Shown: positions 1 through 64,000 of the stretch, in pieces | How positions within the stretch are numbered: position 1 is the first letter of the stretch | Layout of the letters: the number at the start of each line of letters is the position of its first letter | Assembly: GCA_016874755.1 (NCBI GenBank) | Contig: VGTH01000028.1 | Coordinates: forward strand, 1-64,000 | Source: Deltaproteobacteria bacterium | GTDB taxonomy: Bacteria; Desulfobacterota; Binatia; UBA9968 | Length of the DNA stretch: 64,000 bases | Direction of reading: 5' to 3' | Translations under genes and position numbers: made by a program | Notes under the pieces: model-generated | Seen by the model: the letters and a program-made list of their open reading frames with translations, nothing else | Databases searched by the model: none | Told to the model about the DNA's origin: nothing

Positions 1-282
1 GACGCGGCGCAGCGTCGCGCCCATCTCGGCAAAGAACTGGCCGCTCGTCATGATCGACACCACTTCGTTGAAGGTGCTCGACGGCAGCGGGATCAGGCTG
101 GGCGGATAGAAGAAGGTCAACAGCCACCAAACAAATGTCATGGCGGCAATCGAAACGGCCCGCAGCCCCAGGGTACGCGCTGCCGTGCTCGACGCGCTTC
201 TTTTTCGCGGCGCGGCGAGCTCCCCGGTCGCACCGGAAAGAGACTGCCCCGCCAGTGCAACGGCTTTCTCGTCGGCTGCCAT
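1..282 (-). CDS. ABC transporter permease, SsuC/TauC type (3' part outside window)
   Basis: The minus strand is open from an ATG at 282 to the window edge, giving 94 codons with no stop. The N-terminus begins MAADEKAVALAG and has a polar, basic stretch (RKRSAS). A hydrophobic segment around residues 46-62 (AAMTFVWWLLTFFYPP) follows, then LIPLPSSTFNEVV and GQFFAEMGATLRRV. The pattern of a first membrane helix, then LP.P..V, then F....A.TLRRV is typical of permeases of the nitrate/sulfonate/taurine ABC family, inner-membrane partners of NMT1/SsuA-type binding proteins. It diverges from the binding-protein gene starting at 402 and may serve it. This is the only transporter membrane component in the window. 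The assignment rests on the N-terminal third only. Confidence 0.8.
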   Translation of the reverse strand, partial: MAADEKAVALAGQSLSGATGELAAPRKRSASSTAARTLGLRAVSIAAMTFVWWLLTFFYPPSLIPLPSSTFNEVVSIMTSGQFFAEMGATLRRV

Positions 283-292
283 GATGGGCGCA

Positions 293-321
293 ATTTATGG
301 CTTTTGGCTTGCCCAAGTCAA
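293..321 (-). promoter_or_regulatory. candidate sigma-70 promoter for the permease gene
   Basis: On the minus strand a TTGACT box (321-316) and an ATAAAT box (298-293) are 17 bases apart. The predicted start of transcription lies only a few bases before the ATG at 282, so the message would have a very short leader. Found by eye only. Confidence 0.4.
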
Positions 322-401
322 TATGATTGCGACTTGGCCGCAATCCCATTTGCGACTTTGAGTTGATGTCGCGCCCGCAGTTCGGTTATGTTGCCAAGCA
401 A

Positions 402-1355
402 ATGAAGCTCAAGTTGACAACCGCCGTCATCTTAAGCCTCGCCGCCAGCATCTGCATCGCCTCGGTTGCGCTGGCGGCCGAGCCGACCACCATCCGCATC
501 GCCCACAACGGCTTTTCCAGCGAGATGCCGGTGTACGTTGGCAAAGACGCCGGCATTTTTCTCAAGCACGGCATGAATGTCGAGCCGATCTTGATACTCG
601 GCGGCGCCACGACGATTCAAGCGTTGATCGGCAAGAGTCTCGATTTACTGATGGGCGGCGCCACGCCGATGCTCGCCGCCGTAATGAACGGCGCGCAGGT
701 GAAGATCATCGGCGGCATGAACAACCGCATTCCTTTCACCCTGCTCGCGCAGCCGGAGATCAAGAGCGGCGCCCAGCTCAAAGGCAAAAAAATCGGCATC
801 ACCCGTTTCGGCAGCAACACCGACTTCATCGCGCGCTTGGCGGCGCAGGAGTTTGGCTTGAATCCCAAAAGCGATATCACGATCGTGCAAGCCGGTGCGC
901 CGGAAAGCCGCCTGCTGGCGTTGAAAGCGCGCACGGTCGACGCCACGCTTTTCAACATCGAGCAAGCCGTGGTGGCGCGCAAGATGGGTTACAATGTCCT
1001 GTTGAACTTCGTCGAAAAAGAAATCGATTACACCCACATCGCGATCATCGCCCGCGAAGACACCATCAAGACCCAGCCCGACATGCTGCGCCGCTTCATG
1101 CGCGCCTACGTCGAGTCGATTCGTTATTTCAAAACCCACAAGGAAGAAGCGCTCAAGAAAAGCCAGCAGTTGCAGCGGCTGGCCGACCGCGAAGCGCTCG
1201 AAGCCGGCTATGTCAACAACGGCAAAGCCATGCCCGACGACGGCCGGCCCACCGTGAAGGGCACCCAGCTCGTCATCGACGCCGCCATCCTGGAAGACCC
1301 GCGGGCGAAAAACTACACGCCGCAGCAGCTCATGGACTTGAGCTTTCTGCCATGA
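402..1355 (+). CDS. ABC transporter substrate-binding protein, NMT1/SsuA family
   Basis: A 317-residue periplasmic binding protein. The chosen ATG at 402 gives a clean signal peptide (MKLKLTTAVILSLAASICIA, cleaved near ALA-AE). In-frame starts at 327 and 366 would add 25 or 12 residues before it. The mature protein starts TTIRIAHNGFSSEMPVYVGK, then DAGIFLKHGMNVEPI, the N-lobe pattern of NMT1/THI5-like and SsuA proteins, and has the hinge block LKGKKIGITRFGSNTDF. The ligand class (aromatic or sulfonate anion, pyrimidine precursor) cannot be read from sequence. It diverges from the permease at 1-282, and its stop overlaps the upstream end of the open frame of the next gene, so the two are probably co-transcribed. 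Confidence 0.88.
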   Translation: MKLKLTTAVILSLAASICIASVALAAEPTTIRIAHNGFSSEMPVYVGKDAGIFLKHGMNVEPILILGGATTIQALIGKSLDLLMGGATPMLAAVMNGAQVKIIGGMNNRIPFTLLAQPEIKSGAQLKGKKIGITRFGSNTDFIARLAAQEFGLNPKSDITIVQAGAPESRLLALKARTVDATLFNIEQAVVARKMGYNVLLNFVEKEIDYTHIAIIAREDTIKTQPDMLRRFMRAYVESIRYFKTHKEEALKKSQQLQRLADREALEAGYVNNGKAMPDDGRPTVKGTQLVIDAAILEDPRAKNYTPQQLMDLSFLP

Positions 1356-1369
1356 GGAAGAGGAGCACC

Positions 1370-2407
1370 ATGAAAAGCAATTGGTTTAGATCCGTCCGCT
1401 CGGTCCTATCCGTCGGATCCGTCCTATCTCTTTTGTGGCTCAGTCCCCTGGCCGCCCAAGAAAGTTTTTTCAAAGGTAAAACCGTCCGCATCATCGTCCC
1501 CTTCGCCGCCGGCGGCGGCTACGACATCTACTCGCGCATTATGGGACGGCACATGGGCAAATATATTCCCGGCAACCCGGTCTTCGTCGTCGACAACATG
1601 ACCGGCGCCGGCGGGCTGATCGGCGTCAATCACGTCTACAAAGTCGCCAAGCCCGACGGCCTGACGATGGCAACGCCCATCGGCACGATGTTCGTCGATC
1701 AGTTGATCGGCAAACCGGGCATCGAGTTCGACGGCCGCAAGTTCGAATACATCGGCGCGCCGGCGCAAGACACGCAGCTTTTAATCGTCCACAAACGCAC
1801 CGGCATCAAGAGTATCGAGCAATGGCTCGCCCATCCCACGCCGGTGAAATTTGGCAGCACCGGCCCCGGCTCGGCCAACGAATCGATCCCGAAGATCGCC
1901 AAGGACGCGCTCAACCTGCCGCTGCAAGTGGTCTCCGGCTACAAAGGCAGCGCCGTGATCCGCTTGGCCTTTAACAGCGGCGAAGTGGATGGTGTCGCCA
2001 ACGCCTGGGAATCGATGGTCTCGACCTGGCCGCAGGAAACCCAAAGCGGCGATGCGGTGGTCTTGCTGCAAGCCGCCGGCAAGCGCCATCCGGACTTGCC
2101 CAATGTGCCGCTGGTGATCGACTATGCAAAAACCGAGGTGGGCAAAAAACTCGTCCAGGCGGTGATCAACAATTTCGGCGCCACCGCCCGCCCCTATGTC
2201 ATCACGCCCGGCACGCCGAAGGATCGCGTCGAGATCCTGCGCAAAGCCTTCATGGACACCATGCGCGATCCGGAATTCGGCGCCGAATTGAAGCGCGCCA
2301 AGCTCGACTTGAATCCGCTCGACGGCGCGACGCTCGACCGCAACATCCGCGAGCTGTTCGCCCTCGACAAAACGCTGATTCCCAAGTTGACCGAGATTCT
2401 AAGATAG
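1370..2407 (+). CDS. Tripartite tricarboxylate transporter binding protein (TctC/Bug family)
   Basis: 345 residues from ATG 1370, chosen because AGGAAGAGGAG sits just upstream; an earlier in-frame ATG at 1352 overlaps the previous stop. The mature region has the Bug signature VRIIVPFAAGGGYDIYSR, then NMTGAGGLIGVNHVYK and PDGLTMATPIGTMF. These are the ligand-carboxylate loops of TctC-like periplasmic receptors for tricarboxylates and other organic acids. The membrane partners TctA and TctB are not in the window, as is common for Bug receptors. The signal peptide (residues about 8-19, RSVRSVLSVGSV) is encoded by a stretch rich in TCCGTC/GGATCCGTC units that resembles the dispersed repeats near 41.7 and 42.0 kb, so a repeat seems to have become part of the export signal. 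Confidence 0.88.
   Translation: MKSNWFRSVRSVLSVGSVLSLLWLSPLAAQESFFKGKTVRIIVPFAAGGGYDIYSRIMGRHMGKYIPGNPVFVVDNMTGAGGLIGVNHVYKVAKPDGLTMATPIGTMFVDQLIGKPGIEFDGRKFEYIGAPAQDTQLLIVHKRTGIKSIEQWLAHPTPVKFGSTGPGSANESIPKIAKDALNLPLQVVSGYKGSAVIRLAFNSGEVDGVANAWESMVSTWPQETQSGDAVVLLQAAGKRHPDLPNVPLVIDYAKTEVGKKLVQAVINNFGATARPYVITPGTPKDRVEILRKAFMDTMRDPEFGAELKRAKLDLNPLDGATLDRNIRELFALDKTLIPKLTEILR
1391..1430 (+). repeat. GATCCGTC-type repeat inside a signal-peptide coding region
   Basis: The stretch repeats TCCGTC and GGATCC blocks and resembles the repeats at 41682-41730 and 41955-42003. It lies wholly within the N-terminal coding part of the TctC-like gene. Confidence 0.5.
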
Positions 2408-2476
2408 AGGCAATAGGCAGCAGGCAATAGTAAGAATTCAGAAACTCCGGACTATTGCCGACTGCCTATTGCCTAG
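2408..2476 (+). repeat. inverted repeat of AGGCAATAGGCAG type between convergent genes
   Basis: Two arms (about 2409-2431 and 2452-2475) containing AGGCAATAGGCAG and its complement CTGCCTATTGCCT surround a short centre. The hairpin fills the whole gap between two convergent genes and could act as a bidirectional terminator or mRNA-end stabiliser, although no T-run follows. Related GGCAACAG blocks occur at 34715-34740, 34825-34861 and about 57623-57660. Confidence 0.65.
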
Positions 2477-2478
2477 AG

Positions 2479-3525
2479 TTATTTGCGAGTAATCTCACGC
2501 AACAGCTTCAACCACGCTTGCGAGCGTTCGTCGTATTCCGCGGTCGTGAGCCCTTTTTCCGGATACCACTTTTCGTAGTTCACTTTTTTCGCGGCGCTCG
2601 TGTAGAAGAGCTTTTCGGCGTACATCTTCTGCCCCTGTGGGCTTAGCAGAAAATCGGTGAACAACAGCGCCGCGTGCGGGTGCGGCGCATTGGCCGACAC
2701 GGCGGCGCCGCCGGCGTTGACGGCAACGATCTCCATCGGCACCCACGCCACCGGCGCGCCGCGGCTGGCGGCGGGCTGAGTCAAGTTGGTCTGCACCATG
2801 GTGAACGAGATCGGCACCTCGCCGCGGATGATCATGTCCGCCAACCCCGCCGCGCTGGTGGCGTGGGGCCGGACTTCTTGTTCCTTTAAACGGCGCACGA
2901 AATCTTCGCCCTTGGCCTTGATCATCGCGCCAATGGCGCGCGCGCCGGTTTCATTGTTGGCCACCGACATCTTGCCCTTTAAATACGGTTTCAGCAGGTC
3001 GTCGAATCGCTTCGGCAACTCCGCCGCCGGAAAGGCCTTTGTGTTGTAACCAACGCCGATCAGCGACTCGCGGTCGGTGCTCCACCATGTCAGGTTTCCC
3101 GAGGCTTTTTCCTTGGCGTGCTCCGGATAGTTGCGATGATGCGGCGAGTAATAGGGCATCAACATCTGCTCATCGCGCAGCGGCATCAGCGGCGGCGGCG
3201 TGGTTTCGATGGCGTCGAAGAGATGGCGCCGCGCCTGGGTCTCAGCGGTGATACGGCTCGACAACAGCACGCCGTCGGCGCGATAAATATCCACCGCAAC
3301 GCCGGGGTAGCGCTCGGTGAAAAGTTTGGCGATCTCTTTGTGCGGCACCAACGAGGTATACCAAACCAATTTCCCTTCTTTTTTAGCGCCCTCGTAGAGA
3401 ATCCGCTCGCGGTCGGCACCGGCATATTTGGCCAGCTCGGCAAGCGTCGTCGGCACCGCTGCCTTGGCCGACTGGTCGATGACCATTCCAATGCTTAGGA
3501 GCAGGAAAACGAGAACTCTTTTCAC
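2479..3525 (-). CDS. Extracellular solute-binding protein, iron(III)/AfuA-like family 1
   Basis: 348 residues starting with GTG 3525, preceded by GGAGG at a good distance. A signal peptide (MKRVLVFLLLSIGMVIDQSAKA) is followed by LAELAKYAGADRERILYEGA and KKEGKLVWYTSL. This N-lobe opening is shared by family 1 solute-binding proteins annotated as Fe3+ or putative-polyamine receptors. NAPHPHAALLFTDFLLSPQG near residue 285 is the usual C-lobe block. Two homologues occur at 29302-30345 and 32501-33541, and a cut one at 63378. The true ligand is unknown; in genomes with many copies, iron is unlikely for all. No permease or ATPase is adjacent. Confidence 0.88.
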   Translation of the reverse strand: MKRVLVFLLLSIGMVIDQSAKAAVPTTLAELAKYAGADRERILYEGAKKEGKLVWYTSLVPHKEIAKLFTERYPGVAVDIYRADGVLLSSRITAETQARRHLFDAIETTPPPLMPLRDEQMLMPYYSPHHRNYPEHAKEKASGNLTWWSTDRESLIGVGYNTKAFPAAELPKRFDDLLKPYLKGKMSVANNETGARAIGAMIKAKGEDFVRRLKEQEVRPHATSAAGLADMIIRGEVPISFTMVQTNLTQPAASRGAPVAWVPMEIVAVNAGGAAVSANAPHPHAALLFTDFLLSPQGQKMYAEKLFYTSAAKKVNYEKWYPEKGLTTAEYDERSQAWLKLLREITRK

Positions 3526-3553
3526 ACAACCTCCGAGATTAAGTCTTTCGTAG

Positions 3554-3583
3554 TAAATAGAATTATGGCGCCGCCATTGTCAA
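3554..3583 (-). promoter_or_regulatory. sigma-70-like promoter for the solute-binding protein at 2479-3525
   Basis: On the minus strand TTGACA (3583-3578) and TATTTA (3559-3554) are separated by 18 bases and lie about 30 bases before the GTG start and its GGAGG site. A good consensus match. Confidence 0.6.
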
Positions 3584-3595
3584 CGTGGCGCGCTT

Positions 3596-3625
3596 GAGTT
3601 TCAGGGAACATCTCCGGTACACTCC
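3596..3625 (+). promoter_or_regulatory. possible promoter for the cupin operon
   Basis: TTGAGT (3596-3601) and TACACT (3620-3625) with an 18-base spacer lie shortly before the ribosome-binding GGGAGG of the cupin gene at 3653. It is nearly back-to-back with the divergent promoter at 3554-3583. Confidence 0.4.
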
Positions 3626-3652
3626 CGGTTAACAATTTTCGGGAGGCGAAGC

Positions 3653-4087
3653 ATGCCAAAGATCGATAAGATCACGATAGTCGATGCCGAGAAGCAGGCC
3701 CAATGGGGCAAACCCACCGGACGCAACTATGCGCGGCCGACGCAGACCGACTTGGTCCACATCGCGCTCAACAGCTACGAGCCCGGCGTCAACGACGAGC
3801 TCCACTGCCACCCCGGATCGGATCACACCTTTTTTGTCGTCCAGGGAGAATGCACCATGAAAGGCCTCAAAGAAGGCGAAGAGTATCGCCTCAAGCAGCA
3901 CCAAGCCGTCCATGTTCCCGCCGGATTTTTCTACCAGCTCAACAACACCGGCACCGAGCGTTTGATTCTCTACCAGGTCTCCACCGAGCCGCGCAAAAAA
4001 CCCAAAATCGGCAAAGTCATTTACGGCGTGCACACGAGCTTGAAAGAACACTTGCTCAACCCAGTCAAAGCCGCGGCGGGGAAATGA
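3653..4087 (+). CDS. Cupin-domain protein
   Basis: 144 residues, cytoplasmic (no signal peptide), with GGGAGG upstream of the ATG. A single small beta-barrel cupin: motif 1 is recognisable as ELHCHPGSDHTFFVVQGE (two metal-type His, then Glu at the end of the block) and motif 2 as HQAVHVPAGFFYQLNN. Small cupins bind a divalent metal and act as dioxygenases, isomerases or sensors; no substrate can be inferred. It overlaps the following small gene by four bases (ATGA), so the two are translationally coupled. Confidence 0.8.
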   Translation: MPKIDKITIVDAEKQAQWGKPTGRNYARPTQTDLVHIALNSYEPGVNDELHCHPGSDHTFFVVQGECTMKGLKEGEEYRLKQHQAVHVPAGFFYQLNNTGTERLILYQVSTEPRKKPKIGKVIYGVHTSLKEHLLNPVKAAAGK

Positions 4088-4344
4088 TGACCTTCGAGGA
4101 CGTTTTCAACTGGTGCAAAAAACAGCAGGCCGATGTGCGCGGCGTCTACCGCGGCAAGGATATCTCGTTCTCGCACAAAGACGCCAAGCTACCGGTGGAG
4201 CTGCCGGCGCTCGGCGCAATCTTTCATTGGGACGTGGAGATCGGCGACTGGAGCCACTACGTCAGCGCCTCCGACATGGAACGTATGGTCACCGGCAAGA
4301 TGACCCTCGAGCAATTCAAAGGCACGCTGCGCCGCGAAGAATAG
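4084..4344 (+). CDS. Small conserved-looking protein, unknown function
   Basis: 86 residues from ATG 4084 (a second ATG follows directly). It starts MMTFEDVFNWCKKQQADVRG and ends in a charged helix (KMTLEQFKGTLRREE). No signal peptide or membrane segment. The start overlaps the cupin stop and its stop lies 4 bases before the FKBP gene, so it sits inside a tight operon. Codon use matches its neighbours, supporting a real gene. I do not recognise the family. Confidence 0.7.
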   Translation: MMTFEDVFNWCKKQQADVRGVYRGKDISFSHKDAKLPVELPALGAIFHWDVEIGDWSHYVSASDMERMVTGKMTLEQFKGTLRREE

Positions 4345-4348
4345 CGCT

Positions 4349-4942
4349 ATGAAACATTGGCATTTAACCTTGCTGGGCGTCGCGCTCTGTGCGGCGCTCG
4401 GCACTGTCCACGGCGCCGAGAAAGCTACCGCGACCCGCGTCGTGCAAGACGGCTGGCGCGTGGGCATCGAGTACACGCTCAAGGGCGAAGACGGCAAGCT
4501 CATCGAATCTAACAAAGGCAAGTTTTCCCTGGTCTACAAACACGGCACGGGGGAGATGATTCCAGGCTTGGAACGCGCGTTGGCCGGCATGAGAGTCGGC
4601 GAGGAAAAACATGTGGTCGTCAAGCCGCAAGATGCCTATGGCCTGGTCGACTTTAATAAGCGCAAAGAAGTTCCCAAGACCGAGCTGCCACCCAACGCCA
4701 TGAAAGTCGGCGCTGAAATCGCCCGCCCCGAAGGACAGGGCCGGGTGCGCGTGTTCAAAGTTCATGAAATCCGCGAGCACACCGTGGTGCTCGACATGAA
4801 TCATCCGATGGCGGGCAAGACGCTGGTTTTCGATGTCAAAGTCGTCGACATTCAGCAGGAGCCGAGCGCGCCGTCGGCCCCTGCCGTGCCGTCCAAACCG
4901 GCGGCTCCCGCGCAGCCCAACAAGCCGGCGCGGCCCAAGTAG
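4349..4942 (+). CDS. Exported FKBP-type peptidyl-prolyl isomerase, SlyD-like
   Basis: 197 residues with a signal peptide (MKHWHLTLLGVALCAALGTVHG). The FKBP fold follows: GWRVGIEYTLKGEDGKLIES, then GEMIPGLERALAGMRVGEEK (the core FKBP motif), PQDAYG, then an insert (about residues 95-150) equivalent to the IF chaperone flap of SlyD, closing with NHPMAGKTLVFDVKVVDI. The N.PLAGK.L.F.V motif is diagnostic of SlyD-type proteins. Cytoplasmic SlyD carries a His-rich metal tail; here the C-terminus is a 30-residue Pro/Ala/Lys tail (PSAPSAPAVPSKPAAPAQP). It probably acts as a periplasmic foldase. It lies in an operon with the cupin and, 4 bases downstream, the sirtuin. Confidence 0.9.
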   Translation: MKHWHLTLLGVALCAALGTVHGAEKATATRVVQDGWRVGIEYTLKGEDGKLIESNKGKFSLVYKHGTGEMIPGLERALAGMRVGEEKHVVVKPQDAYGLVDFNKRKEVPKTELPPNAMKVGAEIARPEGQGRVRVFKVHEIREHTVVLDMNHPMAGKTLVFDVKVVDIQQEPSAPSAPAVPSKPAAPAQPNKPARPK

Positions 4943-4946
4943 CACG

Positions 4947-5699
4947 ATGACTTTCAGAGAATTTGCCGAGCGCGTCAGGCAATCGCAGCAGTTAGTTTTT
5001 TTCACCGGTGCCGGCATCAGCACCGAATCCGGCGTGCCGGACTTCCGCAGCCCGGGCGGCGTCTGGACGAAGTATCAGCCGGTCCTGTTTCAAGACTTCA
5101 TGGCCAGCGAAGCCGCGCGCGTGCAGCACTGGCAATTGAAAAAAGCCACCTACGAGCTTTTCAAAACCGTCAAGCCCAACAACGGCCACCACGCCATCTG
5201 CGATTTTGAAGCGCGCGGCCAATTGCTTGGATTGATCACGCAAAACATCGACGGCCTGCACAAGCTCGCCGGCACGTCAGAAGAGAAACTCGTCGAGCTG
5301 CACGGCACCGACCGCTGGGTCACCTGCCTACAATGCGGCAAGCGCTACGCACCCAAGGACCACTACGAGGATTGGAACGAGACTTTGCCGACGCCGCGCT
5401 GCGGTGACTGCGACGGCTTTTTGAAATCGGCCAACGTCTCCTTCGGCCAATCGATGCCGCAGGCCGCCATGCAGCGCGCCCAGCAGTGGAGCGAAGCGGC
5501 GGAGATCTTCATCGTCGTCGGCTCGTCGCTGCAGGTGCAGCCGGCGGCCAGTTTTCCCGTCATCGCCAAACGCGGCGGGGCGCTGCTGGCGATCGTCAAC
5601 CGCGACCCGACGCCCTTGGATGACTACGCCGACTTCGTCGACAACGGCAGCATCGGCGATTTTTTTACTCGATTGAAGTCGCAGATCAACGACAGTTAA
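4947..5699 (+). CDS. NAD-dependent protein deacylase, Sir2 family
   Basis: 250 residues from ATG 4947; the open frame extends upstream only as a shadow of the FKBP tail. NAD-binding motifs FFTGAGISTESGVPDFRSPGG (residues 18-38) and TQNIDGLH (98-105) are intact, with catalytic His119 in ELHGTDRW. The zinc site has four Cys (C127, C130, C152, C155), and the second Rossmann half is present (VVGSSLQVQPAASFP). Removes acyl groups from lysines using NAD. It lacks the Ala-Tyr-Arg pattern typical of desuccinylases in the acyl pocket (after the DFRSPGG motif it reads VWTKYQPVLFQD), so plain deacetylase activity is more likely. Translationally close to the FKBP gene. Confidence 0.93.
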   Translation: MTFREFAERVRQSQQLVFFTGAGISTESGVPDFRSPGGVWTKYQPVLFQDFMASEAARVQHWQLKKATYELFKTVKPNNGHHAICDFEARGQLLGLITQNIDGLHKLAGTSEEKLVELHGTDRWVTCLQCGKRYAPKDHYEDWNETLPTPRCGDCDGFLKSANVSFGQSMPQAAMQRAQQWSEAAEIFIVVGSSLQVQPAASFPVIAKRGGALLAIVNRDPTPLDDYADFVDNGSIGDFFTRLKSQINDS

Positions 5700-5716
5700 G
5701 TTTCCACTCCGCTTGC

Positions 5717-6574
5717 ATGCAGCTGCTGCGCCTTTCTGAAGTACCGCTGCGCGATCAGGATCGCAGCTTCGGCTATTCGCGGGCCCGCGCCTTGGGCGGC
5801 GCGAGCCTAGTGCTTTGTGCCGCGGCCCTCGCCATCTACCTCGGCAACGTCACGCTAAGCTGGCTCGGCTACTTCATAGCCGGCGTCATTGTGATCGGGC
5901 TGCTGCTATACCACAAAGCCATCATCGCTCGCTTCCAGTCTACTAACTGGCTCGTGCGCATGACCGGCGACGGGCTCTTCATCAAATTTCGCTCCTATCT
6001 AAACGCCCACTTCGCCGCCGACGACCACGTGGTGGTGTTCATACCCTACAGCGAAATTGCCACGGCAAAATTGATCCATGAAGTGCAGCGCGTCGCCGAT
6101 CGCGACGAAGACAATCGCCCCACCGAGACCACCCGCAAGCGCCGCGTGGTCGAGTTGGAGCTCAACGGCGACAGCCGCCAACTGGCGATCGCCATCGCCA
6201 GCGAGCAAGACACCGTCCTGGCGAAAACCCGCATCGGCGCCGAGCGCCCGTCGACGCGCTACCACCATTTTCCCGTGCGCTTGCCAACCATGAAGCGGCT
6301 AATGATCGAATGGGGTGTCGTGCCCGCCGCTGACGTCTTCCTCGACGCACTCACCCGTCACACGCTGGTGCGCCCCGCCGAATCAGCAACCAAAGATCTC
6401 ACCGTCAACGACACACTAACCCGCGAAGATCAGGAAAATCGCTTGCTAGAGCTGGTCGAAAGCGGCCAGAAGCTCGTCGCCATTGCCGAGGCACGCCGGC
6501 TCTACGCCTACAATCTCACCGAAGCGCAGAGTTTCATCGAAGAGTTACTGCACAAAAACAACGCAAGGAAGTAG
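5717..6574 (+). CDS. Membrane-anchored protein, unknown function
   Basis: 285 residues. Two adjacent hydrophobic segments (about residues 27-44 and 48-66, LGGASLVLCAAALAIYLG and LGYFIAGVIVIGLLLYH) form a hairpin in the membrane. A soluble domain with a strand-rich PH-like look follows (MTGDGLFIKFRSY, VVFIPYSEIATAKLIHEVQR, RRVVELELNG). A helical C-terminus ends the protein (REDQENRLLELVESGQKLVA). The arrangement resembles bacterial PH-domain membrane proteins, but I see no firm family signature. It starts 17 bases after the sirtuin stop and converges on purF. Confidence 0.75.
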   Translation: MQLLRLSEVPLRDQDRSFGYSRARALGGASLVLCAAALAIYLGNVTLSWLGYFIAGVIVIGLLLYHKAIIARFQSTNWLVRMTGDGLFIKFRSYLNAHFAADDHVVVFIPYSEIATAKLIHEVQRVADRDEDNRPTETTRKRRVVELELNGDSRQLAIAIASEQDTVLAKTRIGAERPSTRYHHFPVRLPTMKRLMIEWGVVPAADVFLDALTRHTLVRPAESATKDLTVNDTLTREDQENRLLELVESGQKLVAIAEARRLYAYNLTEAQSFIEELLHKNNARK

Positions 6575-6594
6575 AGTCCACCCAAGCGGTGCGG

Positions 6595-8019
<1,425 letters not shown>

Positions 8020-8021
8020 GG

Positions 8022-10253
8022 CTATTTCAACTTCGCGGTCAAACCATTGGCCCAGACACTGTGCAGTTCGTCCACTGCCAGTTGCAGGAACGGCTGAATC
8101 GAAAGTCGCTGACCGCCGACGCTGCCGATTACTTGCAGCGGCGCGTTGTGCTGCGCGGCCAGGGCTTCCAGCGGCGCCAAGTTTTTTTCTTCCAAAGAGA
8201 CGACAATCCGCGACTGCGATTCGCTGAATAGCAAAGCATCGCCGCGAATCATCTCATGGGTCTCGATGCGCGCGCCAATCGGCTTGCCGGCGCCACCCAT
8301 GCAGCACTCGGCCAGCGCCACCGCCAAGCCGCCGTCCGAGACATCATGGGCCGAGCGCAAAACCCCCTGCTCAATCGCCTCGACGCAGCAGCGCTGCACC
8401 GCGCGCTCCAATTGTAGATCGATCCAGGGCGGTGTGCCACGGGTCAAACCGTGCACCTGCTTCAGATATTCGCTGCCGCCCAACTCTTCGCGGGTTCGGC
8501 CTAAGAGCACAATCAAATCGCCCGCCGCCTTGAACCACGGTGTCATTACTTTGTCGATATGGTTAATCAGTCCCACCATGCCGATGGTCGGCGTCGGATA
8601 GATCGGCACGCCGTCGGTTTCGTTGTAGAAGCTGACGTTGCCGCTCACCACCGGCACGGTGAGCGCCAAACACGCGTCACGCATGCCGTTGATCGCCTGG
8701 GAGAACTGCCACATGACCGCCGGGTTCTCCGGGCTGCCAAAATTCAAACAATCGGTCAAGCCAACCGGCCGCGCGCCAACGCAGGCTAGATTGCGCGCCG
8801 CTTCGGCCACTGCGATGACGCCGCCGACGTAGGGGTCGAGATAACAGTAGCGGCTATTGCAGTCGGCGGTGAGCGCCAGCGCCTTCTTCGTTCCTTTGAC
8901 GCGCACGACCGCCGCGTCGGCGCCGGGTGCCACCACCGTGTTGCTGCGCACGTAGTGATCGTATTGGCGATAGACCCATTCCTTGGAGGCGATGTTGGGT
9001 GAGGCGAGCAGCGTCTTCAACGTCGCGCCGAGGTCCTTCGGTTCTGTGATGGTGGCGAAGTCGAGTTGTTCCAGCTCGTCGTGGCGCGCTGGGCGCTCTG
9101 CCGGGCGGCGATAAACCGGCGCTTCCTTGGTCAGTGCGTCAATCGGAATCGCCGCTACCTCGACGCCGTCAAAGCGCGCGCGGAAAATATGGTCGTCGGT
9201 GACGCGGCCGATCACCACGGCATCGAGATCCCACTTGTCGAAAATCTTTTTGATCTCCGCTTCGGTGCCCTGCTTGGCCACCAGCAGCATGCGCTCCTGC
9301 GATTCGGACAGGAGAATCTCGTAGGGCGTCATGCCGGTTTCGCGCATCGGCACCAGTGACAGGTCGAGCTCGATGCCGCAGCCGCCGCGGCCGGCCATTT
9401 CCGACGAGGAACTGGTCAAACCGGCCGCGCCCATGTCTTGGATGCCGATGATGTGATCTTTTTCGAACAGCTCTAGGCACGCTTCCAACAGCAACTTCTC
9501 GGTGAACGGATCGCCCACTTGCACGGTGGGGCGGCGCTGCTCTTTCTCTTCCGAGAACGACTCTGACGCCATGGTGGCGCCGTGGATGCCGTCGCGGCCG
9601 GTTTTCGAGCCGACGTAGATCACTGGGTTGCCAATGCCTTTGGCGATGCCGGTGAAAATCTTTTTCTTCTTGACGATGCCGAGGGTGAAAGCGTTGACGA
9701 GAATATTGGCGTTGTAGCACTCGTCGAAATAGACCTCGCCGCCGACCGTCGGCACGCCGATGCAGTTGCCGTAGCCGCCGATGCCCGCGACCACGCCGGC
9801 AACGAGATAGCGCGTGCGCGGATGATCGATGGCGCCAAAGCGCAAGGAGTTGAGCGAAGCGATGGGCCGCGCGCCCATGGTGAAAATGTCGCGCAGGATG
9901 CCGCCGACACCCGTGGCGGCGCCCTGATAGGGCTCGATGAACGAGGGATGATTGTGGCTTTCCATCTTGAACGCCACCGCGAGGCCGTCGCCGATATCGA
10001 CCACGCCGGCGTTTTCCCCCGGTCCCTGCAAAACGTAGGGACCCTCAGTGGGCAGCAGTTTCAGGTAAGCGCGTGAGCTTTTGTAGCTGCAATGCTCCGA
10101 CCACATGACCGAGAACACACCCAGCTCAGTGTAGTTGGGCGCGCGGCCAAGCATTTGAACGATCTTTTCGTACTCGTCGGGCGCCAGCCCATGGCTCGCG
10201 ACGAGCTCAGGTGTGACCGTCGGCTGGGCAAAAATCTTGACCGCTTCAGCCAT
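8022..10253 (-). CDS. purL: Phosphoribosylformylglycinamidine synthase II
   Basis: 743 residues, the length of the small PurL that works with separate PurQ and PurS subunits. It converts FGAR to FGAM with ATP and ammonia from PurQ. Visible motifs: [38 protein letters not shown] (catalytic His and nucleotide site) and MGARPIA in the first half; the second-half repeat has NFGSPENP and [16 protein letters not shown]. The start overlaps the end of purQ by eight bases, so synthesis of the two subunits is coupled. Confidence 0.97.
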
Positions 10254-10956
10254 GGCGGGTTTCTCTTTCCACGCAGGCCGCCGCGATGGAAGAAAAGATT
10301 TTCAAACCATCGTCGCTGCCGAGGAGCTTGCTGCAAGCGTCCTCCGGATGAGGCATCAGACCAAAAACGTTGCGCTTTTCATTGCAGATGCCGGCGATGT
10401 TGTCGAGCGAGCCATTGGGATTGGCCGCCGCCGCCGGTTTGCCTTTGGCATCGACGTAGCGCAACAATACCTGGCGATTCTTCTGCAGCCGTTCGAGGGT
10501 CGCGCTATCGGCGAAATAGCAACCCTCGCCATGCTTGATGGGAATCTTCAGGAGCTGGCCCTTTTTCATTTCGCGACTAAACGGCGCGTCGGTTTCTTCG
10601 ACGCGCAAATGCACCGGCTCACAGATAAACTGCAGATTGCTGTTACGCACCAGCGCTCCGGGCAAGAGCCCCGATTCGCAAAGAATTTGAAAGCCGTTGC
10701 AGATCCCCAGGACCAATCCACCGCTTTGCGCAAATTTGACTACGCCGCCCATGATCGGCGAGAAACGCGCCATGGCGCCGCAGCGCAAATAATCGCCGTA
10801 GGAAAAGCCGCCGGGAAGCACCAGACAGTCGAAGCGGCCCGCCAACTCGTCCTTGTGCCAAAGAAACTGCACCTTCTGGCCCATCTCGTTTTTCAGACAG
10901 TCAAAGACGTCCTGATCGTCGCACGAGCCGGGAAAGACAATGACACCCCAACGCAT
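10246..10956 (-). CDS. purQ: Phosphoribosylformylglycinamidine synthase I (glutaminase)
   Basis: 236 residues, class I glutamine amidotransferase supplying ammonia to PurL. The N-terminus [16 protein letters not shown] is typical. The nucleophile elbow is [10 protein letters not shown] (Cys about residue 94) and the His-Glu pair is in [10 protein letters not shown] near the C-terminus. Placed between purS and purL, as in Gram-positive-type and many deltaproteobacterial pur operons. Confidence 0.96.
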
Positions 10957-11009
10957 AAACCAAACCTTTAGTTACGAGGCATGAGGCTTGAGTCTCTCAA
11001 ACCCGATGT

Positions 11010-11252
11010 TCATTCGTGAATCTCAAACCGATAGTCTTCAATCACCGGATTAGCCAAGAGCTTGTCGCACATCTCACGGACGCGGCTTTCAGCGCTGGCC
11101 CGCGAATCGGCATCGATTTCCAGCTCAAGATATTTTCCCACTCGCACGTCGCGGACTTCGACGTAGCTCATCGTGTGCAGTGAGCGCTCGATCGCTTTTC
11201 CCTGGGGATCGAGGACGCCGGTCTTGAGCGATATGAATATCTTAACACGCAT
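11010..11252 (-). CDS. purS: Phosphoribosylformylglycinamidine synthase, PurS subunit
   Basis: 80 residues, usual PurS length. MRVKIFISLKTGVLDPQGKA followed by a conserved helix (IERSLHTMSY) and VRVGKYLELEID match the family. PurS dimers bridge PurL and PurQ. It starts 25 bases after purB. The SAICAR synthetase gene purC, often found beside purS, is absent here. Confidence 0.95.
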   Translation of the reverse strand: MRVKIFISLKTGVLDPQGKAIERSLHTMSYVEVRDVRVGKYLELEIDADSRASAESRVREMCDKLLANPVIEDYRFEIHE

Positions 11253-11277
11253 AAGAGCAAACTTTCATAGGGCCGTC

Positions 11278-12570
11278 TTAGCGCAAAGCGCGCCGGAAAA
11301 TGAAGTCAACGTTGGCCAGGTGGTGCCTCACACCCCAAGCCGCTTCGATCTCCCTTGCCGACAGGTGCCGGCGAATCTCCGCATCGCCCAACAGCTCGCG
11401 CTTTAAGTCGCCCCCTTCGCGGCCGACTTTGAGCGCGTGGCGCTGCACCATGCGATAGGCCGCATCGCGGGCGATGCCCTTGTCAACCAGCGCCAAGAGA
11501 ATCTTCTCCGAATACACCGTGCCGCCGCTCTTCTCAAGATTGCGCCGCATGTTTTCCGGATAGACCACTAGATTGGCCAGCACGTGGGTCAAACGGCGCA
11601 GCATGAAATCGAGCGCAATGGTCGCGTCCGGCGCGATCACCCGCTCCACCGACGAGTGGCTGATATCGCGCTCATGCCACAGCGGCACGTTTTCCAGCGC
11701 CGCCAACGCATAGGAGCGCATCAAGCGCGCCATGCCGGCAACGTTCTCGGAGAGAATCGGATTGCGTTTGTGCGGCATCGCCGACGAGCCCTTCTGCCCC
11801 GCGGTAAAGGGCTCTTCCGCTTCTTGCACCTCGGTGCGCTGCAAGTGGCGCACCTCGACGGCAAATTTTTCCAGCGAGCTGGCGATCACGGCCAGCGTAG
11901 CGAAATAGCAGGCGTGGCGATCGCGCTGAATGATCTGATTGGACACCAGCGCGGGTCTCAAGCCAGCCTTGCGGCAAACGTAGGCTTCGACCTTGGGCGA
12001 TATCGACGCAAAGGTGCCCACCGCGCCGGAGATCTGCCCGACGCAGATATCTTCCGTGGCTCTTTCCAAGCGCGCCAAGTTGCGCGCCATCTCCTGATAC
12101 CAGAGCGCAAACTTAAGCCCGAAGGTAATCGGCTCGGCATGCACCCCGTGGGTGCGGCCGATTTGCACGGTCCATTTGTACTTGCAGGCTTGGCGGCGCA
12201 ACACCTTCATCAAGGCTTTGATATCGTCGACGAGAATCGCCGAAGCGTCTTTGAACTGCAGCGCCAGCGCCGTGTCCATGACATCGGACGAGGTCATGCC
12301 GACGTGTAAATAACGCGCATCATCGCCGATCGACTCCGCCACCGAGCTCAAAAACGCGATGATTTCATGCTTCACTTCGCGTTCGATCTCACGGATGCGT
12401 TTAACGTTGAACTTGGCCTTTTTGCGGATGCGCGCGATCGCCGCTTTCGGAACTTTGCCGAGCTGCGCCAAACCTTCGGCGGCTAGAATCTCGACTTCCA
12501 ACCACTTTTGAAAGCCGTTTTCCTCGGACCAAATGCGGCCCATCTCCGGTCTTGTATAGCGCTCAATCAT
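11278..12570 (-). CDS. purB: Adenylosuccinate lyase
   Basis: 430 residues from the ATG at 12570 (MIERYTRPEMGRIWSEENGF); the frame runs 24 codons further upstream, but that part reads as intergenic sequence. The fumarase/ASL superfamily signature GSSAMPHKRNPI is present, together with HVGMTSSDVMDTALALQ and QIGRTHGVHAEPITFG (catalytic His regions). The enzyme works twice in purine synthesis: SAICAR to AICAR and adenylosuccinate to AMP, each releasing fumarate. Confidence 0.97.
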   Translation of the reverse strand: MIERYTRPEMGRIWSEENGFQKWLEVEILAAEGLAQLGKVPKAAIARIRKKAKFNVKRIREIEREVKHEIIAFLSSVAESIGDDARYLHVGMTSSDVMDTALALQFKDASAILVDDIKALMKVLRRQACKYKWTVQIGRTHGVHAEPITFGLKFALWYQEMARNLARLERATEDICVGQISGAVGTFASISPKVEAYVCRKAGLRPALVSNQIIQRDRHACYFATLAVIASSLEKFAVEVRHLQRTEVQEAEEPFTAGQKGSSAMPHKRNPILSENVAGMARLMRSYALAALENVPLWHERDISHSSVERVIAPDATIALDFMLRRLTHVLANLVVYPENMRRNLEKSGGTVYSEKILLALVDKGIARDAAYRMVQRHALKVGREGGDLKRELLGDAEIRRHLSAREIEAAWGVRHHLANVDFIFRRALR

Positions 12571-12659
12571 TCGTCGCTCACGCTGTTCAAGGTTACGAGT
12601 TCGATGGCCTGCGCCCAAACCACGCTTCAACTCCAAACCCAAAACCCGGAACTCGAAAC

Positions 12660-13106
12660 CTATTTTTTATCGGTATGTCCAAACCCACCGTCCTGCCGCT
12701 CGGTCGACGGCAGCTCTGCCACTTCCAGCCATTCTGCTCGCGCCACCCGCTGCACGACCATCTGCGCAATGCGCTGGCCGCGCTCGATGGTGATCGGCGC
12801 GGTGCCGAGGTTGATGGCGATGATCTGAATTTCGCCGCGATAGTCGGAATCGATGGTCCCCGGCGTATTGACCATCGTAAAACCCTGCTTCAACGCCAAA
12901 CCGCTGCGCGGCCGAATCTGCGCTTCGAAGCCGATCGGCAAAGCGATCGCGATCCCGGTGGGAATCAACCTGCGCTCCATCGGACCGATCTCCATCGACG
13001 AATCGATGTCCGCGCACAGATCCATGCCGGCAGCGCCTTCGGTCATGTACTCCGGCAACACCGCAGACGGGCGCACCCGTTTGATTTGAATGCGTACTTG
13101 ATCCAC
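12660..13106 (-). CDS. dut: dUTP diphosphatase
   Basis: 148 residues, normal for the homotrimeric all-beta dUTPase. Motif 1 is AAGMDLCAD, motif 2 RPRSGLALK, motif 3 [11 protein letters not shown] (catalytic Asp and Tyr), motif 4 RGQRIAQMV and motif 5 RQDGGFGHT, slightly different from the usual RGxGGFGST arm. It hydrolyses dUTP to dUMP and pyrophosphate, keeping uracil out of DNA. Between the M16 protease and purB, on the same strand. Confidence 0.96.
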
Positions 13107-13130
13107 GAAACAAAAAACTAAAGGGAAACA

Positions 13131-13205
13131 TGCTTCGACGGCTCAGCATGGACGGATTTGTGCCTCCTCTCCGTTCGTCCTGAGCTTGTCGAAGGACTCC
13201 GAGAG
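13131..13205. repeat. inverted repeat, GCTTCGAC/GTCGAAG family, copy 1
   Basis: The left arm TGCTTCGACGGCTCAGCATG and the right arm CGTCCTGAGCTTGTCGAAGG are imperfect complements and flank a short centre. Fills the gap between dut and the M16 peptidase gene. Copies 2 and 3 are at 27136-27273 and 51205-51296. Confidence 0.8.
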
Positions 13206-13241
13206 GTCCGCAACCGTCCGTCAACACGCCCGTGTCGCGGA

Positions 13242-14513
13242 TCAGTGCTTCAAGGTGAAACTATCGAGTTTGAAATCTTTTTGGAAGTCGCCGAGCAGTG
13301 TTAGGGTCATGCCGCCGGAATGAAACAATTGGCGCGCCAGCTCGATAACATCTTCGCGCGAAACCGCGCGGATCTTTTGCACGATTTCATCAGTGGTAAC
13401 GTTCTTGCCAAAATAAATCTCGTTGCGCGCAATGTGGCTCATCCACGAATCGCTCGATTCCAAACCGAGCATCATACTGCCGACGAGTTGTCCCTGGGTG
13501 CGGCCGAGTTCGTCGGCCGAAATACCGCCCGCCGCCAACTTGTCCAACTCTTTCAAAATCAGATCGACAACCTCGTCCGTCGAATCCAAGCTCGTGCCGG
13601 CGTAAACGCCAAAATAACCGACGTCCTTGTACGATGACGCAAATGAATAAACCGAATAAGCTTTGCCGCGTTTCTCGCGGACTTCTTGGAACAAACGCGA
13701 GCTCATGCCGCCGCCGAGTAGAGTATTCAAGACGTAGCCGGCGTAGCGCTGCGGGTGGGTTTGCGAGATCGCCGCCATCCCCAAACAGAGATGAACCTGC
13801 TCGAGTTCTTTTGCATGGGGATAGAGCCCGCTGCCCATGCCAGGCAACCGGTCGCCGTCGAGCGCTGCAGCCGCACCGCGCTCATCACGCACCGAACCGA
13901 GGCGCGCCTGAATTTCTTTGACCAGCTCGTCATGGCGCAGATGGCCGGCCGCCGCGACTACGACGCGGCGCGGACGATATCGCTCTTTGAAGAAATTCAA
14001 GAAATCCTGCCGTTGAAAGCTCATCACTGTTTCAGCCCGGCCGCAGATCGGCCGCGCGATCGGATGATCGGTGAAGAAATCGACGTTGAAAAGATCGTGC
14101 ACGTAGTCGTCGGGCGTGTCCTCGGCCTGGGAGATTTCCTGGAGGATCACCGAGCGCTCGCGCTCGATCTCTTCGACGTCAAAATTCGAGTGCAGAAAAA
14201 TATCGGTTAATAAATCGAGCGCTAGCGGCAGATTCTCGTCGAGAACTTTGGCGTAGTAGCAAGTGTGTTCCTTGGCGGTGAAGGCATTCAACACCCCGCC
14301 CACCGCGTCCATCTCTTCGGCGATCTGTGCGGCGGTACGCCGCTCGGTGCCCTTGAAGAGCAAGTGTTCGATGAAATGGGAAATGCCGTTCTGCGCTTGG
14401 GACTCGTGGCGTGAGCCGCTCTCGACCCAGATGCCGAGACTCACCGAGCGATGATCGCTCATCTCATGGGAGACAACCCGGATGCCGTTATCGAGGACGC
14501 TTTTGCAAAACAT
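13242..14513 (-). CDS. Zinc protease, M16 (pitrilysin/processing peptidase-like) family
   Basis: 423 residues, single-chain M16B-type enzyme. The inverted zinc motif HFIEHLLFKGT (HxxEH, residues about 46-50) is followed by the distal Glu region ERERSVILQEI. The C-terminal half has the second, inactive M16 domain (HLCLGMAAISQTHPQRYAGY and GGGMSSRLFQEVREKRG). No signal peptide, so it acts in the cytoplasm. The position directly downstream of pnp and upstream of dut is a conserved order in deltaproteobacteria-type genomes. Confidence 0.94.
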   Translation of the reverse strand: MFCKSVLDNGIRVVSHEMSDHRSVSLGIWVESGSRHESQAQNGISHFIEHLLFKGTERRTAAQIAEEMDAVGGVLNAFTAKEHTCYYAKVLDENLPLALDLLTDIFLHSNFDVEEIERERSVILQEISQAEDTPDDYVHDLFNVDFFTDHPIARPICGRAETVMSFQRQDFLNFFKERYRPRRVVVAAAGHLRHDELVKEIQARLGSVRDERGAAAALDGDRLPGMGSGLYPHAKELEQVHLCLGMAAISQTHPQRYAGYVLNTLLGGGMSSRLFQEVREKRGKAYSVYSFASSYKDVGYFGVYAGTSLDSTDEVVDLILKELDKLAAGGISADELGRTQGQLVGSMMLGLESSDSWMSHIARNEIYFGKNVTTDEIVQKIRAVSREDVIELARQLFHSGGMTLTLLGDFQKDFKLDSFTLKH

Positions 14514-14527
14514 TGATGAATTCTAAA

Positions 14528-14620
14528 CTCACCACGAAGGCACGACGAACCCAAAGGTAAGAATAATAAGGATATAAACTCTTTTCTGAACTTCGTGACC
14601 TTCGTGTCTTCGCGGTGAAT
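14528..14620. repeat. CACGAAG-type inverted repeat, copy 1
   Basis: The left arm (CACCACGAAGGCACGACGAA) and the right arm (CTTCGTGACCTTCGTGTCTT then CGCGGTGAA) are imperfect complements around an AT-rich centre. Sits between pnp and the M16 gene. Five further copies occur in the window. Confidence 0.8.
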
Positions 14621-14632
14621 ATTTTCTCCAAA

Positions 14633-16729
14633 TTAGTTGACGCCCTCGCCGGTCTCGGCCATCGCCTCCTTGCGGCTTAAGCGGATCTTGCCCTGCTTGT
14701 CGACTTCCAGAACTTTGACCATCACCTCATCGCCCTCTTTCAGCACATCGGTGACTTTGCGGATGCGCTCATTGGCGATCTGCGAGATATGCAAGAGGCC
14801 GTCGGTTCCCGGGAAAATTTCGACAAATGCGCCGAACTCGACGATCTTGCGCACGGTGCCCCGGTAGATCTTGCCGACTTCGGCCTCGGCCGCGATGGAC
14901 TGCACCATTTCGATGGCTTTTTTCGACGCCGCTTCGTCGCTCGACGCAATCGTCACGGTGCCATCGTCTTCAACGTCGATCTTGACGCCGGTGGCTTCGA
15001 TGATGCCGCGGATGACTTTGCCGCCGGGGCCGATAATCTCGCGGATCTTGTCGGGTTTGACGCGTAGCGTGATGATGCGCGGCGCATGGCCGGAGACATT
15101 GGAGCGCCCGGCCGAGATCGTCTGGTTCATGATGCCGAGAATGTGCATGCGCCCCTCTTTGGCCTGGTTTAAAGCTTGGCGCATGATTTCGCGGTTGACG
15201 CCGCTGATCTTGATATCCATCTGCAGCGAGGTGACGCCATCGGCGGTGCCAGCAACTTTGAAGTCCATGTCGCCCAAGTGATCCTCGTCGCCGAGAATAT
15301 CGGATAGCACACGAACGGCCTCACCCTCTTTTATCAGGCCCATGGCGATACCGGCCACAGGTGCAACAACCGGCACGCCGGCGTCCATCAGCGACAACGA
15401 GCCGCCGCAGACGCTCGCCATCGAGGTCGAACCGTTGGATTCGAGAATCTCGGAAACGATTCTGATGGTATAGGGAAAATCTTCTTCCGGCGGCAACACC
15501 GGTACCAGCGCCCGTTCGGCCAGATTGCCGTGGCCGATTTCGCGCCGGCCGGGCCCACGCAAGAATTTAACTTCGCCGACGCTAAATGGCGGGAAGTTGT
15601 AGTGCATCATGAATTTCTTGAAGTGCTCACCCAAGAGCGCGTCGACGCGCTGTTCATCGGAGGCGGTGCCCAGCGTGGCGACCACCAGCGCTTGGGTCTC
15701 GCCGCGGGTAAACAGCGCCGAGCCGTGGGTGCGCGGCAACACCTCGACTTCGCAGGTAATCGGCCGGATGTCCTTCAGCCCGCGCCCGTCGATGCGCTTT
15801 TCCTTTTGGATAACCAGCCCTCTGAAGGTGTTGCGCTTGAGCTCCTCAAAGGCGCCCTTGATGTCCTTGCTCTTTTCCGGAAACTCGCTCGCGGCCATCG
15901 GCACTACTTCACTTTTTACTTCGGCGATGCGTTTATAACGTTCGAGTTTTTCGGGGATCTCTAGAGCCGCCTTGAGTTTTGCCGAGGCCAGCTCTTCAAC
16001 TCGGCGGACAACGCCGTGGTCGAGCTCAGCCAACGGCACGACTCGCTTCGGCTTACCCAGGGTGGCACGCAACTCCTCCTGCAAATCGAGCAGCGGCTGA
16101 ATCGCTTGATGGCCGGCAAACAGCGCTTCTAAGATTTCATCCTCGGGGACGATGCGCGCGCCGCCCTCGACCATTACAATCGCGTCGCGGCTGCCCGAAA
16201 GAAATATATCGGTGTCGCTTTCTTCGAGGGCGCTTTGGGTTGGGTTCATGACCCATTTGCCGCCAATGCGGCCGATGCGCACCCCAGCAAGCGGCCCATT
16301 AAACGGAATATCCGAAACATGCAGGGCCACGGAGGTTCCCAACATGGCGACTATATCTGGATCGTTCTCACGATCGGCGGAAAGCACCGTAGCGATGACT
16401 TGGGTCTCGCAGCGCAGCCCTTCGGCAAACAGCGGCCGAATCGACCGATCAATTAGGCGGCAGGTCAGAATTTCTTTTTCCGACGGCCGTCCCTCACGCT
16501 TGAAGAAACCGCCTGGGATCTTCCCCGCGGCGAAGGTTTTCTCTTGATAATCAACAGTTAACGGGAAGAAATCGGTATCGAGCTTGAGCTCTTTGGCCGC
16601 CACCGCGGTAACCAGCACGACGGTTTCACCGTACTGCACTAGCGCGGCGCCATCGGCTTGCTTGGCGAGCTTGCCGACTTCAACGGATAGAGGTCGGCCG
16701 TGAAAATCTAATTCCACTCTCTTCATCAT
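14633..16729 (-). CDS. pnp: Polyribonucleotide nucleotidyltransferase (PNPase)
   Basis: 698 residues, full length. Two RNase PH-like domains ([15 protein letters not shown] and the [20 protein letters not shown] active-site region) are linked by an all-helical domain. A KH domain (about 560-615, [20 protein letters not shown] with GxxG) and an S1 domain (about 622-692, [20 protein letters not shown] and GLLHISQI) follow. It degrades RNA 3' to 5' by phosphorolysis in the degradosome. Downstream of rpsO, the classic gene order, where expression is usually self-controlled through the leader; the hairpin at 16790-16817 may take part. Confidence 0.97.
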
Positions 16730-16789
16730 ATGTGTAGGCCCTTTGAATGCTGAACGGAATAACGGAGGCGAATGCGGCGGGAGCGCTGT

Positions 16790-16817
16790 CTTGGAATAAC
16801 TATTTCCTTATCCCAAG
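16790..16817 (-). promoter_or_regulatory. hairpin at the rpsO stop codon, rpsO-pnp junction
   Basis: In minus-strand RNA, CUUGGGAUAA pairs with UUAUUCCAAG (10 pairs, one wobble). The rpsO stop codon lies at the edge of or in the loop. No U-run follows, so it is not a plain terminator. Known rpsO-pnp junctions carry RNase-processed hairpins; this one is a candidate for the same role. Confidence 0.5.
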
Positions 16818-17069
16818 GCGACCGATCAGGCTTTGATATCTCGCGAAATCATTATTCTTGAGATAATCCAAAAGCCTGCGTCTTTGCCCGACGAGCTTCA
16901 GAAGACCACGGCGGGAGTGGTGATCTTTCAGATGGATTTTGAAGTGCTCGGTGAGATGTTCGATTCTCTGGCTGAGCAGGGCGACCTGCACTTCAGGGGA
17001 GCCGGTGTCGGTCTGATGCAGCCTATAACCCTCGACGACTCCGCGCTTTTCTTGCTGAGCGATTGCCAT
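16800..17069 (-). CDS. rpsO: 30S ribosomal protein S15
   Basis: 89 residues, the standard S15 length. [20 protein letters not shown] and [19 protein letters not shown] are the conserved rRNA-binding blocks, ending [11 protein letters not shown]15 binds the central domain of 16S rRNA early in assembly of the small subunit. First gene of the large minus-strand block, with its own promoter-like sequence upstream. Confidence 0.97.
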
Positions 17070-17112
17070 GATTAATCCGCTCTTCTTCTCTCTTTCGTTT
17101 TAGTTGCTCAGA

Positions 17113-17141
17113 TTTTTAACATACTACCAAGGGGTTGTAAA
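17113..17141 (-). promoter_or_regulatory. promoter for rpsO-pnp block
   Basis: Minus strand TTTACA (17141-17136) and TAAAAA (17118-17113) have a 17-base spacer. They lie about 45 bases before the rpsO ATG, in an otherwise AT-richer gap. Confidence 0.55.
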
Positions 17142-17327
17142 GCTGCCCAAAAAAAGACGGCTATGCCAGCAACTTTCGCAGCGTTGCGAATTGCACCACA
17201 TGCCAGCGTCGCAGCGCGGCTCTGTTCCCTTCACTCCGGACGCTCTTGCGTGAACATTCGATCGAGCTTCTATGTTCCATTTGGAATCTGGAATCTGTAA
17301 TTTGAAATCCTGAGCCAAGCGAAGACG

Positions 17328-18197
17328 ATGCGCACTGTCCCCTACGATTCGAGCCGCACCGCGCTCTACCGTCCCAGCGCCGCGGCGCCGATGCTCCGTG
17401 CCGGCCCATGTAGCGACGAGCTATTGTGCGCGGAAGCCTCGCGCTTGGTCTACAAACGGTTCGAAAGCAGTGCCATGGCGGCCCAGGAAATCCGGCTGAT
17501 GTTCCGCTCGCTCGGCTTCGACCAAATGGAATTCTTTGACTGCGCCGGCTCGCAGGCCTTCGCCGCCGCCCATCCGGCCGCCACGCTGATCTGCTTTCGC
17601 GGCACGACGCGCTCTCTGAACGACATCGTCACCGACCTGAAAATTTGGCCAAGGCAGTGGCCCCTTGGCGGCCGGGCCCACGCCGGCTTTTGCACTGCTT
17701 TCAATCGCTTGTGCGCGGCCCTAGATCACTGGCTGATCGATCACCCGGGCCGCAGGTTGTTAACCGGTCACAGCCTCGGCGGCGCTTTGGCGACCTTGGC
17801 GGCCAGCGTCTACAAGCCGGCGCGGCTCATCACCTTTGGCACGCCGCGGGTCGGTGACGGCGATTTCTGCGCGGCCCTGGAGGGCGTGGAATGGCTGCGC
17901 TACGTCGATTGCTGCGATCTGGTCGCGCGCGTGCCACCCGAGCTGTTGGGATTTTGTCACCGCGGCGAGCTTCGCTACATCGATCGCCACGGCGCTATAC
18001 ATAGCGATCCGCCGGTCGATTTTATCAAAGAGGACAGCCGCCTTGGGCGCAGTGAATACCGGCGCGAAGAGGCTCCGCGCCCTGGCGCGGTAAAGCTGCG
18101 CGATTTGGCGGATCACGCGCCGGCCAATTACATTTATCCGGTGTCGGCGTTGGATACGTTCCAGTCGGCTGATCGCCGCGCGAGCCACGGTCTCTGA
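17328..18197 (+). CDS. Class 3 lipase-family hydrolase
   Basis: 289 residues, alpha/beta hydrolase of the fungal lipase (class 3) type. Catalytic Ser149 sits in LLTGHSLGGALATLAA. The oxyanion region is ICFRGTTRSLNDIVTDLK. An Asp in CCDLVARVPPE and a His in DLADHAPANYI complete the likely triad. No signal peptide, so it is probably intracellular or peripheral. Substrate unknown (lipid ester or other). Followed at 48 bases by the metallophosphoesterase gene. Confidence 0.88.
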   Translation: MRTVPYDSSRTALYRPSAAAPMLRAGPCSDELLCAEASRLVYKRFESSAMAAQEIRLMFRSLGFDQMEFFDCAGSQAFAAAHPAATLICFRGTTRSLNDIVTDLKIWPRQWPLGGRAHAGFCTAFNRLCAALDHWLIDHPGRRLLTGHSLGGALATLAASVYKPARLITFGTPRVGDGDFCAALEGVEWLRYVDCCDLVARVPPELLGFCHRGELRYIDRHGAIHSDPPVDFIKEDSRLGRSEYRREEAPRPGAVKLRDLADHAPANYIYPVSALDTFQSADRRASHGL

Positions 18198-18244
18198 TTT
18201 TACTTGGCTACTCCCTCGGATCAACGTGCCCTTGAGAACACTCC

Positions 18245-19165
18245 ATGCAGCGCCGCCAACTTCCCCCAGCACACCCGATAACCGGTCAAGAGCGGCGCCG
18301 CATCGATCCCAATCGCGGGGTGATCAAAGTCGTTGAACGCAATTTGGACATCTTCGTTTCGCGCTTTCTCTTCCCTCATCTTGCGCGCCTGTGGAACCCC
18401 TATAGCTGGCAACTGGAGCGGCGCTTCACGCTTTCGCAGACCCAGATTGCACCGGCCGGTTGGCCGAAGACTGTCGCGCCGCTGCGGCTGCTTTTGCTGA
18501 CCGATATTCACGCCGGTATCTTTCTGCAACCCCAAACCTTTGCCAGGATCATTCATAAACTCATGGAGCTTGAGCCCCACCTGGTCGCCCTGGGCGGCGA
18601 TCTAGTCTCGGGCAATTCAAACGAGGCAAAGCCGATCCTCGGTGCCATGAAACCCCTCACCGCAGCGCCCCTGGGCGCCTGGTTCTGTTTCGGCAACCAT
18701 GATTATTTCAGCGCCACACCGGAGATCATCGAGCACGATCTAAACGCGATCGGCATTCGCGCTTTGTGCAATGACGCGGTTCGCATAAACCATGGCGCCG
18801 GTAGCTTTGTCCTCGGCGGCATCGACGATCTGATCCTTGGTAAACCGAACTGGCCGCAACTGTGCACCCGCCACGGCGAGCCGCATCTCTTGCTCGCCCA
18901 CAACCCGGATCACTTCTACCAGGCGATCGTTCACAACGTGCCGCTGACGCTTTCGGGCCACACCCACGGCGGCCAGATTCGTTTACCGAACGGCCCGCCC
19001 CTGATCCGCCAGAGCCGCTACTGCCTCGACGAAGGCATGTACTCGTTTGAAAATTCGCTCTTGGTAGTCTCGCGCGGCCTCGGCAGCGTTCTCCTACCCT
19101 GGCGCTGGGGCGCCGACCCGGAAGCAATCCTGATCGAGATCACGCCGCCGAGGGGCGATTCGTGA
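18245..19165 (+). CDS. Metallophosphoesterase (YkuE/YaeI-like)
   Basis: 306 residues. Calcineurin-like metal-binding blocks in order: LLLLTDIHAG (DxH), ALGGDLVSG (GGDL), FCFGNHDYF (GNHD), LLLAHNPDHF (H) and LTLSGHTHGGQIRLP (GHTHGGQ), a complete set. GHTHGGQ..LP is typical of YkuE/YaeI-type phosphodiesterases acting on lipid-linked substrates; most members have an N-terminal membrane anchor, which is not obvious here (the first 75 residues are basic and aromatic). The last residues (RGDS) and the stop codon are encoded within a short palindromic repeat. Confidence 0.88.
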   Translation: MQRRQLPPAHPITGQERRRIDPNRGVIKVVERNLDIFVSRFLFPHLARLWNPYSWQLERRFTLSQTQIAPAGWPKTVAPLRLLLLTDIHAGIFLQPQTFARIIHKLMELEPHLVALGGDLVSGNSNEAKPILGAMKPLTAAPLGAWFCFGNHDYFSATPEIIEHDLNAIGIRALCNDAVRINHGAGSFVLGGIDDLILGKPNWPQLCTRHGEPHLLLAHNPDHFYQAIVHNVPLTLSGHTHGGQIRLPNGPPLIRQSRYCLDEGMYSFENSLLVVSRGLGSVLLPWRWGADPEAILIEITPPRGDS

Positions 19166-19174
19166 ATCGCCCCT
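19151..19174. repeat. palindrome overlapping a gene end
   Basis: AGGGGCGATTC and its complement GAATCGCCCCT are separated by two bases. It supplies the stop codon of the metallophosphoesterase gene (TGA at 19163-19165). Confidence 0.75.
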
Positions 19175-19222
19175 ACAAAATTTGCGCGTGCCTCTGCGCG
19201 AGAAATTCTGAATCCGGTTCGT

Positions 19223-20029
19223 TTAAACGGAAAGAAACTCGCGGATCGCCTTGTGCGCCGCCTCCGGCTCGACGAAGAAGTAGTTGTGCTTTTGCTTGGG
19301 AATCATAACGAACTTGGCATTGGGAATGCCTTTGGCAAGAATGTCCGAAGAAGTCCGATGGCTCATCGCCGATTTCGGATCGCCCTCGGCTTCACCGACC
19401 AACACCAGCGTCCGGACTTTTATATCCTTCAAGCGTGCGCTCGTGTCATGACCTTGGCGGCCAATCACATGGCGCAGATAAAATTCCACCGAGCCAATAT
19501 TTTCCAACCGGCGCCGAAAGAACTCTTCGATGCGCTCGGGATATTTTTTCTGCATCTCTTCGGTGAAGCCAACTTCGATGGTGTGCTGCCGGACGTATTT
19601 TTCATAGCCCCACTCGATCATCTCTTGGCACATGAGCAGCGGCAAACCCGGCTGCCCGGGAAACGATGCGCCGCTCGATGCCAGAATCAATTTTTTCACC
19701 CGCGCAGCATATTCCAGAGCGATCAACTGCGCCACCCGCCCGCCCATGGAATGGCCAAGCACCGTTGTCTGGTCAATCTTCAAATGATCGAGCACCGCCA
19801 CCGCATCGTCGCAGAACATCCGCGTCGAATAATCGATCGACGGCCGGCTCGACCTTCCCGTGCCGCGATAATCGAACGTAATCACCCGATGGTCTTTGGA
19901 AAATTCCGGCACCTGGAAAATCTTCCAGATCTCACCGGAGGCCGCAGTCTCGCTGCAAAATAGAAACGCTGGCCCTTGGCCCTGTTCTTCGTAATAGATG
20001 TCGGCGTCTTTGACTTTTGCGGTTGGCAT
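19223..20029 (-). CDS. Alpha/beta hydrolase, paralogue A
   Basis: 268 residues, cytoplasmic. Core motifs: FLFCSETAASGEIWK near the oxyanion strand, FDYRGTGRSSRPS, nucleophile elbow VLGHSMGGRVAQL (Ser), and a C-terminal His in QKHNYFFVEPEAAH. The acid residue region reads LVLVGEAEGDP. It is about the same length as, and clearly related to, the next gene (20174-20980), so the pair is a tandem duplication. Possible roles are hydrolysis of esters or of ring-cleavage products (meta-cleavage or 3-oxoadipate enol-lactone type), but no specific signature decides this. Confidence 0.87.
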   Translation of the reverse strand: MPTAKVKDADIYYEEQGQGPAFLFCSETAASGEIWKIFQVPEFSKDHRVITFDYRGTGRSSRPSIDYSTRMFCDDAVAVLDHLKIDQTTVLGHSMGGRVAQLIALEYAARVKKLILASSGASFPGQPGLPLLMCQEMIEWGYEKYVRQHTIEVGFTEEMQKKYPERIEEFFRRRLENIGSVEFYLRHVIGRQGHDTSARLKDIKVRTLVLVGEAEGDPKSAMSHRTSSDILAKGIPNAKFVMIPKQKHNYFFVEPEAAHKAIREFLSV

Positions 20030-20150
20030 CTCGTCTCCTGTGACGTCAGGCGGGCGCGATAAATCGCGCCCCTAAGCGGGATTACATTTGTGCTTTTTGC
20101 GCCTTTTGCGGTTAATTCTCCGATTCCGAAACCTCTGCGTTCTCTGCACG

Positions 20151-20177
20151 AACGGGCGACCCGCCGGTCGCCCCTAC
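20151..20177. repeat. GGGCGACC/GGTCGCCC palindrome overlapping a gene end
   Basis: Short inverted repeat GGGCGACC with GGTCGCCC. The stop codon of the upstream-reading hydrolase gene (20174-20176) lies in its right edge. Confidence 0.6.
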
Positions 20178-20980
20178 CCATGGAGGAACTCGCGGATCGC
20201 CCGATGCGCTACATCCGGCTCGGAGAAAAAATAACTATGCCGCTCGTTGGCGAGAAGCACCACCTTGGAGTTCACTATTCCCTTCGCCAACACTTCCGTT
20301 GACATACGGTGGTTCATTTCGCTGGTCATGTTGGTGTCGCCGTCGCCGACCAGGATCAAGGTCGGCTGTTTGATATCTTTCAAGCGCTGACTGGTGTCGT
20401 GGCTCTGGCGCGCGATCAAATGGCGCAGATAAAACTCCACCGGGCACAAATTCGTCATTCTAACTTTTAAATAGGCTTCAATCCTCTCCGGGTGCTGCTT
20501 GGCGTACTCTTCGGTCCAGCCGACTAGAATTGTATGATCGCGCTCGTATTTGTCGTAGCCCCACTCGATCATCTCTTTCATGATCTTCAGCGGCAACCCT
20601 TTAGTCAGCGGGTAGCTCGCGCCAGTCGACGCCAGCACCAGCTTGTGCACTTTCTTCGGATGATCCAGCGCCAAGAGCTGCGCGACCCGCCCGCCCATCG
20701 AGTGGCCGACGACGATCGCATCTTCGGCTTTTAAATAATCCATCAGCCCAACCAGATCGTCGCAAAACATCTTGGTCGTGTAGTCGATCGATGGCTTGCT
20801 CGATTGGCCGGTGCCACGGTAGTCGAAGGTGATCACCCGGTGATCTTTGGAAAACTCGCCGACCTGATTGATCTTCCAGACCTCGCCATCGCAGGCGGTT
20901 TCGCTGAGAAACACCATGGGCCGCCCTTGGCCGTGTTCTTCGTAGTAAAGCTCGATATCGTTTACTTTGAGTTTCGGCAT
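20174..20980 (-). CDS. Alpha/beta hydrolase, paralogue B
   Basis: 268 residues, same architecture as paralogue A: MVFLSETACDGEVWKINQ, FDYRGTGQSSKPSIDYTTKM, VVGHSMGGRVAQLLALDHP with nucleophile Ser, acid loop LILVGDGDTNMT and His in NERHSYFFSEPDVAHRAI. The copies share the lid (MIEWGYDKYERDHTILVGWT versus MIEWGYEKYVRQHTIEVGFT), so their substrates are probably similar. A GGAGTG ribosome-binding site precedes the ATG. Both genes point away from the binding-protein gene at 21165. Confidence 0.87.
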   Translation of the reverse strand: MPKLKVNDIELYYEEHGQGRPMVFLSETACDGEVWKINQVGEFSKDHRVITFDYRGTGQSSKPSIDYTTKMFCDDLVGLMDYLKAEDAIVVGHSMGGRVAQLLALDHPKKVHKLVLASTGASYPLTKGLPLKIMKEMIEWGYDKYERDHTILVGWTEEYAKQHPERIEAYLKVRMTNLCPVEFYLRHLIARQSHDTSQRLKDIKQPTLILVGDGDTNMTSEMNHRMSTEVLAKGIVNSKVVLLANERHSYFFSEPDVAHRAIREFLHG

Positions 20981-21164
20981 TCAACACTCCTTTGAATCGA
21001 TTGATCGATGCATAGTTGAAGTGGTTTACGTTGGCAAGACGCCAAAAAGATTTTCTTGACTAAACACGCACCCTGGCGCTAGAGACCTAATGTAGGGGCG
21101 CCATTCATCGCGCCCGCAAACGTGGGGGCCGGCGACGAGCTATGCACAAGGAGCGATGTAATTG

Positions 21165-22157
21165 ATGAAAAATTTCGCAGCAGCAGTGTTGGCAGCACTG
21201 CTAATCTCTAGTTCGACATCTGCCCAAGAACTCATCAAGCTGCCCTTCCCCTACGGTCCGCTGGGTTTGAACAGCGTGCCGTTCCTGGTCGCCAAAGAAG
21301 CCAAGCTCTTCGAGAAGCACGGGCTGTCCGTCGACATGGTCTACGTCGGGGCCTCTGCCGTCATGGTGCAATCGATGCTCTCGGGCGCCGCCAACTTCGC
21401 CGGCTTCGGCGGCCCGGCGGTCATCACCAACGTTTTGAGCGGCGGCGACATCATCCAAATCACCGCGCTGCTGCCCTATTTCACCCAATCGGTAATCGTG
21501 CGCAGCGACGTCCGCGAGCTGCGCTCGCTTTCGGGCAAGCGCATCGGCATCACCCGCTTCGGCTCGGTGACCGACTTCGCGCTCAAGACTTTGCTCGAGC
21601 GAAATAGTTTAAAAGACGTAACCGTGCTGCAGCTCGGCGGTTTCCCCGAAGCCGTCGCCGCGCTGATTCGCGGCGCCCTCGACGGCGCGGTTTTGTCACC
21701 GCCACACACCTTTCGCTTGCTCAAAGAAGGTTATCGCGAGTTGGCGGCGCCGAAAGACTTGCGTGCCTTAGGCAGCGGTTTTCTGTCGCAAGGCATCGTC
21801 GCCAGAAGGTCCTACGCGGCGAAGAATCGCGATGTGGTCTTGCGCTTGATCAGAGCCACCGTGGAAGGCACCAAACAGGCCGCGGTCAACGAGGAGTTTA
21901 CCAAGCGGCTGATCGGCAAATACCTTGGCATCACCGACCCGGAGCTGCTGCGCCAGAGTTTTTTGTACGTGGCCGAAAATTTCGCCAAGGACCCCGCCGT
22001 TCCAGAGAACGTCATTCAGTCCATGGTCCAACGCATGGCCCAGCTCAACATGATAGACACCAAAGCCGCGCAAGCGACGCCGGTGAGCGCTTACTTTGAC
22101 AACAGCTATGTCAACGAGCTGAAGCAGTCGGGGTTCGTCGATGCGGTGTGGAGATAA
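21165..22157 (+). CDS. ABC transporter substrate-binding protein, NMT1/SsuA family
   Basis: 330 residues from ATG 21165 (a TTG three bases earlier is also in frame); AAGGAG lies upstream. A signal peptide (MKNFAAAVLAALLISSSTSA) is followed by KLPFPYGPLGLNSVPFLVAK and EAKLFEKHGLSVDMVYVGAS, the NMT1-like N-lobe. LSGKRIGITRFGSVTDFAL is the conserved hinge shared with the protein at 402-1355. It opens the catabolic stretch with enoyl-CoA hydratase and acyl-CoA synthetase genes; no permease is adjacent. Ligand unknown. Confidence 0.88.
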   Translation: MKNFAAAVLAALLISSSTSAQELIKLPFPYGPLGLNSVPFLVAKEAKLFEKHGLSVDMVYVGASAVMVQSMLSGAANFAGFGGPAVITNVLSGGDIIQITALLPYFTQSVIVRSDVRELRSLSGKRIGITRFGSVTDFALKTLLERNSLKDVTVLQLGGFPEAVAALIRGALDGAVLSPPHTFRLLKEGYRELAAPKDLRALGSGFLSQGIVARRSYAAKNRDVVLRLIRATVEGTKQAAVNEEFTKRLIGKYLGITDPELLRQSFLYVAENFAKDPAVPENVIQSMVQRMAQLNMIDTKAAQATPVSAYFDNSYVNELKQSGFVDAVWR

Positions 22158-22319
22158 CCAGGTTTGATCCGGTCAGAACGATTATTGTACTCAGCTCAAA
22201 AGACAGACTCAAACGGCGACATCGAGTCGATTTTTTCTTGATTCCCTTGACGGCAACGAGCTGTTTCGCATAGGTTCGGGATCATCTTATTCCAGCAATT
22301 TTCGCGAGGTTTCTCGACG

Positions 22320-22691
22320 ATGTTGGGTTCGCTCAAACGATTTTTCACTATCCTTCTACTTACTTTGATCAGTTCGGGGCCGCTTCATGCGCAGGAGCGC
22401 GCGCGCCTCGGTCTCAACATGAAAACCGAAGACGTGCAGATGCTGAAACTGGGCTCGTCGCCGGCCATGCTCGCCAGCCTGGACAAAGGCGGTGTCGACG
22501 CCGCGGTCCTCACCATGCCGACGTTTTTCGTTGCCGAAGACCGCGGCTACGTCAACATCGCCGACCCGGCCAACATGGAAATTTACTATTTGCAAAATAC
22601 GCTGGAGACCAGCCGCGCGTTCCTGCGCAGGAATCGCGAACTCGCCAGCCGCTTTATGAAAGGCTACATCAAGTCGCTTTACAGCAAATAA
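22320..22691 (+). pseudogene. Remnant of an NMT1-type substrate-binding protein
   Basis: 123 codons versus about 330 in intact relatives. A complete signal peptide (MLGSLKRFFTILLLTLISSG, then PLHAQ) is joined directly to a middle segment, LGLNMKTEDVQMLKLGSSPA and AVLTMPTFFVAEDRGYVNIA, that in intact homologues follows roughly 130 residues of N-lobe. The reading stops after RFMKGYIKSLYSK, where relatives continue for 80-100 residues. So a large part of lobe 1 and the C-terminus are missing. It could still be exported but cannot form a two-lobe binding site. Confidence 0.75.
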
Positions 22692-22727
22692 CGCGCGAGC
22701 ATCTTGTGAACGAATCCGGACGTGCCA

Positions 22728-22756
22728 TCACTCCAATACTCCAGCACTCCAATCTT
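22728..22756. repeat. CTCCAATACTCCAGCACTCC repeat
   Basis: Short direct units of ACTCCA before the first crotonase gene. A near-identical block lies at 33575-33605, where it is paired with a complementary TGGAGTG stretch. Confidence 0.55.
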
Positions 22757-22769
22757 CCCGAGGAGCCCC

Positions 22770-23654
22770 ATGCCTGATTACAAAGAGATCATCTACGAGA
22801 AAAAGCGCGGCGGCGTACAGATCACGCTCAATCGGCCCGATGCGTTGAACGCGATCACCCGGCCGATGCTCAAAGAAATCCACGACGCCTTGGACAACGC
22901 CGAAGCCGATCCGGAAATCCGCGCGGTGGTCATCACCGGCGCCGGCCGCGCCTTTAGCGCCGGCTTCGACCAGGCGACCACCAGCGGCCGGCGCCGCGAT
23001 ATGGATTGGCCCTATGGCATGCAGAGCGGCATGAGCGCCGCGGCGGTGATGCGCTACTGGGGCGTCGACGATGTGAAGTTGATTCGCATTTTCGAATTCA
23101 CCAAACCGGTGATCGCCGCAGTGCGCGGCTGGGCCATGGGCGGCGGTTGTTGGCTGGCGCTCTACAGCCATCTGACCATCGCCGCGGAGGATGCCGTTTT
23201 CGCCCAACCCGAAGTGCGCCACGGCTCCAACACGACGTTTATGTGGACGCTGCTGGCAGGTTTCAAAAATGCGCTGCGTTACGGTCTCGTCGGCGATCAC
23301 GTCGACGCCAAAGAAGCGCTGCGCATCGGCTTGGTCAATAAAGTCGTGCCGGTGGACCAGTTGCTTGAAGAATGTTTCTCCGTTGTCGAACGGATCGCCA
23401 AAGTCCCGCCGGAGACAGTGAAGATTAATCTGGCCATCTCGACCATGGGCTTGCAAATGATGGGCCTGCGCGACGCCCTGGCGATGGACGAGACGCTTTC
23501 GCTACCCGCGCACATGATGCTGCGCGAAGAGTTTCGCCGTCCCCTCGACGAAACCCGCGCCACCCAAGGCACAAAGGCGTACTTGCAGCTACGCGACGGC
23601 CCGTTTCAACCGGAGCCGTTTGGACCGCGGGCGAGAAAAAAAGCGGAAAGCTGA
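22770..23654 (+). CDS. Crotonase-family (enoyl-CoA hydratase/isomerase) protein 1
   Basis: 294 residues from ATG 22770 with GAGGAG just upstream. Crotonase fold: GAGRAFSAGFDQ forms the first oxyanion-hole strand and RGWAMGGGCWLA the second. Aligned without gaps to the known rat hydratase block, the residue at the place of Glu144 is Trp128, while the Glu164 counterpart is kept as Glu148 (FAQPEVRHGS). It is thus a one-glutamate crotonase, not a textbook hydratase. An insert at about 69-105 (rich in Trp, Met and Arg) and the C-terminal tag PFQPEPFGPR are shared with the genes at 27336 and 28298. Likely acts on a CoA thioester in degradation with the acyl-CoA synthetase downstream. Confidence 0.9.
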   Translation: MPDYKEIIYEKKRGGVQITLNRPDALNAITRPMLKEIHDALDNAEADPEIRAVVITGAGRAFSAGFDQATTSGRRRDMDWPYGMQSGMSAAAVMRYWGVDDVKLIRIFEFTKPVIAAVRGWAMGGGCWLALYSHLTIAAEDAVFAQPEVRHGSNTTFMWTLLAGFKNALRYGLVGDHVDAKEALRIGLVNKVVPVDQLLEECFSVVERIAKVPPETVKINLAISTMGLQMMGLRDALAMDETLSLPAHMMLREEFRRPLDETRATQGTKAYLQLRDGPFQPEPFGPRARKKAES

Positions 23655-23799
23655 AACCCGGAAAGCGGAAATCTCGGAGCAAGAGGAAATGCAGAATTTT
23701 GAAATCCGCTCGAGGGCATGCAAATTTCCGCTTTCCGTTTTTTGCGTTTCCGTTTTGTCAGATACGTTTCCGCTTTCATAATTCATAATTGGGGTCTCA
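23640..23799. repeat. GCGGAAA/TTTCCGC-type inverted repeats
   Basis: The whole gap between crotonase 1 and the acyl-CoA synthetase gene consists of AAGCGGAAA blocks and their complements TTTCCGCTTT, ending TTCATAATTCATAATT. Similar blocks lie at 28217-28290 and 29179-29300. Confidence 0.65.
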
Positions 23800-23802
23800 A
23801 GC

Positions 23803-25971
23803 ATGGCTAGCGAAACAAGCAAACCCACCGTCTGGCGCGATCTGACTCCCCTCATCGCCCCGCGCTCCGTCGCCATCGTCGGTGCGTCGCAGCGCGGCGC
23901 CGATGCCAACTTGGCGCGTGAGCCGCGCGGCAACCGGGTGATTCGCAATCTGAAAAATTTCGGCTACACCGGCCGCATCTTCACGGTCAATCCGAAGTAC
24001 AGCGAGGTGATGGGCTATCCTTGTTATCCCGATATCGCCTCGATTCCCGAGCCGCCCGATTGTTTAGTCTCGGCGGTGCCCAATCGCCATGTGCCGGACT
24101 TGTTGGAATCGGCGGCCAACGCGGGAGTGAAAGCTGCCGTCGTGTTCGCCGCCGGCTTCGGCGAGATCGGCGGCGAGGGCAAAGCGCGTCAAGCGCGTTT
24201 GGAAGCACTCTCGAAAGAAAAAGGGTTTCTCATCTGCGGCCCCAATTGCTACGGCGTGTTGAATGTCTATGGCAAAGCCTTGTTGTTCGCTTCGACCATC
24301 CCACCGGGATTTGTCGAAGGCAACGTCGCGTTGATTTCGCAAAGCGGTGGTCTCAGCACGACCATCGCCAACGCCATGATGCTCAACCGCCAGGTCGGCT
24401 TGAGCCACATCATCTCCTGCGGCAATCAGACCGGTGCGACACTGGAAGAGTACATCAACTATTTCGTCGAGGATAAAAACAGCAAAGTCATCGCCGTCTT
24501 CGCCGAGGGCTTCAAGCAGCCGGAAAAGCTTTTGCCGGTGGCGCGCAAGGCCGCCGCAGCAAACAAACCGCTGGTGATCCTCAAAGGCGGCCGCTCCGAT
24601 GTTTCCAAGCGCGCCGCCGCAACTCATTCCGGCTCGCTTGCCGGCGCGGCCGAAGTGGTCGACGCGGCGTTTCGTCAGGGCGGGATTATTTCCGTGCGCA
24701 GCTTGAACGAGCTGCTCGACACCGTCAGCGTACTTTCTTGCGACGGTTTCATGAAAAAATACCGCGGCGGCCGGCGCATCGGTGTGCTCAGCGGCTCGGG
24801 CGGCGAATGCACGCTGGTCTCCGACGCTGCGTCCAGCGTCGGCGTCGAAGTACCGGAGCTGACCGCAGCAACCAAAAGCAAGCTGCAAGCGAGCGTCGCC
24901 GACTTCGGCAACATGAATAACCCGCTCGACGGCACCGGCGCGATGTACGACGACGAGAAGATTTTTCCCAATCTGCTCCAAGGCCTCATCGACGACGCCA
25001 ACATCGACGTCGTAACAATCAACTTAGAAGCCAACGACCCGCGCCCGAAAGAACTAAAGAGCGGCGGCCGCTTCGCCAAGCTGATCGAGCAAGCCGCAGC
25101 TGCGAGTGGCAAACCGATCGCAACATTTAGTTCCATCGTCGGCGGCCCGGTCGACCCCGAGATACTCAAGCCGCTGCGCGAAGCTGGCGTGCCGCTCATG
25201 GAGGGCGCCGAAGCGGCGACTGCGACGATCAGGAATCTTGCCGAGTATTTTGAATTTCACAAGCAACGCGGCGGTGAGGTTCCTTTTCCGCAAACTCATT
25301 CTAAGCTACCGGCGGGAATTCTCGGTGCCGAGGCCAGCTTCGCGCTCTTCGCGGAATTCAACATTGCCACCGCCCCGACAGTATTGGCACGCAGCGCCGA
25401 TCAAGCGGCGGCAGCAGCGGAAAAGATGGGCTACCCGGTGGTGCTCAAAGTCGAGTCGGCGGAGATCACCCACAAGAGCGATGTCGGCGCAGTGATCTTG
25501 AAACTGGCTAACAGCGCCGCGGTGCGCGAGGCCTACGCGCGCATCAACGAACAAGTGCGCGCCAAAGTACCCACGGCCAAGGTCGACGGTGTCGTGGTGC
25601 AGAAAATGGCCGGCGAAGGCATCGAAATGATTCTCGGCGTCAAGCGCGATCCGCTCTTCGGCCCGGTGGTCCTGTGCGGCTTGGGCGGGATTCTCGTCGA
25701 AGTGCTGCAAGATGTCTCGGTTGGCATTCCACCGCTGGCGAAAGATCAAGCTGCGGCCATGATCCAGCGCCTGCGCGGCGCGGCGATTCTTGGCGGCGTG
25801 CGCGGCAAACCGCCGGCGGATGTCGAAGCGTTGGCCGATGCGATCGTGAAAGTTGGCAATCTCGCCGCGAGTCTCGGCGATCAGCTAAATGGCCTCGATA
25901 TCAATCCGTTGATCGTGCTGCCAAAGGGAGACGGTGTGGTTGCGGTCGATGCAGTTGTGGAGATTTTATGA
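23803..25971 (+). CDS. Acyl-CoA synthetase, NDP-forming (fused alpha-beta ACD family)
   Basis: 722 residues. Residues 15-145 are a CoA-binding Rossmann domain (SVAIVGASQRG, TVNPKY). Residues 150-300 are the succinyl-CoA-ligase-like domain with LISQSGGLSTTIANAM and ATHSGSLAG, whose His275 fits the phosphohistidine of the family. Residues 310-460 are a flavodoxin-like third domain. Residues 500-722 are the ATP-grasp beta part (GYPVVLKVESAEITHKSDVG). It makes acyl-CoA from an acid and CoA with ADP formation, or the reverse. Alpha and beta parts are fused, as in acetyl/pimeloyl- and feruloyl-CoA synthetases. It could activate the acid handled by the neighbouring crotonases. Its stop overlaps the next start (ATGA). 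Confidence 0.93.
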   Translation: MASETSKPTVWRDLTPLIAPRSVAIVGASQRGADANLAREPRGNRVIRNLKNFGYTGRIFTVNPKYSEVMGYPCYPDIASIPEPPDCLVSAVPNRHVPDLLESAANAGVKAAVVFAAGFGEIGGEGKARQARLEALSKEKGFLICGPNCYGVLNVYGKALLFASTIPPGFVEGNVALISQSGGLSTTIANAMMLNRQVGLSHIISCGNQTGATLEEYINYFVEDKNSKVIAVFAEGFKQPEKLLPVARKAAAANKPLVILKGGRSDVSKRAAATHSGSLAGAAEVVDAAFRQGGIISVRSLNELLDTVSVLSCDGFMKKYRGGRRIGVLSGSGGECTLVSDAASSVGVEVPELTAATKSKLQASVADFGNMNNPLDGTGAMYDDEKIFPNLLQGLIDDANIDVVTINLEANDPRPKELKSGGRFAKLIEQAAAASGKPIATFSSIVGGPVDPEILKPLREAGVPLMEGAEAATATIRNLAEYFEFHKQRGGEVPFPQTHSKLPAGILGAEASFALFAEFNIATAPTVLARSADQAAAAAEKMGYPVVLKVESAEITHKSDVGAVILKLANSAAVREAYARINEQVRAKVPTAKVDGVVVQKMAGEGIEMILGVKRDPLFGPVVLCGLGGILVEVLQDVSVGIPPLAKDQAAAMIQRLRGAAILGGVRGKPPADVEALADAIVKVGNLAASLGDQLNGLDINPLIVLPKGDGVVAVDAVVEIL

Positions 25972-27101
25972 TCATCAGACAAAAACCTCTCGCCACCTCA
26001 CAGAATCGATTTCCCCCCCCCTTTGAAAAAGGGGGGTTAGGGGGGATTTGCGCGCATCGAAGAAGAAAATCCCCCTCGATCCCCCTTTTTCAAAGGGGGA
26101 AGTCGGATCGCCTCATTGTCAGTAGCCCATATCTGCTCGCTGCGCTTGCCTCTGTGCTTGTGCTAATTCCATCACTCCTTCTCGCCCAGTCCAAGCCCTT
26201 GAAAGAAATCCGCGTTCCCTACGCACTCGGCGGCTCCACCGGATTTTTCTGGATCGCGCACAAGTCCGGTGCCTTCGAAAGACATGGCCTAAAAGTTCTC
26301 CCAATCTTCATGCGCGGCGGGCGCGAGGCGGTGCAAGCGCTGATCTCCAAAGACGTCAACATCATGCAGCAAGGCAGCTCCGGCGTCATCACGGCCTGGG
26401 CGCAGGGCGCGAAGGATCTCGTCGCCATCGGCGCCACGGGCAACAAACTCGACTACATTTTCGTCTCGACACCGGCGATCAAAAAACCCGCCGATCTCAA
26501 AGGCAAACGCATCGCCATCAGCCAGCTCGGCGCCAGCACCGACTTCATCGCCCGCATCGCGCTGCGTCAACTAGGGCTTTCCGACAAAGAAGTGACCATC
26601 GTCGGTCTCGGCGCCCAGGGCGAGCGTTGGGCCGCTCTCAGCGGCGGCCATGTCGACGCCTCGCTGTTTCAGCCGCCGGTGACGTTGCGCGCGCGCAAAC
26701 TGGGCATGCCGATCTGGATCGACTTCGCCAAAACCGATTACGAATACGTCACCGCCGGCCCGGTGACGACGCGCTCCTATATCAAAGCCGAACGAGACAC
26801 TGTGATGAATTTCATGCGCGGCCTGGCCGACGGCATGGAGTTTTACCGCGACGAAAAAAACAAGGAAACCGTGATCAAGCACCTGGGCGAATTCTACCGC
26901 TCGACCAACACCGAAGAGCTAGAGGAAACCCGCCGGGTCTACAGTCAAGTCTCGACGGGCTTGCCGATCGTCACCGTCAAGGCGATGGAGAACATGATCG
27001 CCAGCGACCGCGTGCTGTCGCAAGCCAACGTTAACGCGATGGATGTGCTCGATCTGTCGTTTTTGAAACAACTGGAAGAGGAACGGAGAACGAAGAAATA
27101 G
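25968..27101 (+). CDS. ABC transporter substrate-binding protein, NMT1 family, with repeat-derived leader
   Basis: 377 residues from ATG 25968, which overlaps the acyl-CoA synthetase stop. Residues 1-47 are unusual: the part PPPFEKGGLGGICA through IPLFQRGKSD is the translation of a hairpin repeat (26011-26103). The apparent signal peptide starts only after it (LIVSSPYLLAALASVLVLIP, then SLLLAQS). No ATG, GTG or TTG lies in frame between the repeat and the hydrophobic core, so the repeat has probably displaced the original start. The mature part is normal: IRVPYALGGSTGFFWIAHKS, LKGKRIAISQLGASTDF and MDVLDLSFLKQLE. Whether the long leader is exported, or the gene is silenced, is open. Confidence 0.82.
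   Translation: MIIRQKPLATSQNRFPPPFEKGGLGGICAHRRRKSPSIPLFQRGKSDRLIVSSPYLLAALASVLVLIPSLLLAQSKPLKEIRVPYALGGSTGFFWIAHKSGAFERHGLKVLPIFMRGGREAVQALISKDVNIMQQGSSGVITAWAQGAKDLVAIGATGNKLDYIFVSTPAIKKPADLKGKRIAISQLGASTDFIARIALRQLGLSDKEVTIVGLGAQGERWAALSGGHVDASLFQPPVTLRARKLGMPIWIDFAKTDYEYVTAGPVTTRSYIKAERDTVMNFMRGLADGMEFYRDEKNKETVIKHLGEFYRSTNTEELEETRRVYSQVSTGLPIVTVKAMENMIASDRVLSQANVNAMDVLDLSFLKQLEEERRTKK
26011..26103. repeat. CCCCTTTGAAAAAGGGG-type hairpin repeat inside a CDS
   Basis: Left arm 26011-26049 and right arm 26067-26102 are inverted copies. Each arm also contains its own small palindrome (CCCCCTTTGAAAAAGGGGG and complement) followed by AGGGGGATTT. The element lies inside the N-terminal coding part of the NMT1-type gene and is read through in frame. 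Confidence 0.85.
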
Positions 27102-27316
27102 CGTCTAGCGTCTGGAGTTTAGCGTCTTGATTGGCAGGCTACTGAAAAACTCGTAAGAATGCTTCGACAGGTCTCAGCATGAACGGATTTTTCCCAACGA
27201 TTTCTACATCCGATCCGTTCGCCCTGAGCTCAGTCGAAGGGCTCCGAAGAGTTTTCAGCAGCCGCTCGCTTTGCGGCCAGAAAGAAGCCAGACGCTAGAC
27301 CCTAAACGCTAAACGC
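27095..27316. repeat. nested inverted repeats incl. GCTTCGACAG family copy 2
   Basis: Outer arms: TAGCGTCTGGAGTTTAGCG (27108-27126) and CCAGACGCTAGACCCTAAACG (27290-27310). Next inside: CTACTGAAAAACTC (27139-27152) with GAGTTTTCAGCAG (27259-27271). Inside again: GCTTCGACAGGTCTCAGCAT (from 27161) with its complement ending CAGTCGAAGG. Three repeat families are thus stacked concentrically in one 235-base gap. Confidence 0.75.
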
Positions 27317-27335
27317 GACCAACCAAGGAGCCCGC

Positions 27336-28220
27336 ATGCCCGACTTCAAAGAAATTCTTTACGAAAAGAAACGCGGCGGCGCGTTATTAACGTTAAATCG
27401 CCCGGAGGCGATGAACGCGATTAGCCGCACCATGATCGGCGAAATTCACGAGGCGCTTAACGAAGCGGAGAAAGACAACGAAGTGCGCGCCATCGTCATC
27501 ACCGGGGCTGGCCGGGCGTTTTCCGCCGGCATGGACCAGGGCAACCGCTCCGGCCGCACCCGCGACAAAGTTTGGCCCTACGGCATGGCGCCGGGCGAGC
27601 GCGTCTCGGACTTGATCGAGTCCTGGCGCCACGAGCCGCGCGGCTTCATGCGCATGTGGGAGTTCGGCAAGCCGATCATCGGCGCGCTAAACGGCTGGAC
27701 CATGGGCGCGGGATCGTGGCTGGCGCTTTACACCCACATCACCATCGCCTCCGAAGACGCCGTCTTGTCGCAGCCCGAAGTGCGCCACGGCTCGAACACG
27801 AGCTTCATGTGGACGCATTTGGCCGGTTTTAAAAACGCCCTGCGCTACGGCCTGACGGGAGATCACATCGACGCCCAGGAAGCGCTGCGCATCGGGTTGG
27901 TCAACAAAGTCGTGCCGCGCGACAAGCTGCTCGACGAATGTTTCTACATCGTCGAGCGCATCGCCCTGGTGCCGCCTGAAACGGTAAAGATCAATCTGGC
28001 GATCGCGACGCTGGGCTTGCAGATGATGGGCCTGCGCGACGCGCTGACCTACGACAGCCAGATGTCGGTGCCGGCCCACGTCATGCTGCGCGAAGAATTT
28101 CGCCGGCCGCTCGACGAAGCGCGCGCCAAAGAAGGCATCCGAGTTTATTTGCAAAAACGCGACGGCCCGTTTCAACCGGAACCGTTTGGACCGAGAGCGA
28201 AGAAAAAGGCAGAAGGATGA
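27336..28220 (+). CDS. Crotonase-family (enoyl-CoA hydratase/isomerase) protein 2
   Basis: 294 residues, AAGGAG before the ATG. Very close to crotonase 1 throughout (MPDFKEILYEKKRGGALLTL, GAGRAFSAGMDQ, NGWTMGAGSWLA, LSQPEVRHGSNTSFMWTHLA, PFQPEPFGPR). Trp128 replaces the Glu144 equivalent and Glu148 keeps the Glu164 equivalent, as in copy 1. With the copy at 28298 it forms a tandem pair 77 bases apart, perhaps subunits of one complex or isozymes for related acyl-CoA substrates. Confidence 0.9.
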   Translation: MPDFKEILYEKKRGGALLTLNRPEAMNAISRTMIGEIHEALNEAEKDNEVRAIVITGAGRAFSAGMDQGNRSGRTRDKVWPYGMAPGERVSDLIESWRHEPRGFMRMWEFGKPIIGALNGWTMGAGSWLALYTHITIASEDAVLSQPEVRHGSNTSFMWTHLAGFKNALRYGLTGDHIDAQEALRIGLVNKVVPRDKLLDECFYIVERIALVPPETVKINLAIATLGLQMMGLRDALTYDSQMSVPAHVMLREEFRRPLDEARAKEGIRVYLQKRDGPFQPEPFGPRAKKKAEG

Positions 28221-28290
28221 AAGCGGAATTATGAAGCGTATGATCCGAAACAATTCCGCCTTCCGCTTTCATAATTCATAATTTCCAAGG
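28217..28290. repeat. GCGGAATTATGAA-type inverted repeat
   Basis: GAAAGCGGAATTATGAA near the left end pairs with TTCCGCTTTCATAATTC on the right. It occupies the gap between the two tandem crotonase genes. Confidence 0.65.
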
Positions 28291-28297
28291 AGTCCCC

Positions 28298-29179
28298 ATG
28301 GCCACTTACAAAAACCTATTTTATCAGAAACAACGCAAAGGCGTACTGATCACGCTCAACCGACCCAATGTCTTGAACGCGTTGAATGACGAGTTGCTCG
28401 ATGAATTGGATGCGGCCTTGGCCGAAGCGCGCGAGGACCGCGAGATTCGCGGCGTCGTCTTGACCGGCGCCGGCGGCGCGTTTTCCACCGGCGAAGATAT
28501 TAGCAACGAGACCCGGCCGATCGCCTGGCCCTACGGCATTCCTGAGAACTCGTCGCTCGGTTTGGAATACGACAAGATGCGCGACGCCGACCGCAAGAGT
28601 TTTCTCGAACGGCAGATCGCCCGCTGGGAATATCCCAAGCCGATCATCGGCGCGGTCAGCGGCTGGTGCTTTGGCGCGGCCTCTTGGCTGGCGTTAACCT
28701 GCCATCTCACCTATGCGGCCGATGATGCGGTCTTCGGCCAGCCCCAGGTGCGCCATTCGGCGGGCACTGATTTTGTCTGGGTGCTGCTCGCCGGCTTTAA
28801 GAATGCCCTGCGCTATTCGCTCACCGGCGACCACATCGATGCCCAGGAAGCGCTGCGCATCGGCCTCGTCAACGGCGTCGTGCCCAAGGCGCAGTTGCTC
28901 GACGAATGTTTCAAATACGTCGAGCGCGTCGCGCTGGTGCCGCCCGAAACCGTGAAGATCAACCTGCACATCGCCAACATGGGTTTGGAAATGATGGGCC
29001 TGCGCAAAGCCTGGCTATTGAACGCCGAGCTCTCCGCCATGGCGCGCCTCAGCAAAGAAGAAGAGTTCAACGCCAAAATGGAAGAAGCCAAAAAGAAAGG
29101 CGGCCTGAAAGCCTTCTTCGAAACCCGCGACGCACCGTTTAAACCGGAGCCGTTTGGACCGAGGGGGAAGAAAGGATGA
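28298..29179 (+). CDS. Crotonase-family protein 3, lacking both catalytic glutamates
   Basis: 293 residues, AAGGAG upstream of the ATG. Same family and C-terminal tag (PFKPEPFGPRGKKG) as copies 1 and 2, but more diverged. The oxyanion strands are GAGGAFSTGEDI and SGWCFGAASWLA. At the Glu144 position it has Trp130, and at the Glu164 position it has Gln150 (FGQPQVRHSAGTDF), so neither acid/base glutamate of a hydratase remains. It must either use another residue (Asp or Glu elsewhere in the pocket, as in dienoyl-CoA isomerases), act as a hydrolase or lyase, or be a non-catalytic partner of copy 2. Confidence 0.9.
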   Translation: MATYKNLFYQKQRKGVLITLNRPNVLNALNDELLDELDAALAEAREDREIRGVVLTGAGGAFSTGEDISNETRPIAWPYGIPENSSLGLEYDKMRDADRKSFLERQIARWEYPKPIIGAVSGWCFGAASWLALTCHLTYAADDAVFGQPQVRHSAGTDFVWVLLAGFKNALRYSLTGDHIDAQEALRIGLVNGVVPKAQLLDECFKYVERVALVPPETVKINLHIANMGLEMMGLRKAWLLNAELSAMARLSKEEEFNAKMEEAKKKGGLKAFFETRDAPFKPEPFGPRGKKG

Positions 29180-29300
29180 ATTATGAATTATGAAAGCGGA
29201 ATTGGAAGTTTTCGGACCGGCTTCATAATTCCGCTTTCATACTTCCGCCTTTTTTGATGTTTCCGTTTTCCGCTTTCCGCGTTTCTGTTTTCCAATGCGC
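29179..29300. repeat. GCGGAATT/AATTCCGC inverted repeat between convergent genes
   Basis: ATTATGAAAGCGGAATT pairs with AATTCCGCTTTCAT around 29225-29240, then TTTCCGTTTTCCGCTTTCCG. It separates crotonase 3 from the convergent solute-binding-protein gene. Confidence 0.6.
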
Positions 29301-29301
29301 G

Positions 29302-30345
29302 TTAGCGCTTCGTGATCGAGCGCGTCAGCTGCATCCACCTGTCCTCCGCCGCTTCATATTGCGTGCTGTTCATGCCGCGCTCGAGATACTCGCGCTTAAA
29401 CGAGTACTCTTTCCACGCCACGCCGTAGCGAAACTGCTCCATCAGTTTTTGCCCGTCGGGACCAATGACAAAATCGATGAACAACAGCCCGGCGTGCGGG
29501 TGCGGCGCGTTGTTAATCAGCGCCGAGCCGCCGGCATTGGCCACCGCCACGTCGAGCGCCACCCAGTCCACCGGGGCGCCGCGCTCCTTTTTGACGATCA
29601 CCTGATTTTGAAACACCACCGGCGCGCCGCCGACTTCGCCGGCGGCGATCAAGTCGAGAAAGCCGGCGCTGGACGCTTTGAACAGGCGGACCTCCTGCGC
29701 GCGCAAGCGCTTCATATATTCATCGCCTTTGTATTTCAGCATGGTGCCGATGACGCGGCTGGTCGAGCCTTCGGTGGTTACCGCCATCTTGCCTTTAAGC
29801 TCGGGCTTCAAAAGGTCTTGAAAACTTTTCGGCACCTCGGCTGGCGGGATCAAGCGTGTGTTGTAGCCGAATCCCATGTAGGCCTCGCGGTCAGTCACCC
29901 AAAAAACTCGCCCGCCCTCGGCCTTGCCTTTTGCTTCGTCAGGATACTTGGCCGCCTCGGGGGAGAAATAGGGTTTGAATAAACCGCGGTCGCGCAGAGC
30001 CATGAGCAACCCCGGCGTGCTTTCCAACGCGTCCGCCACCGGCCGCCCCGCTTGCGCTTCGTTAATGATCCGCGGCGTCAGATCGTTGCTGCCGCCGCGA
30101 AACACGTCGACCTCGATGAAGGGATACTTTCTTCTGAACGCGTCGACCATTTCGCGGTAGACGCCGGAGAGCGAGGTGTACCAAACCACTTTGCCTTCGG
30201 CTTTGGCGCCTTCGACCAAGATCTGCTGCCGGTCGGAACCGGTGTAGGCGGCGAGCTCGTCTAAGGTGCGCGGCTTGCGCGCCTGCGCCCATACGACGGA
30301 CGAAGCGAACACAAACATTACCAACGCGAGACGGAACACTCTCAT
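29302..30345 (-). CDS. Extracellular solute-binding protein, iron(III)/AfuA-like family 1
   Basis: 347 residues from ATG 30345 with GGAGG upstream; the open frame runs 75 codons further, but only through the gap. A signal peptide (MRVFRLALVMFVFASSVVWA) precedes LDELAAYTGSDRQQILVEGA and KAEGKVVWYTSLSGVYREM. The C-lobe has NNAPHPHAGLLFIDFVIGPDG, as in the copies at 2479 and 32501. It points away from the ThDP enzyme gene and converges on crotonase 3. Ligand unknown. Confidence 0.88.
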   Translation of the reverse strand: MRVFRLALVMFVFASSVVWAQARKPRTLDELAAYTGSDRQQILVEGAKAEGKVVWYTSLSGVYREMVDAFRRKYPFIEVDVFRGGSNDLTPRIINEAQAGRPVADALESTPGLLMALRDRGLFKPYFSPEAAKYPDEAKGKAEGGRVFWVTDREAYMGFGYNTRLIPPAEVPKSFQDLLKPELKGKMAVTTEGSTSRVIGTMLKYKGDEYMKRLRAQEVRLFKASSAGFLDLIAAGEVGGAPVVFQNQVIVKKERGAPVDWVALDVAVANAGGSALINNAPHPHAGLLFIDFVIGPDGQKLMEQFRYGVAWKEYSFKREYLERGMNSTQYEAAEDRWMQLTRSITKR

Positions 30346-30410
30346 GGAATTCCTCCGTTTCAACTCGGGAGTTATCACGTTGGGAGTCGGCGAATCAAGC
30401 GGGAAATGGC

Positions 30411-30494
30411 GCACCACGAAGGACACGAAGATCACCAAGCTAGAAAAAGAATTACGATTAAACCATTGCGAACTTCGTGCGCTTCGCCGTGAGG
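30411..30494. repeat. CACGAAG-type inverted repeat, copy 2
   Basis: GCACCACGAAGGACACGAAG on the left and GAACTTCGTGCGCTTCGCCG on the right, around an AT-rich centre. Lies in the divergent promoter region. Confidence 0.75.
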
Positions 30495-30513
30495 ATCCAT
30501 TCATAGAAACGGA

Positions 30514-30543
30514 TTGACACCCGTGCGCCAATCGGACTATACG
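30514..30543 (+). promoter_or_regulatory. sigma-70-like promoter for the ThDP enzyme gene
   Basis: TTGACA (30514-30519) and TATACG (30538-30543) with an 18-base spacer, about 40 bases before the ATG at 30584, which also has AGGAG. One of the best promoter matches in the window. Confidence 0.65.
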
Positions 30544-30583
30544 GCAATAAGAAATCCCGACGCTTCCCACAGGAGAGCTTTCT

Positions 30584-32239
30584 ATGCTTGGCGGTCATGC
30601 AGTGGCGCAGTGTCTGCACAATGAAGGTGTGAAGCATATTTTCAGCGTCCCGGGCGAGAGTTACATTGCCGTGGTCGACGGCATCTACGATCATCCCGAC
30701 ATCAAACTGATCACCAACCGCCAGGAAGGCTGCGCCGCGTTCATGGCCGAAGGCTATGCTAAAGCGACGCGCAATCCCGGCATCTGTCTGGTCACCCGCG
30801 GCCCGGGCGCCACCAGCGCCAGCATCGGTGTGCACAGCGCGACCTACGATTCCGCGCCGATGGTCATGTTGGTCGGCCAAGTCGGCCGCAACGCGCGCGG
30901 CCGCGAAGCCGGCCAGGAAATGGACTATGAACAAGTCTTCGGCTCGTTTGCCAAGTGGGTCATCGAGATCAACGACCCAAAACAAATTCCGCGCATCATG
31001 AGCCGCGCCTTTCATATCGCCCGCACTGGCCGGCCCGGCCCGGTGATCGTCTCGCTGCCGCGCGATGTCACCGAAACCGACACAACCATCGATATGACGC
31101 AGCCCCTACCGGAGGTGAAACCCAATCCCGACCCCGCTGTGGTCGAAGCGCTCATCGGCCGCATCAACGCGGCAAAAAAACCGGTGCTGCTGATCGGCTC
31201 CGGCACGCAGTACGCGCACGCTTGGAAAGAGGTCATCGATTTTGCCGAAAAATTTCAGTTGCCGGTGCTGACCTCGTACAAGCGGCAAGATGCCTTTCCC
31301 AACAATCATCCGAACTACGCCGGCAACATGCTGACCTCCAACAAGCACGCCCAGACCCTCGCCTACGACGAGACCGATCTGCTCATCGTGCTCGGCAGCC
31401 GTCTCAGCCAACAGACGACCGCCGGCTTTAAATTTCCGCGCCTCGGCATGCCCTATGTTCACATCGATGCTGCCGAAGAAAACATCGGCCAGAACTCACG
31501 GCCAGAAATCGGCATCATCTCCGACAGCAAACAATTCCTACAGGCGGCGCTCAAACATCCGGCGCCGCGCCCCAACGAAAGCCGCGCATCGTGGGTCGCC
31601 GAGCATCATGCCGCGCAAAAGCAATACTGCACGCCGAAAGAGCGGCCGACGCCGAAAGTGTCGATGGAACGGGTGATGATGGATATCAAAGCCGCCCAGC
31701 CAGCCGACATGATCACGACAACGGACGCCGGCAGCTTCGGCCAATGGCAGCAGCGCTATTTTGAGTTTGACCATCCTAACTCGTACATCTCGCCGTCGCT
31801 GGGCTGCATGGGACCTGGCGTGCCGTCGGCCGTCGCGGCCAAGCTCGCCTACCCCAATCGCACGGTGGTTGCGCATGTCGGCGACGGCGGCTTTCTCATG
31901 ACCGGCCAAGAGATGGCAACCTCGAAGCAATACAACGCGCCGATCATTACGATCGTCTACAACAACGAAGGCTACAACTCGATCCGCATGCACCAGGAAG
32001 CGCAATACCCGGGCCGGCGCATCGGCGTGGCGCTGCAAAATCCCGATTTCGCCCTGATGGGCGAATCCTACGGTGCTCTCGGTTTGAAAGTCAGCAAAGA
32101 TGAAGAGTTCATGTCGGCATTCAAGAAAGCCTTGGCGGCCGGCCGCTCAGCGTTGATCGAAGTGCAGACGGACTATGAATATGTCACGCCCAATGCGACG
32201 TTGACGGAGCTACGCGGCAAACCGCTGGCGGGAGAGTAA
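30584..32239 (+). CDS. Thiamine-diphosphate enzyme, acetolactate synthase/benzoylformate decarboxylase-like
   Basis: 551 residues. Pyrimidine-binding domain with the cofactor-activating Glu in ITNRQEGCAAFMAEGYAKAT. Central domain about 190-330 (AKKPVLLIGSGTQYAHAWKE). Pyrophosphate-binding motif GDGGFLMTGQEMATSKQYN ending in NNEGYNS. It keeps the full ThDP set. It cannot be a valine-pathway synthase with certainty: there is no small regulatory subunit and it stands alone among catabolic genes, so decarboxylation or ligation of 2-oxo acids or an oxalyl-CoA/benzoylformate-like role fits better. Own promoter at 30514. Confidence 0.9.
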   Translation: MLGGHAVAQCLHNEGVKHIFSVPGESYIAVVDGIYDHPDIKLITNRQEGCAAFMAEGYAKATRNPGICLVTRGPGATSASIGVHSATYDSAPMVMLVGQVGRNARGREAGQEMDYEQVFGSFAKWVIEINDPKQIPRIMSRAFHIARTGRPGPVIVSLPRDVTETDTTIDMTQPLPEVKPNPDPAVVEALIGRINAAKKPVLLIGSGTQYAHAWKEVIDFAEKFQLPVLTSYKRQDAFPNNHPNYAGNMLTSNKHAQTLAYDETDLLIVLGSRLSQQTTAGFKFPRLGMPYVHIDAAEENIGQNSRPEIGIISDSKQFLQAALKHPAPRPNESRASWVAEHHAAQKQYCTPKERPTPKVSMERVMMDIKAAQPADMITTTDAGSFGQWQQRYFEFDHPNSYISPSLGCMGPGVPSAVAAKLAYPNRTVVAHVGDGGFLMTGQEMATSKQYNAPIITIVYNNEGYNSIRMHQEAQYPGRRIGVALQNPDFALMGESYGALGLKVSKDEEFMSAFKKALAAGRSALIEVQTDYEYVTPNATLTELRGKPLAGE

Positions 32240-32351
32240 GAAAGCGTGAGGAGCAAGGGGTTAGGAGTGAGGCGTGCCGCCCCGCTCCGCCCCATCGCAC
32301 AACACATGATGCGTAGTATCGGAAGATTTTCTGGAAGTAAGAGGTGAATAG

Positions 32352-32471
32352 TTCTCACCACGAAAGCACGAAGGACGCGAAGATCGGAGAAAGACAAAAC
32401 ATGGACGGGCGCGAAACCCTTTCAAGTTTCTATTTTTGACTTCGTGATCATGAATCACTTCGTGGTGAATT
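32352..32471. repeat. CACGAAG-type inverted repeat, copy 3
   Basis: CTCACCACGAAAGCACGAAG on the left and GACTTCGTGATCATG then CACTTCGTGGTGAATT on the right. Fills much of the 260-base gap before the next solute-binding protein gene. Confidence 0.75.
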
Positions 32472-32500
32472 AACCGCGTTGAAAAAGGAGGCCCCGAACA

Positions 32501-33541
32501 ATGAAAACTCTCAACTTCATCCTGTTGGCTGTCTTGCTCTTCCCAGGCAGCGTCTGGCCCCAGGCGCGCAAGTCCGTCGACGAGCTGGTTAGCTACATGG
32601 GCGCCGACCGCGAGCAGATGCTCTATGCCGGCGCCAAGGCGGAGGGCAAAGTGGTTTGGTACACATCTTTGGCCGGCGGCTCCTACAAAGCGCTGGTGAC
32701 CGCTTTCGAGAAAAAATATCCGGGTGTCAACGTCGATGCCTTCCGTGCCTCAGGGAGCGATCTCACCGTGAAGCTCGAAGAAGAGGCCAAGGCCCGGCGC
32801 AACATCGCCGACACCATTGAAACCACCGAGGGCAACCTCATGTTCATGCGCGACGGCAAGCTGCTCCGGCCTTACAACTCGCCTCATCTCAAGTCCTATC
32901 CGGAAGACGCCAGGGAGCCGGCCGGCAAAGGGCTCATCTATTGGGCGCTCGCGCGCGAGTCGTACATCGGCTTCATGTACAACAAGAGCCTGGTGCTCAA
33001 GAGCGGCGCGCCGAAGAGCTTCGACGTGCTGATGAATCCCGAACTGAAGGGCCGGATGGGTATCAGCATCGGCGAGACCAGCGACAAAGTGATCGGCGCG
33101 ATGATCCGCACCAAAGGCGAAGAGTTCGTCAACAAGCTCAAGGCGCAGGAGATCAAGCTCTACTCGATCGACGCGCCGGCGCTGGTCAACGTCATAGCCT
33201 CCGGCGAGATCGTCGCCTCGCCGGCGATATTCCAAACTCATACGCTGCTCGCGGCATCGAAGGGCGCTCCATTGGAATGGGTGCCGATGGAGATCGTGCC
33301 AACCAACGTCGGCAGCGCGGCGCTGGCGGCCAACCCGCCCCATCCGCACGGCGCGCTCTTGATGGCCGATTTTCTGCTCAGTCCCGACGGCCAAGCGATC
33401 CTGGAAAAATTCTACTATGGCAGCGCAACCAGGGATCAAGGATTCAAAAAGTGGCGCCCGGAGCGCGGCCTCGCCGTCGACAAGTACGAAAAGGATCTGC
33501 TGCATTGGGAGAAGCTGTTAAAAGTGATCACAAGAAAATAA
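32501..33541 (+). CDS. Extracellular solute-binding protein, iron(III)/AfuA-like family 1
   Basis: 346 residues, AAGGAGG upstream. A signal peptide (MKTLNFILLAVLLFPGSVWP) precedes VDELVSYMGADREQMLYAGA and KAEGKVVWYTSLAGGSYKAL. The C-lobe block is NPPHPHGALLMADFLLSPDG. Closely similar in plan to the genes at 2479 and 29302, thus one of a paralogue group. Followed by an amidohydrolase and another binding protein in the same direction, which suggests uptake followed by hydrolysis. Confidence 0.88.
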   Translation: MKTLNFILLAVLLFPGSVWPQARKSVDELVSYMGADREQMLYAGAKAEGKVVWYTSLAGGSYKALVTAFEKKYPGVNVDAFRASGSDLTVKLEEEAKARRNIADTIETTEGNLMFMRDGKLLRPYNSPHLKSYPEDAREPAGKGLIYWALARESYIGFMYNKSLVLKSGAPKSFDVLMNPELKGRMGISIGETSDKVIGAMIRTKGEEFVNKLKAQEIKLYSIDAPALVNVIASGEIVASPAIFQTHTLLAASKGAPLEWVPMEIVPTNVGSAALAANPPHPHGALLMADFLLSPDGQAILEKFYYGSATRDQGFKKWRPERGLAVDKYEKDLLHWEKLLKVITRK

Positions 33542-33607
33542 TTGGAGTGATGGAGGTGGAGTAATGGTTTGCCGACCCAACACTCCAGCACTCCAATACT
33601 CCATCCC
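33541..33607. repeat. TGGAGTG/CACTCCA inverted repeat
   Basis: TGGAGTGATGGAGGTGGAGT on the left is complementary in units to ACTCCAGCACTCCAATACTC on the right. Same family as 22728-22756. Confidence 0.6.
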
Positions 33608-33628
33608 CCCACTTTCTAGGAGGCAACC

Positions 33629-34714
33629 ATGACCAACCTACGCATCATCGACGCCGACGGCCACGTCCAGGAGCGCGATGCCAACTGGCAAGAGCTCTTG
33701 CCCGCCTCCCTGCGAAAACATGCGCCGAGCATGGTGCAGTGCGCCGATGGGCGCACGCATTTATTGCTCGAAGGGAAAATCTGGGCCAAGCCGAGCGGCA
33801 AGGGCTGCGGCATCGGCACCGCGCCGATCACGCGCAAGCCGCGCACCACCACCGGCATGTGGGACCCGGTGCAGCGTATCAAAGACATGGACATGGAAGG
33901 CATCGACACCGCGGTCAACTTCGGCACCACGGTGTTTTTGAGCCTGCCGTTTCTCGAAAACAACGATCTGGCTTGCGCGGTCGCGCACGGCTACAACACC
34001 TGGCTGCACCAATACTCGCAACACAATCCCAAACGCTTGAAAGGCGTTGCGCTGGTCGCGCAACAAGAACCGCTCGAAGCGGCCAAAGAACTTGAACGCT
34101 GCGTCAAAGAACTCGGCTTTGTCGCCGTCGCAGTCGCGGGCCATTCCGCCGGACGAAATCTCGATCACCCCGATCTCTATCCCTTCTACGCCAAAGCCCA
34201 AGAGCTCGGCGTGCCGGTGTGCTGCCACGTCGGCTCCGGCCGACCGGCGGCAGCCGCGGAGCGATTCGACAACCCCTATTTCGTCCACGCGACGACCCAT
34301 GCCTTCGAGCAGATGATCGGCGTCATGTGCATCGTCGGCGGCGGCATTCTCGAAAAATTTCCCAAGCTGAAAATCGCCTTCTTAGAAGCCGGCGCCGGCT
34401 GGGTGCCCTACTGGATGGAACGATTGGACGAGCATTACGAGTACATGTCTCCTGCCGTGCCACTGATGAAAAAAGAGCCGAGCGAATACATGAAGAGCGA
34501 GCAGGTTTGGTATTCGTTCGAGCCCGATGAACACACGCTCAATTTCGTCATGGACTACGTCGGCGAAGACCGGTTCGTCTTCGCGTCGGATTACAATCAC
34601 GGCGACAGCAAATTTCCCAATACCGTTAAGTCAGTTACCGAGCGCAAGAATTTGACCGAGGCGCAGTTGCGCAAGTTGATGTGCGACAACGCGGCAAGGC
34701 TGTATAACATCTGA
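33629..34714 (+). CDS. Amidohydrolase, ACMSD-like (COG2159) family
   Basis: 361 residues, no signal peptide, TAGGAGG upstream. Metal-dependent TIM-barrel hydrolase/decarboxylase pattern: IIDADGHVQERDANW (only one His of the usual DxHxH is seen at the N-terminus, as in many members), metal His in VPVCCHVGSGRP, a second His near HATTHAFEQM, and the late Asp in FASDYNHGDSKFP. The family includes decarboxylases such as ACMSD and gamma-resorcylate decarboxylase, and lactone hydrolases. Lies between two binding-protein genes in one direction. Confidence 0.88.
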   Translation: MTNLRIIDADGHVQERDANWQELLPASLRKHAPSMVQCADGRTHLLLEGKIWAKPSGKGCGIGTAPITRKPRTTTGMWDPVQRIKDMDMEGIDTAVNFGTTVFLSLPFLENNDLACAVAHGYNTWLHQYSQHNPKRLKGVALVAQQEPLEAAKELERCVKELGFVAVAVAGHSAGRNLDHPDLYPFYAKAQELGVPVCCHVGSGRPAAAAERFDNPYFVHATTHAFEQMIGVMCIVGGGILEKFPKLKIAFLEAGAGWVPYWMERLDEHYEYMSPAVPLMKKEPSEYMKSEQVWYSFEPDEHTLNFVMDYVGEDRFVFASDYNHGDSKFPNTVKSVTERKNLTEAQLRKLMCDNAARLYNI

Positions 34715-34861
34715 ATAGGCAACAGGCGCGAGGCAACAGTTTCGAACGGTTTCGGCGAAATCTGGAGTAGCGCGATGGCCATCTTAAGCATCATCAAAGC
34801 TCGCATCGTCGTTTTGACCGCATGGACTGTTGCCTGCTGCCTGTTGCCTGTTGCCTCTTCA
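34715..34861. repeat. GGCAACAGG/CCTGTTGCC inverted repeat, right arm inside a signal peptide
   Basis: Left arm 34715-34740 (AATAGGCAACAGGCGCGAGG). Right arm 34825-34861 with three CTGTTGCC or CTGCTGCC units, all in the N-terminal coding part of the binding-protein gene. Related to the repeat at 2408-2476. Confidence 0.7.
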
Positions 34862-35785
34862 GCGCAGCTGAAGAAAATCCGCTGGGGCGTGACCTCCATT
34901 TCGGCCTCCCAGTGGATTCCCTGGATCGCCAAGGACGCGCGCATCTATGACAAGCACGGTCTGGAGGTGGAGCTGATCTTGCTGCGCGGCTCGGGGCAGT
35001 CCTCGCAAGCAATCCTCGGCGGCAGCATCTTCGCCGCGCCGGTAGCGCTGCCGACGGTGATCAACGCGGTTCTGGGCGGCGCCGATCTAGTCAACGTGGC
35101 CCACCCCGTGCCTGGCGTGCAGAGCAAGCTCCTGGTCAAGCCGGAGATCAAGCGGCCGGAGGACTTGCGCGGCAAAAGAATCGCCGTGTCGACGCTCGGC
35201 TCGCTCGGCGATTTTCTCAACCGCTATATCCTCCGCAAGCACGGCATGGAACCCGGCCGAGACGTGATCATGTTTGCCGTGGGCAACACGCCCGAGCGGA
35301 TCCAGGCCCTGATTTCGGGCAATGTCGAGGCCGCCGATCTTTCCTATCCTGCCGACGTGCAAGCCGAGCGATTGGGCTTCAGAGTTTTGTGGAACGCCAG
35401 GAACGAGGTCACCTACCCATCCATGTCGGTGGTGACGCGCCGCAAGCTTATCACCGAAGACCGCGACACCGTCATGCGCATGGTCAAGGCGCACGTGGAG
35501 GCGATCCATTTTCTCAAGACGAACAAAAAGCCGAGCATGAAGATTCTCGGCAAATATCTCAAAACGACGGAGCGGGAGCTGCTCGAAGGCTCCTATGAGA
35601 TCTATCGCAGCGATTTCATCTCGGTGCCCTACCCGATCACCCACGGACTGCAGGCGACTTACGAATACGTCGCCACCCAGCGCCCGGAGGTGTGGAAGCA
35701 CAAACCCGAGGCATTCGTGGATGCGAGCTTTATCGCCGAGTTGGAGAAAAGCGGATTTATCAGGAATCTCACCGCGGCGCGGTGA
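34775..35785 (+). CDS. ABC transporter substrate-binding protein, NMT1 family
   Basis: 336 residues. The N-terminus MAILSIIKARIVVLTAWTVA, CCLLPVASSAQ is a signal peptide, but its hydrophobic and cleavage part is coded by the arm of a repeat (TTGCCTGCTGCCTGTTGCC, 34829-34847, and on). The mature part KIRWGVTSISASQWIPWIAK and DARIYDKHGLEVELILLRGS is a normal NMT1-type N-lobe, and LRGKRIAVSTLGSLGDFLN is the hinge. Intact and full length. Converges on the response-regulator gene downstream. Confidence 0.88.
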   Translation: MAILSIIKARIVVLTAWTVACCLLPVASSAQLKKIRWGVTSISASQWIPWIAKDARIYDKHGLEVELILLRGSGQSSQAILGGSIFAAPVALPTVINAVLGGADLVNVAHPVPGVQSKLLVKPEIKRPEDLRGKRIAVSTLGSLGDFLNRYILRKHGMEPGRDVIMFAVGNTPERIQALISGNVEAADLSYPADVQAERLGFRVLWNARNEVTYPSMSVVTRRKLITEDRDTVMRMVKAHVEAIHFLKTNKKPSMKILGKYLKTTERELLEGSYEIYRSDFISVPYPITHGLQATYEYVATQRPEVWKHKPEAFVDASFIAELEKSGFIRNLTAAR

Positions 35786-35826
35786 GATTCAGCAGGATCT
35801 TCGCGCCCTGCTCGTAGCGCTTCGCG

Positions 35827-36723
35827 CTACTTCGCCGTCTTCACCACCGCCAGCACCGCGTTGCCGCAGCCGAGATATTCCAAACTGTCAAAGCTCATTA
35901 TCTTTGCCATCGCGATGCCGCGGCCGTGGCTGTCGAAGGCGCGCTCGGGGGCAATTTCGAGGAATCGCTGCCATTGGAATCCCTGACCTTGATCGCGGAT
36001 CAGAAAACTCACTTCAGCGGAGCTGCGCTCGAACTCAACCGCGACTCTCTTGTTGGCGTTTTCCGGCAGCGTCAGACGGCGATTGACCTCGTCTTCCCAC
36101 TCGCCGCGCGCGTTTAGCGCCGACTTTTCTTCATAGGTGATGCCGAGGTTGCCATGCTCGACGGCGTTGATAAACAGCTCCCCCAGCCCGATGGCCAGCT
36201 GTTCGCCATCATCGATCACGTTGGCCAGACTTGCCGCCAAATCGCGCGCTTGCGCCAATGTGGCAAAGGAAAAACTGCCTTTGTCGAGATATCGCAGCCA
36301 GTGCACCGGAATCGCCGCCGCATCGCGGACTCTACGGTGGCGCCGGTAGTCGGCCACGGCGGCTCTGACGACTTCGATGGCCGCTTTGTATTCAAACGGC
36401 TTCGCCAAATAGTAATAGGCGCCGGCCTGCAAGCCTTCTTCTATTTCTACTTTGGCGGCACAGGCGGTCTGCAAGATCACCGGCACTTGCGCCAGCTGTC
36501 GGTGCGCTTTCATGCGCGCCAACACTTCCATGCCATCGAGGTCCGGCATCATCCGGTCGAGCAGCACCGCTTCGAACTTCTTCGGCTCCGCCTCCAAGAA
36601 CGCCAAGGCGTCGGTGCCGTTTTCCGCGGTGACATAGTCGTAGCCGGCCTCTTCCAAGGCTTCGGTCAGGATCAACAAATTCAGCGGCTCGTCATCAACA
36701 GCTAGAACACATCCCTGACTCAT
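35827..36723 (-). CDS. Response regulator with C-terminal HATPase (anti-sigma-like) domain
   Basis: 298 residues. Residues 1-125 form a receiver: acidic pair D10/D11, phospho-acceptor D56 (AVLLDRMMPDLDG), Lys108 in YLAKPF. Residues about 150-298 form a Bergerat-type ATPase resembling the anti-sigma/RsbW family (LGELFINAVEHGNLG with the N-box Asn, and IRDQGQGFQW). There is no HisKA domain. REC-HATPase proteins typically bind a partner under phospho-control. Its start overlaps the kinase stop by four bases (ATGA), so it is coupled to the kinase upstream. Confidence 0.88.
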   Translation of the reverse strand: MSQGCVLAVDDEPLNLLILTEALEEAGYDYVTAENGTDALAFLEAEPKKFEAVLLDRMMPDLDGMEVLARMKAHRQLAQVPVILQTACAAKVEIEEGLQAGAYYYLAKPFEYKAAIEVVRAAVADYRRHRRVRDAAAIPVHWLRYLDKGSFSFATLAQARDLAASLANVIDDGEQLAIGLGELFINAVEHGNLGITYEEKSALNARGEWEDEVNRRLTLPENANKRVAVEFERSSAEVSFLIRDQGQGFQWQRFLEIAPERAFDSHGRGIAMAKIMSFDSLEYLGCGNAVLAVVKTAK

Positions 36724-39700
36724 AGCTCTCTTCCTGCCCCCTGCGCGCCGCTCGCACGCGAAAACCTGGCACCGTGCTCCCGCGCTTGCCGCGGCAATTT
36801 AATGGCAAACGTCACACCCGCTTGCGGATTGTTCCTGACGTCGATGGTGCCGCAGTGTCCGTTCATGATCTCGCGGCAGATCGCCAGGCCCAGTCCCGTG
36901 CCGCCGGCTTTCGACTTCGTCTTGCTCGATTGCACGAACTTGTCGAAAACGGCTTCCAGCTCCGTTTCGGGAATGCCGCAGCCTTGGTCCGAAATCTCGA
37001 TAGCCAACGCGTCGCATTTTTCCGTATCCGTTGCCCGGCGTCCGACCGGCAGTTCACCATCACGTAGAGCGATGTGTATCTTGCCGCCGTTCGGCGAAAA
37101 CTTAAACGCGTTGGACACGACGTTGCGAATCACTTGGTGCATCGCGCCGCAATCACACCAACCCCGGGTGTTATCGGAGATTGTCTCAACCGCAATCTCG
37201 ATATTTCGCTCGGCAACCAGTTGCGAGAACTCTTGAGATACGGCGTCGACCACTTCACGCAAATCATTTTCTGCCATGTCGAATTTGGCGCTGCCCGCTT
37301 CCAGCTTGGAAAGATCGAGCAAATTGTTGAGCAACGCCAACAACCGGCTCCCGCCGGTCGCAATGTTGGAAAAGTAGCCGCGCAACTTCTCCGGGGTCAT
37401 GGTCAGCGCCACGTCTTCGCCGCGTTTGGCAAAGCTCAAGATCGCATGCATCGGCGTGCGCAGCTCGTGCGACATGTTAGCAAGAAATTGGGTCTTGGCG
37501 CGGTCCGCCGCTTCGGCCGCCTCTTTGGCAAGCCGCAAGTCAAGCGTTTGCTCCGCGACTAACTCCTCAAGGTGGTTGCGATGTTTGCGCAATTCCTTTT
37601 CGGCAAGTTTACGCTCGGTGATGTCCTGCAAAAACGCCGTAAAGTAGGGTTCGCCATCGACTTCGAACGCTGTGACGGCGAATTCAGCGGGAAACTCCTC
37701 ACCGCTGCGGCGCAGCGCCGGTAACTCTACCCGACGTCCGATGACCCGCGCTTGGCGCGACTCCAGGTACCGTCGCAGGCCCTTTTCGTGCTCTTCGCGC
37801 AGGCGCTGTGGGATGATCATCTCCGACAACTTGCGTCCATATGCGTCAGCGGCGCTCCAGCCAAAGATCTCTTCCGCCCGCCCGTTCCAACCGGTTACAT
37901 CACCGGCGCCGTCGATCGAGATCACTGCGTCAAACGCCGTATCAATGATTCGGCGATGCCGCTCTTCGCTTTCACGCAACGCTGTTTCCGCCGTTTTCAT
38001 CGCGGTGACATCCATGTACGTACCGAGCACACCGTAGATTTCTCCATCCGGTTGGCGCAATGGAACTTTGCAGGTGCTTAGCCAACGCGTGCTTCCATCT
38101 GGCAAAGTAAGCGGCTCGAGAATATTCATCTCTTGTACGCCCGATTCCATCACCCGACGGTCGCAGGCTTGGAAAAAGTCGGCCTGCTTGCCCTTCCAGG
38201 GCATCTCTTGATCGGTTTTGCCAATCAAATCTAACGGGCCGAGATCGCGCATCAACGACGCGTTGGCGCCGAGAAATTTCCCTTCACGGTCTTTCCAGAA
38301 CACACGCTGCGGCAAGATATCCAGCACGGTGCGGAGAAACTCGCGCGACTCGCGCAGCTCCAGCGCTGCTTGCTTGCGTTGCGTAATATCCTGCGCCACA
38401 CCGATGATCATCTCCGGCGTGCCGTTCTCGGACACTACTCGGTTGAGCATCACGTCGACCCAAACGACGTGGCCGTCCTTGTGAATGAACCGTTTCTCTA
38501 CGTGAAAGCCGCCGCCCTCGGGCCCTGCCAACTTGACGAATTCTGCGTAATTGCAGGCTCGATCCTCCGGATGGGTAATGTCGTCCCAACTCAATTGGTA
38601 AAGCTCCTCGGCCGAGTAACCAACCATCTCGCAAAATTTCGGATTTACTCGTGCCATGCAACCTGTGCCGGCAAACGACTGACTCAGGCCGACACTGGCG
38701 GAGTCGAAGAAAACACGGAAGCGCTGCTCGCTTTCAGATAAAGCTCCCAGCATCTTCTGCCTCTCCGTGACGTCGCGTACCAAGGTGAGGAAACAATCGC
38801 GCCCGCCGATTTCCACTCGCGTAACACGCGCCTCGGCGGGATAACGAGTTCCATCCTTGCGCAGGTTGTAGCCTTCACGCGTAATTGTTTGGCCAGGCTT
38901 GAGTGAGTGCCAGTGACTTAACATCTCATCTTTTGTACGGCCGCTCAAAAACTCCCAGCAGTACAGTTTGAGCAACTCTTCGCGGCCATAGCCGAGAACA
39001 TCGATCAAGCGTTGATTGACGTCGATGATTCGCCCTTCCTCGTCAAAAAGAGCGACGAGATCGCCGGCTTGATCGACAACGGTTCGAAACTTGACTTCGC
39101 TCGCGCGCAGCGCGGCTCCGGTGGCTTTTCTCTCGGAGATATCTATGGCGTAGGTGACTCGCGAAGCTGGCCGGCCTTTTTCGTCTCTGACCAGCGTCAT
39201 TTCGAAAAGCACTGGGAAGCGCGAGCCGTCCTTGCGCAAGTGCTCGAGCTCGAAAACCACATGGTCCTTATCTTCGAGCCGCTGTATTACTTCTTTCATT
39301 TCTTCGTGCCGGTCGGTTGGAATGAGCGTCGCAAAAGGCTTTCCGATTAACTCATCCACCGTGTAGCCACGCTGGCGCGCAAAGGCGGGATTGACACGAG
39401 TCAATGTGTTCGTCCTCACATCGCTCATCGACATCCCGAAAGCCGCCGTTTCGAAAATATGGGCCCACTGCTGCGCAACTTTCTCGGCCTGTTTTCGTGT
39501 CGTAATCTCTTGCGCAAAGCCCTGCCAGAGAATGCTGCCATCGCCTTCTGGTTCGGGGACGGCGGCCGCTTCAATCCAAATCTCTCCTTTGGTCGGGTGT
39601 TGAATGCGCCATTGCGCTACCGCCGACCGCAGTGTGCGCGCCGAAACTTCAATAGCTTCGTAGACTCGCGGCAAGTCATCGGGGTGCATGGTTTGGAAAA

Positions 39701-39830
39701 ACGCCGTGGCATCTTGAGCGAGATCGTCGCTGGACAATAACGGAAAATACTCTTTGAAGAGCGCACCGGTGTAGGGCAAACTCGTCGCGCCATCCGGGGC
39801 GCGGCGAAACGAAAAAACCACGCCGGGCAT
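36720..39830 (-). CDS. Multi-PAS sensor histidine kinase, main reading frame
   Basis: 1036 residues from ATG 39830, but this is not the true N-terminus: the protein continues upstream in another frame (39617-40285), with the frame changing at six A residues (39847-39842). Six PAS domains are seen here at roughly 5-110, 130-230, 250-360, 370-490, 500-615 and 625-740, each ending in the usual DITERK, DVTERQ or DITQRK box. A coiled linker and a HisKA domain (FLANMSHELRTPMHAILSFA, phospho-His) follow. The HATPase has N-box NVVSNAFKFSPNG, G1 DQGCGIPE and G2 GGTGLGLAICREI. No membrane segment, so it senses cytoplasmic signals (redox, ligand or light). Linked to the REC-HATPase protein downstream and to a receiver and an HPt protein upstream. 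Confidence 0.87.
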   Translation of the reverse strand: MPGVVFSFRRAPDGATSLPYTGALFKEYFPLLSSDDLAQDATAFFQTMHPDDLPRVYEAIEVSARTLRSAVAQWRIQHPTKGEIWIEAAAVPEPEGDGSILWQGFAQEITTRKQAEKVAQQWAHIFETAAFGMSMSDVRTNTLTRVNPAFARQRGYTVDELIGKPFATLIPTDRHEEMKEVIQRLEDKDHVVFELEHLRKDGSRFPVLFEMTLVRDEKGRPASRVTYAIDISERKATGAALRASEVKFRTVVDQAGDLVALFDEEGRIIDVNQRLIDVLGYGREELLKLYCWEFLSGRTKDEMLSHWHSLKPGQTITREGYNLRKDGTRYPAEARVTRVEIGGRDCFLTLVRDVTERQKMLGALSESEQRFRVFFDSASVGLSQSFAGTGCMARVNPKFCEMVGYSAEELYQLSWDDITHPEDRACNYAEFVKLAGPEGGGFHVEKRFIHKDGHVVWVDVMLNRVVSENGTPEMIIGVAQDITQRKQAALELRESREFLRTVLDILPQRVFWKDREGKFLGANASLMRDLGPLDLIGKTDQEMPWKGKQADFFQACDRRVMESGVQEMNILEPLTLPDGSTRWLSTCKVPLRQPDGEIYGVLGTYMDVTAMKTAETALRESEERHRRIIDTAFDAVISIDGAGDVTGWNGRAEEIFGWSAADAYGRKLSEMIIPQRLREEHEKGLRRYLESRQARVIGRRVELPALRRSGEEFPAEFAVTAFEVDGEPYFTAFLQDITERKLAEKELRKHRNHLEELVAEQTLDLRLAKEAAEAADRAKTQFLANMSHELRTPMHAILSFAKRGEDVALTMTPEKLRGYFSNIATGGSRLLALLNNLLDLSKLEAGSAKFDMAENDLREVVDAVSQEFSQLVAERNIEIAVETISDNTRGWCDCGAMHQVIRNVVSNAFKFSPNGGKIHIALRDGELPVGRRATDTEKCDALAIEISDQGCGIPETELEAVFDKFVQSSKTKSKAGGTGLGLAICREIMNGHCGTIDVRNNPQAGVTFAIKLPRQAREHGARFSRASGAQGAGREL

Positions 39831-40285
39831 GGCGTCGGCAATTTTTTCACCCTCGCGTCAGCTTCAAGCCTCACGCGCAGCGCTTCTTCTTGCCACTTCT
39901 GCCGGTCGATCTCGATGTTGGTGCCGAACCATTTGACGATCTTGCTGTGGCCGTCGCGCTGTGGCGTGGCCCGGCTCTTGAACCAGCGGTAAAATCCGTC
40001 CGCGCCGCGGATGCGAAATTCGCCGTCGAAGATCTCCTCGTTTTCGAGCGCGCACCGCCAGCCTGCGCGCAAAGCCTCCAGGTCTTCGGGATGAACGAGT
40101 TTTTGCCAACCCCAGCCGACCTGTTTTTCTGCCGGTAGACCGGTGTGCGCGACCCACTGCGGACTGACATAGTCGCAGCGACCATCCGGCGCGGCCGTCC
40201 AGACGAGCAACGGCAGCGCCTCGACGAGCTCACGAAAATGATTTTCGTTAAGCACGGCACGCACCTGTAGCGGTTTGTCTAGCAC
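39617..40285 (-). CDS. N-terminal part of the same kinase (first PAS), frameshifted
   Basis: GTG start at 40285 (another GTG at 40255). Residues 12-125 form a PAS domain (ELVEALPLLVWTAAPDGRCD, GADGFYRWFKSRATPQRDGH) and a coiled tail (EEALRVRLEADARVKK) up to about 39848. Beyond that point this frame reads as unrelated sequence, while the other frame continues with IADAMPGVVFSFRR. Reading GTG AAA AAA then re-reading one A (a minus-one shift) gives VKKIADAMPG, which joins both pieces into a kinase of about 1188 residues with seven PAS domains. It may be a real mutation, a sequencing deletion in the A run, or slippage. Confidence 0.75.
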   Translation of the reverse strand: MLDKPLQVRAVLNENHFRELVEALPLLVWTAAPDGRCDYVSPQWVAHTGLPAEKQVGWGWQKLVHPEDLEALRAGWRCALENEEIFDGEFRIRGADGFYRWFKSRATPQRDGHSKIVKWFGTNIEIDRQKWQEEALRVRLEADARVKKLPTPCPAWFFRFAAPRMARRVCPTPVRSSKSIFRYCPATISLKMPRRFSKPCTPMTCRESTKLLKFRRAHCGRR

Positions 40286-40347
40286 CCATCACACGTTTCA
40301 TCGGTTGGGATGAAAACGACTTAAGATGTCATTGTAAAACGAAGGAT

Positions 40348-40385
40348 GTCTAAAAACTGACGCGGCAATGTCGCCTAGTTTTTGA
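40348..40385. promoter_or_regulatory. inverted repeat in the divergent gap kinase/response regulator
   Basis: GTCTAAAAACT and AGTTTTTGAC are 10-base arms (one bulged T) around a GC-rich centre. A symmetric site in a 197-base divergent intergenic region is a candidate operator, or a hairpin in either transcript. Confidence 0.4.
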
Positions 40386-40481
40386 CACCGAGGAAACCGG
40401 CGCGCACTAACTAAAGCCTTATGTCGATGTTGTCGACTGTTCTACATGAAGGAACAAAAATGCTCTTGATCGAGGTGAGTT

Positions 40482-40766
40482 ATGCCAGATGGCGCCCTCA
40501 AAGCACTCGTCATTGACGACAGCCCCACCGATCAGTTGGCGCTTTCACAACTTTTGACGGACAAGCTCGGTTTTGCCGTCGAAACAGCCGACGATGGTAT
40601 GGCAGGGCTCGATCGGCTTTCGTCGCAATCTTTCGATCTGGTTTTTCTCGATCTCACGATGCCGGTCATGAGCGGCGTCGAAGTGCTTTCGGAGATCCGC
40701 GTTTGGTCCGAACCGCGGAGCTACCGGGGGTCGTCATCTCCGGCAACACCGATCGCGCCACCGTGA
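40482..40766 (+). pseudogene. Response regulator, N-terminal half, frameshifted
   Basis: Starts MPDGALKALVIDDSPTDQLA; a receiver with acidic pair D12/D13 and acceptor D57 (FLDLTMPVMSGVEVLSEIR). After GAG ATC CGC (about 40700) the frame becomes unrelated, whereas the next frame continues LVRTAELPGVVISGN, so one base is missing here. The frame stops at 40766. The intact gene would run at least to about 41055 and probably to 41198. Confidence 0.72.
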
Positions 40767-41173
40767 AGTCGCTTTTGGAATTGAAAATTTCCGACTACGT
40801 CATCAAACCCTTCAACGCCGACACGCTCACCAAACGGCTCGAACCAACACTTAGCCGATTTCATCGCGCCGCGCCTGCACCCAACAGTTTAGATATGCCC
40901 AGTGAGAACGCCGCACTTGCCAGCCACAAACCAGTCGCTCTAGTTGCCGGCGGCGACGCCAATTTTCGCCACTTCTTTGTTTCGGCGGCGAGTGATCTCT
41001 TCAATGTCGTCGAAGCTGTCAACGGCGCCAAAGCGCTTGCGGCGGTTTTGCGGCAAACTGTACACGCCGGGCATCCCCACGGCTACCGAACAAGGCGAAG
41101 AAGTGCGCGGCGGTTCAGCGGAACGGTTAGCGTTATATGCCGGCGACGACATCGAGTTTGTCGTCAGCCTTGA
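40703..41173 (+). pseudogene. Response regulator, second half, with a second frame change
   Basis: Continues the receiver from ELPGVVISGNTDR to DYVIKPFNADTLTKRLEPTL (conserved Thr/Ser and Lys region), then a linker and a second receiver-like start (KPVALVAGGDANFRHFFVSA). After AKALAAVLRQ (about 41055) the sense is lost; the frame of the first half resumes with LYTPGIPTATEQGEEVRGGS and runs to a stop at 41198, just before the HPt gene. The two frame changes compensate, which is typical of either local assembly error or decay. Confidence 0.6.
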
Positions 41174-41206
41174 GAGAAGACAGCTCGGCCAGTCTTAAAC
41201 ATTGCC

Positions 41207-41563
41207 ATGGCGACCGAACAGGAGATCACGGGCAAGATCCAAGAGTGGGTCCGCAACTGCGGCGAAAACTTCGCCACAAAGCTGATCGCCACCTATGTGC
41301 GCGATGCCAGCAAGCGACTCGCCGACATCCACCAAGCGCACGCCAGCGGCGATCGAGCTCTGCTCACGAGATCGGCCCACACGATGAAGTCGAGCAGCGG
41401 CCAGGTAGGGGCCATGGCGGTTTCAGAGTCAGCCAAGACCATCGAGTTGGCGTCGCGCGCGGCAAAGTTTGAGGAGGCTGGCGCAGTGTTGCCGGCGCTG
41501 GACGCAGAGTTTGCCGTCGCGAAAAAAGTCCTCGAGGCGATCGGCGCTAGTCCGTCGGCCTAG
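41207..41563 (+). CDS. HPt-domain phosphotransfer protein
   Basis: 118 residues, all helical. The phospho-acceptor is His58 in LTRSAHTMKSSSGQVGA, the standard HPt motif (AH.LKG/SS). It shuttles phosphate between the sensor kinase and receivers; being directly downstream of the double-receiver gene and near the seven-PAS kinase, it likely completes a multi-step relay. Intact, unlike its upstream neighbour. No signal peptide or membrane helix. Confidence 0.85.
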   Translation: MATEQEITGKIQEWVRNCGENFATKLIATYVRDASKRLADIHQAHASGDRALLTRSAHTMKSSSGQVGAMAVSESAKTIELASRAAKFEEAGAVLPALDAEFAVAKKVLEAIGASPSA

Positions 41564-41681
41564 TGCCTTTGCACTCCGGAAAATTTGAGCAGCCCCAAAA
41601 CTGTGAGCCGGCGTGCGAGCCTTGGCGCGCTGTGCGCAAGGCCATGGGCTTTGCGCATTGTGGGCAGTTGGGTGCGAGTCG

Positions 41682-41730
41682 ACCTGACGGATCAGTCGCA
41701 TCCGACCGATCCGACGGATTTTTGCTCTTC
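41682..41730. repeat. GATCCGACGGATT-type repeat, left of the four-helix remnant
   Basis: ACGGATCAGTCGCATCCGAC and GATCCGACGGATT units. Complementary in sense to the block at 41955-42003; together they bracket the remnant at 41765-41938. Confidence 0.6.
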
Positions 41731-41764
41731 GCCCGTTCAGCTCGCCGCGCTGCGGCGAGCTGCT

Positions 41765-41938
41765 AGAGGTTGCCGCGGCGCGGCTCCCTTCGGCGATATT
41801 CTGCCGGCCGCTGCGCGCGGCCTGCACCATCTGGTCGTGGGTGCGCGAGCGCTTGGAAACAAAACGCTCGCAGAAAGAGACGGTCCCGTCATACACGACC
41901 GTGGTCACCTGCAAGCTGCGCAACTCGCGGTAACCACC
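41765..41938 (-). pseudogene. Remnant of an S23-type four-helix-bundle protein
   Basis: The minus strand encodes GGYRELRSLQVTTVVYDGTV, FCERFVSKRSRTHDQMVQAA and RSGRQNIAEGSRAAATSS, the first two helices of the four-helix-bundle (S23/IVS-type) family, whose members are about 110-130 residues and often occur inside 23S rRNA insertions or as free-standing genes. Here only about 58 residues are left; the frame then enters repeat sequence. The upstream frame (to an ATG at 42013) reads SDGSDGSDRSVGS, again repeat-derived. Function of the family is unknown. Not in an rRNA gene here. Confidence 0.6.
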
Positions 41939-41954
41939 GCTAGGTCGGAGTCTC

Positions 41955-42003
41955 CGTGAAGATCCGACCGATCGGTCGGATCCGTCGGATCCGTCAGATT
42001 CTT
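41955..42003. repeat. GATCCGTC-type repeat, right of the four-helix remnant
   Basis: Contains GATCCGACCGATCGGTCGG followed by GATCCGTC units. Inverted with respect to 41682-41730 and similar to the block inside the TctC gene (1391-1430). Confidence 0.6.
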
Positions 42004-42019
42004 TTGTTCTCAAAGCGCA

Positions 42020-44410
42020 TCACTTGATCGCCTCTTGCGCCTGAAGTTCCGCAATCTGTTCTTTACTCAGCCCCAAGATCTTGCCGAACACCTCGTCGTT
42101 GTTAGCGCCGATCCACGGCGCCGGCCGCGCTGCGTCCGCTTTTGACAGCGACGGTAGCGCCGGCAAGCCATGATGGGTGATCTTGCCCCAGGGCTGCGCC
42201 TCGGTCTCGACAATGTGGCCGCGCGCGCGCAGGTGAATGTCGTGAAACAAATCTTCGCCAGAAGATGGCACGCCGGCCGCGGTGCCAGCCTCCTGCAGCA
42301 AACGAAAGGCTTGCTTGGGCGTGTTCTTGCGCGTCCACTCGGAAAGTTTTTTGTCGAGGTCGTCTCTATGTTGCTTGCGCCCTTCTTTCGTGGCGAACTT
42401 CGCGTCCGCCGCCCAGCTCCCCACCAGCCCCGCCATCGCGCGCCACTCTTCGTCACTGGCGCAGGCGATGATGATCCAGTTATCTTCACCCGCGCAGGGA
42501 TAGACGCCGTAGGGCGCGTAGCACTCGCCAAGAATTTCCCGGTAGCCCATGGCGTCCCACTCGTTGCCGTTGACGGTGTAATCGAGAATCGCCGGTCCCA
42601 TCATCGCGCCCTGGGCTTCGAGCATGCCGCCTTCGATGAACTGACCTTGGCCGGTGCGGGCTTTGTATTCCAACGCAGCGAGCACACCCATCGCCATGGT
42701 CACCGACCCGACGCGGTCGGGCCAGGCGATTTTGCAGCGGGTTTCCATCGGCGAATCGGGATAGCCCCAGAGGCGCATGATCCCCGTATAGGCGAGGAGC
42801 TGCCAGCCCCAGGCAACCCAAGATTTGAGCGGCCCAGTAAGTCCCCAGCCGGGCATGACGGCTTGGACAATGCCAGGATTGATCTTTTGCAGCACGTCGA
42901 AGCTGAAACCGAGCCGCTCGACAACACCGGAGCTAAAATTATCGACCACCACATCCGACTTGGCGACCATCTGTTTGAACAGCTCTTTACCCTGCGGATT
43001 GCGCAAGTTGAGCGTGCAGCCAAGTTTGCCGCGGTTCATGCAGGCGTGCACCGCCGCTTCACGTTCTTTACTAGGGATCGTGCCGGTCTCGATCTTCAAG
43101 ATCTCCATGCCGTAGTAGGCGAGCAGTTCCGTACCCAACGGTCCAGCGTACTGCTGAGTAAGATCGGCCATGCGCAAACCTTGCAACATGGGTTCCCGAT
43201 CACGAGCACGCTCACGAGTCACGGCGGGTTTGAATGTCGCATTTGCAAGCTCGGCAAGAATCTCCTTGCGATGCTGATCGAGCAGCGGCGCCGGGCGGCG
43301 CACGCGCATGGGCGTCAGTGACAGGCGCATGGGCGCGCCCGGTGCTTTGTATTTGCCGATCACCGGATGATCGATTTCCTGCAGCCACTGGCGCTCGCGA
43401 TTCTGCTCGCAGTTGACGAACTGGCCGATGGTGTTGAGCGGCGCGGCGGCGAGATGGCGCGCCTGCGCCTGGTTAGCGAAATCATCGGCGTCAAACTGGC
43501 CGATGAATTCGGCAAAAGCCTTGGCGACCTCTGCGGAATGTTGATCTCGGTAACGTGGGTTTTCCCACTCCGGCCCGGCGAGACACTTGTCGGTCATCCA
43601 GTTTTGCGCGAACTCCTTCCACATATGCGGCATGTTGGTGGTGAAGTGGACGTAGCGCCCGTCCCTGCAGCGATAGATATTCGTCCCCGCGCCACCGTAG
43701 GCCTTGCCCCCGGGCCGTCGCTCGAAGCGGTTCTCGCGCGTGTAGCGCGCCACGCTGCTGCTGTTGCAAAACGTCAGCGCCTCTTGCAGCGACATGTCGA
43801 TGCGCTGCCCGGCACCAGTCTCGCGCGCGTGGCGCACGCCGGCGAGCGACAACATCGCCGCCATGGTGCCGGCCATTTGATAGGCAAGATGACTCGGCGC
43901 CGTGCATTGGCCCTTGTTATCGTCGCCCTGACCGAAGAGAAACCCACCAGTCGCGTTGGCGATGGCATCGCTGCCCTTGTAATGGCGATAGGGCCCAGTG
44001 CGGCCAAACGGCGTGATCGACACGATCACCAGATGGGGAAAGTCGTTACGAAACTTCTCATCGCTAAAGCCATGTTTTTCCAACCCACCGAGCGGCGTCG
44101 CTTCGATCAACAACTGCGCGGACTGCAATAGTTTGACCAACACCTCGCGGTCCGAGCCATTGGCCAAATCAAGCGCGATGCTGCGCTTGTTGGTGTTGGC
44201 GTGCATGAACGTCAGGCTGCGCTCGCGATCGACGATGTTGCCGGCAAACGGCGCCAAGAGGCGACTGGGATCACCGGTAGGCGGCTCGACTTTGATGACG
44301 TCGGCGCCCAGATCGGCCAACTGCCGCGCTGCATAGGACGCCGGAATATCGCCCAGCTCGATTACGCGCAGATGACCGAGCGCGCTGTCTGTGTTGTTAG
44401 GTTCTGCCAC
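42020..44410 (-). CDS. Tandem-domain CaiB/BaiF (class III) CoA-transferase
   Basis: 796 residues, twice the usual 400: domain 1 about 1-390, domain 2 about 405-796. Domain 1 has ADLGADVIKVEPPTGDPSR and the catalytic block GQRIDMSLQEA with Asp205 in the place of the known formyl-CoA transferase aspartate. Domain 2 repeats the fold (LLAYYGMEILKIETG, VVDNFSSGVVERLGFSFDVL), but its block reads GQFIEGGMLEAQ: Glu593 instead of Asp. A two-domain chain can form the interlocked ring that class III enzymes normally build from two chains, with perhaps one active site. It moves CoA between organic acids. Faces the AcuI-like reductase gene upstream on the same strand. Confidence 0.9.
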   Translation of the reverse strand: MAEPNNTDSALGHLRVIELGDIPASYAARQLADLGADVIKVEPPTGDPSRLLAPFAGNIVDRERSLTFMHANTNKRSIALDLANGSDREVLVKLLQSAQLLIEATPLGGLEKHGFSDEKFRNDFPHLVIVSITPFGRTGPYRHYKGSDAIANATGGFLFGQGDDNKGQCTAPSHLAYQMAGTMAAMLSLAGVRHARETGAGQRIDMSLQEALTFCNSSSVARYTRENRFERRPGGKAYGGAGTNIYRCRDGRYVHFTTNMPHMWKEFAQNWMTDKCLAGPEWENPRYRDQHSAEVAKAFAEFIGQFDADDFANQAQARHLAAAPLNTIGQFVNCEQNRERQWLQEIDHPVIGKYKAPGAPMRLSLTPMRVRRPAPLLDQHRKEILAELANATFKPAVTRERARDREPMLQGLRMADLTQQYAGPLGTELLAYYGMEILKIETGTIPSKEREAAVHACMNRGKLGCTLNLRNPQGKELFKQMVAKSDVVVDNFSSGVVERLGFSFDVLQKINPGIVQAVMPGWGLTGPLKSWVAWGWQLLAYTGIMRLWGYPDSPMETRCKIAWPDRVGSVTMAMGVLAALEYKARTGQGQFIEGGMLEAQGAMMGPAILDYTVNGNEWDAMGYREILGECYAPYGVYPCAGEDNWIIIACASDEEWRAMAGLVGSWAADAKFATKEGRKQHRDDLDKKLSEWTRKNTPKQAFRLLQEAGTAAGVPSSGEDLFHDIHLRARGHIVETEAQPWGKITHHGLPALPSLSKADAARPAPWIGANNDEVFGKILGLSKEQIAELQAQEAIK

Positions 44411-44440
44411 AAATCACCTGTGTGCTGTGTGAAAAAACTC

Positions 44441-44517
44441 ATTCACAACGAAGGCACGAAGATCACGAAGAGGAAAACCCTTTTCCGAACTTCGTGTCCT
44501 TCGTGCCTTCGTGGTGC
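44441..44517. repeat. CACGAAG-type inverted repeat, copy 4
   Basis: CACAACGAAGGCACGAAGAT and its near complement CCTTCGTGCCTTCGTGGTG surround an AT-rich centre between two minus-strand genes. Confidence 0.8.
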
Positions 44518-44529
44518 AAAAATCTTTTT

Positions 44530-45531
44530 CTACTTGCTTAGATCCACGACGACGCGCCCGCGGACGGCGCCTTTCAAAATCTCATCGATCTTCGGATTCA
44601 ACCCGTCGAGCGAAACTTCCGTGACAATCTTCGACAGATCGATGCTCCACTCACCCGCCAATTTGTTCCACGCCATCTGGCGCGCGCGCATGGGGATTTC
44701 CACCGAGTCGACGCCGAGCAGACTGACGCCGCGGAGAATAAAGGGAAAGACGTTGATGTTGAGCTCGTGCGACATGGCGTTGCCGCAGGCCGCCACCGAG
44801 CCGCCGTATTTGGTCGTTTTCAACGCGGTCGCGAGAATATTGCCGCCGACGGTGTCGACGACGCCGGCCCAGCGCGGCTTCTGCAGCGGCCGCCCGGAAG
44901 TGTCGTTGGCTTCCTCGCGGGAAATGATCGTGGTCGCGCCCAGTCCTTTGAGGAAATCGCCTTCGCTGCCTTTGCCGGTCGCCGCGACGACGTTAAAGCC
45001 CAACTTCGCAAGCATCGCCACGGCGATGCAGCCGACGCCGCCGGTGGCGCCGGTCACCAACACTTCGCCCGAGTCTTTGGTCAGGCCGCTCGCCATGAGC
45101 CGAATGATACACAGCGCCGCGGTCAAACCGGCGGTGCCGTAGCCCATGCTGTCTTTTAGCGACAAATCTTTCGGCAGCTTGGCGGCCCACAGCGCCGGCA
45201 CGCTCACGTACTGACCGAAACCGCCGGAGGTGTTCATGCCGAAGTCGAAACCGGTCACCGTCACTTCGTCGCCGGCGTTGAACAGCCGCGTCGTCGAGTC
45301 CGCCACCACACCGGCGGCATCGATGCCAGGTGTGTGCGGGTATTTGCGCGTCACGCCTTTGTTGCCGGTGGCCGACAAAGCATCTTTGTAATTCAACGAA
45401 GAGTATTTCACCTCGATGATCAGTTCGCCGGCGGGCAAATCGTTCAATGCCTTTTGTTTAATCTCGCGCGGAAAGGTTTTTTCTGCGGTCTCGGAAACCA
45501 CCATCGCTTTAAAGGTCTGCGGTAAAGCCAT
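44530..45531 (-). CDS. Zinc-free MDR oxidoreductase, YhdH/AcuI (acryloyl-CoA reductase) family
   Basis: 333 residues, a typical YhdH/AcuI length. MALPQTFKAMVVSETAEKTF then YSSLNYKDALSATGNKGVTR and TPGIDAAGVV in the catalytic domain. NADPH-binding ATGGVGCIAVAML near residue 160. PFILRGVSLLGVDSVEIPM near the C-terminus is the AcuI-type signature (LLGIDSV). The family reduces acryloyl-CoA to propionyl-CoA or removes toxic acryloyl-CoA. This suits the methylcitrate genes that begin on the other strand just upstream. Confidence 0.9.
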   Translation of the reverse strand: MALPQTFKAMVVSETAEKTFPREIKQKALNDLPAGELIIEVKYSSLNYKDALSATGNKGVTRKYPHTPGIDAAGVVADSTTRLFNAGDEVTVTGFDFGMNTSGGFGQYVSVPALWAAKLPKDLSLKDSMGYGTAGLTAALCIIRLMASGLTKDSGEVLVTGATGGVGCIAVAMLAKLGFNVVAATGKGSEGDFLKGLGATTIISREEANDTSGRPLQKPRWAGVVDTVGGNILATALKTTKYGGSVAACGNAMSHELNINVFPFILRGVSLLGVDSVEIPMRARQMAWNKLAGEWSIDLSKIVTEVSLDGLNPKIDEILKGAVRGRVVVDLSK

Positions 45532-45665
45532 GCTTTGACTCCTAATTTTCGAATGAGTTAGCGCACAGTCAGCGACTATCGGATGTAACTCGAAACTGCA
45601 AGGGCTTGAGTGGCTTGCAATAGAGACGGCATTCGGGGCAAATAAAAGATGGAGGAGACACTTTC

Positions 45666-46784
45666 ATGGCACAAGCAAAAACCGGCGGACTGGAAGGCAT
45701 CATCGCGGGCAGCACAGCCATCGCCACGGTCGAAAAGGAAGGCAAAGGACTTTACTATCGCGGCTACTCGATCAACGACTTGGCAGAGCATTCGACTTTT
45801 GAAGAAGTCGCCTATCTACTGCTTTACAATCGCTTGCCATCGCAAGACGATCTCAACAGCTACAAGGCTGCGCTGAAATCCTACCGCGGTCTGCCGCCGC
45901 AATTGAAAACCGTGCTCGAACAAATTCCGGCGAGCACCCATCCGATGGACGTCATGCGCACCGGTTGCTCGATGCTCGGCACCTTGGAACCGGAAGATCC
46001 CGGCAGAAATCAGATCGCCGTGGCCAATCGGTTAACCGGCATTTTCAGCTCGATGTTGCTCTATTGGCACCACTTCGCGACCACGGGCAAGCGCATCGAA
46101 ACTCAAACCGAAGACGACAGCACCGCCGGCCACTTCCTGCACCTGCTGCATCAGAAAGAACCCGAAGAGTTGCCGCGGCGCGCCATGGACGTTTCGCTGA
46201 TTCTCTATGCCGAGCATGAGTTCAACGCCTCAACGTTTACCTGCCGCACCATCGCGTCGACGCTGCCGGAGTTTTATTCGGCGATCACCGGCGGCATCGG
46301 CGCACTGCGCGGCCCGCTCCACGGCGGCGCCAACGAAGCGGCGATGGAGCTGATCGAACAGTTCGAAACCCCCGACGAAGCGGAAAAAGGCTTGCGCAAA
46401 ATGCTCGCCGAGAAAAAGTTGATCATGGGCTTCGGCCATCGGGTGTACAAAATTTCCGACCCAAGATCGGACGTAATCAAGGGATGGGCGAAAAAACTTG
46501 CCGACTACAAAGGCGACAAGAAACTCTACCCGGTCTCCGAGCGCATCGAGCAGCTCATGCGCAGCGAAAAGAAGATGTTTCCCAATTTGGATTTCTACAG
46601 CGCCAGCGCCTACCACTTCATGGGCGTCCCAACCAACATGTTTACGCCGCTGTTCGTAGTCTCGCGCATCACCGGCTGGGCGGCGCATGTTTTCGAGCAA
46701 CGGGCGGACAACCGTTTGATTCGACCCAATGCCGACTATACCGGACCCGAGCCGCGGCCGTTCACGGCGATCAACAAGCGCTAA
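45666..46784 (+). CDS. prpC: Citrate synthase / 2-methylcitrate synthase
   Basis: 372 residues, type II short form. Catalytic triad: His219 in [13 protein letters not shown], His258 in MGFGHRVYK and Asp309 in [16 protein letters not shown]. Condenses acetyl-CoA or propionyl-CoA with oxaloacetate. The length and start ([20 protein letters not shown]) match the PrpC-like branch, and the two genes downstream encode PrpD- and PrpB-like enzymes, so methylcitrate synthase is the more likely job. The symbol is by context; a role in the TCA cycle cannot be excluded. Confidence 0.88.
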
Positions 46785-46794
46785 CGATTCCTTC

Positions 46795-46822
46795 GTAGAG
46801 GCACGGCATGCCGTGCCTCTAC
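46795..46822. repeat. perfect 28-base palindrome between citrate synthase and PrpD genes
   Basis: GTAGAGGCACGGCA is followed directly by its exact complement. Sits 10 bases after the synthase stop and 12 bases before the PrpD ATG. It could form a cruciform or a strong mRNA hairpin over the PrpD ribosome-binding region. Confidence 0.8.
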
Positions 46823-46834
46823 ACCCAACAAATC

Positions 46835-48271
46835 ATGAGCACCGCAATCTCCAACATCCGTCCCGAGCCCGACAAGATCCTCGTCGACCTCGCCGAGTAC
46901 GCGCTCAATTATCGATCAACCAGCCGCGCAGCCATCGATACCGCGCGCTATAATTTAATCGACACGCTGGGCTGCGGTCTCCTCGCATTGAATTATCGTG
47001 AGTGCGCCAAGCTCCTCGGCCCCGTCGTGCCCGGCGCGGTCTTGGCCAACGGCGCCCGCGTGCCCGGCACCGAGTGGCAGCTCGATCCGGTACAGGCGGC
47101 GTTCAACATCGGCGCGATGATCCGCTGGCTCGATTTCAACGACACCTGGCTGGCCGCCGAGTGGGGCCATCCGTCCGACAATCTGGGTGGCATCCTTGCG
47201 CTCGCGGATTATCTCGCGCGCACGACGCAAAAATCGTTCACGGTCGACGACGTGCTCCAGGCGATGATCAAGGCGCACGAGATTCAGGGCATCCTGGCGC
47301 TGGAAAACAGCTACAACCGCGTTGGACTCGATCACGTATTACTTGTGCGGGTCGCAACAACCGCCGTTGCCACCGCCATGCTTGGCGGCAGCCAAGAACA
47401 AATCATCAACGCGCTCTCGAACGCTTGGACCGACGGCGGCGCGCTGCGCGTCTACCGCCACGCGCCGAACACTGGCTCGCGGAAATCCTGGGCTGCCGGC
47501 GACGCCACCAGCCGCGGCGTGCGTTTGGCTCTGATGGCACTGCAGGGGGAGATGGGCTACCCATCGGTGCTGACAGCGAAGACCTGGGGCTATTATGATG
47601 TCTTGTTCAAAAATAGGCCGTTCACCCTCGGCCGGCCGCTCGGTTCGTATGTCATGGAGAACGTGCTGTTTAAGATTTCATTTCCGGCCGAGTTTCACGC
47701 GCAAACCGCCGTGGAATGCGCCATTCAACTCTATCCGAAAGTGAAAGACCGCCTCGACGCCATCGATAAAGTGACTATCACGACCCAGGAGTCAGCGATC
47801 CGCATCATCGACAAATCCGGCCCGCTGCATAACCCGGCCGATCGCGACCATTGCATTCAATACATGACCGCCATCGGCCTCATCTTTGGCGAGCTGACCG
47901 CGGACCACTACGAAAACAAGATCGCCCAGGACCCGCGCGTCGATCGACTTCGCGCGCTCATGACCTGCGTCGAAGACCCGCGCTACACGAAAGAGTATTT
48001 AGACGCCGACAAGCGCTCCATCGCCAACGCCGTGCAAGTCTTCTTCAAAGACGGCAGCAGCACCGACAAAGTCGCAGTGGAATATCCCATCGGCCATCGC
48101 CGCCGCCGCGCCGAAGGCATGCCGCTGCTGGTGAAGAAATTCGAAGAAAACCTGGCGTCGCGTTTCAAAGCGCCGCAGTGCAAAGCGATCTTAGATTTGT
48201 GCAACGATGCGGCGCGGCTCGATGCGACCAGTGTAGACAAATTTACAGATATGTTAGCGTCTAGGGTCTAG
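46835..48271 (+). CDS. prpD: MmgE/PrpD family protein, 2-methylcitrate dehydratase-like
   Basis: 478 residues from ATG 46835 (an ATG at 46808 in the palindrome is less likely). Family blocks: [15 protein letters not shown] near the N-terminus, [20 protein letters not shown] with the conserved acidic residues, [29 protein letters not shown] and [15 protein letters not shown]. Converts 2-methylcitrate to 2-methylaconitate without an iron-sulfur cluster. Third in line after the synthase; the gap before it carries only the palindrome. Confidence 0.9.
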
Positions 48272-48330
48272 AGTCTAGCGTTTGGTGTTGTCCGGAAACC
48301 CTAGACGCGAGACCCCAGACGTTAGACGCC
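48251..48330. repeat. GCGTCTAG/CTAGACGC inverted repeat
   Basis: GTCTAGGGTCTAGAGTCTAG and AACCCTAGACGCGAGAC with GACGTTAGACGC surround a short centre. The left arm starts inside the PrpD stop region. Same family as the outer arms at 27095-27316. Confidence 0.65.
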
Positions 48331-48343
48331 CAACGGAGACCCC

Positions 48344-49216
48344 ATGACCCCGCGCCAAACTCTGAAACAATTATTCAAGCGCAATAAATTATTAGTCGCC
48401 CCCGGCTGCTTCGACGGCATGTCGGCGCGGCTCGTGCAAGAAGCCGGCTACGAAGCCGCGTATCTCAGCGGCGGCGCGGTGGCGCGCAGCATGGGCATTC
48501 CCGATATCGGGCTCGTCACCATGTCGGAAAACATCGAGCGCGCCGCGCAGGTGACTTCGGTGGTGAAGATTCCAATCATCGCCGACGCCGACACCGGCTA
48601 CGGCAACGCGGTCAATCTCGTTCGCACGGTGCGCGAGTTCGAGCGCGCCGGCGTGGCGGCGATCCACATCGAAGATCAGATCACGCCCAAGCGCTGCGGG
48701 CACCTGGACGGCAAAGAAGTGATTCCGCTCGCTGAGATGGAAAACAAACTGCAAGCCGCACTGGCGGCACGCACCGATCCCGATTTCTGCATCATCGGCC
48801 GCACCGACGCGCGCGGCCCCAACGGCTTCGAAGACGCGATCAAACGCGCCAACGCGTTTGCCAAGCTCGGCGTCGACGCGATTTTCGTCGAAGCGCCGCA
48901 GACCGAAGAAGAGCTGGCGGAGATACCGCGCCGCGTGCCCAACGTGCCGTTGTTAGTGAACGTCTTCAAAGGCGGCAAGACGCCGATGCTGCCGGTGGAG
49001 CGCCTAGAAAAGATCGGCTATCGCATCGCCATCTACCCGTCGGAAACCCAACGCGCCGGCATCTACGCCATGCGCATGGCGCTGGGACTATTGAAGAAAG
49101 AAGGCACGACCGAATCGATGGACGCGGCGCTGACGACGTTTAAAGAGCGCGACCAAATCGTTGCCTTAGAGGAGTGGCAGAAACTCGAGCGGCAGTTTAT
49201 GTCGGTGGAAGAGTAA
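48344..49216 (+). CDS. prpB: Methylisocitrate lyase / isocitrate lyase superfamily
   Basis: 290 residues, the PrpB size. Motifs: GCFDGMSARLVQEAGYEA, PIIADADTGYGNAVNLVRTV (metal-binding Asp pair), IEDQITPKRCGHLDGKEV with the lyase signature KRCGH (catalytic Cys), and IGRTDARG. The KRCGH motif distinguishes lyases from PEP mutases and oxaloacetate decarboxylases. It cleaves 2-methylisocitrate to pyruvate and succinate, the last methylcitrate step. Close behind prpC-prpD. Confidence 0.92.
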   Translation: MTPRQTLKQLFKRNKLLVAPGCFDGMSARLVQEAGYEAAYLSGGAVARSMGIPDIGLVTMSENIERAAQVTSVVKIPIIADADTGYGNAVNLVRTVREFERAGVAAIHIEDQITPKRCGHLDGKEVIPLAEMENKLQAALAARTDPDFCIIGRTDARGPNGFEDAIKRANAFAKLGVDAIFVEAPQTEEELAEIPRRVPNVPLLVNVFKGGKTPMLPVERLEKIGYRIAIYPSETQRAGIYAMRMALGLLKKEGTTESMDAALTTFKERDQIVALEEWQKLERQFMSVEE

Positions 49217-49302
49217 TTCACCACGAAGGCGCGAAGGCCACGAAGTTCGGAAAAAGTATTCTTTTTTCTTACCTTCGTGCTCTTCGTGCCTTCGTGGTGA
49301 AC
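49216..49302. repeat. CACGAAG-type inverted repeat, copy 5
   Basis: TTCACCACGAAGGCGCGAAG and CTTCGTGCCTTCGTGGTGAA are near-perfect complements. Starts at the prpB stop codon. Confidence 0.85.
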
Positions 49303-49362
49303 AATCCGAATCCGAAACTTTGCGTCCTTTGCGGCTTGGCGCGAGGCAATTCCGCTTCGAAT

Positions 49363-49624
49363 CTATTGCCCGAACATTTCGCGAAACTCTTTGATCGTCG
49401 CGTTGAATTGCGCGCCGGTTTCCAACGGGTTGATCGCCAGCTTTAATTTCGACTACTCCATGCGCGGCGAGTTAACCCTTGCGCCATTGAATGTCTTGTT
49501 TTGCGATGGCGCGCATATATTTTTGCGCCCGCTCGGGGCCCCAGGCTTTGTGCAGCGTGCCGTACCAGGAATATTGTTCCTGATCGATGGAAACTTTGCC
49601 CTTCCACTTGGAGTCGAGCTGAAA
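49363..49624 (-). pseudogene. Remnant of a family 1 solute-binding protein
   Basis: Two pieces on the minus strand. First (49624-49472): LDSKWKGKVSIDQEQYSWYG, TLHKAWGPERAQKYMRAIAK, QDIQWRKG then stop, matching the middle of family 1 solute-binding proteins. Second, in another frame (to the stop at 49363): KLKLAINPLETGAQFNATIK, EFREMFGQ, the C-terminus of such a protein. The N-lobe and about 100 residues between the pieces are gone. This and the repeat before it explain the otherwise gene-free stretch 49217-49696. Confidence 0.65.
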
Positions 49625-49696
49625 CTAGTTTTTTGAACTAGACAACGCCGGGGCACTGAAGTATGGAGGACCTAACGTCGTAGCAAGGAGAATCCC

Positions 49697-51181
49697 ATGG
49701 CCTTCAATCTCATCGAGACCACCATCGACCAAGTGCACGCCGCCTATAAATCCGGCGAGCTCACCTGCCGCCAATTAGTGCAGATGTACCTCGACCGCAT
49801 CGACGCGCTCGACCAAAAGGGGCCGGCGATCAACTCGGTCATTTCGCTCAATCCCGACGCGCTCAAGGAAGCCGATCGCCTTGACGCCGCCTACAAAGCG
49901 TCCGGCCCGGTGGGCCCGCTGCACGGCATCCCGATCATCATGAAGGACCAGGGCGACGCGACACCGATGCCGACGACCTTAGGCTCGCTGCTGTTCAAAG
50001 ACTACGTGCCGGCGCGCGATTCCTTCGTCGTCGACAAATTGAAAAAAGCCGGCGCGATTATTATCGCCAAAGCGACCCTCGGCGAGCTAGGCGGCGGCGA
50101 CACCCACGGTTCCCTCTTCGGCTCTACGAAAAACCCCTACGACCTCGAACGCACCGCGGGCGGATCGTCCGGTGGCTCGGGCGCCAGCGTGTCGGCAAAT
50201 TTTTGCACCGTCGCGGTCGGCCAGGAAGGCTTCGCGTCGATTCGCCGGCCGTCGACGTGGAACGGCGTCTCGGGCATGCGCCCGACGGCGGGGTTTGTCA
50301 GCCGCAGCGGCGTCTACGCCGGCTGGCCATCGGTCAACGGCTCGCTCGGACCCATGGCGCGCACGCTAACCGATCTCGCCAAACTGTTGGATGTCATGGT
50401 CGGCTACGATGCCGAAGACCCGGTCACCGCCCGGGCGGTCGGAAAAGTCCCCGACAGCTTCACCAAATTTCTCAACAAAGATGGCTTGAAAGGCGCGCGC
50501 ATCGGCATCCTGCGCGAGTCCATGGGCTATGACGCCGAGCCGGGCTCGGAAGACTTCAACAAGATCGGCGAAGTGTTCGAGCGCGCCATTGGTGAATTGA
50601 AAGCCGCCGGCGCGGTGATCGTCGACCCGATCGTTATCCCCGATTTGAAAGCGCTGCTGGCTAAGCGGGCAGGCAGCTTCGCGGACGATGAAGAATCTTT
50701 CCGCAATTATTTTGGCCGCAGCGGCACGATGCCCTACGCCTCGCGCGCCGAGGCGATGAAGAATCCCGACTTCAAAAAAGTCGTCAAAGGCTCGCAGGAC
50801 CGCTGGAGCCGCGATCCGAAACCGGAAGCCAACTACGGCTACCTCGTCGCCCGTGAGCAGCTCATGACGAACCTGCTAACCGTGATGGCCGACAATAAGC
50901 TCGACGCCATCGTCCACAAGTCCGTCGAGCACCAACCGACGCTGATCAAAGACGGCATCAACCCGCCCTACGTCGACCAAAAGGGCGCGCCGCACATCAA
51001 TACATTCTTAGTTTACGTGCCGAGCGTAGTGGTGCCCGCCGGGTTTACCCGGGACAACCTGCCCGGCGGCATCACATTTTTGGGTCGCCCCTACGACGAC
51101 GGCAACATGATCAAGTTCGCCTACGCCTACGAGCAGGCGACGCACCATCGCAAGCCGCCGGCGAGCGTTACCGGGCTGTAG
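49697..51181 (+). CDS. Amidase-signature family hydrolase
   Basis: 494 residues, AAGGAG upstream. Ser-cisSer-Lys catalytic set: Lys83 in GIPIIMKDQGD, cis-Ser in AGGSSGGSGASVSANF (about 157-158), and Ser181 in GQEGFASIRRPS. The usual GSDTGGSIR block is altered to GQEGFASIR, though the nucleophile and Arg are kept. Such amidases hydrolyse amides or nitrile-derived amides to acids. No signal peptide. It could feed an acid to the CoA-transferase or carboxyltransferase genes nearby. Confidence 0.9.
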   Translation: MAFNLIETTIDQVHAAYKSGELTCRQLVQMYLDRIDALDQKGPAINSVISLNPDALKEADRLDAAYKASGPVGPLHGIPIIMKDQGDATPMPTTLGSLLFKDYVPARDSFVVDKLKKAGAIIIAKATLGELGGGDTHGSLFGSTKNPYDLERTAGGSSGGSGASVSANFCTVAVGQEGFASIRRPSTWNGVSGMRPTAGFVSRSGVYAGWPSVNGSLGPMARTLTDLAKLLDVMVGYDAEDPVTARAVGKVPDSFTKFLNKDGLKGARIGILRESMGYDAEPGSEDFNKIGEVFERAIGELKAAGAVIVDPIVIPDLKALLAKRAGSFADDEESFRNYFGRSGTMPYASRAEAMKNPDFKKVVKGSQDRWSRDPKPEANYGYLVAREQLMTNLLTVMADNKLDAIVHKSVEHQPTLIKDGINPPYVDQKGAPHINTFLVYVPSVVVPAGFTRDNLPGGITFLGRPYDDGNMIKFAYAYEQATHHRKPPASVTGL

Positions 51182-51204
51182 ATCTATTGACCCCAAAAGG
51201 AACA

Positions 51205-51296
51205 TGCTTCGACAATCTCAGCATGAACGGGTCCGGGGAATTTACGCGCATTTTAATCCGTTCGTCCTGAGCCTGTCGAAGGACTCCAAGAGACGA
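51205..51296. repeat. inverted repeat, GCTTCGAC/GTCGAAG family, copy 3
   Basis: ATGCTTCGACAATCTCAGCA and CGTCCTGAGCCTGTCGAAGG are the arms. It lies immediately before the second cupin gene; the ATG in the left arm opens a false upstream extension of that gene. Confidence 0.8.
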
Positions 51297-51302
51297 GGTC
51301 CC

Positions 51303-51632
51303 ATGAAATTCATGCGCTTATACGCCGGCAGCGATGGCCAGTCGCACTTCGAAGAATTCGACAAAGCCAAAGCCGCGCCATTTCTCAACGACACAAAAGC
51401 AGCAACGAGTTATCTCATCCGCGATGACTTCGCGCCCCATATCGTGAACTTTCATTGCGCGCCGCGGCGTCGCTTTGTCATCACGCTGCGAGGCAGCGTC
51501 AAAATAGGTCTGGGCGACGGTAGCAACGAGACCTTTCAACCCGGCGATATCTTTCTCGCCGAAGACACCACCGGCCAGGGCCACACGGCGACGCCGACGA
51601 ATTGGATTAGACTGTACGTGAACCTCGACTGA
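51303..51632 (+). CDS. Small cupin-like protein
   Basis: 109 residues from ATG 51303, directly after the repeat; the frame upstream (from 51204) is repeat sequence. MKFMRLYAGSDGQSHFEEFD then IVNFHCAPRRRFVITLRGSV, LGDGSNETFQPGDIFLAEDT, GQGHTATPTNWIRLYVNLD: a short cupin barrel with two of the usual motif elements, His in NFHC and in GHTA, and the GD turn in QPGDIFL. Metal binding is plausible. Unlike the cupin at 3653 it has no HxH pair, so the two are not close relatives. Confidence 0.78.
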   Translation: MKFMRLYAGSDGQSHFEEFDKAKAAPFLNDTKAATSYLIRDDFAPHIVNFHCAPRRRFVITLRGSVKIGLGDGSNETFQPGDIFLAEDTTGQGHTATPTNWIRLYVNLD

Positions 51633-51654
51633 TCTTTGGAATCAAGTCGGAATC

Positions 51655-51692
51655 GGTAGGTTGGGTTAGCGCAGCGTAACCCAACGATTCTA
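51655..51692. repeat. GTTGGGTTA/TAACCCAAC palindrome
   Basis: GGTTGGGTTAGCGC followed by GCGTAACCCAACG, nearly perfect symmetry, 16 bases before the carboxyltransferase ATG. Confidence 0.7.
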
Positions 51693-51707
51693 ATCTCGCT
51701 TTACGCC

Positions 51708-53162
51708 ATGAACACAATTCGTTTCGTTGACACGACTTTACGCGACGGCCAACTGAGCCTCTGGGCGTCGAACATGACCACCGGCATGATGCTGCCGGTT
51801 GTCGAAAACATCGACCGCGCCGGCTTTGAAGGCATCGAGCTTTTGTCCTCGGCGTTTTTCAAAAAAGCCGTGCGCGATCTGAAGGACGATCTCTGGCAGC
51901 GCGCTCGTTTGGTTTCCCAGCGCGTCAAACAGACGCCGCTGCGCTCGATTCGCAGCCGCAGCATGCTCGCCTTTCAGATCACGCCGCCGGCGGTCGCCGA
52001 ACTGTGGTTGGAACGGTTGGCCGCCAACGGCATCAACGAGCTGCGCACCTCCGACCCATCGAACACTCCCGAATACTGGTCGATCGCCGTTAAGACCGCC
52101 AATCAAGTCGGGCTGCGCACCATCCTGAATATTATTTATTCGATTTCGCCCAAGCACACCGACGAATATTTTACCGCGCGCTTCCGCGCCGCGGCCAAGC
52201 TCAAACCGTATCGGCTATGTTTCAAAGACCCGGGCGGTCTGCTCACGCCCGAAGCGACCAAGCGCCTAGCGCCGATTTTATTGCGTGAAGCCAACGGCAT
52301 TCCCGTCGAGTTTCATACCCACTGCAACACCGGTCTAGGCGCGATCTGCTGCCTCGAAGCGATCAAAGCCGGCATCACGTCGATTAACACAGCGATCCCG
52401 CCGCTCGCCGACGCGTCGTCGAATCCGTCGATCTTCAATGTCGCCGCCAACGCCCGCGCCCTTGGCTATCGCACCGAAGTTAACGAAGAATTATTGAAGC
52501 CGGTGGAAAAACATTTCCGCGCCGTGGCGCAGGAACAGAATTTTCCCGTCGGCAAACCGTTGGCTTACGATGCCTTTCATCCGCTGCATCAGGTGCCGGG
52601 CGGCATGATTTCCAATTTCCGTTTTCAGTTGGGCAATCTCGGCAAGCTCGACCAGCTGCCGGAGGTGCTCGAAGAAGTCTCGAGCGTGCGCGCTGAGTTC
52701 GGCTACCCAATCATGGTGACGCCCTACTCGCAATTTTTCGGCGTGCAGGCGGCGATCAACGTGATGGTCGGCGAGCGTTACAAGCAAGTCACCGATGAAG
52801 TGCTGCTCTACGCGTTGGGGTTCTGGGGCAAAGAGGAAGCCGAATCCATCGAGCCAAACTTAAAAGACCGACTTCTGGCGACACCACGCGCGAAAGAATT
52901 GGCCAAGACCAAGGCCCCGAAGATGACGGTCAAACAATTCCGCGCCAAATTCGGCGGCACCGGAGTCACTGACGACGAAGCGATCCTGCGCTTCTTCGCC
53001 GGCGAAGAATATGTCGACGCGATGAAAGCCGCCGGCCCGGTGAAAGAGTATCGGCCCCAACAACACTCGTTGGTGTCACTGATAGAAGAGTTAGCGAGGC
53101 GAAAAGACTCCAACCAGGTCTATATCAAACGCGGTGATCTAACCCTGCAGCTGCGGCGCTAG
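51708..53162 (+). CDS. Carboxyltransferase-domain protein (OadA/PycB/HMGL-like), no biotin domain
   Basis: 484 residues. TIM-barrel carboxyltransferase of the DRE-TIM type: RFVDTTLRDGQLSLWAS (metal Asp), LCFKDPGGLLTPEA with the Lys that is carbamylated in pyruvate carboxylase and oxaloacetate decarboxylase, and the metal pair in VEFHTHCNTGLGA. Then PVEKHFRAVAQEQN, FHPLHQVPGGMISN and GYPIMVTPYSQFFGVQA, the conserved C-terminal part. OadA and PycB end in a biotinyl domain with AMKM; here the chain stops after about 480 residues without it, so biotin would be on another protein, or the enzyme acts differently. Confidence 0.88.
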   Translation: MNTIRFVDTTLRDGQLSLWASNMTTGMMLPVVENIDRAGFEGIELLSSAFFKKAVRDLKDDLWQRARLVSQRVKQTPLRSIRSRSMLAFQITPPAVAELWLERLAANGINELRTSDPSNTPEYWSIAVKTANQVGLRTILNIIYSISPKHTDEYFTARFRAAAKLKPYRLCFKDPGGLLTPEATKRLAPILLREANGIPVEFHTHCNTGLGAICCLEAIKAGITSINTAIPPLADASSNPSIFNVAANARALGYRTEVNEELLKPVEKHFRAVAQEQNFPVGKPLAYDAFHPLHQVPGGMISNFRFQLGNLGKLDQLPEVLEEVSSVRAEFGYPIMVTPYSQFFGVQAAINVMVGERYKQVTDEVLLYALGFWGKEEAESIEPNLKDRLLATPRAKELAKTKAPKMTVKQFRAKFGGTGVTDDEAILRFFAGEEYVDAMKAAGPVKEYRPQQHSLVSLIEELARRKDSNQVYIKRGDLTLQLRR

Positions 53163-53227
53163 CATAGTTAGTAGACGAACCCCATACAGCCATTCACCCG
53201 CCGCAAGCCCCTCAAAGCGCTGCGCGC

Positions 53228-53449
53228 CGAATCTTTGACGGCAAAAGAGCGACAGGCGATACCATCCAAGCAAAACTGACCCATGGTCCCGGCAACAACG
53301 CCGCCCTCGGCGGGCTCAAAGTTGCCGCACGGCCATCGGCCACGGAAGATTTGCACGAGATCCACGCGGAGTCTTTGATTCCTCAAGAACACCTCGAACC
53401 CATTCGCCAAGAAGCCAAGGTCATCACGGAAGCGGCGTTCAGCTTATGA
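53228..53449 (+). pseudogene. C-terminal remnant of phosphoglucomutase
   Basis: Reads GDTIQAKLTHGPGNNAALGG, LKV then AARPSATEDLHEIHAESLIP, QEHLEPIRQEAKVITEAAFS, L and a stop at 53447-53449. This follows the end of glucose-phosphate-specific Pgm (LT.APGN.A.IGGLKV....WFAARPSGTED.YKIY.ESF) with a deletion of about seven residues after GLKV and Gly to Ala in the phosphate-binding RPSGTED loop. No start and nothing of the first 450 residues remains. It accounts for most of the 53163-53500 gap. Confidence 0.72.
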
Positions 53450-53500
53450 AACGGTGCGGCACGGGCCTTGCGTGTTGCCACCACCAGGGGAGGAACAGCC

Positions 53501-53740
53501 ATGGAACCGGTGGAATTACTCAGCGATGAAGCGATCGCGCAACTACAGCAGATGATGGAAACGCCGCTTGAAGATCAGGCGTCACATTTCGAACTAGCCC
53601 TACTCGGCAACATCCTGGAGAGCGGCGTTCAGTCACTGAAAAATGCTGCGAAAGACGAGAAAACCTGCGAAGTCGTCCTCTTCCAGATCATCAAGAACGC
53701 CTTCGTGCTCGGCCGCAATCACCAGGGGCAACTGCTCTAG
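53501..53740 (+). CDS. Small helical protein, unknown
   Basis: 79 residues from ATG 53501, with a strong GGGGAGGA just before. Predicted all-helical, acidic: MEPVELLSDEAIAQLQQMME, then LALLGNILESGVQSLKNAAK and IIKNAFVLGRNHQGQLL. No signal peptide or membrane helix. The frame starts earlier (53468), but the ribosome-binding site supports this start. Family not recognised; it lies after the pgm remnant and converges on the TPR protein. Confidence 0.6.
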   Translation: MEPVELLSDEAIAQLQQMMETPLEDQASHFELALLGNILESGVQSLKNAAKDEKTCEVVLFQIIKNAFVLGRNHQGQLL

Positions 53741-53767
53741 CGCAAGGGAGCCAACTTTGTGACGGTT

Positions 53768-55207
53768 TCAATTGACCGGCGCACCTGTCGCTCTGCCAGC
53801 GTTGGTTTCTTTGCCGCTCTTTAGATGTAGCAACGGCGACGGTGTCAGCAGAGGCCGCAGCTTTTTCATCTGTTCCAGCGTCGAATCGATCATCCACTGC
53901 TCCGGCGCAATCGGCAGCGCTTGGTGCAGCAGTTCTTTAGATTTCTCTTCCTCATCGAGCCCCAGATACGCCTCGGCCATGGTCGCCAGCACCCAGTAGC
54001 GCGAGCGGCGATATTCCAGATGCGCCGGCGATTTCGCGTCCGGCTCGTTCGCCGGGCTGTTGTTCGTTAGCCAATCTTCACAAAGCGCCAACACTTCCTG
54101 GCGCACGCGCCGCGCCTGCACGTAATCGGCGATCGCCTCGGCGGGGTCGAGGTGGTTCACCGCGCGGATGTTTAGCAGGTACGCCACGTTAATGCCGTTG
54201 TAGTAATCGTTGCGCAGATAGAAGCCGCGCCGATAGGCGCGCACCGCTTCGTCGAGATCGCCGGGATTTTTGGTTTCCTCCCAAAGATGTTTGTGGATCG
54301 AGCCCCACGGGCCGAGGGTCTCGGTGTCGTGGGAATTGTGCGGGTTCAAACTAACCAGCAGATCGCGCCCTTCGTTGAGCGCGTCTGTTGGCGTCGGATG
54401 CTTGCTTTTTACCGTCACCAGCGCCAGGCGATGGAGCACGTATGGATCTTCCGCAACCGGCTGAGTTTCCGACGCGGCAGATTTCCTCATATTGCGAATC
54501 ACGCTCAGCAAACTCTTTGCGGCGTTGAAGTCGCCCTTCTTTTGCGCTTCGTCGACTTCTTGCATCACCGCGCTGTGCGTGGCCGCGACCATAAGGCTAC
54601 TCGAAGAAGCGCGCCAATTCGCCGCTGCGCCGCCCGACTGTTCCACGTTGCTCTGTGCCGCCGCTTGAACCATCGCGGAGATGGACGGCGGATTGGGCCC
54701 TTTGAGAAAAGTATACACCGGGCTGTCTTCCGGACGCGGGGTCTTGTCCATGATTTCTTTGATCGCCTTGGTCAACGCCTCGCGAAAGCGCATCACCTCT
54801 TCGAAGCCAATGTCCTCGCCCAGGTGATGATACTGGCGCACGGCGACGTGGTTGACGTCGAAGGGAAACGCTTTGATGCCGTCCTCGGCGATCACTACCG
54901 TCGTGTAGGGCCGCAGAGCGTGGCGCACGCCGAGCTCATAGAAAGCGTTTTTGTTCGACGTCGACAGATCCGCCACCACCACATCGGCTTTTAGCAGTTG
55001 CTCATACATCGGCACATCGATGAGGCCGGAGTGGACGATCTCATCGGCGCGGATGCATTCAAGCTCCGCCGCCTGCACGGCGGGCTTGATCATGTTTCTG
55101 TAGGACTTGTCGAGATCGAGTGTTCGGCCGGTCTCGAAGTCAGTCTTCTTGCCAAACCCCATGACCACAAAACAAGTTCCCTTCGTATCTCTGCTGGCAT
55201 CGGCCAT
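53768..55207 (-). CDS. TIR/deoxyribosyltransferase-like N-domain with TPR-type C-terminal region (ASK1-like, DUF4071)
   Basis: 479 residues. Residues 10-150: CFVVMGFGKKTDFETGRTLD, then ECIRADEIVHSGLIDVPMYE, QLLKADVVVADLSTSNKNAF, YELGVRHALRPYTTVV, a Rossmann-like fold as in nucleoside deoxyribosyltransferases and TIR relatives. The ADLS..N.N.FYELGVRHAL block is characteristic of proteins annotated TRAFs-binding/DUF4071, also seen in animal ASK kinases. Residues about 210-440 are alpha-helical repeats (MQEVDEAQKKGDFNAAKSLL, LVTVKSKHPTPTDALNEGRD, WEETKNPGDLDEAVRAYRRG, NNPAYLL-like helices). Related bacterial proteins are predicted signalling or conflict-system components that process nucleotides. 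No partner gene is evident nearby. Confidence 0.82.
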   Translation of the reverse strand: MADASRDTKGTCFVVMGFGKKTDFETGRTLDLDKSYRNMIKPAVQAAELECIRADEIVHSGLIDVPMYEQLLKADVVVADLSTSNKNAFYELGVRHALRPYTTVVIAEDGIKAFPFDVNHVAVRQYHHLGEDIGFEEVMRFREALTKAIKEIMDKTPRPEDSPVYTFLKGPNPPSISAMVQAAAQSNVEQSGGAAANWRASSSSLMVAATHSAVMQEVDEAQKKGDFNAAKSLLSVIRNMRKSAASETQPVAEDPYVLHRLALVTVKSKHPTPTDALNEGRDLLVSLNPHNSHDTETLGPWGSIHKHLWEETKNPGDLDEAVRAYRRGFYLRNDYYNGINVAYLLNIRAVNHLDPAEAIADYVQARRVRQEVLALCEDWLTNNSPANEPDAKSPAHLEYRRSRYWVLATMAEAYLGLDEEEKSKELLHQALPIAPEQWMIDSTLEQMKKLRPLLTPSPLLHLKSGKETNAGRATGAPVN

Positions 55208-55398
55208 ATCCCGGTTCCTTCCCTGGTGGCGATCTAGTCTCGACTCGGGAGATTATAGCGCAACTTCGCTTCGGCAGGTAGGACAAACTAAATGGCAGGG
55301 AGCCAGAGAGGTGAGCGGAGCAAGCCGTTGTCCGGCTCCGAACTAGTGTAGTGTTTCAGTAATAACCGTGCTTATTGTTGTGACACGCTCGCCTGTTT

Positions 55399-55494
55399 TT
55401 CACCACGAAGATCACGAAGGGACACGAAGTTCGGAAAAGAATTCACTGTTTTCTTCTCTTACCTTCGTGTACTTCGTGCCCTTCGTGGTGAAAA
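55399..55494. repeat. CACGAAG-type inverted repeat, copy 6
   Basis: TTCACCACGAAGATCACGAA and CGTGCCCTTCGTGGTGAAAA with an AT-rich centre. It fills about a quarter of the gene-free stretch 55208-55561; the rest shows no gene and no clear signal. Confidence 0.8.
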
Positions 55495-55561
55495 TCCCCC
55501 TTCGGGCTCCAGCCACAAACTTGGCATAAGGTACAATCAGCGTGAGACAGTGCACCAGTTC

Positions 55562-56185
55562 TCAGTGCTGCGAAACAAACTCGGCGATGGTTTTGTAGTT
55601 GCGCCGATTCATCACGCGCTCGACCCAGGCGCGGATGCGCGGATAGCGCGCCGGCAGGCCGACACCGAGATCGATCTGGCGCGCCATGTTGGGCGTAAAA
55701 GCGATGTCGGCGAGGCTGTAACTGCCGACCAAATAATCTTTGCCGGCAAGCTCGTCTTCCAAGCGTTGAAACATCGGTTGCAAGGAATCGAACGCTGCGT
55801 CGATCTTAGCGCGATCCCGTTCTTCCTTTTTCACGCCGCGCGTCGCCGCTGAGATCACTTTCATAGCCGGATAAAGATGATTGTCGCGAAAGTCTTCGAG
55901 CAGGCGCACCCTGCAGCGCGCGCCGACCTCCTTCGGCAGCAGCGGCACCTGCGGGTAGGCTTCTTCGAGATATTCATTGATGATCGTCGACTCGTAGATA
56001 ACGATGCCGTTGTCTTCCATGGCCGGCACCAAACCGTAGGGATTGATCGCCAAATACTCCGGCCGCTTCTGCTCGTTCTTGCGCAGGTTCACCAGCACCG
56101 ACTCGTAGGGCAGATTTTTTTCTGCCAGCACAAGCCGGACTTTCTGACAATTGCTCGACGGTGGATATTCGAATAAACGGATCAT
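55562..56185 (-). CDS. Glutathione S-transferase family protein
   Basis: 207 residues. Thioredoxin-like N-domain: MIRLFEYPPSSNCQKVRLVL with Ser/Cys near the active-site position, NPYGLVPAMEDNGIVIYEST (cis-Pro and ES motif binding the glutathione gamma-glutamyl group) and IINEYLEEAYPQ. Helical C-domain with YLVGSYSLADIAFTPNMARQ (N-capping box SxAD). Bacterial GSTs conjugate or isomerise electrophiles; substrate unknown. Confidence 0.9.
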   Translation of the reverse strand: MIRLFEYPPSSNCQKVRLVLAEKNLPYESVLVNLRKNEQKRPEYLAINPYGLVPAMEDNGIVIYESTIINEYLEEAYPQVPLLPKEVGARCRVRLLEDFRDNHLYPAMKVISAATRGVKKEERDRAKIDAAFDSLQPMFQRLEDELAGKDYLVGSYSLADIAFTPNMARQIDLGVGLPARYPRIRAWVERVMNRRNYKTIAEFVSQH

Positions 56186-56245
56186 GCGTTGTCTCCGCTA
56201 AATGTTAGAAAAGCGGGCGACCGGCCGCTACGTAATGAGACCATG

Positions 56246-56336
56246 TCTCGAGTGTCATTCTGAGCCGAAGGCGAAGAATCTGCTTCGTGCAACCGCGCGC
56301 AAAAGCAGATCCTTCGCTTGCGCTCAGGATGACAAA
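56246..56336. repeat. TCATTCTGAGC/GCTCAGGATGA inverted repeat
   Basis: GTCATTCTGAGCCGAAGGCG AAGAATCTGC pairs with GCAGATCCTTCGCTTGCGCT CAGGATGAC. A family common in environmental genomes. Lies between two minus-strand genes. Confidence 0.75.
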
Positions 56337-56388
56337 ACGACTAGTTTTCTCCATTGCCACACAGTCTCACGTTGCTGACAATTCGGCG

Positions 56389-57552
56389 TCACGGTTTGAT
56401 CAACAGCGAATCCCGCGCCTCTTCCTGCTTGGCTTTCTCCTGCGACATGAAAATCGCAAAGCTCTTCTGCACGAGCCCGGTCAAAAACGACACATCGAGC
56501 GGCCCCGGGTCCCCTTCTTTGACTTGCAACGCGACAGCCAGCGCCAGTTTCGCTTGATCGGGCCGCTTGGTCTCATGAAAGTAGAGCGCCATATCTTCCA
56601 TGCGCCGCGCAAAGCCGGCGCCGTTGTCACCGCTGCAGAGTTGTTTCACCGCATCGCGCACGATGGCCGATAGCCGCTCCTCCTTCTGCATCGGATTTAA
56701 CACCAGCCGGCTGCTGCGCGCTTCGTCGATCTGGCCCAAAAAACCCTGCATCCACGCGTCGGTCAAAATCCAGTAGCGCAGCTCCGGCTCGCCCAATAAT
56801 CGGTGCGAAGTCTCGCGCCAGCCGCCTTCGCGGGCATCGGCAGCATTCATGCGCTGATAGATCGGATGTTGTTGTTCCTTCGGTTTGCCAGTGCCGATCA
56901 TCGAGCGCAGCTCATGAAAATTTTCCAAGCCGCTCTGGCCGCGCGCCTTGGCTCGCTCGTAGCCTTCGTAAAGAACATGGTCGGCATATTCCCAGGGAAC
57001 CGCGATCATGCTCACGTCATGCTGCTCTTTGATCTCGTCCATCATACTGCGCAGCTCTTTGCGCTTCATATGCATGCCGCCGACGCGCAGCAGGCCTTGG
57101 CTGTCGTGCAGCATCGCCTGGATGACTTGCAGCCCATGGCCGGCGTGCGGCTTGACGACCCACAACAAACGCCCGCCGCCGCCATCGACCGCCGACATGT
57201 AGGCCTCGACTTCCAAGGACCGCTCGAAGATCGCCGGCTTGCTGTCGCCGGCCGGTTCCTCGGCAGCTTTGAAACCCTTTTGCGCCAACTTGAAAAGCGC
57301 GCGTTTGATTTCTCTCTTGGTGTCTTTGCTCGCCGCTGCGCCTTCTAATTCACGCAGTGCGGCCAGCGCAGATTCATCGGCAATCTTGCCGAGCAAGTAA
57401 GCCGCCGCGAGATCGGTCGCCGCTTCCCGGCCAAACGTTTGCTTTAGCTGCGAGATAGTTTGTGCCGAAGGGTTTTCCAGCGAAACACCGGCCTGCTTCA
57501 GTATATCGAGACCTCTCTTGAGCAGCTCTTCGTGAAGATCTTTCTTGGCCAA
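56389..57552 (-). CDS. Hypothetical protein, mostly helical
   Basis: 387 residues; no family recognised. Residues 1-95 are charged and helical with short HEAT-like units (TDLAAAYLLGKIADESALAA, LRELEGAAASKDTKREIKRA, LFKLAQKGFKAAEE). Residues 105-200 may form a sheet domain (AYMSAVDGGGGRLLWVVKPH, LQVIQAMLHDSQGLLRVGGM). Residues 200-385 are helical (DHVLYEGYERAKARGQSGLE, LRYWILTDAWMQGFLGQIDE). No signal peptide. Good codon use and length support a real gene. Its start lies about 170 bases before a divergent enoyl-CoA hydratase gene. Confidence 0.7.
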   Translation of the reverse strand: MAKKDLHEELLKRGLDILKQAGVSLENPSAQTISQLKQTFGREAATDLAAAYLLGKIADESALAALRELEGAAASKDTKREIKRALFKLAQKGFKAAEEPAGDSKPAIFERSLEVEAYMSAVDGGGGRLLWVVKPHAGHGLQVIQAMLHDSQGLLRVGGMHMKRKELRSMMDEIKEQHDVSMIAVPWEYADHVLYEGYERAKARGQSGLENFHELRSMIGTGKPKEQQHPIYQRMNAADAREGGWRETSHRLLGEPELRYWILTDAWMQGFLGQIDEARSSRLVLNPMQKEERLSAIVRDAVKQLCSGDNGAGFARRMEDMALYFHETKRPDQAKLALAVALQVKEGDPGPLDVSFLTGLVQKSFAIFMSQEKAKQEEARDSLLIKP

Positions 57553-57722
57553 GTACGTTCCTTTCCAAGCAAAGTTGGCCTACAGATCGCACAATTCCAC
57601 CGACTTTCCAACCGACCGAACTGTTGCCTATCGCCTCTCGTCGATTGCCTGCTCGATTCCTTGACTTGACGGTCGATGCCGGTTAAGTGATTGAGTTGAT
57701 TCTGCAATTAGGAGGAAGAGTT

Positions 57723-58505
57723 ATGGCAATGATCGAATCGCGGATCGATGGTGGCATCGCCGTTTTGGAAATCAACCGACCGCCGGTCAACAGCTACACC
57801 ACCGAACTGTTAAAAGAACTGGACGCGGCGATACTCGACGCCCGTTTCAACGATGACGTGCATGCGATTGTTATCACAGGCAAAGTGGAAAAGTTTTTTT
57901 CCGCCGGCGCCGACATCAACATGCTCTCCAGCAAGTCCCTCGGCTTCAAGAACAACTTTGCGCTGCACGGCCATGAAGTCTTGATGCGCCTGGAAAACAC
58001 GCCGAAGATCGTCATCGCGGCAATCAACGGCCACGCCGTCGGCGGCGGTTTGGAAATCGCCATGGCCTGCGACATTAGAATCGCCAAGAAAGAAGGCGGC
58101 CGGGTCGGCTTGGCGGAAATCAATTTGGGCGTCATGCCCGGCATGGGCGGCACCCAGCGCCTGCCGCGCCTGGTTGGCAAAGCCCGCGCCATGGAGCTGT
58201 GCGCCACCGGCAAAACCATCGCCTTTGAAGAAGCCCTCGACATGGGCCTGGTGCACTACATCTACGAAAAAGACGGCTTCATGGACCAGGTGATGGACTA
58301 CGCCAAGCAATTCGTGGTGCCGAACAAGAGCAGCCTCGCCGTCGGCAAAGTCAAACGCGCCATCACCACCGGCCTTGAACTGTCGTTGCCCGACGGCCTC
58401 GCCTTCGAGCGCGAGCTCCTGGCGCAAACCTTCGGCAGCGAAGACGGGCAGGAAGGCGTCAAAGCCTATCTCGAAAAACGCACGGCACAATTTAAGGGCA
58501 AATAG
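57723..58505 (+). CDS. Enoyl-CoA hydratase, canonical
   Basis: 260 residues from ATG 57723 with AGGAGGAAGAG just upstream; the frame runs 12 codons further back. Crotonase fold with both catalytic acids: Glu111 ([12 protein letters not shown]) at the Glu144 position and Glu132 ([19 protein letters not shown]) at the Glu164 position. First oxyanion strand: [12 protein letters not shown]. Unlike the three crotonases at 22.8-29.2 kb, this one has full hydratase chemistry: addition of water to trans-2-enoyl-CoA in beta-oxidation. Followed by the aldehyde dehydrogenase. Confidence 0.93.
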
Positions 58506-58509
58506 GCTG

Positions 58510-58608
58510 ATTCGTTTCGGGTTTCGCGTTTCGGGTTTCGAGTTTTTTGGAGCTCGGCCAGCTCGATCCTAAGGAACCCGAAACTCGCAACCCAAAACTC
58601 GAAACTCA
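58510..58608. repeat. GTTTCGGGTTTCG/CGAAACCCGAAAC-type inverted repeat
   Basis: Tandem GTTTCGGGTTTCG and GTTTCGAG units on the left, AACCCGAAACTCG and CTCGAAACTC on the right. Fills the gap before the aldehyde dehydrogenase gene. Confidence 0.7.
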
Positions 58609-58623
58609 ATTGGAGGTTTTCTA

Positions 58624-60087
58624 ATGGCCAAGATGTTCATCGGCGGCGAGTCCGTCGGTTCGGTAACCAACAACACCGCCGAAGTGCGCAACCCCGCCAC
58701 CGGCGCCACCGTCGACACGGTTCCCCAAGGCAATGACCAAGATGTGCAGCAAGCGATCTCTGCTGCGGAAGAAGCATTTAAAGTTTGGTCGGACGTCTCG
58801 CCGGAGGATCGCGGCGTTGCGCTGACAAATGCCGGCGAGTTGATCAAGAAAAACGCTGGCGAGATTGCCCAACTCTTGACCCAAGAGCAAGGCAAGACGC
58901 TTTTCGAAGCGGGCTTGGAGATTCACCACTTAGTCCACGGCTTGGAGTTCTACGCCGGTCTCGCCTCGAAGGTCCGCGGCTCCCATGTGCCGCTGCCACA
59001 AAAAGGCGCCTACGGCATGGTCGTGCGCCAACCTATCGGCGTCTGCGGCGGCATCGTGCCGTGGAACTTTCCCTTGACACTGATGGGCACGAAATTGGGT
59101 CCAGCGTTGGCCGCCGGCAATACGATCATTATCAAGCCGGCCAGCACCACACCGCTGGCAACGATAAAAGTCATTGAGCTCATCGCCCAGGCCACCTTCG
59201 GTGAAGGCAAAGCGCAAAAGCAATTGCCCAAAGGCACCGTGAACATCGTCACCGGCCCCGGCGGCAGCGTCGGCGAAGAGCTCTTGCGCAACCCGCGCAT
59301 TCGCCGCATCGCCTTCACCGGCTCGACGCCCGTAGGGCGCCACGTCATGGAGGTCGCCGGCCGCGAGATTAAACGCGTCACGTTGGAATTGGGCGGCAGC
59401 GATCCGATGATCGTCATGGAAGACGCCAATTTGGATTTGGCCGTGAAGATGGCCGACGTCGGCCGCTATTTCAATTGCGGCCAGATGTGTTTGGGCGTGA
59501 AACGCTTGTTCCTGCAGGAATCCATCGCCGACAACTTCGTCGGCGGCTTGGTCGAAATCCTCAAAAAGAAAACCGTCGGCAACGGCATGAGCAAAGAGAC
59601 CCGCATGGGGCCGATTCACGTCGGCTCGCAGCGCCAGGAAGTCGAAGAGCAAGTCGAAGACGCGAAATCGCGCGGCGGCAAAGTGCTGTTCGGCGGCGAG
59701 CGCCCGAAGGGCGGCGACTTCGACAAAGGATTTTTCTATCTGCCGACTTTGATGACCAACGTGCCGGAGGATTCCCGGCTAACGAAAGAAGAAGTTTTCG
59801 GCCCCGCCCTGCCGGTTTATACTTTCAAGACGCTCGATGAAGCGTTGGAAAAAGCCAACTCTTCGGAGTTTGGTTTGGGCTCGTCGATCTGGACGCGCAA
59901 CCTCCTCCACGCTAACAAGGCGATCGACAAGCTGCAGGCCGGCAACGTCTGGGTCAACTCGCTGCACTACGGCTACGACGAGCTGCCGTTTGGCGGCGTG
60001 AAGTCGAGCGGCGTCGGCCGCGAGCATGGCCCGGAAGCGCTCGATTATTACCTCGAGCCCAAGGGCGTCGTGGTCGTCAACGTCTAA
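58624..60087 (+). CDS. NAD(P)-dependent aldehyde dehydrogenase
   Basis: 487 residues, GGAGG upstream. ALDH superfamily: PWNFPLTLMGTKLGPALAAG (cofactor and substrate wall), FTGSTPVGRHVME, catalytic Glu in LELGGSDPMIVMEDANLD and nucleophile Cys in FNCGQMCLGVKRLFLQ, then EEVFGPALPVYTF and LPFGGVKSSGVGREHG. It resembles the succinate-semialdehyde/lactaldehyde branch. Oxidises an aldehyde to the acid; with the hydratase before and the VOC protein after, it may belong to one catabolic unit. Confidence 0.92.
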   Translation: MAKMFIGGESVGSVTNNTAEVRNPATGATVDTVPQGNDQDVQQAISAAEEAFKVWSDVSPEDRGVALTNAGELIKKNAGEIAQLLTQEQGKTLFEAGLEIHHLVHGLEFYAGLASKVRGSHVPLPQKGAYGMVVRQPIGVCGGIVPWNFPLTLMGTKLGPALAAGNTIIIKPASTTPLATIKVIELIAQATFGEGKAQKQLPKGTVNIVTGPGGSVGEELLRNPRIRRIAFTGSTPVGRHVMEVAGREIKRVTLELGGSDPMIVMEDANLDLAVKMADVGRYFNCGQMCLGVKRLFLQESIADNFVGGLVEILKKKTVGNGMSKETRMGPIHVGSQRQEVEEQVEDAKSRGGKVLFGGERPKGGDFDKGFFYLPTLMTNVPEDSRLTKEEVFGPALPVYTFKTLDEALEKANSSEFGLGSSIWTRNLLHANKAIDKLQAGNVWVNSLHYGYDELPFGGVKSSGVGREHGPEALDYYLEPKGVVVVNV

Positions 60088-60096
60088 GCCAACACT

Positions 60097-60160
60097 TGTA
60101 AGGGCAGGCCTTGTGCCTGCCCTTACAGAAACGGGCGACCACCGGAAGTCGCCCCTACAA
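60097..60160. repeat. GGGCAGGC/GCCTGCCC and GGGCGAC/GTCGCCC palindromes
   Basis: TAAGGGCAGGCCTTGTGCCT then GCCCTTAC, followed by ACGGGCGACC and AAGTCGCCCC. Two adjacent small palindromes after the aldehyde dehydrogenase stop; a possible transcript-end structure. Confidence 0.65.
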
Positions 60161-60241
60161 CCACTTCTAACGCCCTTTTGACAACCCAACCGACGATCAC
60201 ATAACGTAGTCACAAATTCGCCGCCCACAGAGGAGGTTTCC

Positions 60242-61042
60242 ATGTTTGCCCAACTAAGACATATGGCCATCGTCAGCAGCAACTGCGACCAGGAAGGCGA
60301 TTTCTATCGCGACGTTTTCGGCTTGAAACGCTCGGCCCTGCAACGCGCCGGCGGAGCGGTCGTCGTCGGTGACGGCTATGTTGGGTTGAACCTAAACCCG
60401 CGCGCGCCGGGGCGCCAAGCCGGTTTCGATCACTTCGGCTTCGAGGTTCAAGACGTTGAAGTAGTCTTCGCGCGCCTCAAGGGAAAATATCCCAAATGCG
60501 AAGTGCTGAAACGCCCAAGCAACCGTCCCTTTGCCGGCATCAGCATGCACGACCCCAACGGCAATGTGTTCGATTTGTCGCAATTGAACATGGAAAATCG
60601 CCGCGACATTTACACCGATAAGGTCGAAGAGCGCAAACGCCGCGTCGGCCATATCGCCCTGCGCTGCGTTGATGCCGACCTGTGCGGCGAATTTTATCGC
60701 GACGTGTTCGAGCTCAAAGAATTGGAAAAGCCATCCGGCGATCCCAACCACTATCTATCGGACGGCAAAGTAACTTTGGCGGTCATGCCCTGGAAGATTT
60801 CCGATTTCTATGGCTCAGGCATCGAACGGCCGGCGTTGGATCACATCGGCTTCAAGGTCGAAAGCATGTCGGCCTTCAAAGCCGACTTGGAAAAATACTC
60901 GGCAGCCTATTTCAAGCAGGAAGATCGCCCGGAAAAAAATCCTGAGCGCGAAGTGCGGCGCCAATTATTGGCGAAGTTTCCGCTGGGCCAGTTTCAGATG
61001 TCCGACCCTGATGGCGTGCTGATCACGGTATCTGAAGCCTAG
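60242..61042 (+). CDS. VOC (glyoxalase/extradiol dioxygenase fold) protein, two domains
   Basis: 266 residues, GGAGG upstream. Domain 1 (about 1-125): FAQLRHMAIVSSNCDQEGDF, YRDVFGL, and FDHFGFEVQDVEVVFARLKG, with MHDPNGNVFDLSQL. Domain 2 (about 130-266): GHIALRCVDADLCGEFYRDV, LDHIGFKVESMSAFKADLEK, MSDPDGVLITVSEA. Metal His in each domain are visible. Could be a ring-cleavage dioxygenase or a lyase/isomerase; there is no decisive signature. Followed by a terminator. Confidence 0.85.
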   Translation: MFAQLRHMAIVSSNCDQEGDFYRDVFGLKRSALQRAGGAVVVGDGYVGLNLNPRAPGRQAGFDHFGFEVQDVEVVFARLKGKYPKCEVLKRPSNRPFAGISMHDPNGNVFDLSQLNMENRRDIYTDKVEERKRRVGHIALRCVDADLCGEFYRDVFELKELEKPSGDPNHYLSDGKVTLAVMPWKISDFYGSGIERPALDHIGFKVESMSAFKADLEKYSAAYFKQEDRPEKNPEREVRRQLLAKFPLGQFQMSDPDGVLITVSEA

Positions 61043-61064
61043 CCTTCATTGCGATGACTAATTA

Positions 61065-61100
61065 GGGGCGAGGTCCAGCGGGCCTCGCCCTTTTTATTTT
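61065..61100 (+). terminator. intrinsic terminator after the VOC gene
   Basis: GGGCGAGG (61066-61073) pairs with CCTCGCCC (61083-61090), 9-base loop, followed by TTTTTATTTT. Lies 23 bases past the VOC stop and before the convergent gene's end. Confidence 0.8.
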
Positions 61101-61116
61101 CCCTCAGTGGCTGCGC

Positions 61117-62109
61117 TTAAACTGCTCTGTTGATCGCTTTCCGTTTTGACCAGCGCCCAGCCAGCAACCCTGCTGCCATTGCCAAAACGAATATCACCAT
61201 CGCCGGCGCCATCGCCGACACCGGCGGCTCCACGCCGGTGACGTTAACCACCTGGTCGGCCTGCACGGCTGGCCGCCCCAGCTGCTCGGCAATGGCGCGG
61301 ACCCGATGCTCCGCGCCATCAGCGAACTGAAAGTCCATAGAGAACGCTGGCCCCACCCAGATCTTGTCGACGGCAAAAACTGTCTTCTGCTTCTCCAAAT
61401 GGGTGATCGTCAAGGTCAGCAAAATCGGCAAGATTTTGCCCAGCTCGGCATCCGGCAGACGCCAGCGAATCGAGCTCATTTTGCCAACCGTCGCCGGCGT
61501 AACCGCGATGGCCTCGGATGCCGGCGAGCGCGCCGGCGTTTTATCGTGCGCGGCGAGCGACGCGGCTCCGAGCAACGCCAGCACGACCAGCGCCGCCGGC
61601 GCGCTTACGCCGGTAAAAATGCGCCCGGCGATCAGCCCGGCGCCAAATAGCAGCAACAAAAAACCGCTTAAGAAAACCCACTTTTTTTGATTTTCGCGCA
61701 CCGAGAAATCGAACGACTGGCTGGCAATCTTCGCGCCTTGTTTCTCGACGTCGACATAAAGGCGGTACTCACCACGGACTGGCAGCAGATATTTCCATTC
61801 CGCCCGTCCGCGAGTCAACGGCAGGGTCAAATCTAACAACCGCGTGCCTTCGACGATCGGATAGTCGGTTGAAAAAACCCGACTCGGCGCTGGCGCATCG
61901 AGTCGGAGACGGACGCTGCCACCCTCGACGCCTCGGCCATCGGCACCCGTCACTAAGACGGAAAAACTAGCCGGATCGGCAAAAGGTCGTAGCAACTCGA
62001 AGCGCGGTGCCGATTTGAAATAAACGTTAAAAGTCTCGGCGTGCGCCGCTAGCGTCGCAGAGGCCAGCGAAAACAGGAATGTCGCGAAAAAAAGCGCTTT
62101 TAGTGACAA
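61117..62109 (-). CDS. Exported/membrane protein with FixH/YtkA-like domains, metal-uptake context
   Basis: 330 residues. Signal peptide (MSLKALFFATFLFSLASATLAA), then a beta-rich domain (YFKSAPRFELLRPFADPASF, SVRLRLDAPAPSRVFSTDYP, RGRAEWKYLLPVRGEYRLYV) like the Ig-fold FixH/YtkA group. Two hydrophobic segments follow (about 147-163, WVFLSGFLLLLFGAGLIAG, and 165-185), then a second domain about 215-290, and a final membrane helix (APAMVIFVLAMAAGLLAGRW) with a basic tail. Its start overlaps the end of the CbtB-like gene, so the two are co-translated. A role in metal or gas handling is inference. Confidence 0.72.
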   Translation of the reverse strand: MSLKALFFATFLFSLASATLAAHAETFNVYFKSAPRFELLRPFADPASFSVLVTGADGRGVEGGSVRLRLDAPAPSRVFSTDYPIVEGTRLLDLTLPLTRGRAEWKYLLPVRGEYRLYVDVEKQGAKIASQSFDFSVRENQKKWVFLSGFLLLLFGAGLIAGRIFTGVSAPAALVVLALLGAASLAAHDKTPARSPASEAIAVTPATVGKMSSIRWRLPDAELGKILPILLTLTITHLEKQKTVFAVDKIWVGPAFSMDFQFADGAEHRVRAIAEQLGRPAVQADQVVNVTGVEPPVSAMAPAMVIFVLAMAAGLLAGRWSKRKAINRAV

Positions 62110-62288
62110 GGCACCACGGCCAACGCATGTCTAACATTGTGCATGACATCGTGAATCGCCGGATAATGCGCCGCAAGCAGAACGTAGAGCGTCACCGACG
62201 ATGCCAGCAGAAAGGCGCTTGAGAGCAGCGCGAAAGCCATCGGGTCAGACAGTCCGGCAACATAACGACCTACAGCTATTCGTTCCAT
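62100..62288 (-). CDS. CbtB-like small membrane protein
   Basis: 62 residues from ATG 62288, set by AGGAGGG nine bases before it (the longer start at 62345 has no such site). One membrane helix (PMAFALLSSAFLLASSVTLY VLLAAH) and a C-terminal tail HDVMHNVRHALAVVPCH. The tail, with HD..H..RHA...PCH, is the hallmark of CbtB, the small subunit of proposed cobalt transporters, usually next to CbtA and under cobalamin control. Here the partner is the 330-residue protein overlapped at 62109-62100, not a five-helix CbtA. Metal (Co or Ni) binding by the His and Cys is likely. Confidence 0.7.
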   Translation of the reverse strand: MERIAVGRYVAGLSDPMAFALLSSAFLLASSVTLYVLLAAHYPAIHDVMHNVRHALAVVPCH

Positions 62289-62583
62289 CTCTTCCCTCCT
62301 GAACGGCCTGCTTCGCATTGTTATCCCAACCAGATTTTCTGTCAAGCAAATCGTTGCAGAAAAAGTTTAGAACGATGGATGCCGAGGCTCGGCTCGAACG
62401 CTGTCAGACTTTTTTACGGACAAAAAGCAAATTGCCACCCAAAAACTTAAATCACAGACTCAGGTGATTTTCTCTAAAATCTTTTTACGGAATAATAAAA
62501 TCGCTTTCTATCAAGACGAGACTAAGCAAAAACGCAGTCGCAGAAAAATTTTAAAAAAATTTTCGTCAACTTCGAAAAAAATA

Positions 62584-62612
62584 TTGACTGCGAAACGATA
62601 ACAGTTTAAAAA
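62584..62612 (+). promoter_or_regulatory. sigma-70-like promoter just before the 94-residue gene
   Basis: TTGACT (62584-62589) and TAAAAA (62607-62612) with a 17-base spacer. The expected first transcribed base is at or within a base or two of the ATG at 62620, which would give a leaderless message. The surrounding 62400-62615 is unusually AT-rich; otherwise I see nothing in 62289-62583. Confidence 0.5.
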
Positions 62613-62619
62613 CTTTTCC

Positions 62620-62904
62620 ATGGTTTTAGCATCGGGAGACGACATCAAGAGTGCCGCAGAACAAATCGCCGAACTTTCCCGTTCTGCTCCCAATTTGAAA
62701 TTATCACGTGAAGCTTTTCTCCGGGCGTACGTCGGCGACCTGGAAATGAAAGTCATTCCGTGGCAAGAGCTCTGGACCTTGCTGCGCAACGCCAAAATGC
62801 GCGGCCATGCGTCAATGATCGAGAGTTTCTACGACGCGCTTTTCCGCGAAGCACGCTTCGACGACGCCGGCGTGTGGACTCCGGCCGCGAAACAGCCGCT
62901 CTGA
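62620..62904 (+). CDS. Small helical protein, unknown
   Basis: 94 residues: MVLASGDDIKSAAEQIAELS, LKLSREAFLRAYVGDLEMKV, IPWQELWTLLRNAKMRGHAS, then YDALFREARFDDAGVW. Predicted soluble and helical. No ribosome-binding site before the ATG; instead a promoter ends almost on it. AT-rich upstream, normal GC within. The size and make-up suggest a regulator, but no helix-turn-helix signature is clear. Family not recognised. Confidence 0.6.
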   Translation: MVLASGDDIKSAAEQIAELSRSAPNLKLSREAFLRAYVGDLEMKVIPWQELWTLLRNAKMRGHASMIESFYDALFREARFDDAGVWTPAAKQPL

Positions 62905-63102
62905 TTCACTCTGCTTTGACCTGCGCGCACCCGCCCGCAGCCACCCCATTTCTGTTAGCGTCACGAACCAACCGTGGTTTCCCACACAACCACCAGCGCC
63001 TTTGGTGTTTGCGCTCCGCAGCCGATGGTATAGCAGCGCTCTCAACGGCGAACGTTGCCCGCCGATACAGCAGCCGTTGGATAAAATCTCTGGGGAGAAA
63101 AA

Positions 63103-63194
63103 GTGGCGGAGAGAGAGGGATTTGAACCCTCGGTACGGGGTTAACCGTACACACGATTAGCAATCGTGCGCCTTAGACCACTCGGCCATCTCTC
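63103..63194 (-). tRNA. tRNA-Ser (GCU anticodon)
   Basis: 92 bases including an encoded CCA. Acceptor stem GGAGAGA with TCTCTCC, discriminator G, D-arm TGGCCGAGTGGTCTAAGGC, anticodon stem-loop CACGATTGCTAATCGTG with GCT in the centre, long class II variable arm (GTACGGTTAACCCCGTAC) and T-arm GAGGGTTCAAATCCCTC. All stems pair. Reads AGC and AGU codons. Confidence 0.97.
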
Positions 63195-63316
63195 CGTGCT
63201 GAGGTGGATGAGTTTTCCGAACGTCGCAAGTCGCGACGGCGCGAAAAATTTGACTTGCTGAAGATAACACAGCGATGGCAGATTTTCCACAATTGCGCCG
63301 GTGCTTGTCCGCCCAC

Positions 63317-63357
63317 AAAAAAAGGGACGGCGCGATTTGTTGCACCGTCCCTTTTTT
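63317..63357. terminator. bidirectional intrinsic terminator
   Basis: GGGACGG (63324-63330) and CCGTCCC (63345-63351) form the stem, with an A-run before and a T-run after, so it works in both directions. It ends the solute-binding-protein gene at 63378 (minus strand), 21 bases past its stop. Confidence 0.85.
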
Positions 63358-63377
63358 GCGCTTACGCGAAAAGCCGT

Positions 63378-64000
63378 TTACCCTTCCCAGATCGGCTTGA
63401 CGAAGGTATCAAGCCACTGCTTGGGATTTTCCAAGAACAGCTTGTCGTTGACCGGTACCGTTGATGTCCCTTTGGGGAACGCCGACTCCACCGCGGTCTT
63501 GGACTTGAAGTCCTTACGCGACGATTCGCGGCCGATGCCATCGATCACTTTCTGCCCTTCCTGCGAGATAGCCCACTCGGCAAAGAGCTTCGCCGCGTTG
63601 AGATTCGGCGCTTTGGCGTAGATCCCCGCTTGGCGCGGGAAGACCACGGGGCCAACGGTTCTGACGTAATCGATCGGCGTACCCTTGCCGATCTCTTCGA
63701 TAACGTCATGCAGCAGCGCCGGCATGCAGATGGCGTATTCTCCGGCGATCACCAGCCGGAACATGGCGCTCGTGCTCTTGTGCACCGGCACGCCCAATCC
63801 TTTGAGGCCTTTCAGAAAATTATTGAACCGGGTCTCGTTCTTCCATTGCTCCCGTAGACCGGCGAGCATGGAGCTCAAAGGTCCGGCGCGCATCGGATCG
63901 TCCAACGCGACCATGCCTTTGAACTTGGGATTGGCGACGTCTTCCCAGCTTTTCGGTGCATCGGCGGCTTTCAACTTCTTGGTGTTGAAGGTCAGCGCCT
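63378..64000 (-). CDS. Extracellular solute-binding protein, family 1 (5' part outside window)
   Basis: The frame is open to the window edge, past the TTG at 63974: ALTFNTKKLKAADAPKSWED, VANPKFKGMVALDDPMRAGP, then FNNFLKGLKGLGVPVHKSTS, GEYAICMPALLHDVIEEIGK, AKLFAEWAISQEGQKVIDGI. It is the C-terminal half of an iron(III)/AfuA-like binding protein, the same superfamily as those at 2479, 29302 and 32501, but a different subgroup (no HPHA block; it has PNLNAAKLFAEWAIS instead). Ended by the terminator at 63317-63357. Confidence 0.85.
   Translation of the reverse strand, partial: ALTFNTKKLKAADAPKSWEDVANPKFKGMVALDDPMRAGPLSSMLAGLREQWKNETRFNNFLKGLKGLGVPVHKSTSAMFRLVIAGEYAICMPALLHDVIEEIGKGTPIDYVRTVGPVVFPRQAGIYAKAPNLNAAKLFAEWAISQEGQKVIDGIGRESSRKDFKSKTAVESAFPKGTSTVPVNDKLFLENPKQWLDTFVKPIWEG

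Follow-up and report, generated by a model that had tools for sequence, protein, structure and literature searches.

A short palindromic repeat, one of many dispersed copies, lies in frame between the proposed start codon and the hydrophobic core of the signal peptide of an NMT1/THI5-type binding-protein gene in the 64,000-nucleotide stretch of DNA analysed here (hereinafter, the window). The most likely reading of this junction, which we consider probable from the sequence, is that the gene is translated from an ATG at 25968 through the repeat. The same in-frame arrangement recurs in several other genes for predicted exported proteins, in this genome and in its relatives, and in some of these genes it is kept across species, a recurrence that lay beyond the sight of an earlier note on this DNA and that points to a tolerated landing site rather than to one broken gene.

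The source genome (G000) is a 5.56 Mb draft in 101 contigs, with the window covering bases 1-64,000 of contig C28; G001 to G004 are the other genomes of the same genus discussed below. The palindrome is located between an acyl-CoA synthetase gene and the binding-protein gene, and the junction consists of the following features:

23803-25971, forward strand: upstream gene, NDP-forming acyl-CoA synthetase type (open reading frame; Pfam ATP-grasp_5, Succ_CoA_lig and CoA_binding_2)
25959-25962, forward strand: GGAG, Shine-Dalgarno-like, 5 nt before the ATG (sequence; spacing the same in G001 and G003, by eye)
25968-25970, forward strand: ATG overlapping the upstream stop TGA (25969-25971; overlap -4), proposed start (sequence; overlap common to G001 and G003)
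25968-27101, forward strand: fused open reading frame of 377 aa, consisting of extension, signal peptide and NMT1/THI5-type binding protein (PF09084, E 9e-16)
26013-26021, forward strand: in-frame run of nine C (C9) at the left repeat edge (sequence)
26015-26101, no strand: palindromic repeat element, 87 bases (bounds by covariance model R1, E 9.8e-23)
26017-26049, no strand: left arm of the repeat (inverted-repeat detection)
26067-26099, no strand: right arm of the repeat (inverted-repeat detection)
26115-26117, forward strand: in-frame ATT, the sole codon between repeat and core noted as a possible rare start (sequence)
26130-26186, forward strand: hydrophobic core of the signal peptide (YLLAALASVLVLIPSLLLA), holding GTG 26154 (hydropathy)

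The frame from the ATG at 25968 is open through the repeat and the signal core to the stop at 27099-27101, with 327 stop-free codons after the repeat, which bears out the earlier observation that an inverted repeat between this ATG and the core is read without a stop. The repeat itself had been given as 90 bases (26011-26103) and is modelled here as slightly shorter, and the proposed extension of 40 residues would be larger, with 54 codons preceding the core, about 30 of them derived from the repeat. There is indeed no in-frame ATG, GTG or TTG between the repeat and the core, the first such codon after the repeat being GTG 26154 within the core. The GGAG ahead of the ATG falls among the conserved codons at the C-terminal end of the upstream gene and hence may be incidental as a Shine-Dalgarno sequence.

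The arms of the repeat, 33 nt each, are 88% complementary and separated by 17 nt, and the predicted RNA fold of the surrounding 221 nt has a free energy of -84.5 kcal/mol (z -4.41). An Rfam identity of the hairpin was rejected: the 13 matches of this region (E up to 1), to miRNA and snoRNA families, all score below the gathering scores of the respective families and were put down to chance, given a strong hairpin. The left arm begins within C9, the only run of C or G of at least 8 in the whole window, so that the in-frame reading of the window gene hinges on the correct length of this run.

Among named sequences, the best orthologues of the binding protein (78-79% identity) are from Candidatus Binatia bacterium and Deltaproteobacteria bacterium bins. 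Among the genomes of the same genus, G001, G003 and G004 each have a close orthologue preceded by the same upstream gene, and none was detected in G002 at E<=1e-90. G001 is the sole orthologue with an element of the same family at this junction. There, the frame from the ATGA overlap crosses the element and a second repeat and, after 86 codons, stops on the GGAGG-ATG of the binding protein, which thus remains unfused and keeps its own start. Compared with G001, the window junction differs by 18 nt in the distance from the ATG to the element and by 3 nt in element length, each a multiple of three. In G003 and G004, two other kinds of repeat occupy the junction, and the frame is open into the protein, yet an ATG follows the repeat. 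In G020, from another genus, no repeat was seen at the junction, and the gene has its own GGAGGAAATATG with a clear GGAGG (the same sequence as locus L079).

Given that these orthologues have their own ATG near the core, the native start probably was also near the core and is missing from the window gene, which seems instead to open at the overlapping ATG and to run on through the repeat. The earlier note had posed a repeat-derived extension and a lost start as alternatives; each has support, and the comparison favours both together. Its further proposal, that the repeat had in effect built a new start over the upstream stop codon, is not supported, as the overlapping ATG lies outside the repeat and is also present in G001 and G003 (it is absent from G004). 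The comparison of start regions that it called for turned up, among the orthologues read, none with the extension but without the repeat.

The repeat belongs to a sizeable family. Its arm core, CCCCCTTTTTCAAAGGGGG, has four matches in the window at <=3 mismatches (0.01 expected) and 66 in the whole genome at <=2 mismatches, with none for the reversed control. A search of G000 with the covariance model R1, which was built from 20 element copies including that of the window, yielded 91 matches at E<=0.01, both strands together, corresponding to 49 distinct places, and the element was matched in 15 of the 25 family genomes (E<=0.001), with its own genome counted. In the alignment of 20 two-arm copies, the arms are conserved and the spacer is variable, as in an inverted pair of palindromic units. 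Inverted or duplicated flanks gave no clear signal past the first few bases at the element ends of 21 two-arm copies, and the plasmid collection searched contained one weak partial match. Copies occur between genes as well. The element is a dispersed palindrome of a Candidatus Binatia-like bacterium, REPIN-like in form and presumably mobile.

To see how copies of the element sit relative to genes, we surveyed 80 element loci in the five same-genus genomes (G000, 40; G001, 30; G002, 3; G003, 3; G004, 4). In G000, 41 of the 49 places were read, two of which share one locus, the eight omitted being weak matches; loci L016, L043, L049 and L052, found by core match, were kept outside the classification. 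In G001, the survey covered 30 of the 31 elements among the matches listed, with one near a contig end omitted, and in G002 to G004 all of those listed; the elements of G005, G015, G017, G018 and G023 were outside its scope. After removal by score of locus strands without a clear downstream coding frame, 71 gene junctions were obtained, some of which may be spurious frames given that the classifier combines a home-made coding score with a hydropathy rule. A downstream gene was considered to have its own start if an ATG, GTG or TTG was present between the element and the hydrophobic core or, for coreless genes, within 40 codons.

By this rule, 54 of the 71 junctions have a start codon after the element and 17 do not. 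An upstream in-frame ATG from which the element is read through was found in 14 of the 17 genes without their own start compared to 4 of the 54 genes with one (Fisher p 7e-9); in view of this difference, the simplest interpretation is that the repeat is translated. The three exceptions among the 17 (L041, L046 and L157) have a start codon within the element. Two of the 14, L039 and L131, may start just past or at the edge of the element; with these moved, the conservative count becomes 12 of 15 versus 6 of 56 (p 5e-7), and with shared insertions collapsed, 9 of 12 versus 6 of 56 (p 1.7e-5), both counts having been derived by hand from the 71 classified rows. As for the base rate, several genes with their own start (e.g. 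L019, L028, L042 and L047) are open through the element and have no upstream ATG. A hydrophobic core was assigned by rule to 15 of the 17 genes without their own start and to 21 of the 54 others, a contrast that is descriptive only because the classification rule itself uses the core; the remaining two of the 17, L031 and L157, look signal-peptide-like by eye.

Five of the six fusions in G000 (L014, L022, L031, L037 and L054, but not L027) have an in-frame start in a 4-nt overlap with the upstream stop; L054 was grouped by the rule with the own-start genes because of a TTG after its element. A good Shine-Dalgarno sequence precedes the upstream ATG in L022 and L118, and no clear one was found before those of L014, L126 and L151. 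In L037, a peptidase M16 gene, a second repeat is nested in the right arm, and the frame is intact.

Empty sites were found in relatives for L014, L031 and the DUF5329 gene (member L148); the element-free orthologue of the window gene in G020 starts elsewhere. The element-free orthologues of L031 (AhpC/TSA-like) in G001 and G005 open at the same ATGA overlap, and the four of L014 (Trypsin_2) have short n-regions, with one starting MKS like L014 itself. In G001, G002 and G004, the DUF5329 gene contains the element in frame (element lengths 91, 88 and 88 nt, respectively), with the ATG 58 nt ahead of it in all three. The orthologues in G000 and G003 lack the element in the stretch read; their start is the matching ATG, which follows a CGTCTAA motif by 5 and 8 nt, respectively, compared to 8 nt in the three element-bearing genomes; this motif may resemble the -10 box of ECF sigma promoters. 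In the pair L126 (G001) and L151 (G004), the element is likewise in frame in both species, with the ATG 26 and 29 nt ahead.

The arms are stop-poor and encode basic, Gly/Pro-rich peptides: across the six frames of 59 full-length copies, 43% are open compared to 27% for shuffled bases, and the repeat peptides in 12 fusions have a net charge of +3 to +7. In the DUF5329 and L126/L151 sets, the pS of the element is 0.04-0.18, compared to 0.47-0.59 at the synonymous sites downstream, whereas its pN, 0.13-0.22, is roughly equal to or above its pS, indicating conservation, or homogenisation, of the element at the DNA level. The short stretch ahead of the element has a pN of 0.39-0.66, with or without correction. 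Comparison of pN and pS in these two sets did not detect residue-level selection on the extensions; protein-level conservation concerns the frame alone, not the residues.

Three other explanations of the window junction have to be weighed against translation through the repeat. The main rival, which we consider unlikely, is that the native start was lost together with the sequence between the repeat and the core, and that the gene is a young pseudogene with little or no translation and an intact mature frame. Apart from the missing native start, this explanation draws on the pN of the window protein to its orthologues, 0.124-0.142 compared to 0.032-0.097 among the other pairs (with the near-identical L059/L062, at 0.007, excluded); given that the contrast is weaker for the upstream gene (0.154-0.194 versus 0.064-0.177), some relaxation of the binding-protein gene is possible. 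However, the frame past the repeat has stayed free of stops, the pN/pS of the mature protein against five orthologues is still 0.19-0.27, an in-frame upstream ATG with a GGAG is present, and like arrangements in other genes persist across species.

The second rival invokes a rare start codon after the repeat, such as the ATT at 26115, with the repeat as an untranslated leader. This codon is in frame and close to the core, thereabouts where the orthologues start, and PMC3733652 cautions that many predicted N-terminal repeats may be extragenic. This possibility is nevertheless a slim one because no good Shine-Dalgarno sequence is found at the usual spacing, no basic residue is encoded between the ATT and the core (both by eye), and an upstream in-frame ATG would be expected to be as rare as in the own-start genes (4/54) rather than to occur in 14/17. 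An error of assembly or base calling, in the C run or by collapse of the repeat, could also have created the apparent fusion, and a draft of 101 contigs with a repeat and C9 at the very spot invites this suspicion, which the earlier note had named as a refutation. We consider such an error very improbable: G001 has an element of the same family at the corresponding junction, the window copy differs in spacer and flanks from the 20 other two-arm copies compared, and a change in the length of the C run neither makes nor removes a start codon after the repeat. The in-frame reading still assumes that the length of C9 is correct. Further points against translation through the repeat are the unfused gene of G001, the faster change of the window protein, the missing residue-level selection on the extensions, and the upstream ATGs of L014, L126 and L151 that have no clear Shine-Dalgarno sequence.

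Under the preferred reading, translation through the repeat, a copy of the element lies in a binding-protein gene that would have lost its native start, and translation from the ATG at 25968 would place 54 residues ahead of the signal core. The n-region of Sec signal peptides varies, has a preference for basic residues and normally comes off with the signal peptide. Probably, the extension serves as a long n-region of basic character and is cut off along with the signal peptide, so that the mature protein would be unchanged. Removal of the n-region on export would make the stretch between start and core a tolerated landing place and would explain the recurrence in genes for exported proteins. 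Out-of-frame insertions in the n-region would kill the gene and be lost, and, together with the tolerance, this would account for the recurrence without any function of the repeat.

Beyond this, some copies are kept in frame across species, and their DNA is far better conserved than the synonymous sites of the same gene. A more speculative scenario, possible but doubtful in our estimate, is that the n-region is a safe harbour for a mobile hairpin, with some frame-kept copies now being gene parts that would add a basic presequence and an mRNA hairpin, and with slippage at C9 potentially switching the binding protein on and off.

The element appears to be a new variant of protein-coding palindromes such as the Rickettsia palindromic elements (RPE) and the enterobacterial RU repeats. 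In PMC10969869 and PMC2229807, RPE (Ogata and co-workers) are reported from unrelated, largely metabolic genes; like them, the present element is a short, many-copy palindrome read in frame inside ordinary protein genes. It also shows three traits of an RPE-like class: it is a dispersed palindrome, it is in frame beyond chance, and relatives have empty sites. It differs from RPE in sequence and phylum and in that its fusions lie between the start codon and the signal core. According to PMC2759123, the repeats RU-1, RU-2 and RU-3 are likewise small and mobile and form in-frame fusions with genes, but there the hydrophobic RU peptide forms part of the signal sequence, whereas the present element contributes a basic, hydrophilic peptide ahead of an existing core, does so in several genes, and is kept across species.

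REPINs are described in PMC3116915 and REPs inside genes are reported in PMC3733652, which also considers that translation may begin downstream of many N-terminal REPs. The present element shares with them the inverted palindromic units, the variable spacer, the tens of copies and the occurrence in intergenic regions. No GTAG or CGTC tag was seen by eye in the 20-copy consensus, and the element core (<=3 mismatches) was found at none of the three loci, 2.2-3.3 kb around each, where Y1-type transposase genes are matched in this genome and could provide a RAYT link. With neither the tag nor the core beside these genes, the element was not filed as a REPIN despite its REPIN-like form. The literature searched contained neither the arm strings nor the peptides PPFEKGGLGG and IPLFQRG, and no report of this element or of recurrent insertion between start and signal core.

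N-terminal repeats that are read through are readily blamed on misplaced start calls; the present data allow genes that have a later start to be compared with genes that lack one. The results suggest a rule for the entry of palindromes into proteins, namely, via the n-region, which is probably removed on export. The five genomes provide a test set for this rule, and annotation in genomes of this kind can easily go wrong at the N-termini of exported proteins.

At the G001 counterpart of the window junction (locus L128, G001:C23:48123-51012), the reading frame from the ATG that overlaps the upstream stop remains open for 86 codons, running first across the dispersed REPIN-like element, then across another palindromic repeat, and is closed by a TGA that sits on the binding protein's own ATG. 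This 86-codon frame is a possible leader peptide, mostly derived from repeats. The orthologous junction in two other genomes of the genus, G004 (L058) and G003 (L061), carries two kinds of repeats that differ from the element; these read VIPAKAGIQ...LDSRVHGND and LSLSKD, and are in frame with the binding protein.

The element also occurs at the starts of other genes. At two loci (L041 and L157), the reading frame of the gene opens within the element, the only start codons ahead of the hydrophobic core of the signal peptide being GTG or TTG located in the element spacer; the element may supply the start codon of these genes. L010 has a copy with one arm only, placed in frame after an ATG and ahead of the membrane segment in what looks, by eye, like a penicillin-binding protein gene. 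In the in-frame fusion with a peptidase M16 gene (L037), a second repeat is nested inside the right arm of the element and is flanked on both sides by TTTCAAAG, perhaps a target duplication; the entire stretch, nested repeat included, is in frame. Among the orthologues of the DUF5329 gene at L158-L166, several contain CGTCTAA or a near variant a few bases 5' of the first in-frame ATG, a motif that could perhaps be a promoter -10 box combined with a leaderless start.

The next junction downstream in the window (27102-27335) contains palindromic repeats of at least two further kinds, and inverted repeats of other compositions are found elsewhere in the window.

Other repeats in the window
27102-27335, first further kind: TAGCGTCT...AGACGCTA
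27102-27335, second further kind: CTTCGACAGG...CAGTCGAAGG
44432-44528, inverted repeat of the CACGAAG...CTTCGTG kind
49217-49301, inverted repeat of the CACGAAG...CTTCGTG kind
55397-55494, inverted repeat of the CACGAAG...CTTCGTG kind
2408-2474, inverted repeat composed of AGGCAACAGGC-like words
34711-34862, inverted repeat composed of AGGCAACAGGC-like words

An internal TAG is present in one match to the window binding protein in its own genome (G000) and in two matches in G001. At E<=0.001 the G000 genome contains at least 150 matches to this single protein, so its family of binding proteins is a very large one.
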